DNA from: an uncultured Desulfuromonadales bacterium | Lineage (GTDB): Bacteria > Desulfobacterota > Desulfuromonadia > Desulfuromonadales > Geopsychrobacteraceae | Length of the DNA: 34,242 nt | Direction: 5' to 3' | Assembly: GCA_945787295.1 (NCBI GenBank) | Contig: CALZHQ010000016.1 | Coordinates: forward strand, 1 to 34,242 | Shown: one piece after another, positions 1-34,242 of the stretch | Layout of the letters: the number at the start of each line of letters is the position of its first letter | How positions within the stretch are numbered: position 1 is the stretch's first letter | Translations under genes and position numbers: made by a program | Notes under the pieces: generated by a model | The model's database searches: none | What the model saw: the letters and a program-made list of their open reading frames with translations, nothing else | What the model was told of the DNA's origin: nothing

Positions 1-70
1 GGGCGGCGTACTCCTTGGCCCAGGCGGCATGGGAACCGACCATGAAGGGTTCGAGCAGGACAATCTGCAT
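1..70 (-). CDS. tRNA-queuosine alpha-mannosyltransferase (DUF3524/GTDC1-like), N-terminal fragment
   Basis: Only the first 23 codons are in the window. The minus-strand frame opens with ATG at 70 and reads MQIVLLEPFMVGSHAAWAKE before the edge. The pattern of hydrophobic strand, then EPF, then GSHxAWA is the N-terminal signature of the DUF3524 glycosyltransferase family, whose animal members (QTMAN, GTDC1) add mannose to queuosine in tRNA-Asp. It begins 8 bases after the ispG stop, so the two genes are probably cotranscribed; an AGAGGA within the end of ispG may serve as the ribosome binding site. The bacterial members' substrate is inferred from the animal enzymes. Recognition rests on a short stretch, so confidence is moderate. 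Confidence 0.62.
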   Translation of the reverse strand, partial: MQIVLLEPFMVGSHAAWAKEYAA

Positions 71-78
71 CGGCAGAA

Positions 79-1149
79 TCAATCCTCTGCCGAAAGATCT
101 TCGATCATCTTCCAGGCTTCTTCGACCAGCGCATCGGCCAGCTGCTCCTGCGGCACCTTGCGCAGCACCTCGCCTTTGCAGAACAGCAACCCCTGCCCCT
201 TGCCACCGGCGATCCCCAGATCAGCCTCACGCGCCTCGCCGGGACCATTGACCACACAGCCCATCACCGCGATGGTCAGCGGTTTCGGCAGGTCGTGCAG
301 CCGCTGCTCAACCTCCTCGGCGATTTCGATCAGGTCGATCTGGCAGCGGCCGCAGGTCGGGCAGCTGACAAACACCGGACCGCGTTCGCGCAGTTCCAGC
401 GACTTGAGGATTTCAAAACCAACCCGCACCTCTTCGACCGGGTCACCGGTCAATGAGACCCGCAGGGTGTCGCCGATCCCCTCGTAAAGCAGGCTGCCGA
501 GGCCGACAGCGCTCTTGATCGTTCCGGCCCAGGTGGTGCCAGCTTCGGTAATGCCGATATGTAGTGGATAATCGACCTGCGTTGCCAAACGCCAGTAGGC
601 CTCGACGGTGCGGCGGACATCGGACACCTTGAGGCTGACCTTGATCTCCTGGTAGTTCAGATCTTCGAGGATGCGAATGTGGCCAAGCGCGCTTTCCGCC
701 ATCGCTTCGGCGGTCGGATGGCCGTATTTCGCCAAAAGCTCTTTTTCCAGCGAACCGCCGTTGACACCGATGCGGATCGGCACCTGCCGTTCACGGCAGG
801 CAGCGACCACCTCCTCAACCTTCCAGCGTTCACCGATATTGCCGGGGTTGAGGCGCAGTCCGTCCACCCCCTGCTCAACAGCGGTCAGCGCCAGCTTATA
901 GTCGAAATGGATATCGGCGATCAGCGGCATCTCACAGCCCTGCTTGATTGCTCCGAGACTATCAGCGGCCTGCTGATCCGGAACCGCACAGCGGATAATT
1001 TCGCAACCGGCCTGCTGCAGCGCATCGATCTGGGCCAAAGTTGCCGCTACATCGCGGGTATCGGTGTTGCACATCGACTGCACAGAGATCGGCGCATCGC
1101 CACCGACAGCAAGGGATCCAAGTTTGATCTGACGGGATTTACGTCGCAA
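79..1149 (-). CDS. ispG: 4-hydroxy-3-methylbut-2-enyl diphosphate synthase (flavodoxin/ferredoxin)
   Basis: IspG (GcpE) converts methylerythritol cyclodiphosphate to HMBPP in the non-mevalonate isoprenoid pathway, using a [4Fe-4S] cluster in the cytoplasm. The 356-residue product has the N-terminal TIM-barrel part (QSMCNTDTRD, ADIHFDY, LNPGNIG, GVNGGSLE) and the C-terminal reductase-like part with cluster ligands Cys263, Cys266 (SCPTCGRC) and Cys298 (MGCVVNGPGEA), plus Glu305. These sit at a constant offset of seven from the E. coli ligands. The start is TTG at 1149: an AAAGGAG lies 8 bases upstream and no in-frame ATG fits better. The length is the usual compact bacterial form. The gene is followed after 8 bases by a queuosine mannosyltransferase gene on the same strand and is divergent from rlmD. 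Confidence 0.97.
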   Translation of the reverse strand: MRRKSRQIKLGSLAVGGDAPISVQSMCNTDTRDVAATLAQIDALQQAGCEIIRCAVPDQQAADSLGAIKQGCEMPLIADIHFDYKLALTAVEQGVDGLRLNPGNIGERWKVEEVVAACRERQVPIRIGVNGGSLEKELLAKYGHPTAEAMAESALGHIRILEDLNYQEIKVSLKVSDVRRTVEAYWRLATQVDYPLHIGITEAGTTWAGTIKSAVGLGSLLYEGIGDTLRVSLTGDPVEEVRVGFEILKSLELRERGPVFVSCPTCGRCQIDLIEIAEEVEQRLHDLPKPLTIAVMGCVVNGPGEAREADLGIAGGKGQGLLFCKGEVLRKVPQEQLADALVEEAWKMIEDLSAED

Positions 1150-1305
1150 CGGCCGAACTCCTTTAATGATTTGCTACTCTTATCAACAGCGGAGAGTCTA
1201 CCGGACTTTACTGTCGACAATCAAGAGCGCTGAAGTTTGACAGCAACCCTGCTCCAGGAGTACCCTGCCTGTCCCTTTAGCATCTACAAGAGAAACGACA
1301 TTTTT

Positions 1306-2703
1306 GTGAAAAAGAAACAACTAAACAAACCAAAGCTGCGCAATACCCTGAAACTGACCATCGACGCCCTCGACAGCGAAGGGATCGGTCTGGCCAGGTA
1401 CGAAGGCAAAACTGCACTGGTGCAGGGTGCGCTGCCGGGCGAAACGGTGATAGCCGAAGTCGAGCACGAGGGGCGTACGCACTTTTATACCAAGCTGCGT
1501 AAAGTAGTGCGTAATGCGCCGCAGCGCACGGCCAACAATCCCTGCAAAAAAGAGCTGGAGTGTCTGGGCTGCCCGCTGATCGGCATGAAGTACCAGGCCC
1601 AACTCGACTACAAGCAGCAGCGCGTGGCGGGGGCCCTGGCTGAGTATAAATTGCTGCAGGATGAACTGGTGCAGCCGACCCTGCCCTCTGATCCGGCGCT
1701 TACTTACCGGGCCAGCGCCAAGCTGGTGTTCGGCCGCAAACGGGAAAAGGTGCAGATCGGCCTCTATCAGCGTGGCAGCCACCAGGTGATCGATACCGGC
1801 GACTGCCCGGTGCATCATCCGCTGATCAATAGAATCATCAACGTGGTCCGCAATGAAGTACAACACCTGGGAATTTCAGTCTACAGCACCCGGCATAAAA
1901 ACGGCCTGTTGCGCTACTTGCTGATCCGTGTCAGCCCGACCAATGATAAGGCGATGGTCACTTTTGTCAGCAACTTTCGTGATCTGCAGCAGCTGCCGAA
2001 ACTGGGCAAGCGGCTGATGAACAAGGTCCCGGAAGTGATCGCTATCCATCAGAACGTCAACAGTTCAACCGGCAACGTCATCCTCGGCCAGGAAACCTTA
2101 AAACTGCACGGCCTTCCGGACCTGATCGACAGGATTGGCGATATCCGCTTGCGGATTGCCCCGGAGGCCTTTTTTCAGGTCAATACCCTGCAGGCGGCCA
2201 AAATCTACGCACTGGTCCGCCAGTGGGCCGCGTTGCAGAGAAAAGATGTTGCTGTCGACCTCTACTGCGGAATCGGCGGAATCGCCCTGCACCTGGCAAA
2301 AGATGCCGGAGACGTTATCGGCATTGAGTATGTCGACCAAGCGGTGCGCAACGCGGCTGACAATGCCCGGTTGAATGGGTTGGACAACTGCCGCTTCATT
2401 GCCGGCGATGCCGCTGCAGAACTGGCAAAGCTGGCCGCCCAGGTCGAAACCGTGCAGCTGGCGACCCTGAACCCGCCGCGCAAGGGCTGCACAGAGGAGT
2501 TGCTGCAGGCGCTGTGTCAACTGCGGCCATGGCAGATCATCTACGTCTCCTGTGACCCCGACAGCCTGGCCCGCGATCTGCGGTGGCTGGTCGATGGTGG
2601 CTACCGGATCGACCAGGTCCAGCCGGTCGATATGTTCCCGCAGACCGCCCACGTCGAAACGGTGGTAAAATTGATATTAAAGCAGGAAACAGATGCTGAA
2701 TAG
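1306..2703 (+). CDS. rlmD: 23S rRNA (uracil-1939-C5)-methyltransferase RlmD (RumA family)
   Basis: This SAM-dependent enzyme methylates a uridine of 23S rRNA (U1939 in E. coli) at C5. Visible parts are an N-terminal TRAM domain (LTIDALDSEGIGLARYEGKTALV), four cysteines spaced as the [4Fe-4S] ligands (about residues 80, 86, 89 and 167), the SAM motif VDLYCGIGGIALHLA, the NPPRKG motif and the catalytic cysteine in YVSCDPDSLARD (about residue 416). The frame is open back to a TTG at 1237, but the GTG at 1306 puts the usual short lysine-rich leader before the TRAM domain, as in E. coli; neither start has a strong Shine-Dalgarno. RlmD versus another member of the RumA/TrmA family cannot be settled by eye. 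It overlaps the next gene by 11 bases. Confidence 0.9.
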   Translation: MKKKQLNKPKLRNTLKLTIDALDSEGIGLARYEGKTALVQGALPGETVIAEVEHEGRTHFYTKLRKVVRNAPQRTANNPCKKELECLGCPLIGMKYQAQLDYKQQRVAGALAEYKLLQDELVQPTLPSDPALTYRASAKLVFGRKREKVQIGLYQRGSHQVIDTGDCPVHHPLINRIINVVRNEVQHLGISVYSTRHKNGLLRYLLIRVSPTNDKAMVTFVSNFRDLQQLPKLGKRLMNKVPEVIAIHQNVNSSTGNVILGQETLKLHGLPDLIDRIGDIRLRIAPEAFFQVNTLQAAKIYALVRQWAALQRKDVAVDLYCGIGGIALHLAKDAGDVIGIEYVDQAVRNAADNARLNGLDNCRFIAGDAAAELAKLAAQVETVQLATLNPPRKGCTEELLQALCQLRPWQIIYVSCDPDSLARDLRWLVDGGYRIDQVQPVDMFPQTAHVETVVKLILKQETDAE

Positions 2704-3022
2704 CGCGACGCTGGCGGCAGTGTTGCTGATCTGCGCCGGCATCATTCACAATTACAGTTTCATGTGCCGCAAGCTGAACCCGGAAGGATTGAAGGTCTTC
2801 TACCCATCTTCAGCGGCCGGCAAGCTGCTACTCGATGCCAGCTGGATATTGCTTGCCGCCGCAGGGCTGTATCTGACCTTTCACCTGTCGGTGGTACTCA
2901 GTGCGGTTGCTGCAGCAATCTACTTTCTCCTGTTGCCATTTGTGTTGCAGCCGCCACTGGCCCGCCTCCTCGGTTTCCGTAGCCTGGCCGAATACGTCGA
3001 ACATATAGATCGGCAAGATTGA
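2693..3022 (+). CDS. small integral membrane protein of unknown function
   Basis: A 109-residue protein that I do not recognise as a named family. It has an N-terminal hydrophobic segment (about residues 5-20), a polar loop with a Cys (MCRKLNPEGLKVF), and two further hydrophobic stretches (about 45-62 and 66-88), so two to three membrane helices are likely, with a charged C-terminus. The ATG overlaps the end of rlmD by 11 bases and is preceded by GCAGGAAACAG, a usable ribosome binding site, which points to translational coupling with rlmD. No catalytic motif is visible. The function is unknown; the coupling with rlmD may be only transcriptional convenience. Confidence 0.78.
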   Translation: MLNSATLAAVLLICAGIIHNYSFMCRKLNPEGLKVFYPSSAAGKLLLDASWILLAAAGLYLTFHLSVVLSAVAAAIYFLLLPFVLQPPLARLLGFRSLAEYVEHIDRQD

Positions 3023-3162
3023 AAACATAGTCGCCAGCTGGTGAATTTGCAGCGTGCCGGCATGACCAATGTTCGGTAAACTTCCGGGGAGACAGCACAT
3101 TCAACAGCAGCTTATGGAAACACCCGTACAGCGTTTATCGCTCAAAGCAGAAGGAAGAAATA

Positions 3163-3750
3163 ATGATCGAACTCGACTATAGCCAGTTCCAGTGCCCACA
3201 CCCGGTGGTCGAAACACGCAAACAACTCTTGGCCAAGCCGGATGAGACCTTTTCTATTCTGGTCGGTGATCAAATGGCAAAAGAGAATGTTGGCCGTCTG
3301 GCAGAAAAAATGGGCTATCTGGTCAGCGGGGAAGATGTAGGGCAGGCCTTTCGATTGACACTAACTCCCTCTAGCACTGAGCCGCAAACAGTCTCGGAAA
3401 GCCCGGTGATTGCCGGAGATACCGTCGTTTATTGCGGCAGTGACCAGATGGGACAGGGCGACACCGAGTTCGGTCAGATTCTACTGAAGAATTTCATTGC
3501 AACCTTGCTTGAGCTCGACCCGTTGCCTGACAAGATTCTGTTCGTGAATACCGGGGTCAAACTGGCTTGCTCCGGTTCGGAAACGCTCGAAGCCCTCAAT
3601 CAGCTCTCTTGCCGAGGAGTCGACATTGCCTCCTGTGGGCTCTGCCTCGAATACTACCATTTGAAAGACCAGCTCAAAGTGGGTCGGGTGACCAACATGC
3701 TGGAAATTGCTGAGGTCCAGATACAGTCGGGTCGGCTGATCAGGCCCTGA
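3163..3750 (+). CDS. yedF: YedF family sulfurtransferase-like selenium metabolism protein
   Basis: The 195-residue product fuses a TusA/SirA-like domain (residues 1-70, with the Cys-Pro motif QCPHP, Cys11) to a DsrE-like domain (about 85-195: VVYCGSDQMGQGD, ILFVNTGVKLAC, GVDIASCGLCLEYY). This two-domain order defines the YedF proteins, which co-occur with selenophosphate synthase in selenium-using bacteria and are thought to handle activated sulfur or selenium; the exact reaction is not established. The start is ATG at 3163 with GAAGGAAG at ideal spacing. The C-terminal domain carries several cysteines that could relay persulfide. The gene stands alone, 140 bases after the small membrane protein. 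No other selenium gene is in the window. Confidence 0.9.
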   Translation: MIELDYSQFQCPHPVVETRKQLLAKPDETFSILVGDQMAKENVGRLAEKMGYLVSGEDVGQAFRLTLTPSSTEPQTVSESPVIAGDTVVYCGSDQMGQGDTEFGQILLKNFIATLLELDPLPDKILFVNTGVKLACSGSETLEALNQLSCRGVDIASCGLCLEYYHLKDQLKVGRVTNMLEIAEVQIQSGRLIRP

Positions 3751-3890
3751 ACCGATGGTACTTGACAGGAGAACGCGTAGCGCGAGAGAATTTAATCATA
3801 TTGCTTGTGAAAGTCTTCATCATGAGCTAGCATTTATATTTAAGCCGATTTGATAAAATTGAAGATTTGCCGGAGGGGAAGGTTGCACTT

Positions 3891-4265
3891 TTGAAAAAGA
3901 AAATTCTTGTCGTAGATGACAGTCAGCCGATACTGGAACTGGCGACCACCATGCTGAGACTGCTCGGCTATGAGCCACTAAAAGCCAGCAGCGGGATAGA
4001 GGCCCTTAAAGTCCTGGCCCAGGAAAAACCGGATATGGCCCTGCTGGATGTGATTCTGCCCGATATGGATGGCTTTAAAATCTGTCAACATATTCGAAAT
4101 AACCCGGCAACCGCCGATATGCCAATCTTTATGCTTTCGGCGAAAAAAACCACCGAAGACGTAGAACGCGGAAAAAACGCCGGTGCGAATGAATATGTCA
4201 CCAAACCGTTCAGATCCGCAGAGATGGCCCAACTGATCAAAAACTACTTCGGCAATAACTCCTAA
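3891..4265 (+). CDS. single-domain response regulator (receiver)
   Basis: A stand-alone CheY/PilH-type receiver of about 124 residues. It has the acidic pair in ILVVDDS, the phosphoacceptor Asp in MALLDVILPDMDGF, the switch residue in IFMLSAKK, and the conserved Lys in YVTKPF. There is no output domain, so it works by protein contact or as a phosphate sink. The frame is open from a TTG at 3867, but the TTG at 3891 follows a GGAGGGG ribosome binding site and starts the protein right before the first beta strand, so that start is preferred. A strong terminator follows 22 bases after the stop, and no kinase is adjacent. The partner is unknown. Confidence 0.88.
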   Translation: MKKKILVVDDSQPILELATTMLRLLGYEPLKASSGIEALKVLAQEKPDMALLDVILPDMDGFKICQHIRNNPATADMPIFMLSAKKTTEDVERGKNAGANEYVTKPFRSAEMAQLIKNYFGNNS

Positions 4266-4287
4266 GCCTTTTCAATTTTTACAAGCA

Positions 4288-4319
4288 AAAGCTTTCCGGC
4301 ACAGCGGAGAGCTTTTTTT
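4288..4319 (+). terminator. Rho-independent terminator after the single-domain response regulator
   Basis: An 11-bp stem with one G-U pair (AAAGCTTTCCG and CGGAGAGCTTT, 4288-4298 with 4305-4315) closes a 6-base loop and runs into seven T residues. It separates the regulator gene from malQ. Confidence 0.88.
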
Positions 4320-4375
4320 ATGCCTGAAAAGCAGACGGCCGCTGCTAAAAGCCATAGACCGAATCAGGAGGCACC

Positions 4376-5881
4376 ATGTTCAATAACCGCCGTAGTGGTA
4401 TTCTGCTACACCCAAGTTCCCTGCCCGGCTCACAACCGATCGGAAGCCTTGGACAAGAGGCGTACGCTTTTGTTGATTGGCTGGTCGCAGCCGGACAATC
4501 GGTCTGGCAGATTCTCCCCCTTGGCCCCACCGGCTATGGAAACTGTCCCTACAGTTGCTATTCGGCATTTGCCGGCAATCCACTATTAATCAACCTTGCA
4601 AAACTGGTTGAGCTGGGAGATCTGCGCCAGAAAGAATTGCCGCCCTCAGTAGCTAGCAGCGATACGGTCGATTATACAAAAGCGGAAAAACAGTTGAGCT
4701 TGCTCCGCCTGGCAAGTGCTCGTTTCGCAGAGGGGACAAACGCTAGCCGGCACCAGAAGTTCGAACAGTTCTGCCGCGAACAGGCTTACTGGTTGAACGA
4801 CTACTGCTTCTTTGAGGCGATGCGGCAGCAGCAGAATAACAGCTGGCAACAATGGCCGGCAGAGATCAGGCAACGACGGCAAAGTGCCCTGCATAAATGG
4901 GGTGTTCAGCTGCAGGAGGAAATCGCCTGGCACAAATACCTCCAGTTCGTCTTTTTTGAGCAATGGTTCGAACTGAAAACCTATGCCAACCAACAAGGGG
5001 TGGAAATTTTCGGCGATCTGCCGATTTTTGTCGCCGAAAACTCTGCTGATGTCTGGTCCAACCGAAAGCTGTTCTATCTCGACGAGGAAGATCAACCGAC
5101 CCTGGTCGCAGGAGTTCCACCCGATTATTTCAGTAAAACCGGGCAACGCTGGGGCAATCCCCTTTATGACTGGGAGAAGATGGCCCAGGACGACTATTCC
5201 TGGTGGTGTTCTCGCTTCCACTGGAATCTGCAACTTTTCGACCTGGTGAGAGTCGATCACTTCCGTGGTTTTGCCGCCTGCTGGGCAATTCCGGCGGAAG
5301 AGAAAACCGCCATTAACGGCAGCTGGCTTGAGGTCCCTGGCGAACAACTGTTTACCCGGCTAGAGGCTGAATTTACCGAGCTACCGATCGTAGCAGAAGA
5401 CCTCGGCGTCATCACTGCCGATGTCGAGGAGCTACGCGACCAATTCAATCTACCCGGGATGAAGATCCTGCAGTTTGCTTTTGACTCAGGCCCGAGCAAC
5501 CCGTACCTGCCGCACAACCACGTGCCCAACTCGGTTATCTATCCGGGTACCCATGACAACAACACCAGTCTCGGCTGGTGGCAAGCACTCGACAGCAAAG
5601 GCAAGCAGCAGGTCAGGGATTACCTGAAACGCCCCTGTCGGGATATGCCATGGACACTGATTGAAACAACTCTGGCCAGTGTCGCCAAGCTGGCAGTCAT
5701 TCCGCTGCAGGACCTCCTCGGCCTGGACGGCAAATCACGTATGAACCGGCCTGGAACAGCGCGAGGAAACTGGCAATGGCGCCTGCAAGAGGGCCAGACT
5801 TCCCGCGAAATAACCGAGCAATTACGCCACGTTACTCATCTATACGGACGTCTTCTGTGCAATCCCACAGAAACGCAATGA
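4376..5881 (+). CDS. malQ: 4-alpha-glucanotransferase (amylomaltase, GH77)
   Basis: MalQ transfers alpha-1,4-glucan segments between malto-oligosaccharides or glycogen breakdown products in the cytoplasm. The 501-residue protein has the GH77 opening (RRSGILLHPSSLPG), the SVWQILPLGPTGYGNCPY block, and all three catalytic acids: nucleophile Asp294 in RVDHFRGF, acid/base Glu341 in VAEDLG, and Asp394 in GTHDNNT. The length matches the short bacterial amylomaltases. The start is ATG at 4376 with CAGGAGG eight bases upstream. It is monocistronic, lying between a terminator and an apparent new promoter, and points to glycogen storage or use. A 6-bp hairpin (AAGAGC/GCTCTT) directly follows the stop but has no T-run. 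Confidence 0.97.
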   Translation: MFNNRRSGILLHPSSLPGSQPIGSLGQEAYAFVDWLVAAGQSVWQILPLGPTGYGNCPYSCYSAFAGNPLLINLAKLVELGDLRQKELPPSVASSDTVDYTKAEKQLSLLRLASARFAEGTNASRHQKFEQFCREQAYWLNDYCFFEAMRQQQNNSWQQWPAEIRQRRQSALHKWGVQLQEEIAWHKYLQFVFFEQWFELKTYANQQGVEIFGDLPIFVAENSADVWSNRKLFYLDEEDQPTLVAGVPPDYFSKTGQRWGNPLYDWEKMAQDDYSWWCSRFHWNLQLFDLVRVDHFRGFAACWAIPAEEKTAINGSWLEVPGEQLFTRLEAEFTELPIVAEDLGVITADVEELRDQFNLPGMKILQFAFDSGPSNPYLPHNHVPNSVIYPGTHDNNTSLGWWQALDSKGKQQVRDYLKRPCRDMPWTLIETTLASVAKLAVIPLQDLLGLDGKSRMNRPGTARGNWQWRLQEGQTSREITEQLRHVTHLYGRLLCNPTETQ

Positions 5882-5896
5882 AGAGCGTCTAAGCTC

Positions 5897-5926
5897 TTGA
5901 ACATAAATTACCTGCTATGTTATGTT
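5897..5926 (+). promoter_or_regulatory. possible sigma-70 promoter for the NrfJ-like lipoprotein
   Basis: TTGAAC and TATGTT are separated by 18 bases in the 103-base gap between malQ and the lipoprotein gene. The fit to consensus is moderate and only positional. Confidence 0.35.
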
Positions 5927-5984
5927 TTGCCGGTAGCGTGATAAACAAAGCCGAATAGCGGCTCTTTTTCCGGAGGATATCGTA

Positions 5985-6770
5985 GTGAAAAAAACATTGA
6001 CCCTAATGACCATCGCCCTTGCTGCCCTGTTCCTGACTGCCTGTAGCGAAGATAAACCAGCCGCGACTGCGGCCAAGGCTCCCCAGGCACCGTCTCCTGC
6101 TGCCATGACAGCCCCTGCATCTAACAAGACGGGTGGCACCAGCGGTACCGTAACCGAGACCGTGGACGCAGCTGGCTATACTTATGTTCAGGTCGACAGT
6201 GGAACCGAAAAAATCTGGGCAGCCGCACCGGCCTTTACCGTCGCCGTTGGTGATTCAGTTGTCGTCCCTGACGGTATGCCGATGCAAAACTACCACAGCA
6301 AAACCCTCGATCGCGATTTTCCGGTCGTCTACTTTGTTGACTCGGTCCTCAACGCCAGCGCACCGAGCACCCCGGACGCTTCCGGCGCAGCAATGCCCGA
6401 AGATCAATCGGCAAAAACTGTCGCAGCCACACCGACCGACGTAGACCTGTCGAATATCACCAAAGCAGAAGGCGGTGTCACCGTCGGTGAAATCTTCGGC
6501 GACAAAGCCAACCTGGGCGGCAAAGAAGTAGTCCTGCGCGGCAAGGTCGTCAAGGTCAGCTCACAGATCATGGGCAAGAACTGGCTGCACATTCAGGATG
6601 GCAGTGGCGATGAAGCCGCTGGGACACACGATCTGACCGTCACAACCAGCGCGACTGCCAACGTTGGTGACACAGTTGTCGTTAGCGGCCCACTGACTCT
6701 CGACAAAGACTTCGGTTACGGCTACCAGTACAATGTCATCATCGAAGATGCCAGCGTTGCTGTCGAATAA
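5985..6770 (+). CDS. NrfJ-like lipoprotein with tandem OB-type domains
   Basis: The product is exported and lipid-anchored: the signal peptide ends in a lipobox LTAC with Cys20. After an Ala/Pro-rich linker, residues 48-125 form one small beta-rich domain (SGTVTETVDAAGYTYVQVDS, KIWAAAP, GMPMQNYHSKTL, FPVVYFVDS) resembling NrfJ, encoded with cytochrome c nitrite reductase in Wolinella. Residues 150-261 form a second OB-like domain (VLRGKVVKVSSQIMGKNWLHIQDGSG). The NrfJ role is unknown; periplasmic ligand or metal handling is a guess. The start is GTG at 5985 with CGGAGG upstream. No nrf genes are adjacent. It is single, followed by a strong terminator. Confidence 0.82.
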   Translation: MKKTLTLMTIALAALFLTACSEDKPAATAAKAPQAPSPAAMTAPASNKTGGTSGTVTETVDAAGYTYVQVDSGTEKIWAAAPAFTVAVGDSVVVPDGMPMQNYHSKTLDRDFPVVYFVDSVLNASAPSTPDASGAAMPEDQSAKTVAATPTDVDLSNITKAEGGVTVGEIFGDKANLGGKEVVLRGKVVKVSSQIMGKNWLHIQDGSGDEAAGTHDLTVTTSATANVGDTVVVSGPLTLDKDFGYGYQYNVIIEDASVAVE

Positions 6771-6798
6771 GCTTAACTAAGGACCTAACTATACCAAC

Positions 6799-6828
6799 AA
6801 GGCCCCCGGGAACCCCGGGGGCTTTTTT
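6799..6828 (+). terminator. Rho-independent terminator after the NrfJ-like lipoprotein
   Basis: A 9-bp all-GC stem (GCCCCCGGG with CCCGGGGGC), loop AAC, extended by A/T pairs into six T residues. A very strong intrinsic terminator. Confidence 0.93.
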
Positions 6829-6848
6829 CATACCTGATAGGAATAATC

Positions 6849-6876
6849 TTGCACCCACTCCCTCCCCTGCTAAAAT
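6849..6876 (+). promoter_or_regulatory. probable sigma-70 promoter of the sensor kinase gene
   Basis: TTGCAC and TAAAAT with a 16-base spacer, 36 bases before the GTG start at 6912, just after the preceding terminator. Both boxes are near consensus. Confidence 0.55.
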
Positions 6877-7031
6877 TAAACTTTTGCTAACATTCTATTG
6901 GGGAGTTCACCGTGTCACAGCCTGAGCCACTCAGCAAAAAATATGGCCCACACTGTATCCTCACCATCGACGACGACAAGGGTGTCAGATCGAGTATCAA
7001 ACTATTCCTGGAGGACTAGGACTATCTGGTC

Positions 7032-7394
7032 TTGGAAGCTTCCGACGGCCAGGAAGGGTTGAAACTTTTCCACCGACAGCGCCCCGATCTGATCCTGCTT
7101 GACCTGCGGATGCCCAAACTTAGCGGCCTCGATTTTCTCCAACAGGTACGGGAATTGGATAGCGACATCCCGGTGATTGTCATCTCCGGGACCGGCAGAA
7201 TAAACGATGTCATCGAAGCCCTTCGCCAGGGCGCGGCAGATTTCCTGCTCAAACCGATAGATGACCTGCTGGTTCTCAAACACAGCGTGGACAAAGTTCT
7301 CGAACAGGCTAGATTGCGCCAGGAAAACCGACAATACCGCGAACACCTCGAAGAGATTATTTCCCACCGAACCTTGGCCCTGGAACGAACCTAA
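7032..7394 (+). CDS. receiver-domain fragment between the two in-frame stops
   Basis: This 120-codon piece of the interrupted kinase gene opens at TTG 7032 and holds most of a receiver domain: phosphoacceptor Asp in LILLDLRMPKLSGLDF, switch residue in VIVISGTG, conserved Lys in DFLLKPIDD, then a coiled-coil linker ending at the TAA. It lacks the first beta strand and acidic pair, which lie before the TAG at 7017, so as a separate protein it could not bind Mg or be phosphorylated normally. There is only a weak AGGA upstream of the TTG. It is most likely not an independent gene but the middle part of the broken one. Confidence 0.4.
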   Translation: MEASDGQEGLKLFHRQRPDLILLDLRMPKLSGLDFLQQVRELDSDIPVIVISGTGRINDVIEALRQGAADFLLKPIDDLLVLKHSVDKVLEQARLRQENRQYREHLEEIISHRTLALERT

Positions 7395-7565
7395 CAGCAG
7401 CTGACTCAAAGCGAAGAGAAGTACCGTTCCATCTATGAAAACCTGCAGGATATCTACTTCGAAACCAGCCTTGACGGCACCCTGCTGGAAATCAGCCCAT
7501 CAGTTGAAAAAAGCGCAAACTACAAAAGGGATGATCTGCTTGGTAAAAATGTCTGGGAGAACTAT

Positions 7566-8915
7566 GTGATTCCCGCACAACGCGAGCAGCTCATAGCGAC
7601 CCTCTTAGCCGATGGACGGATCGAAGACCATGAAGTTCTAATGGCCGGTGCCAACCAAAAGAATATCTACTATTCAATCAATGCGATGCTGCACCGGGAC
7701 AATTTCGGGCAACCGGCTCATATCAGCGGGATCATGCGCAACATCAGCGAGCGGAAGGCCTCCGAAGAAAAATTGCGCGCCACCTATCAAACCCTAGAAG
7801 CACTTTTCAGCGCCGCACCACTGGCCATTCTGGCGATCGACAACGATTCGAACATCACCCTCTGGAACAGGGCAGCGGAAGAGACCTTCGGCTGGCAACA
7901 TGACGAGATCATCGGCCAGCCTTACCCGTTGGCAGTGCCCGGGAAAGAAGAAGAGTCCGCATACAATCTGTCCCAGGCATTGCAAGGACATGATTTCAAA
8001 GGGCTTGAATTGTCCCGCCGCCACAAAGATGGTCACTTGGTCGACATCAGTGCCTCGACGGCTCCCCTGCGCGACAAAGCCGGGGCCATCAACGGTGTGA
8101 TAATAATCATTGAGGATATCAGTGAAAAAAATCGCCTCCGCAGAGAAGCCGATCGCAGCAGCCGGCTCGCCTCACTTGGAGAGTTGGCGGCCGGGGTGGC
8201 CCACGAAATCAACAACCCAAATGGTCTGATTCTGCTCAACCTGCCGACTATTCATGATTATGTCATGGACAGCATCACACTGCATCAGGAGTCAGGGTCG
8301 ACACAAAAGCTGGGTGGTTTATCGGTTACCCGGGCGGCAGCCGCCTTCCCGCAACTGCTTGGTGAAACAGAAGACAGTGCCCGCCGGATCAAACAGATCG
8401 TTGAGGATCTGAAATCATTTGCCGCCAAGGAAACCTTAGAACAGGACGAACGGTTCGACCTGAACAAATCAGCAGCAACTGCAGTCCGCCTGACGAACAA
8501 CCATTTGAAAAAAGCCACCACCAGATTCAGCGAACAGTACCTTGTCGCAATACCGCTGTTACCAGGTTCGGCGCAACGGATCGAGCAGGTGATCGTCAAC
8601 CTGCTGGTCAATGCCTGCGAGGCACTGACCGACCGCGAGCAGAAAATCGAAATCAAAACCACTCAGGATACAAAGGCTAAAGAGATCTGCCTGTGCATCA
8701 GTGATGAGGGCCGCGGAATTTCACCAGAGCAGCTAAAGCACATAACAGATCCATTTTTTACCACCCGGCGCGAAGCGGGCGGAACCGGGCTCGGCCTGTC
8801 GGTCTCTGCGCGGATCATCAAAGAACATCGGGGCCGCTTGGAATTTGAGTCGACCCCAGGTCAGGGGACAATTGCACGCATCTGCTTTCCGGGTCCGGAA
8901 AAGGGTTATAAATAA
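7566..8915 (+). CDS. PAS-histidine kinase fragment, possibly translated by re-initiation
   Basis: The 3' part of the interrupted gene is open for 449 codons from GTG 7566, which has a GGGAGA six bases upstream, so re-initiation is possible. It holds the end of a PAS domain (residues 1-62), a complete PAS domain (about 75-190), HisKA with His213 in AAGVAHEINNP, and a full HATPase with N box, DEGRGIS G1 box and GGTGLGLS G2 box. If made, this would be a soluble kinase without its receiver. The likely partner is the sigma-54 regulator starting 3 bases after its stop. Whether anything is produced cannot be told from sequence. Confidence 0.6.
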   Translation: MIPAQREQLIATLLADGRIEDHEVLMAGANQKNIYYSINAMLHRDNFGQPAHISGIMRNISERKASEEKLRATYQTLEALFSAAPLAILAIDNDSNITLWNRAAEETFGWQHDEIIGQPYPLAVPGKEEESAYNLSQALQGHDFKGLELSRRHKDGHLVDISASTAPLRDKAGAINGVIIIIEDISEKNRLRREADRSSRLASLGELAAGVAHEINNPNGLILLNLPTIHDYVMDSITLHQESGSTQKLGGLSVTRAAAAFPQLLGETEDSARRIKQIVEDLKSFAAKETLEQDERFDLNKSAATAVRLTNNHLKKATTRFSEQYLVAIPLLPGSAQRIEQVIVNLLVNACEALTDREQKIEIKTTQDTKAKEICLCISDEGRGISPEQLKHITDPFFTTRREAGGTGLGLSVSARIIKEHRGRLEFESTPGQGTIARICFPGPEKGYK

Positions 8916-8918
8916 AAG

Positions 8919-10349
8919 ATGGAAAATTTTGCTAAATATTCTGTACTTCTGGTCGATGACGAACCGGCCTGGCTGAATGGCTTGGCATTGGCGCTGGAAC
9001 GCTCCACTGGCATCACCGAACCGCTCTGCTGTAGTGACAGTCGGCACGTCATGTCACTGCTGAAAGAAAACCGGGTCGACCTGATTCTGCTCGACATCAC
9101 CATGCCTTATCTCACCGGAGAGGAATTGCTGCCGCAAATCGTCGCCAGCTATCCGGAAATCCCGGTCATTATCCTGACCGGGATTAATCAGATCGATCTT
9201 TCGGTGCGCTGCATGCAGCATGGAGCCTTCGATTTTTTTGTCAAAACCGTTGAACAGCAACAGCTGGTTGCCGGGATTATGCGCGCCTTCAAAATGCTGC
9301 AGCTAGAACAGGAGAACCGCCAACTCAACCGCCACTTCAGCACGAATGAACTGCAACATCCAGAAGCATTTACTGAGATCATCAGTCAGGATCCGCAGGT
9401 CCTGTCCATCTGCAAATACCTGGAAGCGGTCGCCACCGGCCCGCACCCGATCCTGATTCTAGGGGAAAGTGGCACCGGCAAAGAGCTGTTCGCCCGGGCT
9501 GCCCACAAACTCAGTCGGCCTGATGCTCCCTGGGTGGCAGTCAATGTCGCGGGGCTGGATGACAATGTCTTTTCCGACACCCTATTCGGTCATGTCCGCG
9601 GAGCGTTCACCGGTGCCGAGCAAGCGCGGGCAGGAATGATTGAAAGTGCCGCTGGCGGCACCCTGTTTCTTGACGAAATTGGTGCTCTCAGTCAGTCCTC
9701 ACAAGTCAAGCTCCTGCGCCTGCTGCAAGAGGGCGAATATCTCCCCCTCGGGGCCGATCAGCCGCGCAAATCGCAAGCTCGCGTCATTCTGGCCACCAAT
9801 GCCGACCTGCAACAGCAGATCGCCGCAGGTCAATTTCGTAAAGACCTCTATTACCGACTGTCGACACACCAAATTACCTTGCCACCACTGCGACTACGAC
9901 AAGATCTGCCACAGTTGCTCCATCACTTGCTGCAGAAGCTTTCTGCGGAACTGGGCAAACCTGCGCCCGATTATCCTGCCGAACTCGCGGTGCTGCTAGG
10001 AACCTACCATTTCCCCGGGAATATTCGTGAACTGGAGGGAATGCTTGCCAATGCGCTCGGCATCCATCAAAAAGGAACCCTCTCAACGAGCAGTTTTCGC
10101 AACGCGATCGGACTGAAAAACACAACTGCAACAGCTATAGAGGTTACAAAGACACAGGCCAAACTCCGGTTCAGCGAGGCTCTTCCCACACTGGAGGAAG
10201 CAGGTCAACTGCTGGTCGAAGAAGCGCTGAAGCGGGCACAGGGCAACCAGACGATTGCCGCATCACTGCTCGGCATTTCCCGTCCGGCGCTGAGCAAGCG
10301 GTTGAAGAAGTATCAGTCAGCAGACTTTGCCCCCGTAAAGGGGGCGTAA
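8919..10349 (+). CDS. sigma-54-dependent response regulator (NtrC family)
   Basis: A complete 476-residue transcription activator. Residues 6-125 are a receiver (VLLVDDEP, phosphoacceptor Asp59 in LILLDITMP, IILTGIN, FFVKTVE). The AAA+ domain has Walker A GESGTGKE (182-189), the sigma-54-contacting loop GAFTGA (228-233), Walker B LFLDEIG (249-255), ILATN and FRKDLYYRLS. A Fis-type helix-turn-helix follows at about 440-466 (NQTIAASLLGISRPALSKRL). It starts 3 bases after the interrupted kinase gene, so that kinase is the expected partner. A sigma-54 promoter with upstream inverted repeats lies just downstream, in front of the chemotaxis genes, which are its likely target. The last codons form a GCCCCC/GGGGGC hairpin without a T-run. 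Confidence 0.96.
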   Translation: MENFAKYSVLLVDDEPAWLNGLALALERSTGITEPLCCSDSRHVMSLLKENRVDLILLDITMPYLTGEELLPQIVASYPEIPVIILTGINQIDLSVRCMQHGAFDFFVKTVEQQQLVAGIMRAFKMLQLEQENRQLNRHFSTNELQHPEAFTEIISQDPQVLSICKYLEAVATGPHPILILGESGTGKELFARAAHKLSRPDAPWVAVNVAGLDDNVFSDTLFGHVRGAFTGAEQARAGMIESAAGGTLFLDEIGALSQSSQVKLLRLLQEGEYLPLGADQPRKSQARVILATNADLQQQIAAGQFRKDLYYRLSTHQITLPPLRLRQDLPQLLHHLLQKLSAELGKPAPDYPAELAVLLGTYHFPGNIRELEGMLANALGIHQKGTLSTSSFRNAIGLKNTTATAIEVTKTQAKLRFSEALPTLEEAGQLLVEEALKRAQGNQTIAASLLGISRPALSKRLKKYQSADFAPVKGA

Positions 10350-10445
10350 CCAGAGCTACGCCAGCAACCCAGGTTACCCATAGCCAAACCCTCAAGATCT
10401 ACCAACTCTTCCAGTCAAGCTAAAACATTTCGTAACCCTGGTTAC
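10346..10445 (+). promoter_or_regulatory. cluster of inverted repeats, likely upstream activator sites for the NtrC-type regulator
   Basis: Three related 14-base sites with the form GTAACC-N2-GGTTAC occur at 10346-10359 (GTAACCAGAGCTAC, diverged), 10364-10377 (GCAACCCAGGTTAC, one mismatch) and 10432-10445 (GTAACCCTGGTTAC, perfect arms). They begin at the stop of the sigma-54 regulator gene and lie about 80-180 bases upstream of a sigma-54 promoter, the usual distance for enhancer sites of NtrC-family proteins. Binding by the adjacent regulator is inferred from position. Confidence 0.6.
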
Positions 10446-10523
10446 ACCCCCGCCAGAAACATCAAAACGCCCCCGCCAGAGAAAGATTAACAATCTCAAA
10501 CATATAGAAATATCTCACAGTGT

Positions 10524-10539
10524 TGGCATCCTGCTTGCT
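10524..10539 (+). promoter_or_regulatory. sigma-54 (-24/-12) promoter of the chemotaxis genes
   Basis: TGGCATCCTGCTTGCT matches the sigma-54 consensus TGGCAC-N5-TTGCW with the exact GG-to-GC spacing (GG 10525-10526, GC 10537-10538). It lies 42 bases before the ATG at 10582. Transcription would start near 10550 and cover the degenerate receiver, the chemoreceptor and probably the CheD-HDOD gene. Confidence 0.8.
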
Positions 10540-10581
10540 CTTACCATCCTCCAGAACTCTCATGCAAACCAATGAGGAGCC

Positions 10582-10968
10582 ATGCAAAAGCATTCCGAGT
10601 TAATTGTGTTATCCCGACCATCAGAGAGGGCAGAGAATCTGATTTTTCTGTTCCGTCTGTCCAATTTCAAGGTCACTCATATTACAGAGAGTAACGAAGC
10701 GTTGAACTTTCTGCTGCAGCGCCAAAAGAGCCCTTGCCCGGCCAAGCTGCTGGTTATCATCAACGCCGAACAACATCTGCAGTTCCTCGAAATGCTGAAC
10801 GAACAGGATCATCGCGGAGCCAGTCTGCCGATCCTGTTGCTCTACGATAAGAACCCTCTGCAGCTCGGGCAGCTCAAATGCAAACCAGAACTGAAGAATT
10901 TGCTCCAGCAGTGTCGGATCGATGAAAGTCATAGCTTTATCAGGGAAATGCTCCTTGCACCCCGGTAA
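10582..10968 (+). CDS. degenerate receiver-like protein without phosphoacceptor
   Basis: A 128-residue protein whose strand/helix pattern resembles a response-regulator receiver (ELIVLSRPSER, then FKVTHITESNEALNFL, KLLVIINAEQHLQFLEML, LPILLLYDKN). The acidic pair, the phosphoacceptor Asp (Asn-Ala in LLVIINAEQ) and the conserved Lys are all missing, so phosphorylation is not expected. It has an ATG with GAGGAG upstream and is the first gene behind the sigma-54 promoter, 42 bases before the chemoreceptor. It may act as an adaptor for the receptor or a phosphorylation-independent partner. The family assignment rests on fold-like pattern only. Confidence 0.7.
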   Translation: MQKHSELIVLSRPSERAENLIFLFRLSNFKVTHITESNEALNFLLQRQKSPCPAKLLVIINAEQHLQFLEMLNEQDHRGASLPILLLYDKNPLQLGQLKCKPELKNLLQQCRIDESHSFIREMLLAPR

Positions 10969-11010
10969 ATAATCCAGGCTTGCTGACAGCCGGCTGACCC
11001 AGGAATAGAC

Positions 11011-12819
11011 ATGAGCATCAAGAACCTCAACATCGGCAAAAAGATCTACCTTCTCGCCAGCGTCCTGATAGTGATTTTCAGCTGCAGCCTGGTATGGATC
11101 TACAACGGCTATAGCGACCAACTCTACAAGGGCCGTCAACAGCAATTGACTTCCGCCGTCGAAACCGCCTGGGGGATCATCGACCACTACAGCAAAACAG
11201 TGAGTACTGAGCGGGCTGAGGCCGAGGCCCAACAACTCGCTAAGGCTGCGATCAAGAATCTGCGGTTTGAAGGAGACATCTACTTCTGGATCAACGATAC
11301 CGAACCGAAGATGATCATGCATCCGATCAAACCGGCGCTGGATGGGAAAAACCTCTCCGGCTCAACGGACCCGGACGGCAAGGCCCTGTTTGTCGAAATG
11401 GTCAATGTCACCCAGAGTCACGGGTCAGGCTTTGTCGAGTACCAGTGGCCGAAGCCGGGCATGAAAAGCCCCCAGCCGAAACTTTCTTTCGTCAAAAAAC
11501 ATCCGACCTGGAACTGGATCGTCGGCAGTGGCATGTATGTCGATGACCTGGCCGCTGAAGCGAATATGGTTTTCAACTCGGTTCTGGCGGTTCTGTTGCT
11601 AACTATCCTGGTTTCTGGCGGGCTGGTCTTCTTCCTCGCCCGGGCCATATCCAAACCGATGCACAAAGCGGTTGAAATGATCGAAGAAATGGAAAAAGGC
11701 CACCTGGGGCTGCGCTTGAACATGGATCAGGAAGATGAAGTCGGCCGCATGGCTCGTGCCATGGACAAATTTGCCGACAGCCTGCAGAACGAAATAATCG
11801 ACGCCCTGAAAAAGCTGGCCGGTGGCAACCTGAATTTCGAAATTAAGCCGTACGATGATGAGGATGAGATTCGCGGCGCGCTGAAAAAACTAGAAGTCGA
11901 CCTGAACGGCGTCATGCAGAACATTCAACTGGCCGGTGAAAATATCGCCGCAGGCAGCATCCAGAGCAACGACGCTGCCCAGACCCTGTCTTCCGGGTCA
12001 ACAGAATCTGCTGCTTCGCTGGAAGAAATCGGTAATTCAATGACGGAAATGGCCTCGCAAACGACGCAGAATGCAGAAAACGCGAACATGGTTAATCAGC
12101 TTTCCAGCGAAGCCCAAAAGGCGGCCGACCAGGGTAACAAGCAAATGCAGCAGATGGTCGAGGCCATGGATGACATTAACGAGGCCGGACAGAATATCAG
12201 CAAGATCATCAAGGTTATTGATGAGATCGCCTTTCAAACCAACCTGCTGGCCCTGAATGCAGCGGTCGAAGCAGCACGGGCCGGTCAACACGGCAAAGGT
12301 TTTGCGGTGGTCGCTGAGGAAGTTCGCAATCTGGCCGCACGCAGTGCCGAAGCCGCCCAGGAAACTGCCGAACTGATCGATGGGTCGGTGCAGAAGACCG
12401 CGAACGGGGCCAACATCGCCCAGCAGACGGCCGAATCTTTGAAAAAGATTCTCACCGGCGTGACCAAGGTCTCCGACCTGGCCGAAGAGATCGCCGCGGC
12501 TTCGGAAGAGCAGTCACAAGGCATCTCCCAGGTGTCACAGGGAATTAGCCAGATCGACCAGGTGACCCAGTTGAACACGACAAGTGCGGAAGAGAGCGCC
12601 GCCTCGGCAGAACAATTGGCGGAACAGGTCGGCCGGTTGCAGGAGATGCTCAACCGTTTCCAGCTTAAAGAACAAACGGGCGCGCTCACGATTCAACAAC
12701 CACCGTCGAAACCGCACTTGGCAGCACAGAGCAAGAACCTAACTGGCTGGGGCCAGTCCGCGCCTGCACTGGCGAAACAGGCGCTCAGCTTGGCAGACAA
12801 CGAGTTCGGAAAAACCTAA
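11011..12819 (+). CDS. methyl-accepting chemotaxis protein with periplasmic sCache domain
   Basis: A 602-residue transmembrane chemoreceptor. TM1 lies at about residues 10-30, followed by a periplasmic single-Cache domain ([36 protein letters not shown]) that usually binds small organic acids. TM2 is at about 190-210, then come a HAMP domain and a second HAMP-like segment ([18 protein letters not shown]), and the coiled-coil signalling domain with the conserved tip [38 protein letters not shown]. The C-terminus ends in NEFGKT and lacks a CheR/CheB-binding pentapeptide such as NWETF. AGGA precedes the ATG. The sigma-54 promoter and the downstream CheD-like gene suggest a condition-specific receptor. 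The ligand is unknown. Confidence 0.96.
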
Positions 12820-12867
12820 CCAGCTTTACACAACCCTTCATCAGGGGCTGATGAGAAGGCGGCATAA

Positions 12868-14292
12868 GTGGATAATAAAAACGGTTCAATGCTGCTCCCA
12901 AGCAGAGATTCAAATCGGCTATTTAAGCGGCATAATATACCTGCGGCAGACCAGCAGAGCAATTGCGAACTCGTCAGCCCCGGAAGCTACCAGATCAAAA
13001 CAGGCGCTTCGGGATTTCTCAGCGGCTTTTTAGGCTCCGGGGTTGGCGTCGCCCTGTACGATGAGGTCGCTGAAGTCGGTGGTTTAATCCACTTACTGCT
13101 GAGCAAACCGATCGGACGGAGCTCAGCACGACATCCTGGACACTATGCCGATTCCGGACTGAATCACTTTATCAACGCTTTGATCGATTCAGGGGCGCAA
13201 AAAAATCGGCTGATCGCCTCGGTGGCGGGAGGAATCCTGCTAGGCCAACCGAGAGACGTGGCTCAGCAGCCGGATTCTGAACAAGAGCTCTCGGACCTGG
13301 TTCTGCAACTCTTGGCAGAGCAGCAGATCCCTATCAAACAGGTTGCCGTTGGCGGCCTTAATCCCAGCTCCATGCTGCTGGATACCGATCGCTGGCAGGT
13401 GACGATTAAATTGTTCACCAGCAAATACACCAGCTCAGCCTTTACTCTGCCAGCCAAACCCACGCCGCAACAGATCGACCAAGCGATCTTCAATGTCAAA
13501 CCGATTCCGCAGGTGGCCCTGAAGGTGCTGCAGATTTTGGGTCAGGAACGTGATGTAAAGTTCGACAATCTGGCCGCAGAGATCGAAAAGGATCAGGTTA
13601 TTGCCGCCCGGGTACTGCAATATTGTAATTCCCCGGTTTTTGGCTTAGCGAAAAATATCGACTCGATCGAACGGGCCCTGGTGCTGCTGGGAGAAAACAA
13701 TCTCCTCGAAATTGTCATCTCAGCGACGGTCAATTTCATTTACAGCGATCAGGATAATGGTTATGCGCTGATGAAAGGCGGCCTGTATCGCCATGCCCTG
13801 GCAACCGCCTATCTGGCCAAAGAGATCACCTTTTTCACCGGCTGTGTAGAACCGGGTCTGGCCTATACGGCGGGCTTGATTCATGACATCGGAAAAATTG
13901 TTCTGGATGGCTTTGTCACTGAGACACTGCCCTTTTTCTACCAGCATTTAGAGCAAAAAACAGCCGATTTGACGGAACTGGAAACTCGGCTATTCGGTTT
14001 CAACCACATGCAGGTAGGAACACAACTTGCCCGCCAGTGGGACCTGCCGGAATCCCTGTCGGCAGTCATCAGATATCACCACACCCCGGAACAGCCTGCA
14101 GTCCGCGGACAAATCCTGGTTCATATTATCTACCTGGCCGACCTGCTGGCCAGCCGCTATCTGGCCGGCACCGAACTGGAAAGAATCAGCACCGCCCAAC
14201 TGAAGAGCAGTCTGGCAGCAGTCGGTTTACGCTATGCACAACTGCCATACATTATCGACAGTATTCCCTGGCAGAAGCTGATGGTCGCCTAA
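12868..14292 (+). CDS. CheD-like domain fused to HDOD domain; CheD catalytic Cys replaced by Gly
   Basis: Residues 35-185 match the chemoreceptor deamidase CheD (VSPGSYQIKTGASGFLSGFL, VALYDEVAEVGGLIHLLLS, HYADSGLNHFINAL, ASVAGG). The invariant LGSC motif with the catalytic Cys reads LGSG here (Gly58), while the catalytic His75 is kept, so deamidation should be lost. Residues 195-474 form an HDOD domain (IFNVKPIPQVALKVLQIL, YCNSPVFGL, SIERALVLLG, AGLIHDIGKIVLDG), a non-catalytic HD-related signalling module. The GTG start at 12868 follows AGAAGG. It lies 48 bases after the chemoreceptor and probably shares its sigma-54 transcript. A role as a receptor-binding signalling protein rather than an enzyme is inferred. 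Confidence 0.87.
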   Translation: MDNKNGSMLLPSRDSNRLFKRHNIPAADQQSNCELVSPGSYQIKTGASGFLSGFLGSGVGVALYDEVAEVGGLIHLLLSKPIGRSSARHPGHYADSGLNHFINALIDSGAQKNRLIASVAGGILLGQPRDVAQQPDSEQELSDLVLQLLAEQQIPIKQVAVGGLNPSSMLLDTDRWQVTIKLFTSKYTSSAFTLPAKPTPQQIDQAIFNVKPIPQVALKVLQILGQERDVKFDNLAAEIEKDQVIAARVLQYCNSPVFGLAKNIDSIERALVLLGENNLLEIVISATVNFIYSDQDNGYALMKGGLYRHALATAYLAKEITFFTGCVEPGLAYTAGLIHDIGKIVLDGFVTETLPFFYQHLEQKTADLTELETRLFGFNHMQVGTQLARQWDLPESLSAVIRYHHTPEQPAVRGQILVHIIYLADLLASRYLAGTELERISTAQLKSSLAAVGLRYAQLPYIIDSIPWQKLMVA

Positions 14293-14317
14293 GCACTTGT
14301 TGAATCCGCTTTAGCCG

Positions 14318-16144
14318 TTAGTTGTGAAGAAACTGATAAATACTCACCGCAAGAGATTCAGGGAGCCCGGGCATTTGCTGCAGCTCTTCCAGAGATGCCG
14401 CGCGCACCCGTTTTAAACTGCCAAAATATTTCAGCAACGCTTTGCGTCGTGCCGGCCCGACTCCGGGGACCTGCTCCAGCGAAGAACTCAAATGGGCCTT
14501 GCTGCGCAATTTACGATGATAGCTGATGGCAAACCGGTGGGCTTCATCGCGTAACCTTTCCAGCAGAAAAAGGGTTGCTGAGCCGCTGCGGAAGCTGAGC
14601 GGATTCTTTCGCCCGGGCAGAAAAAACCGTTCTTCACTCCGCTCTACCGCATTCCCCCGAACGTTGGCAAACACGCGACTCTTGGCGATCCCGACGGCTC
14701 CGACCTGCCCCGTCAGCCCGAACTCAGCCAGAACCTCGGACAAAACCCCGAGCTGGCCTTTGCCGCCATCGATCAATATCATCTGCGGCAGATTCTGCTC
14801 GGCGAGCCCCCGCTGCAACCTGCGGCGGACGATCTCGGCCAGCGAAGCATAATCATCGGCACCGATCACGGTCTTGATCTGGAAGCGACGATATTCAGCC
14901 TTTTCCGGTTCGCCATCCACCAGCACCGCCATACTGCCAACCGCGTGGCTGCCCTGAACATTGGAGATGTCGAAGCACTCAATCCGCCGGGGCAATTGCG
15001 TCAGCTGAAATTTACTCTGCAACTCCGCCAGCAACTGCTCCCGCGCATCACGCCGACTGCCGCGCTGGCGGAAAGATTCACAGGCATTGCGTTCGGCCAA
15101 CAGGCAAAGGCGTTTCTTCTCACCCCGTTGCGGCGCCAGCAGGCTAACTTTCCGACCGCGCTTTTCCGTCAACCATTCAGCGAGCAGCGTACTGTCTTCC
15201 AGTGCAAAGGGGAGCAGCAGCTGATCGGGCAAAATGACGTCGCGCGAGTAATACTCCTGTAAAAATCCGGACAGCAATTCAGACAGGTCGAGAGTCCAGC
15301 GCAGCGGATAGCTGCGTCGACCGATCAGTTTGCCCTGGCGGATGAAGAGCAGGACCACCTCAACCTCACCGCCATCCTGATGCAGGCCGATCACGTCCTG
15401 ATTGCCGCCACCGTAATCGGCGACCTTCTGCTTTTCGACGCTTTTTTCGATCGAAGCAATCTGATCCCGCAGCCGTGCGGCATCTTCAAAACGCATCTCG
15501 CTGGCTGCCGCTTGCATCTGGGCCTGCAGCAGCCGGATAACTTCCGACTCACGCCCCTCAAGCAGATCGATAACGCCATTGACCAGCAACCGATAATCGC
15601 CCCGGCTTATTTTGCCATGGCAGGGCGCACTGCACTGGCCGATCTGGTGAAACAGGCAAGGCCGCCCCCGCTTACTGCACCGCTCTATGGAAGAATGTCG
15701 CAATGGGAAGATCCGGTAGATCTCTTTCAGGGTTTGGCGAATCGCGCCGGCAGAAGAATATGGCCCGAAATAGTGTGCACCGTCATTTTTGACCTGCCGC
15801 ACAATCTGTAAAGCAGGGAAATCCTCCTGCAGATCGATACGCACCGAAACATAGGTTTTATCGTCTCGCAGGTCGATGTTGTAGCGGGGCCGGTGTTTTT
15901 TGATCAACGTATTTTCCAGCAGCAGGGCTTCTTTTTCAGTATCGGTGACAATCACCTCAACCCGCTGCACCTTCTGCATCAACAAGGGAATATGCGCCCG
16001 GCCGTCACCGGCGACCGAAAAATAGCTGCGCAACCGGTTACGCAACTGCTTGGCCTTACCGACGTAAAGGATTTCGTCAGCGGGCCCGATCATCTGGTAG
16101 ACCCCGGGAGCGGTCGGGTATTTACTTAAGTCGATGTCGATCAT
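14318..16144 (-). CDS. uvrC: UvrABC excinuclease subunit C
   Basis: UvrC makes both incisions around DNA lesions marked by UvrA and UvrB. The order is complete: GIY-YIG nuclease at the N-terminus (PGVYQM, ILYVGKAKQLRNRLRSYF, the Glu in LLLENTLIKKHRPRYN), a Cys-rich stretch (CSKRGRPCLFHQIGQCSAPC), the UVR motif (MRFEDAARLRDQIASIE), the RNase H-like nuclease (FDISNVQGSHAVGSMAV, LIDGGKGQL, RDEAHRFAI) and C-terminal helix-hairpin-helix repeats (LEQVPGVGPARRKALLKYFG). ATG at 16144 is chosen because AGGG precedes it closely; ATG 16156 and TTG 16162 are also in frame and the start is unresolved. It is convergent with the CheD-HDOD gene, with only 25 bases between stops. Confidence 0.97.
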   Translation of the reverse strand: MIDIDLSKYPTAPGVYQMIGPADEILYVGKAKQLRNRLRSYFSVAGDGRAHIPLLMQKVQRVEVIVTDTEKEALLLENTLIKKHRPRYNIDLRDDKTYVSVRIDLQEDFPALQIVRQVKNDGAHYFGPYSSAGAIRQTLKEIYRIFPLRHSSIERCSKRGRPCLFHQIGQCSAPCHGKISRGDYRLLVNGVIDLLEGRESEVIRLLQAQMQAAASEMRFEDAARLRDQIASIEKSVEKQKVADYGGGNQDVIGLHQDGGEVEVVLLFIRQGKLIGRRSYPLRWTLDLSELLSGFLQEYYSRDVILPDQLLLPFALEDSTLLAEWLTEKRGRKVSLLAPQRGEKKRLCLLAERNACESFRQRGSRRDAREQLLAELQSKFQLTQLPRRIECFDISNVQGSHAVGSMAVLVDGEPEKAEYRRFQIKTVIGADDYASLAEIVRRRLQRGLAEQNLPQMILIDGGKGQLGVLSEVLAEFGLTGQVGAVGIAKSRVFANVRGNAVERSEERFFLPGRKNPLSFRSGSATLFLLERLRDEAHRFAISYHRKLRSKAHLSSSLEQVPGVGPARRKALLKYFGSLKRVRAASLEELQQMPGLPESLAVSIYQFLHN

Positions 16145-16225
16145 GTTCCCTAGCATAGCCAAGATCGGTGGCCGGATAAAGAGCGCCGGGCGACAAATCT
16201 TTTATCTGGTACTCAATTAACAGGC

Positions 16226-16234
16226 TGGTATAAT
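16226..16234 (+). promoter_or_regulatory. extended -10 promoter element before the cNMP-binding protein gene
   Basis: TGGTATAAT is a perfect TGnTATAAT extended -10 box in the uvrC divergent gap, about 68 bases upstream of the GTG at 16302. No good -35 box is seen, which extended -10 promoters can do without. Confidence 0.5.
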
Positions 16235-16301
16235 AACTACTTTCTGCCCGCTGCAACTGGCCGCGGGTAAAAATCTGATGAATTTACCAAGAGGGTGTGC
16301 A

Positions 16302-16832
16302 GTGAATCCATTCTGGAGTAACATTTTCCGTGGCTACGGCTACGAAGAAACCCTGGCCTATTTTCTCGGCACCGTGCCGATTTTCAGCAAACTGAAAAAA
16401 CGTGAACTCAGTTTTCTTGAAACCATTGTCCATGTCCGCAATTACAAAGCTGACGAAATCGTCTTCGAAGAGGGAGATATCGGCTCCGGCATGTATGCCA
16501 TCCGCAGCGGGCAGGTGCAGATCTACACCCGCGATGAGTACGGTCGGGAAACCGAACAGGCCACCCTCGAACCTGGGGATTTCTTCGGCGAAGTCGCACT
16601 GACCGCATCCCGGCCGCGGATCGCCTCCGCCCGCACCACGGAAACTACAGTGCTGGTCGGACTGTTCCGTTCCGACATGCTCGAAGCAGTCCGCAAACAC
16701 CCGGCCATCTCAGCCAAAATCCTTCTCGGCCTGACCCGGGTCATCAGTGACCGGCTGCATCAGACCCACCTGCTGCTGAATGAAGTGAAACGCCAGCAAG
16801 CCGGCAGCGAACGGGAGCAGCCTCAGTCATGA
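16302..16832 (+). CDS. cyclic nucleotide-binding domain protein without HTH
   Basis: About 176 residues carrying one CRP/CAP-type cyclic-nucleotide-binding beta-roll: FSKLKKRELSFLETIV, IVFEEGDIGSGMYAIRSGQVQIY, and the phosphate-binding-cassette-like segment LEPGDFFGEVALTASRPRIASARTTE. A C-terminal helical stretch (LLGLTRVISDRLHQTHLLLNEV) ends without a DNA-binding helix-turn-helix, so it is not a full CRP-type regulator. GTG 16302 is preferred over ATG 16278 because AGAGGG sits six bases before it. Its stop overlaps the next start (ATGA), so it is translationally coupled to the PerM-type permease and may regulate it. Which nucleotide binds, if any, cannot be read. Confidence 0.88.
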   Translation: MNPFWSNIFRGYGYEETLAYFLGTVPIFSKLKKRELSFLETIVHVRNYKADEIVFEEGDIGSGMYAIRSGQVQIYTRDEYGRETEQATLEPGDFFGEVALTASRPRIASARTTETTVLVGLFRSDMLEAVRKHPAISAKILLGLTRVISDRLHQTHLLLNEVKRQQAGSEREQPQS

Positions 16833-17953
16833 CCGAACCCGGCGGTTTCAGCCGCGCCCAAGTGGTCCTGTTGTATCTGGTCCTGACCGCCGCAATCGCC
16901 TCGGGAATTGCCATCTTCTCCTCGGCATCTACCGTTACCGGCATGCTGCGGACCGCCACCGATGGCTTGTTTCTACCGATCCTGCTGTCACTGATCGTTG
17001 CCTTTGTGCTCGACCCGGCCGTGCAGTTTTTCGAAAAGGAAAAAATCGGTCGCACCAGCAGTATCTTTATTGTCTACTTTCTCGTCTCGATCCTGCTGCT
17101 GACTTTATTTCTCATCATCGGCCCCCCCAATTGGGAAGGGATGATGCAGGCTCTCAAGGCCGATTTCCCCCGCTATTTCGGGCGGGCCATCGACTACTTC
17201 AATGTTCAACTCAGCACCATCCATACCCATCTTCCCTTTATCAAAGACTATGACTTTGTTGATAAACTACGCCATTCAGCCGAAGGGCTGGTCGGCCTGA
17301 TCCTGGCCCAGACACCGAAATCGGCCATGCGCATCGGCAGCCTGTTCCTGCTGGTGCCGCTGTTTTCGTTCTTCTTTCTGCGCGACAGTCGCCGCATTCT
17401 GCGTGGGATGATTGCCTTCACTCCCAATCGTTATTTTGAAATGGTGCTCGACATTTACGATCATGTCAGTTGGCAGCTGGCGCATTTTATCCGGGGGCGG
17501 ATACTCGAAGCTTTGATCATCGGCATCGTAGTCTGGATGGGACTGTCGCTGACCGACATCCGCTATGCTCCGATCCTCGGGGTGATTGCCGGAGTGACCA
17601 ACCTGGTCCCCTATATCGGTCCGATTGTCGGCATGATCCCTGGTCTGATCATCGCCCTGGTCGACCTGGGAATGGGAGGCCAATTCTGGTGGATCCTTTG
17701 CGTTTACCTGCTGATTGCGCAGATCATACTCGATAATTTTATTCTCATTCCGATCCTCATTTCGCGGGTTTCCAATCTCCACCCGTTGCTGGTGATCCTG
17801 GCGATTGTCATGGGGGGCAAGCTCTACGGTGTGCTGGGAATGATTATCGGGGTGCCGATCGCCAGCATCATCAATATCATCATTCTCGAAATCCGCCAGT
17901 ACCGGAAGTCTTTCAGCCCACATATCCGGATCGTCAGCAGACGAGAAGAGTAA
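16829..17953 (+). CDS. AI-2E family transporter (PerM/TqsA-like)
   Basis: A 374-residue polytopic membrane protein of the AI-2 exporter superfamily. Hydrophobic segments pair near the N-terminus (about 10-30 and 45-62), then one at about 72-95, a soluble stretch at about 95-160, and a cluster of helices from about 165 to the C-terminus. The family signature is clear in ILGVIAGVTNLVPYIGPIVGMIPG and in LHPLLVILAIVMGGKLYGVLGMIIGVPIA. Members export autoinducer-2 or act as Na+/H+ antiporters; the substrate here is not known. ATG overlaps the upstream stop by four bases. The C-terminal tail is basic (IRIVSRREE). Confidence 0.93.
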   Translation: MTEPGGFSRAQVVLLYLVLTAAIASGIAIFSSASTVTGMLRTATDGLFLPILLSLIVAFVLDPAVQFFEKEKIGRTSSIFIVYFLVSILLLTLFLIIGPPNWEGMMQALKADFPRYFGRAIDYFNVQLSTIHTHLPFIKDYDFVDKLRHSAEGLVGLILAQTPKSAMRIGSLFLLVPLFSFFFLRDSRRILRGMIAFTPNRYFEMVLDIYDHVSWQLAHFIRGRILEALIIGIVVWMGLSLTDIRYAPILGVIAGVTNLVPYIGPIVGMIPGLIIALVDLGMGGQFWWILCVYLLIAQIILDNFILIPILISRVSNLHPLLVILAIVMGGKLYGVLGMIIGVPIASIINIIILEIRQYRKSFSPHIRIVSRREE

Positions 17954-17960
17954 GCTGACG

Positions 17961-18761
17961 ATGATCGAGCAACAGCTTCTCCAGCAGGTTATCGACCTGG
18001 TTTACCGGACCGGCCACTATCAGCTGAGCCGGTTCCGTACTCTGCCACCCGGCGGCGGCGAAGAGAAAGTCGCCCGAGAGTTTGTTTCCGAGGTCGATCT
18101 GCAGTCTGAACAGATGCTGATTGAGGGCTTACAAAAGCTGTTGCCCGAGGCCGGTTTTTTCGGCGAGGAGACCGGCACCAGCGGCAACATAAATCTACGC
18201 TGGGTTATCGATCCCCTCGATGGCACCACCAATTACCTGAGTGGGTTGGAACAGTTCTGCATCTCTGTTGCCTTGGAAATTGACGGTCGGAGCGAACTTG
18301 GTGTCGTTATACGACCGGCCTCAGCTGAATGCTTTAGTGCCCGGCGCGGCCACGGCTTGCAGCACAACGGGCAACTCTGCCCTGCCGTTGTTGACACACC
18401 ACTCAAACGGGCATTGATCGGTACCGGTTTTCCTTATCGTTCCAAAGATCTGGCCAAACACTTTTTCCCCTGTGCTGAGCAGGTTCTCTACGCCAGCCGG
18501 GGGATCCGCCGCTTTGGCGCTGCAGCTCTCGACCTCTGTTATGTGGCCAGCGGCTCTCTGCAGGGGTTCTGGGAAAGTGACCTGCAACCCTACGATGTCG
18601 CTGCCGGGCTGCTGTTTCTGGATGAAACCGGCTGTCGATGCAGCAACCAGAGCGGGACCCCGTACTCCCCCTATCAGGACCGGTTACTGGTTTGTGGGGT
18701 TCCTGCCGTTTACCAGGAGCTGCTCCCCCTCATCGCCGAGCACTATCCAGCTCCCCTTTGA
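17961..18761 (+). CDS. inositol monophosphatase family protein (SuhB-like)
   Basis: A 266-residue Mg-dependent, Li-sensitive-type phosphatase. The metal-binding motifs are intact: FFGEETG (Glu69/70), WVIDPLDGTTNYL (Asp84, Asp87) and WESDLQPYDVAAG near the C-terminus. This family dephosphorylates inositol phosphates, fructose-1,6-bisphosphate, histidinol phosphate or PAP; the sequence alone does not separate these, though the general form is like SuhB. The ATG lies 7 bases after the PerM stop, so it is the third gene of the cNMP-permease-phosphatase operon. No terminator is obvious after it. Confidence 0.93.
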   Translation: MIEQQLLQQVIDLVYRTGHYQLSRFRTLPPGGGEEKVAREFVSEVDLQSEQMLIEGLQKLLPEAGFFGEETGTSGNINLRWVIDPLDGTTNYLSGLEQFCISVALEIDGRSELGVVIRPASAECFSARRGHGLQHNGQLCPAVVDTPLKRALIGTGFPYRSKDLAKHFFPCAEQVLYASRGIRRFGAAALDLCYVASGSLQGFWESDLQPYDVAAGLLFLDETGCRCSNQSGTPYSPYQDRLLVCGVPAVYQELLPLIAEHYPAPL

Positions 18762-18968
18762 CATCAGCGTCTCCACTCAAGCCAACAACTCATTCAGCTG
18801 CCATAACTGCAAGATATCGTTTGCAGATCCTTCAGCAACCGGGAAATCTGTGTCCAAAGAGCAAATTTCCCAATTGTTTTCGACTACTTATTAATCAGCA
18901 CCATTTTTCCATCGTTTTCCACCCCCAATCCTAAGTAAAACTTTTTTAAATTTTTTTCATATAACGTC
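18762..18968. other. non-coding stretch with no recognised element
   Basis: This is the first part of the 347-base gap between the phosphatase and the redox-sensor operon. It becomes strongly A/T-rich towards the promoter at 18969. I see no tRNA, riboswitch core, strong hairpin or believable small gene in it. Confidence 0.5.
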
Positions 18969-18996
18969 TTGAAAAATTATTAGAACTCTTTATACT
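18969..18996 (+). promoter_or_regulatory. sigma-70 promoter of the redox-sensor operon
   Basis: TTGAAA and TATACT with a 16-base spacer, preceded by an A/T-rich tract resembling an UP element. The leader to the ATG at 19109 would be about 105 bases, longer than usual, leaving room for control; I could not recognise a known riboswitch there. Confidence 0.7.
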
Positions 18997-19108
18997 CATG
19001 ACATTATCAGATCCTTAGGGGGACTTAACACGATCTATATTCCCGGGCTACTTTGTGGTTTTCAAATGGACCTCAGAAAATTGCCCCGTGAACTTAAAGG
19101 AGAAACAA

Positions 19109-19477
19109 ATGGCCAAGATCCTCATTGCTGAAGACAGTGAAACTGAGCTCGCTTATCTGCAGGAAGTCCTCAGTTCGACTCCACACGAAGTCGTCACGAC
19201 CCGTGACGGTCTGGCTGCAGAAGCAACGGCCCGCCAGGGGGGATTCGATCTGATTATCCTCGACGTCATCATGCCAGAGAAGAATGGCTTCCAGGTCTGT
19301 CGTTCACTTAAAACCGACCCGAATTACAAACAAACCCCGATTATCCTGTTGACCTCGAAATCGGAAGCAAGTGACAAGTTCTGGGGCAAAAAACAGGGAG
19401 CTGATGCCTACATCACCAAGCCCTACGAACCGATGGAACTCTTGCTGGAGATGAAAAAGCAGTTGGGAGGTGCTTGA
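19109..19477 (+). CDS. single-domain response regulator (PilH/PilG-like)
   Basis: A 122-residue CheY-like receiver with AEDSETE (acidic pair Glu-Asp), phosphoacceptor Asp in LIILDVIMPEKNGFQVCR, IILLTSKSE and YITKPYEP. The motif PEKNGFQVCRxLK is like the PilH/PilG regulators of twitching-type chemosensory systems. ATG 19109 has AAAGGAG at good spacing; the frame is open further upstream but without a ribosome binding site. It is the first gene of a four-gene operon and its stop overlaps the next ATG (TGATG). No histidine kinase is encoded in the operon, so the phosphodonor must come from elsewhere. Confidence 0.93.
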   Translation: MAKILIAEDSETELAYLQEVLSSTPHEVVTTRDGLAAEATARQGGFDLIILDVIMPEKNGFQVCRSLKTDPNYKQTPIILLTSKSEASDKFWGKKQGADAYITKPYEPMELLLEMKKQLGGA

Positions 19478-20058
19478 TGACCCTGATGGAGGCATTAAGT
19501 GAGCATCTCGTTAAGGGACAACAAGGGCAACTGGTTATCAAGTTTAATGGTGACGTGCATCTCTGCAAAATTTTAGTCGAAGATGGACAGGCGGTGCACA
19601 TATCTCATGGACGACTTGCTCCTGAACTGGTCATCGAAACTCTCGGCAGCAAAACGGTGGAATGGACAAACTTTATTGCTGGCTACCCGGTCCGTAAAAA
19701 AGTCAATTTTCCGCTGCACGAAAAATTGCTGGCGGCCGTGGGTGAGCGAACGGCAATCCCCGTAGCGCCCGCGACATCGTCCCCAGAACCAAAACAGGAG
19801 CCTGTGGCAACGCCAGCGGCAACGCCAGCCCCCGATGGCCCGACGGTTGCTGCAGAAAAAGTGGCTGAGGTTGTCGAAACGTTTATCGAACTGATCGGTC
19901 CGCTGGGAACGATTCTCGCCGAGCAAGCGGCCTCAGCTGTCAATCACACCAACGGGGCTCCTATGCCGGTATCGAGCTACAACGGTTTCATTCTGGCGTT
20001 GGCCAAAGAAGTCCCGGACGATGACCGCAACGCGTTTCTTGAACGATACAAGAACTAA
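19477..20058 (+). CDS. DUF4388/PatA-like domain protein
   Basis: The 193-residue product has an N-terminal domain (1-85; LVIKFNGDVHLCKILVEDGQAVHISHGRL, then TVEWTNFIAGYPVRKKV) resembling the DUF4388/PatA-type domain often coupled to response regulators in gliding and two-component systems. A Pro/Ala-rich linker (about 95-125) joins a C-terminal helical domain (VVETFIELIGPLGTILAEQA, then VPDDDRNAFLERYKN) that I cannot name with certainty. ATG 19477 overlaps the regulator stop and has GGGAGG six bases upstream, giving tight coupling. It is probably the cytoplasmic partner of the regulator. The domain assignment is by pattern and not certain. Confidence 0.8.
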   Translation: MTLMEALSEHLVKGQQGQLVIKFNGDVHLCKILVEDGQAVHISHGRLAPELVIETLGSKTVEWTNFIAGYPVRKKVNFPLHEKLLAAVGERTAIPVAPATSSPEPKQEPVATPAATPAPDGPTVAAEKVAEVVETFIELIGPLGTILAEQAASAVNHTNGAPMPVSSYNGFILALAKEVPDDDRNAFLERYKN

Positions 20059-20091
20059 TCACTATTCCATCGGCATAGGTAGGAGCTTAAG

Positions 20092-20970
20092 ATGTTAAAA
20101 AATATGAGTATTCGCAAGAGGATCCTGATTATTCTTGCTCTCGTTTATGTTTTCTCGCTGGTGGGGGTTCTAGGAACCGGTTATTACCTGCTCGCCGAAG
20201 ATACCAAGCGTGAATCGGCCGAAAAAGCCGAGCTGTTTGTCTCATCGATGAACGCCAACCAAAAGTATATGGCCAAGTTTGTCCGCCCTGACCTGGCTGA
20301 ACTGACCGACGATGAGTATTTTCCGGAAGCCTCAGTTGGTGCGGTGATGATGGCAAAAACCGCTAAGATCCTGCAAAAGGAGTACCCTGAATACATCCTC
20401 AAAATCAGCTCGCCCAACCCCCTCAATCAGGACAACCTTTCGACACCATTTGAACAAAAACTGATTGCCGGTTTTGACAATGGAGACTACGACGAGTGGG
20501 AAGGGTTTACCGAAATGAACGGCGAAAGCTTTTACGCCTCAGCGATTCCGATCGAAGCGCGCAAAGGTTGCATCTGGTGTCACGACACACCGGAAGTCGC
20601 TCATCCTGACATGGTCGATGAATATGGAACCAATTCCGGTTATGGCTATACTGAGGGGGACATAGTCGGCACACGGATTGTCTATGTTTCTGCCCAAAAA
20701 GCCAAACAACTGACCTGGAAAAAACTGGGTGGTCTTGGCTCAGCGGTATCGATTCTGTTCTTCTTCGCCCTGCTGATCATCGACCGTATCATCATCCGCA
20801 GCGTCGTCGTACCGATCGAGAACATTGTTGATGTCGCCGGAGACATCAGTCGCGGCAAAATGGACCGCTCATTTGACGTTGATACCAACGACGAAATCAA
20901 GTCGCTGGCGGATGCCTTTAACCGGATGAAGGTTTCGCTGGAAAAAGCGATGGATATTCTCAGGAAGTAA
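20092..20970 (+). CDS. membrane heme sensor: Tll0287-like (DUF3365) domain plus HAMP, no output domain
   Basis: The 292-residue protein has TM1 at about 9-33, a periplasmic Tll0287-like/DUF3365 domain (about 40-205) with a c-type heme motif CIWCH at 160-164, TM2 at about 212-232 and a HAMP domain to about 285. The protein ends right after HAMP, with no kinase, methyl-accepting or cyclase module. The heme probably senses redox state or a diatomic gas, and the signal must pass to another protein, presumably the regulator or the DUF4388-like protein encoded just upstream. AGGAGC precedes the ATG, 33 bases after the previous stop. The 29-base gap to the cytochrome c gene suggests an electron donor pair. 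Confidence 0.9.
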   Translation: MLKNMSIRKRILIILALVYVFSLVGVLGTGYYLLAEDTKRESAEKAELFVSSMNANQKYMAKFVRPDLAELTDDEYFPEASVGAVMMAKTAKILQKEYPEYILKISSPNPLNQDNLSTPFEQKLIAGFDNGDYDEWEGFTEMNGESFYASAIPIEARKGCIWCHDTPEVAHPDMVDEYGTNSGYGYTEGDIVGTRIVYVSAQKAKQLTWKKLGGLGSAVSILFFFALLIIDRIIIRSVVVPIENIVDVAGDISRGKMDRSFDVDTNDEIKSLADAFNRMKVSLEKAMDILRK

Positions 20971-20999
20971 GCTGTTTACAAAATGCAGAAGGAGTTGCT

Positions 21000-21317
21000 A
21001 TGAAGCGCACAATCTCATTACTAATGATCGTTGCCATGGTATTGGCTGTAGCCAGTGTTTCTTATGCTGCCAGTGCCCGACGGGGGAAAAGGGTATTTTC
21101 GAAAGTCTGTAAAGAATGCCATGTCAGAGGCAGTGACGCCGGCAAATTGAAGCCATCAGAAAAAACCATGGCCCAATGGAAACGATTCATCAAGAAGAAC
21201 GACCATAAGGGCGGAGCTGCAATTCTTGAGAGTTTGTCCGATAAAGACAAAAGAAATCTGCAAAAATTCCTATTAGATTATGCCCTTGACGCGGACACAA
21301 TCGAAACCTGCGGCTAA
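21000..21317 (+). CDS. small periplasmic monoheme cytochrome c
   Basis: A 105-residue precursor with a typical signal peptide (MKRTISLLMIVAMVLAVASV, cleavage probably after SYA at 23) and one CxxCH heme motif, CKECH, at 37-41. The mature part is about 82 residues with possible axial ligand Met54 in SEKTMAQW and helices typical of class I cytochromes (DKDKRNLQKFLLDYA); the lone Cys near the C-terminus (ETCG) is unusual. GAAGGAG precedes the ATG. It is the last gene of the redox-sensor operon before a strong terminator, so it likely delivers electrons to, or reports to, the heme sensor encoded before it. Confidence 0.93.
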   Translation: MKRTISLLMIVAMVLAVASVSYAASARRGKRVFSKVCKECHVRGSDAGKLKPSEKTMAQWKRFIKKNDHKGGAAILESLSDKDKRNLQKFLLDYALDADTIETCG

Positions 21318-21341
21318 CCGCTGCGCCATATAAAACCTTTT

Positions 21342-21379
21342 AAAATGGGGTTGCTGAAATTCAGCAACCCCATTTTTTT
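21342..21379 (+). terminator. Rho-independent terminator of the redox-sensor operon
   Basis: A perfect 16-bp stem (AAAATGGGGTTGCTGA, 21342-21357, with 21361-21376), a 3-base loop, and seven T residues. The stem is symmetric enough to work in both directions. Confidence 0.93.
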
Positions 21380-21548
21380 ATTCCGCTAAAGAGTCGCTTT
21401 CAGTTCAATTGGGCCCAAGATCCAGCGGGCCCGGGAGCAGACGGAAGACATATCCTACCATCACAAGTGAATCATGTTTACGAATCTGCTATGCTATGGT
21501 CGAGAAAATAAAGACCTTGGCTCTTTTTCGTCAGGAAAAAACTTGAGC

Positions 21549-22379
21549 ATGAAATTTGCGATCAACTTACTGAAAATGTCCATGTATTTTTTCTTGGTTC
21601 AGTTGTTTTGCTCACTGACCGTGCTTGCTGCTGAAGATTTGGGGCGCGTGACCGGGAGTATCGATTGTCGTGAGATTCCCGGTTGTCGCGGAATAGCGGT
21701 GCTTTGGCAGAAAGATGCTGGAGTGGTTCCCGATCCACGCAGTTTTACGGTTCCTCCAGGAGTTGTTTCGCCGCTGCAAAGTGACGGTGCCTTTGTGCTA
21801 GAGGCGCCGCCGGGGGATTATTATGTTGGTGCGTTCTTGCGCAAATCGCCCGGGCCGTTGATGGGGCCACCCAGAATCGGCGATCTTATCTACCTGACCC
21901 CGAATCCCGCCGGTGAAGCTCAGGAGGCTACTGTGGTAGCCGGAAAAACGACAGATACCGGAAATCATCGTGAAGCCTGGTCTTTCAACGGAATGACTGA
22001 CCCGGCAGAAACCGGAGTCAGTGGCCAGATACTCGATATGCAATCACAGCCGGTGGCAGGGTTGCTGGTATTTGCCTTCGCCGATGCCGACCTTTCATCC
22101 TCGCCGCAAGGAGTTTCAACCCGTACTGATGCGGATGGACAATTTGTTCTGCCGCTGGCAAAGCCTGGTGTCGTCTATTTGAGAGTACGGAAAAGCTATC
22201 GCGGCGGCCAACCGATGCCGGGCGATTTTGTAGGAGTTTTCGGTGGGGCGGTGCCAAAAACCCTGTCGGTTACCGAGGGCAGGATGATTAACGACGTGCG
22301 CATTCAGGTGCTGCAGATACCGGATCTGATGAAAAGGAAGGATGCTGCTGGCACCTCGCGACCAAAGTTCCGCAACTGA
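21549..22379 (+). CDS. secreted protein with carboxypeptidase-regulatory-like beta-sandwich domains
   Basis: About 276 residues starting with a signal peptide (MKFAINLLKMSMYFFLVQLF, cleavage near VLA-A). Two beta-sandwich segments follow: a first with PPGVVSPLQSDGAFVLEAPPGDYYVGAFLRK, and a second of carboxypeptidase-regulatory-like type (GVSGQILDMQSQPVAGLLVF, TRTDADGQFVLPLAKPGVVYLRV). Such domains occur in cell-surface proteins; no enzyme motif is visible. The frame is open back to 21474, but ATG 21549 starts the signal peptide and has an AGGA 12 bases upstream. The gene converges on the giant cytochrome and the two share a bidirectional terminator. The function is unknown; a surface or cytochrome-associated role is a guess. 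Confidence 0.8.
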   Translation: MKFAINLLKMSMYFFLVQLFCSLTVLAAEDLGRVTGSIDCREIPGCRGIAVLWQKDAGVVPDPRSFTVPPGVVSPLQSDGAFVLEAPPGDYYVGAFLRKSPGPLMGPPRIGDLIYLTPNPAGEAQEATVVAGKTTDTGNHREAWSFNGMTDPAETGVSGQILDMQSQPVAGLLVFAFADADLSSSPQGVSTRTDADGQFVLPLAKPGVVYLRVRKSYRGGQPMPGDFVGVFGGAVPKTLSVTEGRMINDVRIQVLQIPDLMKRKDAAGTSRPKFRN

Positions 22380-22454
22380 TCGAGTAACTGCCGCTATTAG
22401 AAGCACTGCGGAAGCAGAGGAGACATGTAAAGATTAGTGTGCTTGTTTACTTAC

Positions 22455-22496
22455 AAAAGGAAAGGGCCGGGATGCTTTCCCCGGCCCTTTCCTTTT
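22455..22496. terminator. bidirectional terminator between the secreted protein and the cytochrome/peptide operon
   Basis: A perfect 17-bp stem (AAAAGGAAAGGGCCGGG, 22455-22471, with 22480-22496) and an 8-base loop. It has A-runs on one side and T-runs on the other, so it should stop transcription from both strands. On the minus strand it begins 3 bases after the stop of the 18-codon peptide gene. Confidence 0.92.
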
Positions 22497-22499
22497 GGC

Positions 22500-22556
22500 T
22501 TAGCAGGGATGGACGTTGCTGCTCCCTACCACTTTCGGTTTCATGTACTTCTTCAT
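22500..22556 (-). CDS. 18-residue peptide ending in His-Pro-Cys, encoded directly after the multiheme cytochrome
   Basis: The minus strand reads ATG at 22556 to TAA at 22502-22500 and encodes MKKYMKPKVVGSSNVHPC. A full AAGGAGG (22569-22563) lies six bases before the ATG, as good as any ribosome binding site in the window. It follows the cytochrome stop by 29 bases and is closed by a 17-bp-stem terminator, so the transcript seems built to include it. The peptide has no signal sequence. It has a YxxP motif (Tyr4, Pro7), of the kind bound by RiPP recognition elements in some modified-peptide leaders, and a C-terminal Cys. A modified-peptide precursor is possible (inference); a regulatory or leader role is the alternative. 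No modifying enzyme is in the window. Confidence 0.66.
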   Translation of the reverse strand: MKKYMKPKVVGSSNVHPC

Positions 22557-22585
22557 CAGATTCCTCCTTGTTGGGGTTCTATAGC

Positions 22586-25500
22586 TTACTGCTGATAAAC
22601 TTCCAGTTCGTAAATTCCATAGCCGTTGATGCGCTCTCTGGAACAAACGACACGCACATAGCGGGCAGAGCGACTGCTGAAGCTAATTGTATCGGTCCCA
22701 CCGTTGCCACTCCTCGTATCAAGAACACGGGTCCAGCTGTAGTTGTTGGTCGAGACCTGAACTTCGTAGTTCTCGGCATATTCGCTGCTGTGCCACTTGA
22801 TGACTACCTTGTTGATGTTCTGGCTCTGACCGAGGTCGACCTTGAGCCATTCGTCGCCATAGCCTGCATCTACATACCAGTAGCTGCTGCCGTTGCCGTC
22901 AACAGCGTTGGAGGCCCGGTAGCTGGCACCATTATCACCGGATGCACTGGCGGTTGTGTTCAGCGCCAGGTTGCTGGATGGCGGTGGTGGGCTGTCAGGG
23001 CCTTGGTTCGCGGGTGGAGAGAAGCCCGGCACCATGTAGTTCTGGCCGTTTTTATTGATCGGGTACATATCAAAGTTCAGGGTCGGGTTGCTCCAATTCC
23101 AGCCCCCCTCATCGCCCTGGTCATCACCGTTCGGGGTAATGCCTTCGAGGAAAGTGCCCTCCTGAGACTGGCCGTTGTTGGTCCACTGCGACCAGAAGAT
23201 GGCGAAGCGGCCCTTACCGGTCTGCTTACCCATGTAAGTGGTCCGGGTGTAGCCGAGCGCTTGCGGCGGCTTGGCGTGGAACGGCGTTGTGTCGTGACAG
23301 GCGGCACAGGCGGCGTAGTTCTGGGGCGGACCACCCTTGTCGCTGTGCTTGGTGCCATGGCATTCTCGACAGGCGGCCTGGGCCGGGCGATCGACGGCCA
23401 GCGAGGTGTGGCAGTGGAAGCAGTCGCCGGTCTGCGCGAAGTTGGTCATATGGTGAGAGCTGTCGGCGTTCATATGGCAGGTTGAGCAGTTGCCGCCCAC
23501 CGCAAAGCTTTTGCCGACCGCGTAACTGACCAGTGCACCGTCGCTGTTGTGACAATTGAAGCAATCGTCATGGTTCAACGGATCGTTCGGGTCAACCAAC
23601 GGTGGTGGTGAGCTGTGGCAGTCGCCACACGTGGTGCCGTTGACGGTGACCAGCGAGGTATGACTTGGTGCCGGTGTATGGATCGATTTCCAGCTATCCA
23701 TGTGACAGGTCGCGCAGTTGCCACCGGCAGCAAAGGTCTTGCCGATTGCATGGCTGATCAGTGCGCCGCTCGTTGGGTTGTGGCAGCTGGAACAATCGAG
23801 ATGGGTATCAGTTCCCGGCAGGCCGGTATCAGCCAGCAGGCTGTCATCATGACAGCTGCCGCAACCGGTGCCGGTGACGGTCACCAGACTTGAATGGTCC
23901 GGTTCATTGCCAGGCATGTGAATCATATTCCAGACGGCACCGTGACAGGTGGTGCAGTCGCCACCGGTGGTGAAGTCCTTGCCGATCGCAATACCTTTGA
24001 GGTTACCATCGGTGTCGTGACAGCTACCGCAACCAAGGTGGGTATCGGCACCCGGCAAGCCGGCATCGGCCAGCAGGCTGTTGTCATGACAGCTCGCGCA
24101 ATCGGTTCCGGTGGTCTGAACCAGTGATGCATGGCTCGGCTCTGGCGTGTGGGTGGTTTCCCAGGTGTCCATGTGACAGATCGCGCAGTTGCCACCGGCA
24201 GCAAAGGTTTTGCCGATTGCATAGCTGATCAGCGCGCCGCTTGCTGAATTATGACAGCTGGAGCAAGCCAGGTGGGTATCGGTACCCGGCAGACCGGCGT
24301 CAGCCAACAGGCTGTCGTCATGACAGCTGCCGCAACCGGTGCCGGTGACGGTCACCAGATTTGAATGGTCCGGTTCACTTCCTGGAGTATGAATCATACC
24401 CCAATTTGCACCGTGACAGGTGGTGCAATCGCCACCGATCGTAAAGTCCTTGCCGATCGCAAGGCCCTTAAGCGCGCCATCGCTGTCATGACAGCTACCG
24501 CAACCGAGGTGGGTATCGGCACCCGGCATGCCGGCATCAGCCAACAGGCTGTCGTCATGGCACCCCGCACAGTCGGTGCCGGTGGTGGTCACCAGGGAGG
24601 CATGGCTCGGCTCCGGCGTGTGGGTGGTATACCAGCCATCCATGTGACAAGTAGAGCAGTCGCCGCCGGCGGCGAAGGTTTTGCCCATCGCCAGGCCGAC
24701 CAAAGCGCCGGAGATGGGATCATGGCAGGTTGAACAGGCATTATGTACCTTAGGATCGACGCCATCAATTAACGGCGGTGGCTCACTATGACAGGCGCCA
24801 CAACCAGTCGTGCCGATGGTCACCAGCGCCGAATGATCCGGAGCGGTGGTGTGGGTCGACTCCCAGGTGCCGGTGTGACAGGTCGTGCAGTCGCCCGGCG
24901 CTGACTTGCCAGCAGCAAAACTGACCAGGACGCCGTTGGATGCATGACAGGTGGTGCAGTCATTATGCACTTTGGGGTCAACCGGATCGACCAACGGTGG
25001 CGGTTCAGCATGACAGTCACCGCAGCCGGTCCCAACTGTCGTTACCAGGTTGCTATGATCAGGATCCTGATGCCCGGTGAAGAAATCAACACCATAGGGG
25101 ACATGGCAACTGATGCATTCGATCTGAGTGCCGGCGATGCCGTCATAAATCAGCGAGATGACTTCGGCTCTTGGGCTGAGGTGGCACAGCAGGCAGTCGT
25201 TCTGGTGGAGCGTATTGAACTCATCCTGATTAGCGCTGGCATGGCAGGTGGAACAGTTGGACGTGGTAACCATGTCTAAATGAGTATTGTTGTTTACTGT
25301 ATGACAAAGACTGCAGTTGCTGGTGTTGGTCAGAATATAATCAAAATGAATTTTGAATGGATCAGTTATGGGAACATGCTGGCTCACATGACATCCCGCA
25401 CAATCAACCGGAGTGCCAGTCGGCCCTTTGCCTGTATTGATCGTATTTATAACCTCGGGAACGAGACTGTTATGGCATCTCTGGCATTTCTCGAGTTCCG

Positions 25501-27382
25501 TGAAACCAAGGGTCGGGTGAGCGTGATAGTTCATGATGTAGGCGAAATCGGTGCCGGTAATTTTATCCGTATGGCAAGCGGCACAGTCTGCCGGCGCACC
25601 GAGATTATTATGCACCGCCGGACCGTCATGGGCGGCATGACAGTCGATACATTCTGCCTGACCGCTGTTGATGACATCCCTGACTTCAGATCTGGGGCTG
25701 TTATGGCAGGTGGCACAGTTATTACCGTGTATCACTTCGACAATCTGTGGGTCGCTGTGGGTATGGCAAGCGATACAGTCGGCAGATCCGGTAATAGTTG
25801 CACTGTGATCATGCTCACCATGCGGGGTCAATTCCTTGTCTGCGTGGCAATCCAGGCAATTGGTGGGATCAGCCCTGAGAGCAATAGTATCGATGACATC
25901 CTGCCGTGGACTGTTGTGGCAAGTGGCACAGGAGGTATCCCCGTTGGTCGGCACATTGTGCTCAACCCCTTCTATCTCATCCCAGGTCGACACGACGTGA
26001 CAGTTGCTGCAGAGCTGGCCCGGGGCTTCGTAAGAGAGATCGCCAAGCCCCACCTCGACAGTGTGTTCACCGTGAGCGGTATGGCAGTCGAGACAGGACA
26101 CCTGGGTGCCGCTCACTCCCTGCTCAATCGCCTGGCGAACTTTGGCTGCATTCACGCGGGTACCGGTGTAATTGTGGCAAAGCTCACAATTTGATTGGTG
26201 CAAAGCGTCAACATCTGCATCGTTGAGCAGGGTGCCGGTTCCCGGCGAGCCGGGAACCGAGGTGTCGCTGGTATGGCAGTCACCGCATGATGCGTCGATG
26301 ACCCGGTTGTTATGTGCGCTCGTTGTCTGATGCCCGGCCGCACGATTCTCGTGACAGGTGTCGCAGCTGATGTTCGGTGTCGCTGCCTGAACCTTCGGCC
26401 AGACCGTTTGGGTGCCCCATGGATGCAGGGGAGTATTCGGATCGTGACAGGATTCGCATTTGATGATCATACCGGCAACCATACCGTTACCGTCGCTCAG
26501 AACTGTCCGCCCATAGTGACCGGGGAGAATATTAGTGACCAATGGAGCGTGGCAGCCAGCGCAGGACACATCCGGCGAAGTCACCGCGGCATGGTGACCT
26601 GTCCAAAACTCAGGGCCACCAAATAGGCCGCCCCCTGGGCTGTTATGGCAGTTAGTACAGACTTCCCCTGCAAAGGTCAGGTCCGCGCCGTTGCAATCCT
26701 GATCGATTCCGTCGAAGGGGATGTCGAGAGCGCCCGGGTTGATGGTTACGTCCGCGTCATTACAGTCATCAGTATAAGCAGGATCACCGCAGGAACCGAT
26801 TGCGTAATAACCGTCCCCGTCGGCATCGGTCGGAAGCACGCCTTCATCGATCTGCCCGTCACAGTTGTTGTCAACACCGTCGCAGATTTCAGCGGCACCG
26901 GGATTGATGTTGGCATCGTTGTCATTGCAGTCAATAGGAAGGGGAGCGCACGAGCCGACATAGTAACCGTCAACATCGGCATCAAATGAACACTGGTCCG
27001 TCGATACGATATTGACACCACCGGCAAAGTTGGCCGCACCACCAGCGATAGTGAGGGTGCCGAAAATGCCGGTGGTCGACATCTTAGTCGCAAAAGAGCA
27101 GTCATAGCCGCCATCGAGAACAACGGTTCCACCGTCAAGGATCAAATCTTCGGTAAAGATGTCACCGGCAAGATGAAGCGTGAATTCGGCCAGCCCCAAA
27201 CCACCGCTGGCAACAGAATCACTGGCGTGATCATAAGCACCCTGGATGGAGGTCGGAGCGTAGGAAGAACCGACGATCTTTACAGGAGGATTGCATGCGG
27301 CCAGAGAATCGTCTTTGGCTGAGAAAATAAACAGCAATAAAAAACATGCTAAAGCGAGAAAGAACCTTCTGGGAATTGACAT
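22586..27382 (-). CDS. giant secreted multiheme cytochrome c (44 CxxCH) with MopE-like and F5/8 type C domains
   Basis: This 1598-residue exported protein starts with a signal peptide (hydrophobic core 7-21) ending near SLAAC; LAAC could be a lipobox, but two Asp residues just before it are atypical. Residues 30-130 are Gly-rich beta structure. Residues 131-235 are MopE-like metal-binding repeats (DCNDNDANINPG, CDGVDNNCDGQIDEG, DCNGADL). From residue 242 I count 44 CxxCH motifs: about 20 irregular, then seven tandem three-heme modules of about 78 residues, then three more. A linker with PPPP leads to a C-terminal discoidin (F5/8 type C) domain of about 130 residues (NLALNTTASASG, ASNAVDGNGSSYWYVD, YVRVVCSRERINGYGIYELEVY). 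It probably conducts electrons at or beyond the outer surface, with the discoidin domain binding sugar or mineral (inference). ATG 27382 has AGGG eight bases upstream. Confidence 0.95.
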   Translation of the reverse strand: MSIPRRFFLALACFLLLFIFSAKDDSLAACNPPVKIVGSSYAPTSIQGAYDHASDSVASGGLGLAEFTLHLAGDIFTEDLILDGGTVVLDGGYDCSFATKMSTTGIFGTLTIAGGAANFAGGVNIVSTDQCSFDADVDGYYVGSCAPLPIDCNDNDANINPGAAEICDGVDNNCDGQIDEGVLPTDADGDGYYAIGSCGDPAYTDDCNDADVTINPGALDIPFDGIDQDCNGADLTFAGEVCTNCHNSPGGGLFGGPEFWTGHHAAVTSPDVSCAGCHAPLVTNILPGHYGRTVLSDGNGMVAGMIIKCESCHDPNTPLHPWGTQTVWPKVQAATPNISCDTCHENRAAGHQTTSAHNNRVIDASCGDCHTSDTSVPGSPGTGTLLNDADVDALHQSNCELCHNYTGTRVNAAKVRQAIEQGVSGTQVSCLDCHTAHGEHTVEVGLGDLSYEAPGQLCSNCHVVSTWDEIEGVEHNVPTNGDTSCATCHNSPRQDVIDTIALRADPTNCLDCHADKELTPHGEHDHSATITGSADCIACHTHSDPQIVEVIHGNNCATCHNSPRSEVRDVINSGQAECIDCHAAHDGPAVHNNLGAPADCAACHTDKITGTDFAYIMNYHAHPTLGFTELEKCQRCHNSLVPEVINTINTGKGPTGTPVDCAGCHVSQHVPITDPFKIHFDYILTNTSNCSLCHTVNNNTHLDMVTTSNCSTCHASANQDEFNTLHQNDCLLCHLSPRAEVISLIYDGIAGTQIECISCHVPYGVDFFTGHQDPDHSNLVTTVGTGCGDCHAEPPPLVDPVDPKVHNDCTTCHASNGVLVSFAAGKSAPGDCTTCHTGTWESTHTTAPDHSALVTIGTTGCGACHSEPPPLIDGVDPKVHNACSTCHDPISGALVGLAMGKTFAAGGDCSTCHMDGWYTTHTPEPSHASLVTTTGTDCAGCHDDSLLADAGMPGADTHLGCGSCHDSDGALKGLAIGKDFTIGGDCTTCHGANWGMIHTPGSEPDHSNLVTVTGTGCGSCHDDSLLADAGLPGTDTHLACSSCHNSASGALISYAIGKTFAAGGNCAICHMDTWETTHTPEPSHASLVQTTGTDCASCHDNSLLADAGLPGADTHLGCGSCHDTDGNLKGIAIGKDFTTGGDCTTCHGAVWNMIHMPGNEPDHSSLVTVTGTGCGSCHDDSLLADTGLPGTDTHLDCSSCHNPTSGALISHAIGKTFAAGGNCATCHMDSWKSIHTPAPSHTSLVTVNGTTCGDCHSSPPPLVDPNDPLNHDDCFNCHNSDGALVSYAVGKSFAVGGNCSTCHMNADSSHHMTNFAQTGDCFHCHTSLAVDRPAQAACRECHGTKHSDKGGPPQNYAACAACHDTTPFHAKPPQALGYTRTTYMGKQTGKGRFAIFWSQWTNNGQSQEGTFLEGITPNGDDQGDEGGWNWSNPTLNFDMYPINKNGQNYMVPGFSPPANQGPDSPPPPSSNLALNTTASASGDNGASYRASNAVDGNGSSYWYVDAGYGDEWLKVDLGQSQNINKVVIKWHSSEYAENYEVQVSTNNYSWTRVLDTRSGNGGTDTISFSSRSARYVRVVCSRERINGYGIYELEVYQQ
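23474..25027 (-). repeat. seven tandem three-heme coding modules with a 471-base higher-order repeat
   Basis: Inside the cytochrome gene, motifs 21-41 fall into seven modules of three CxxCH each, about 78 residues apart. Two module subtypes alternate: one with GGNCxxCHMDxW-THTP, one with GGDCTTCHGAxW-MIH. Near-identical DNA recurs at a distance of exactly 471 bases (for example the block at 23841 and at 24312), equal to 157 codons or six hemes. This indicates recent expansion by pairwise duplication. The repeats are coding and in frame, not a CRISPR or mobile element. Confidence 0.9.
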
Positions 27383-27404
27383 GAGACCGCCCTTTTACTG
27401 AATA

Positions 27405-27410
27405 ATTATA
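27405..27410 (-). promoter_or_regulatory. possible -10 box for the cytochrome operon
   Basis: The minus strand shows TATAAT in TGTATATAAT, 22 bases before the ATG at 27382. No convincing -35 box was found, and the 5' leader would be very short, so this is tentative. Confidence 0.25.
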
Positions 27411-27594
27411 TACAGATAAACAGATTAAAATACATTCCAGCGACAACTGAAATCTGTTTTTAATGAGCAATTTCCGCACCAAAAGCTGCCTAACATATGA
27501 GGCAATAAGCCCCTCCACCGCCAGGCCAGCGAAATAACGTAACTTTCCTATTGATTATTTTTTATTTATCTTTAGGTTTTACTGCCTTCTCTCA

Positions 27595-27780
27595 GCTTCG
27601 GTGAAGCCTGGCCGGTCATATGGCCAGTCAGGGCTAGCCATATAGCCACCAAGGCGCCAAGAAAGCAAAAGTCAGGAATCGGGGTTTACTTGTTGCTCTT
27701 GGTGGCTTGGTGGCAATAGTCTTTGTTTTGGCTATGGGTACGAAATAGATCGGCAATCCGAAGTCCCTATATTCCTGACT
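27595..27780. repeat. structured intergenic region with nested inverted repeats
   Basis: The 471-base divergent gap between the cytochrome and DUF362 genes has no believable gene but holds several inverted repeats. They are GCTTC/GAAGC (27595-27607), CTGGCC/GGCCAG (27608-27627), CATATGGC/GCCATATA (27617-27644, one mismatch), an imperfect pair of about 22-24 bases rich in CCACCAAG/CTTGGTGG (27645-27668 with 27693-27714), and a perfect 10-base pair AGTCAGGAAT/ATTCCTGACT (27670-27679 with 27771-27780). The CCACCAAGGCGCCAAGAAAG type of sequence recurs between genes in many environmental bacteria. It may be a REP-like or non-autonomous element remnant. Confidence 0.55.
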
Positions 27781-27853
27781 GCACTCTTTTGAACCGGTTG
27801 CTCCGCTCATCAGCTGGTGATAGGCTGAAAATATCCATTTGCGATGAGGACAA

Positions 27854-28705
27854 ATGATGAGCAAAAATTGCCAGACCTATGAGTTCACCAGTTTTGCGGA
27901 AAGCTTGCCTGCGCTACTCGACAGCATCGGTGCCGCCGCTACTTTCGCCCAACAGGACAGGATTCTACTGAAGCCGAACCTGGTTAACACCTCTCCACCG
28001 CCGGTCACCTTGCCGCAGGCGGCCATGGAAGTGCTGGTCCGCTATATTCGCGATTGCAGTCAGGCCGAGTTGATCATCGCCGAAGGAACCGGCATGTCGG
28101 ATATTTCAACTGACGAGGTTTTTCGCTACCACGGCTATGATCAACTTGCGCAACGGTATGATCTGCGGCTGGTCGACTTAAATGAAGCAGAAAACACCAG
28201 CAGAAGCCATCCTGACTGCCGGATTTTCCCTGAGATATACCTGCCGAAACTGGCATTCGAAACCTTCATCGTCTCCTTTCCGGTCCTCAAAGCCCACAGC
28301 CTCGCGGATGTAACCCTGGCGATGAAAAACATGATGGGTTTCCCTTCTCATCGCTACTATCAGCAGGGCGGCCATTGGCGCAAATCAGCTTTCCATGCGC
28401 AGATGCATCGCGCTATCTTCGAGCTGAACCTTCACCGCAAACCGGATCTGTCGATCATCGATGCCAGTATCGGCCTGGCCGAATATCACCTCGGCGGACC
28501 GACCTGCACCCCCCCGGTCAACAAACTGGTTGCCGGCTTCGATCCGGTCGCAGTCGATGCCACAGGTGCAGAGCTGCTCGGTTTAGCCTGGCAGACGATC
28601 GAGTACATTCGCCTTGCTGATGGGGTTCTTGGCCAAGCGGCAACGGACCAATCCAAAATACAAAAAAAGCCTTTTTATCAGCCATCAGATTTGACAAGTC
28701 ACTGA
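27854..28705 (+). CDS. DUF362 domain-containing protein
   Basis: A 283-residue cytoplasmic protein with the DUF362 pattern: ILLKPNLVNTSPPPVTLPQ near the N-terminus, ELIIAEGTGM, VSFPVLKAHSLADVTLAMKNMMGF in the middle, and LVAGFDPVAVDATGAELLGL near the end. The role of DUF362 proteins is not established; larger members carry ferredoxin domains, which this one lacks (no CxxCxxC cluster). ATG 27854 is followed at once by a second ATG; GAGGA lies four bases before the first. It is divergent from the cytochrome operon and precedes the heme-sensing kinase by 48 bases on the same strand. Confidence 0.88.
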   Translation: MMSKNCQTYEFTSFAESLPALLDSIGAAATFAQQDRILLKPNLVNTSPPPVTLPQAAMEVLVRYIRDCSQAELIIAEGTGMSDISTDEVFRYHGYDQLAQRYDLRLVDLNEAENTSRSHPDCRIFPEIYLPKLAFETFIVSFPVLKAHSLADVTLAMKNMMGFPSHRYYQQGGHWRKSAFHAQMHRAIFELNLHRKPDLSIIDASIGLAEYHLGGPTCTPPVNKLVAGFDPVAVDATGAELLGLAWQTIEYIRLADGVLGQAATDQSKIQKKPFYQPSDLTSH

Positions 28706-28718
28706 TCTCAGGTAAAAG
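28691..28718 (+). promoter_or_regulatory. possible sigma-70 promoter of the hybrid kinase
   Basis: A consensus TTGACA overlaps the last codons of the DUF362 gene, with TAAAAG 16 bases further on, 36 bases before the ATG at 28754. Confidence 0.5.
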
Positions 28719-28753
28719 TTTAAAATACTCTCATCTCCCACCAAGAGGCCTAG

Positions 28754-31360
28754 ATGCCGAAACAGCGTCCGATGACAATGACACCCTGGATACTCTTCGC
28801 CACGCTCTGGACCGGGATGATTCTCTGTCTTTTGTTGGTCGGGCTGCACGAGTACAAAAAACGGATTCTTGATCATGCTGAAATTCTCGCGCAAGCCAGT
28901 TACGACAAAGACATTCTTTTCCGCAGCTGGGCCTCGGAGCACGGCGGAGTCTACGTTCCGATCACAGAGAAAACACTCCCCACACCCTACCTTGCAGACA
29001 TTGAAGAGCGAGATATCAGCACCCCTTCAGGCAAAAAACTGACCCTGCTCAATCCTGCCTACATGAATCGCCAAATATTTGAGCTGGCGCAAAAAAAATC
29101 AGGGATCCAGGCTCATATCACCAGCCTGAACCCTCTCCGTCCAGGAAATGCCGCTGACCCCTGGGAGACAAAGGGGCTGGAACTTTTCAACACCGGGCAC
29201 AAAAGCAAATTCACTGAACAAGCGGAGATTGCTGGCAAGCCGTTCCTGCGGACAATCTACCCGATGGTCACGGAAGAAAACTGTTTGAAGTGCCATGCAG
29301 ATCAAGGCTATCGGGTGGGTGACATCCGTGGCGGCATTAGTATTACCGTTCCCCTCACGCCCTACCTGGAAGCCTACAAAGAGGCGCGTTTCACCCTGAT
29401 CGTTACAACGAGCGCACTTTGGCTATTCGGCCTGGTCCTCCTCAGCTGGTCGAGCAAAACGATCCGCAGACAATTTGTCAGACTGGAACAGTCCCGCGCC
29501 AAGGCTGCCATTGCTGAGGCCCGCTATCATGACCTGTTTGACCATGCTGATTACGGCATCGCCATCATCGATCAGGAACAGGGTAGCATCATCGAAAACA
29601 ATCAAAGGTTGAGCGAACTGCTCGGCAAACCACAGGACGAATTGATAGGCGCCCCGCAGACTGTCCTCCCCGGAGTAGACGATCTGCAAACAACGATGAC
29701 CGGCAGAGAAATCGAGCTGCCCCAAGCGGACGGCGAAAGCATTTTTGTCGAAGCAAAAAAACGCCTGATCATGCTCGGAGGCAAACAGGCAGAAGAAATT
29801 CTCTTTTATGACCGGACCCAGGAAAAGCAGAGCGAAAAAACGATTCTGGCGGCAGCACAAAGGATCCGGGATATCTTCCATGCCGCACAGAATATCTCTT
29901 TCGTTATTGCCGCCGCGACCGAAGACGCACCCATTATCGAGTTCAGCCCTGGAGCGGAGCAGATCTTCGGCTATCGAAAAGATGAGGTTATCGGCAAACC
30001 GGTTGACATTCTGCACGCTCCGGATGCCGACATCCCGGAGATGCAGGGCCGCATGCGGTCCAACGAAATCGCCTTTTCCGGCCGGATCAATCTGATTCGC
30101 AAGTCGGGAGAAATCTTCCCGGCGCTGTTCACCCTCTACCCCCTATTCGATGAACACGAGCAACTGTATGGCGGCCTGGGGATCTCTATCGATATTTCTG
30201 ACTTGAAAGAACTGGAAGATCGCTTGGTTCAGACGCAGAAAATGGAAGCGATCGGCACTCTGGCCGGTGGTATTGCTCACGATTTCAACAATATCCTCAG
30301 TATCATTTTTGGTTATACGCAGTTGGCCGCCCGGCATGTCGACAGTGATTCCAAGGCTGTTAAGCATTTACAGACTATCGAGAATGCCGCAATTCGGGCC
30401 AAGGAACTGGTGGGACAAATCCTCACCTTCAGCCGTAAATCGAGCGAACAGAAACAGGTGATTTCCCTGCAGCCGATTATCAAGGAAGCGCTGAAAATGC
30501 TCCGCGCGACCCTGCCGAAGACGATTACCATCAAAAAAGAGATTGACCCGTCCGACAAAAAGATTTTCGCCGACCCGACCCAGATGCACCAGGTGATGAT
30601 GAACCTCTGCACCAACGCCTACCACGCGATGCGCGAGACCGGTGGCACCCTAAGCGTGGCGTTAAAAGATATTGTCGTTGATCGATCAATGGCCTTCAAA
30701 CACCCGGAGTTGACCGCGGATGAATATCTTCTGCTTGAAATCTGCGATACCGGGACAGGTATTGACGAAGACATCCTGCCGCGTATTTTCGACCCCTTCT
30801 TTACCACAAAAATCACCCAGGAAGGCACCGGTATGGGGCTGTCGGTGGTCCACGGCATTGTGCACAATCACGGAGGAGTCATTCTCGTAGAAACGGAAGC
30901 AGCAACCGGCAGCTGTTTCCAAATCTACCTCCCCATTGTGGAAGCGATCAACGAAAAACCGGAGGACCAGGAAGTGGTCAGGCCTCAGGGCGCGGAAAGG
31001 GTTTTGATAGTTGATGATGAACCGATGCTGGCCGCGCTGGGTCGTGATCTACTTAGTACCCTTGGCTATCAGATCAAAGTCGCGACCGACAGTCGTAAGG
31101 CTCTGGAAATATTCAAAACAGACCCTCAGGGTTTCGATCTGGTCATTACCGATCAGACCATGCCTTTTTTGACCGGCACCGAATTAACCAAAGAGCTGTT
31201 GGCGATCCGTTCCGATCTGCCGATCATCATCTGCACCGGCTTCAGCGACCTGATCAACAAAGATAACTTCGAAGATTTCGGCGCCCGCAAGCTGCTCAAT
31301 AAACCGTTGGAGAAATACCAGCTGGCGCGGGCAATTCGAGAGATTTTTGACGCACGCTGA
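28754..31360 (+). CDS. heme-sensing hybrid histidine kinase (Tll0287-like, PAS, PAS, HisKA, HATPase, receiver)
   Basis: The 868-residue membrane sensor has TM1 (about 11-31), a periplasmic Tll0287-like/DUF3365 domain (about 45-210) with a c-type heme motif CLKCH at 177-181, TM2 (about 213-232), a PAS domain (about 255-355), a second PAS (about 370-485), HisKA with His509 in GGIAHDFNN, a HATPase (N box MMNLCTNAYHAM, DTGTGID, GTGMGLSVVHG) and a C-terminal receiver (VLIVDDEP, phosphoacceptor Asp800 in LVITDQTMP, ICTGFSD, LLNKPL). It should autophosphorylate in response to redox state or a gas seen by the heme. AGAGG precedes the ATG. No cognate transcription regulator is adjacent. The sensor domain matches the one at 20092-20970. 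Confidence 0.95.
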   Translation: MPKQRPMTMTPWILFATLWTGMILCLLLVGLHEYKKRILDHAEILAQASYDKDILFRSWASEHGGVYVPITEKTLPTPYLADIEERDISTPSGKKLTLLNPAYMNRQIFELAQKKSGIQAHITSLNPLRPGNAADPWETKGLELFNTGHKSKFTEQAEIAGKPFLRTIYPMVTEENCLKCHADQGYRVGDIRGGISITVPLTPYLEAYKEARFTLIVTTSALWLFGLVLLSWSSKTIRRQFVRLEQSRAKAAIAEARYHDLFDHADYGIAIIDQEQGSIIENNQRLSELLGKPQDELIGAPQTVLPGVDDLQTTMTGREIELPQADGESIFVEAKKRLIMLGGKQAEEILFYDRTQEKQSEKTILAAAQRIRDIFHAAQNISFVIAAATEDAPIIEFSPGAEQIFGYRKDEVIGKPVDILHAPDADIPEMQGRMRSNEIAFSGRINLIRKSGEIFPALFTLYPLFDEHEQLYGGLGISIDISDLKELEDRLVQTQKMEAIGTLAGGIAHDFNNILSIIFGYTQLAARHVDSDSKAVKHLQTIENAAIRAKELVGQILTFSRKSSEQKQVISLQPIIKEALKMLRATLPKTITIKKEIDPSDKKIFADPTQMHQVMMNLCTNAYHAMRETGGTLSVALKDIVVDRSMAFKHPELTADEYLLLEICDTGTGIDEDILPRIFDPFFTTKITQEGTGMGLSVVHGIVHNHGGVILVETEAATGSCFQIYLPIVEAINEKPEDQEVVRPQGAERVLIVDDEPMLAALGRDLLSTLGYQIKVATDSRKALEIFKTDPQGFDLVITDQTMPFLTGTELTKELLAIRSDLPIIICTGFSDLINKDNFEDFGARKLLNKPLEKYQLARAIREIFDAR

Positions 31361-31377
31361 CAACGCTGGCCACCCAA

Positions 31378-31411
31378 AAAGAACAGGGCAGCCAAAGCCA
31401 CCCTGTTCTTT
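31378..31411. terminator. terminator-like hairpin between convergent kinase and lipoprotein genes
   Basis: An 11-bp perfect stem (AAAGAACAGGG with CCCTGTTCTTT) around a 12-base loop, with short A and T runs on both sides. It lies between the kinase stop and the minus-strand lipoprotein stop and may serve both. Confidence 0.6.
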
Positions 31412-31439
31412 CATCTCATATTTAAGCGCAAAAAAATTC

Positions 31440-31910
31440 TCAATTATTAATCATCCAACTGCCATCCGGCTGTCGGCAGGCGGTTCCATAAGCTTCCTGC
31501 TGCTGGCCGCCAATCATCACGGTTTGTCGGTATTCGCGGCAGTATTGCCCTGGCGACGGCTCATAGGTTCGGGTTGGGGTCAACGAACCGCTATTGCCAG
31601 AGTCGGGGTTGTTCCACGCGGTTGTTTGATTACTGCGCGTATACTCAAGGGAATATTGGGCATTCTGGCCCATCGCAATGCGGTCGGCCCGATCGAGCGA
31701 ACGACCAATTTCCTGGCCAAAAAAGGCCCCGGCCAAAGTCCCGATAGCAATAGCCGCGATGTTCCCCTTCCCTTTACCGATATTGGAACCGAGTATCGCT
31801 CCACCCGTCGCTCCGAGCAACGTGCCGGCACCTTCCTTCGGCCCATAATGCTGGGTGCAACCACTCGCCAGCAACGCACCAATCATCAAGAGTATCAGTA
31901 AACTTCTCAT
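31440..31910 (-). CDS. glycine-zipper lipoprotein (17 kDa surface antigen type)
   Basis: A 156-residue lipoprotein: signal peptide with lipobox LASGC (Cys18), then a Gly-zipper segment (GTLLGATGGAILGSNIGKGKG, then IAIGTLAGAFFGQEIGRSLD) that forms a helical hairpin, and a C-terminal part typical of this family (SNQTTAWNNPDSGNSG, YCREYRQTVMIGGQQQEAYG, ACRQPDGSW). Members sit in the outer membrane; their role is mostly structural or unknown. ATG 31910 is chosen because AAAGGAG lies seven bases upstream; an ATG two codons earlier is too close to it. It stands alone on the minus strand. Confidence 0.92.
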   Translation of the reverse strand: MRSLLILLMIGALLASGCTQHYGPKEGAGTLLGATGGAILGSNIGKGKGNIAAIAIGTLAGAFFGQEIGRSLDRADRIAMGQNAQYSLEYTRSNQTTAWNNPDSGNSGSLTPTRTYEPSPGQYCREYRQTVMIGGQQQEAYGTACRQPDGSWMINN

Positions 31911-32011
31911 CCGCATTCTCCTTTAAGTTTGCAGCCGCCATCAAAACCGGCGGCCTCGACTGAGCTTCCCTTATTATTTTAACTTATTTTCAGCGATTTA
32001 CGGGAGGAAAG

Positions 32012-32647
32012 TTAACGGGATTCAAACGCCAGCTTGACGCCAAGGAGGATCATGACGGCACCGGCCAGGCTAGCCAGACCGCGCCTGATGGAAGCTTTTT
32101 TCAGCCAATGCCGGGCACGGTCAACCGCCGAAGCGAGTAAACACTGGTAAATCATCGCCACGCCAAAATGAACCGCCGCGAGGAGTAAAGACTGCTGCAG
32201 TGCGGACCCGGCGGGGTCGATAAATTGAGGCAGAAACGCCATGTAGAAGATGATCGTTTTCGGGTTCAAGACGTTCGACAGCAGCCCCTCGACAAGAGAA
32301 CGGCGTAACTGAAAACCGACCGCCACAGAACCACCCATTTGCAGCCCCAGGTCTTGATGCTGACCAAATGCTGAGCGCAAGCTGGAACTCCCCAGCCAGA
32401 TCAGGTAACCGGCACCGATAAATTTCAAAAGGCTAAACGCCAGCGCAGACTGCAGCAGGATCAGCGAGATCCCGACGGCGGAAACCAGAGCATGGACAAA
32501 GAGTCCGCTGCAGATCCCCAGGCTGCTGGCCGCGCCGTCCCACCAGCCACCACGGTTGGTATTGCGGATCACCAGCAGGGTGTCAACACCGGGGGTAATG
32601 GTCAGCAGGGTGACCGGGACAATGAAAGTCAGCAATTGTGTTAACAA
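32012..32647 (-). CDS. LysE/RhtB family amino-acid exporter
   Basis: A 211-residue inner-membrane protein with about six hydrophobic segments. The family signatures are visible: TPGVDTLLVIRNTNRGGWWDGAASSLGI in the first loop, LLKFIGAGYLIWLG, and the NVLNPKTIIFYMAFLPQF motif. RhtB/LysE proteins export amino acids such as homoserine, threonine or lysine; the substrate is not known. TTG 32647 is chosen because GGAGG lies five bases upstream, while the more distant GTG at 32686 falls inside the proC terminator. It follows proC on the same strand but behind a terminator, so it may be expressed mostly by read-through. Confidence 0.93.
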   Translation of the reverse strand: MLTQLLTFIVPVTLLTITPGVDTLLVIRNTNRGGWWDGAASSLGICSGLFVHALVSAVGISLILLQSALAFSLLKFIGAGYLIWLGSSSLRSAFGQHQDLGLQMGGSVAVGFQLRRSLVEGLLSNVLNPKTIIFYMAFLPQFIDPAGSALQQSLLLAAVHFGVAMIYQCLLASAVDRARHWLKKASIRRGLASLAGAVMILLGVKLAFESR

Positions 32648-32660
32648 TTGGGCCTCCAGC

Positions 32661-32694
32661 AAAAACCGCCCGGCGGGAGAGTCCACGCCGGGCG
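32661..32694 (-). terminator. Rho-independent terminator after proC
   Basis: On the minus strand a perfect 9-bp GC stem (CGCCCGGCG with CGCCGGGCG), a 10-base loop, then G and five T residues. It lies 28 bases after the proC stop and 14 bases before the LysE-family start. Confidence 0.88.
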
Positions 32695-32722
32695 ATCTAA
32701 GAGATCATTTAAAATTCGTCAC

Positions 32723-33535
32723 TCAGCTGCCACCCAGTTCCCGCGAGCGGTTGGCCGCAGCCGAGACCGCTTCCATCAGCGTGGTCCGCAAACCCTTCTT
32801 TTCCAGGGTGCTGACCCCGGTGATTGCCGTACCACCGGGCGAACAGACCCGGTCACGCAGAATGGCCGGGTGTTCGCCGGTCTCACGTACCATCAACGCC
32901 GCACCGACGACGGTCTGTACCGCCAGGGCATGCGCGACATCCCGGCGCAGACCTTCGCGAACCCCCCCATCGGCCAGGGCTTCAATCACCGTGTAAATAT
33001 AAGCGGGACCGGACCCGGACAGGCCGGTTGCAGCATCCATCTGCCGCTCATCGATCACCTGCACCTTACCAACCGACTCGAACAGCTGCGTGACCAGATC
33101 GAGGTCATCCTTGGTCGAGTTATGCCCGCGGCAGATGGCGCTGGCCGCTTCGCTGACCAGAGCCGGGGTGTTCGGCATCACCCGGACCACCCGCGGCGAA
33201 CCGGAAAAATGTTTTTCGATCTGGCCACTGGAAACCCCGGCCAGAATTGAAACGATCAGCTTCTCATTGCTGTACGATCCGGCCACTTCATCCAGAACTT
33301 CATCGGCGATCTGCGGCTTGATCGACAAGACAATAATTTCGCACTTCGTCATCACCTCAGTATTGTCGGTCGTCAATTCGATGCCGTATTCCTCATCAAG
33401 ATGTTCACGGCGCATTTCACTCGGCTCTGAAGCCATGATCCGGTCAACCGGAAAGCCGCCGGCGAGCAAGCCCTTGATCAAGGCTTCCGCCATATTGCCA
33501 CCACCGATAAAACCGATCTTTTGCACATTGGTCAT
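32723..33535 (-). CDS. proC: pyrroline-5-carboxylate reductase
   Basis: ProC makes the last step of proline synthesis, reducing pyrroline-5-carboxylate with NAD(P)H. The 270-residue protein has the N-terminal nucleotide-binding motif (KIGFIGGGNMAEALIKGLL), the mid-protein VVRVMPNTPALV motif and the C-terminal signature LSGSGPAYIYTVIEALADGGV through the SPGGTAITGV segment. The frame is open to 33586, but ATG 33535 starts right before the Rossmann strand and has AAAGGA eight bases upstream, so it is preferred. It is divergent from speE and closed by a strong terminator. Length is normal for the family. Confidence 0.97.
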   Translation of the reverse strand: MTNVQKIGFIGGGNMAEALIKGLLAGGFPVDRIMASEPSEMRREHLDEEYGIELTTDNTEVMTKCEIIVLSIKPQIADEVLDEVAGSYSNEKLIVSILAGVSSGQIEKHFSGSPRVVRVMPNTPALVSEAASAICRGHNSTKDDLDLVTQLFESVGKVQVIDERQMDAATGLSGSGPAYIYTVIEALADGGVREGLRRDVAHALAVQTVVGAALMVRETGEHPAILRDRVCSPGGTAITGVSTLEKKGLRTTLMEAVSAAANRSRELGGS

Positions 33536-33645
33536 TCGCTGTATCCTTTCGATATTGCATTTATCCAAACCAGACCTGTTTATCACAGCAGCGGAAAAAA
33601 AACATCACCTGAAGCAAAAAACGGCCGCAATGCTAAGATAAAGAC

Positions 33646-33672
33646 TTGACTACACTGGTTTACAGGTATAGT
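33646..33672 (+). promoter_or_regulatory. possible sigma-70 promoter of speE
   Basis: TTGACT and TATAGT, both close to consensus, but with a short 15-base spacer, about 48 bases before the speE start. Confidence 0.42.
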
Positions 33673-33719
33673 AACAGCTGATTCAACCCAGACAACGACC
33701 CCTGCAAGGACCGATCGAT

Positions 33720-34242
33720 ATGGAACTCTGGTACACCGAAAAACATAGTGAAAATGTCGGCATCACCCTGAAAACCACCGGGACGCTCTTTTCCGGCAAG
33801 AGCGATTTTCAACAGCTCGACATTATTGATACCCTCGAATATGGCCGGATGATGTTGCTCGACGGGCTGGTAATGGTCAGCGAGCGGGATGAGTTCATCT
33901 ATCATGACATGATCGTCCACCCGGCCCTGTTCACCCATCCAGACCCGCAGCAGGTATTGGTCATTGGTGGGGGTGATGGTGGCAGCATTCGGGAAATCGT
34001 CAAACATCCAGGGGTTGAACTGGCAACCTTGTGCGAGATCGACGGGCTGGTGATCGAAAAATCGGTCGAGCTGCTGCCGAGCATGGCCTGCGAGATCGAT
34101 GGCAGCAACCCACGGGTCAAGCTGCATGTCGATGACGGGCTGGCCTATATCCGTGAACATCAGAATCAGTTCGATGTCATTCTGGTCGACTCGACTGATC
34201 CGATCGGTCCGGCGGTCGGCCTGTTTGAAGAGGATTTTTACC
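33720..34242 (+). CDS. speE: spermidine synthase (polyamine aminopropyltransferase), N-terminal part
   Basis: The reading frame begins at ATG 33720, with AAGGA nine bases upstream, and stays open to the window edge (174 codons). SpeE transfers the aminopropyl group of decarboxylated SAM to putrescine. The N-terminal beta domain (MELWYTEKHSENVGITLK, then FQQLDIIDTLEYGRMMLLDG) and the Rossmann domain are clear: ERDEFIYHDMIVHPAL, QVLVIGGGDGGSIREIVKH, LCEIDGLVIEKS, and the active-site DVILVDSTDPIGPAVGLF. The gene is truncated by the window, not by mutation. No speD or speA is visible; proC lies divergently upstream. Confidence 0.96.
   Translation, partial: MELWYTEKHSENVGITLKTTGTLFSGKSDFQQLDIIDTLEYGRMMLLDGLVMVSERDEFIYHDMIVHPALFTHPDPQQVLVIGGGDGGSIREIVKHPGVELATLCEIDGLVIEKSVELLPSMACEIDGSNPRVKLHVDDGLAYIREHQNQFDVILVDSTDPIGPAVGLFEEDFY

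Follow-up and report, generated by a model that had tools for sequence, protein, structure and literature searches.

A conserved 18-codon gene behind a multiheme cytochrome very probably encodes a precursor peptide of the GeoRSP radical SAM/SPASM system

In the PQQ system (PqqA/D/E), the precursor PqqA is known for its Glu-Tyr chemistry; the tail of the mycofactocin precursor is Val-Tyr. Mycofactocin (MftA/MftB/MftC) is presented, in passages of PMC3023750, as a short peptide with a conserved C-terminus that goes with a radical SAM/SPASM enzyme; the same passages link the motif C-x2-C-x5-C-x3-C to peptide modification and list Geobacter uraniireducens with mycofactocin. Regarding leader recognition, excerpts of two papers describe [Y/W]xxPx[L/V/I/F/A] as the motif bound by the discrete RREs of lasso systems (PMC13381572) and link W/Y/LxxP-type motifs to PqqD and others (PMC12710340). 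GeoRSP (TIGR04302 for the PqqD protein, TIGR04303 for the radical SAM/SPASM enzyme and TIGR04304 for the SPASM protein) has a name from NCBI, but is an orphan peptide-modification system: no relevant paper on it or on its TIGR numbers was found in the open-licence literature.

The window, that is, the whole stretch of 34,242 nucleotides from an uncultured Desulfuromonadales bacterium that was analysed here, carries on its minus strand a gene of 18 codons plus stop (22556-22500), whose translation is MKKYMKPKVVGSSNVHPC. The initial annotation had described this frame as preceded by AAGGAGG and a cytochrome gene, and re-reading gave exactly the same distances: the Shine-Dalgarno sequence (22569-22563, minus strand) ends six bases before the ATG at 22556, which itself lies 29 bases 3' of the cytochrome stop. 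The cytochrome gene (22586..27382, minus strand), presumably co-transcribed with that of the peptide, codes for 1598 residues with 44 CxxCH motifs, the number of hemes that had been claimed, and a domain search detects Cytochrome_C7, MopE and F5/8-type-C domains. A perfect 17-bp stem (22496-22480 paired with 22471-22455) starts 3 bases after the peptide stop, also as described, and the 176-nt stretch that includes it folds with a z score of -4.7. Based on its sequence and fold, this hairpin (22455..22496, minus strand) is likely a terminator; since its U-run is within the stem (AAAA:UUUU) and a convergent gene on the plus strand (21474..22379) terminates at its other side, it may serve both strands. 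According to a domain match, this convergent gene codes for a CarboxypepD_reg-like, probably exported protein. At 21000-21317, the window also encodes a small, probably exported protein with one CxxCH, likely a monoheme cytochrome. The earlier remark that the window contains no modifying enzyme holds for GeoRSP, six proteins of whose locus gave no tblastn match in the window at 1e-3; neither does the window contain a further frame ending in H[PL]C-stop.

We propose that the 18-mer is a previously unannotated precursor peptide of the GeoRSP system, a reading to which we give a probability of roughly 0.87. The peptide belongs to a highly conserved family that goes together with GeoRSP, for which no named substrate was found, and very probably is its substrate for that reason.

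The peptide co-occurs with GeoRSP and often adjoins its enzyme gene, although no NCBIfam model matches the peptide and two partners score below the NCBIfam cut-offs in the Desulfuromonas-type locus that was tested (PqqD, 97.8 of 100; SPASM protein, 99.6 of 300). In locus L061, a PqqD-family protein is encoded beside the radical SAM gene, followed by the peptide and then by a SPASM-only protein. The L061 enzyme is named GeoRSP_rSAM by NCBIfam (443.7 bits on TIGR04303, whose cut-off is 400; another match reaches 618.5 bits), and the Geobacter-type proteins of L163 and L182 pass the cut-offs of all three models. Both CX3CX2C and C-x2-C-x5-C-x3-C are conserved in the radical SAM enzyme, in all five sequences aligned. 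Its SPASM partner (L061:620-1654, L163:7931-8818) has the auxiliary-cluster motif and lacks CX3CX2C in six of six aligned sequences, and for this reason looks, on its motifs, like a non-catalytic partner.

The genes that recur in the GeoRSP loci compared code for a NosD-like beta-helix protein, a PhnD-like binding protein, a TPR protein, a YedE-like transporter, PqqD and the radical SAM enzyme, some loci being without some of them. In Geobacter-type loci, genes for OpuAC, ResB, ArsP_1, cupin and FmdE proteins may also be present (L163:34-11935, for instance, contains genes for NosD, OpuAC, ResB, an ArsP_1 permease, a cupin, FmdE, PhnD, TPR and YedE), and in Desulfuromonas-type loci a cysteine desulfurase-like gene. 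NosD is labelled as periplasmic copper-binding in Pfam and YedE as a putative selenium transporter in NCBIfam; these family names suggest that the gene set handles a small ligand across the membrane.

The likeness to mycofactocin lies in the short peptide with a conserved C-terminus and in the radical SAM/SPASM enzyme, and the L061 enzyme has TIGR03962 as its third-best match in NCBIfam. The score on this model is, however, below the cut-off (195.4 bits, against 265), and the peptides studied here have an HPC tail and many scattered precursor genes. As for PQQ, PqqE (6c8v) is the best PDB sequence match of the L061 enzyme and the NMR structure of PqqD is among the fold matches of the GeoRSP PqqD model, but the peptide is unlike PqqA and its chemistry. 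That AlphaFold2 model was obtained from six sequences (pLDDT 85.4, pTM 0.76; 61-69 for the other four models). Its five best PDB matches are TbiB1 chains from lasso leader-peptide complexes (best E 6.6e-5), and the next ones another lasso B1 protein with its leader, then PqqD; searching the PDB by sequence alone gave weak matches, the best of which, at 0.0079, is a PqqD family protein. Judging from the predicted fold, the lasso B1 RREs (TbiB1-TbiA) would be the closest solved structures, and the peptide carries the YxxPx[L/V/I/F/A] motif. The difference is that no lasso cyclase or protease is among the locus genes that were checked, and that the precursors have 16-20 residues here.

To gauge the size of the peptide family, the collection of species genomes was scanned for M-K-x-[YF]-x-[KE]-P followed, after 10-40 bases, by H-P-C-stop. 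Of the 102 loci returned, 94 were kept, with 96 copies besides that of the window. All of these 96 copies are 57 bases long, despite the free length of the gap. The eight loci of other length (L018, L019, L035, L054, L066, L069, L079 and L098), whose titles name other groups, were dropped as chance matches: seven of them either do not keep the frame or have no such tail, while the remaining one, L019, is a 22-residue frame from a Bacteroidetes record and was set aside by eye. The titles of the kept records name Desulfuromonadales, Desulfuromonadaceae, Desulfuromonas, Malonomonas, Geopsychrobacter, Geoalkalibacter, Geothermobacter, unspecified Deltaproteobacteria and, in one case, Phycisphaerae. 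The last is a 3.9-kb contig (L025) in which the peptide has the same HD-gene context as Desulfuromonadales copies, and which is possibly mis-binned.

Together with that of the window, the 97 copies represent 93 distinct DNA sequences and 46 distinct peptides. A Shine-Dalgarno-like motif is present 5' of 95 of them, and a stem of at least 9 bp within 80 nt 3' of 79, as compared to 28 of 485 shuffles. Over the codons left free by the search pattern, the entropies at codon positions 1, 2 and 3 of the 93 distinct sequences are 7.1, 6.1 and 14.5, so that the third position is the most variable, as expected in the initial annotation, and pN/pS is 0.36. Pairwise identity averages 0.75 within the frame and falls to 0.26 in the upstream and 0.28 in the downstream flank (95 copies). 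The alignments thus indicate that the frame is protein-coding and forms an island of conservation between unrelated flanks; a small gene under selection at the protein level is what is expected of a RiPP precursor. A conserved RNA element was rejected, since the flanks are random and variation is concentrated in third positions; no Rfam family reaches its gathering score in the window.

Using a profile, the peptide was found in 95 of the 277 genomes of the class at an E value of 0.001 or better, with 226 matches, from 1 to 6 per genome and more than 1 in 63 genomes. Database searches with the peptide itself gave no matching family in NCBIfam or Pfam with a 22-residue query, nor in NCBIfam with a 20-residue query (E up to 1e-4), in searches that had no positive control for such short queries, and only a chance-level match in the PDB with a 20-residue form. 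No paper naming the peptide was found in the open-licence literature, an absence that is weak evidence.

The distribution of the peptide follows that of the GeoRSP radical SAM/SPASM enzyme. TIGR04303 (cut-off 400 bits) is detected at 1e-80 in 84 of the 277 genomes, 81 of which exceed the cut-off. The peptide is found in 82 of these 84 genomes and is absent in 180 of the 193 others (both, 82; peptide only, 13; enzyme only, 2; neither, 180), which gives a Fisher p of 1.7e-53, although p values overstate independence here because the genomes are related. Peptide and GeoRSP are both present in a culturable strain, Geothermobacter hydrogeniphilus HR-1 (L065, G002). Among the 13 genomes with the peptide only, four contain pieces of the enzyme gene, cut by contig ends or split, and no GeoRSP piece was found in the nine others, which may be incomplete. 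In the two enzyme-only genomes, G183 (which has a 4.3-Mb contig; locus L181) and G227 (locus L182), the GeoRSP loci look complete, but no peptide could be recognised. A diverged peptide was rejected in their case, since the profile, reading through stops, matched nothing at E 0.1; the pattern VHPC-stop occurs seven times in these genomes, never in a peptide of this kind.

The association was also examined outside these genomes, with a profile built solely from the copies of the class and of the window. Among 395 genomes drawn from the phylum, the enzyme is found at 1e-80 in 27, of which 16 are not among the 277 (10 above the 400-bit cut-off and 6 at 380-399). All but one of these 16 contain the peptide (15 genomes, E 1.5e-6 or better); the exception is G448, whose enzyme score is the lowest of the set. 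Among the positives, G336 is the same place as L062 of the pattern scan, which is absent from the profile. In 16 enzyme-negative controls, no match was below E 0.03, the best being 0.037. These peptides from outside the class mostly resemble MKKxxYVKPxVVGTSSVHPC.

Two controls show that the peptide tracks GeoRSP rather than cytochromes or another maturase. The geopeptide maturase (TIGR04280) is a peptide maturase family that is frequent in the same class (103 of the 277 genomes), but it does not co-occur with this peptide (30 of 95 genomes with the peptide and 73 of 182 others, p 0.19), and it was rejected as a partner for lack of association. Cytochrome_C7 is present in 214 of the 277 genomes. 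The peptide occurs in 79 of the 81 genomes that have both C7 and GeoRSP and in only 13 of the 133 that have C7 without GeoRSP; the other 120 have no peptide, and cytochromes were therefore rejected as the sole driver.

The position of the copies relative to the enzyme gene differs between branches. In the pattern-scan set, window included, the upstream gene codes for a radical SAM/SPASM protein for 34 of 97 copies. In the Desulfuromonas-type branch, the peptide lies 30-209 bases past the end of the enzyme match, on the same strand, in at least 42 of 49 loci, and in genomes outside the class it is found 33-143 bases behind this match in 9 of 16. On the contrary, a motif scan of up to 1.5 kb on each side in 30 of the 35 Geobacter-type loci detected no peptide by the enzyme, while at least eight genomes of this type (G145, G156, G161, G162, G192, G201, G207 and G213) carry a copy on the contig of the enzyme gene, at a distance of about 6-11 kb.

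Many copies lie behind other genes. The frames upstream of 170 distinct copies, which are the collected loci and no random sample, were assigned by script to the GeoRSP enzyme (42), a multiheme cytochrome (50), other proteins (66) or none or a contig edge (12). By cluster and by eye, the other proteins include exported repeat proteins, an HD-type protein, a CarboxypepD_reg protein and some probable non-genes; some copies have no clear co-directional upstream gene and are followed by a CarboxypepD_reg-like protein, as named by eye. The expectation that similar short frames should follow homologous cytochromes was thus borne out, and extends to other genes. The residue at position 8 is R in 28 of 34 enzyme-adjacent 18-mers and in 8 of 32 cytochrome-adjacent ones, a contrast which suggests, as far as the peptide sequences go, that the two kinds of copies are lineages long separated and not the result of a recent duplication of the cassette. 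The multiheme cytochromes that precede the peptide often have a C-terminal W-N-x-x-[ST]-x-W-like motif (L164, L165, L167-L170, L173, L175, L190, L198 and L210).

The peptide itself has two conserved parts. The profile brought in 73 loci, and 74 matches were read with no demand on motifs (the profile itself includes eight of these loci as rows). A stop codon directly follows all 74; the leader has YxxP in 71 and FxxP in 3, and the end is HPC in 73 and HLC in one, in keeping with the conserved YxxP and C-terminus that had been anticipated. The length is 16-20 residues, mostly 18 and 20 (170 distinct copies), and the G of the tail is conserved in 100 of 104 distinct peptides, in a set obtained with expressions that require [YF]xxP and H[PL]C. 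In the window, the motif Y4-x-x-P7, presumably the binding site of the PqqD protein or RRE, is at 22536..22547, and the conserved tail G11-C18 (GSSNVHPC), the presumed core, at 22503..22526, both on the minus strand. The frequency of YxxP and the resemblance of the PqqD model to TbiB1 and PqqD suggest that the leader motif fits the RRE of this system.

In the mechanism that we propose, the PqqD-like protein (RRE) would bind the leader Y-x-x-P-x-V and the GeoRSP radical SAM/SPASM enzyme would modify the tail G-S-x-x-V-H-P-C, with the SPASM-only partner in part of the family; between one and six peptide genes would be served in trans by a single enzyme set. It is likely that the tail is the part that is modified, probably at or near the C-terminal Cys, as the initial annotation had suggested. 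Its reading of the frame as a precursor peptide gains from the family, from the co-occurrence with a radical SAM/SPASM and PqqD-like system, which it had also suspected, and from adjacency in one branch; adjacency does not extend to the Geobacter-type branch. The product would most likely be a small redox or metal ligand that acts in the periplasm or outside it, a joint statement to which we give about even odds; it is based on the NosD-, PhnD- and YedE-like proteins of the GeoRSP locus and on the many copies behind electron-transfer proteins. Many of the peptide genes would be placed just behind those of a multiheme cytochrome or of other proteins, several of them exported, and the peptide would on account of this placement be made together with its neighbours. 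The neighbouring electron-transfer proteins may be what the product serves, a tentative proposal somewhat short of an even chance. The complete scheme is also tentative, and we would sooner doubt than assert it: Desulfobacterota with GeoRSP may produce, for extracellular electron transfer, a ribosomally encoded cofactor or ligand of redox or metal type that is built by a radical SAM enzyme, a near-invariant precursor gene being copied behind the cytochrome or exported-protein genes that need it, and one maturase acting in trans on many dispersed substrates that are nearly identical.

Other readings keep the peptide as the GeoRSP substrate and change the fate of the product. It may be a ligand of metal or of selenium or sulfur (a metallophore or delivery peptide) and not a redox cofactor, with His-Pro-Cys holding the metal: the NosD-like, YedE-like and PhnD-like genes of the loci, and the ArsP_1 permease of some, point to this, but that evidence consists of family names, and we consider this possibility unlikely, if worth keeping in mind. 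The modified peptide may also bind to, or become attached to, the product of the neighbouring gene, as a dedicated ligand or tag. Consistent with this idea, copies recur behind cytochromes that share a C-terminal W-N..W motif or carry an F5/8 domain, and 25 of 198 searched loci contain relatives of one CarboxypepD_reg protein. It is nevertheless rather improbable considering that the upstream genes are diverse (one codes for an HD-type protein in which no signal can be seen by eye) and that no shared domain was noticed among the upstream proteins examined.

The cores of secreted signals and antimicrobial RiPPs are usually variable. A short precursor, an RRE-like protein and a radical SAM enzyme would suit such a product, but the tail studied here is near invariant across the phylum and the copies are scattered behind cytochrome genes, which makes this explanation very improbable. 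Hardly more than a slight chance is left for an unmodified regulatory or leader (attenuator) peptide: a hairpin does lie directly 3' of the gene, but the 156 frames found downstream fall into 72 different clusters, the peptide is conserved at the amino acid level and the co-occurrence with GeoRSP would have no explanation. As for a chance reading frame, which 18 codons could suggest, its probability is negligible: the profile matches 226 times in 95 genomes, the frames are conserved and preceded by ribosome sites, and the alignments contradict it, and the initial claim that such packaging is unlikely by chance is strengthened by 96 further copies, the conservation of the frame and its co-occurrence with GeoRSP.

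With the precursor reading preferred here, an orphan system named by NCBI gains a likely substrate, whose identification makes the chemistry of GeoRSP directly testable. The substrate gene is small enough for gene callers to miss. The layout is unusual: genomes have up to six copies of a near-invariant substrate gene, and besides those in the biosynthetic cluster there are copies that follow genes for multiheme cytochromes and other proteins. Should the product serve those proteins, there would be a so far unknown component in extracellular electron transfer.

Last, we note that the 25 loci with relatives of the CarboxypepD_reg/DUF4198-like protein encoded at 21474-22379 in the window were detected at 1e-8, and that a CarboxypepD_reg domain protein is also encoded within one Geobacter-type GeoRSP locus. 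In another genome (L238, G552:C69), three profile matches of the peptide lie inside 2 kb of one contig, possibly a local array.
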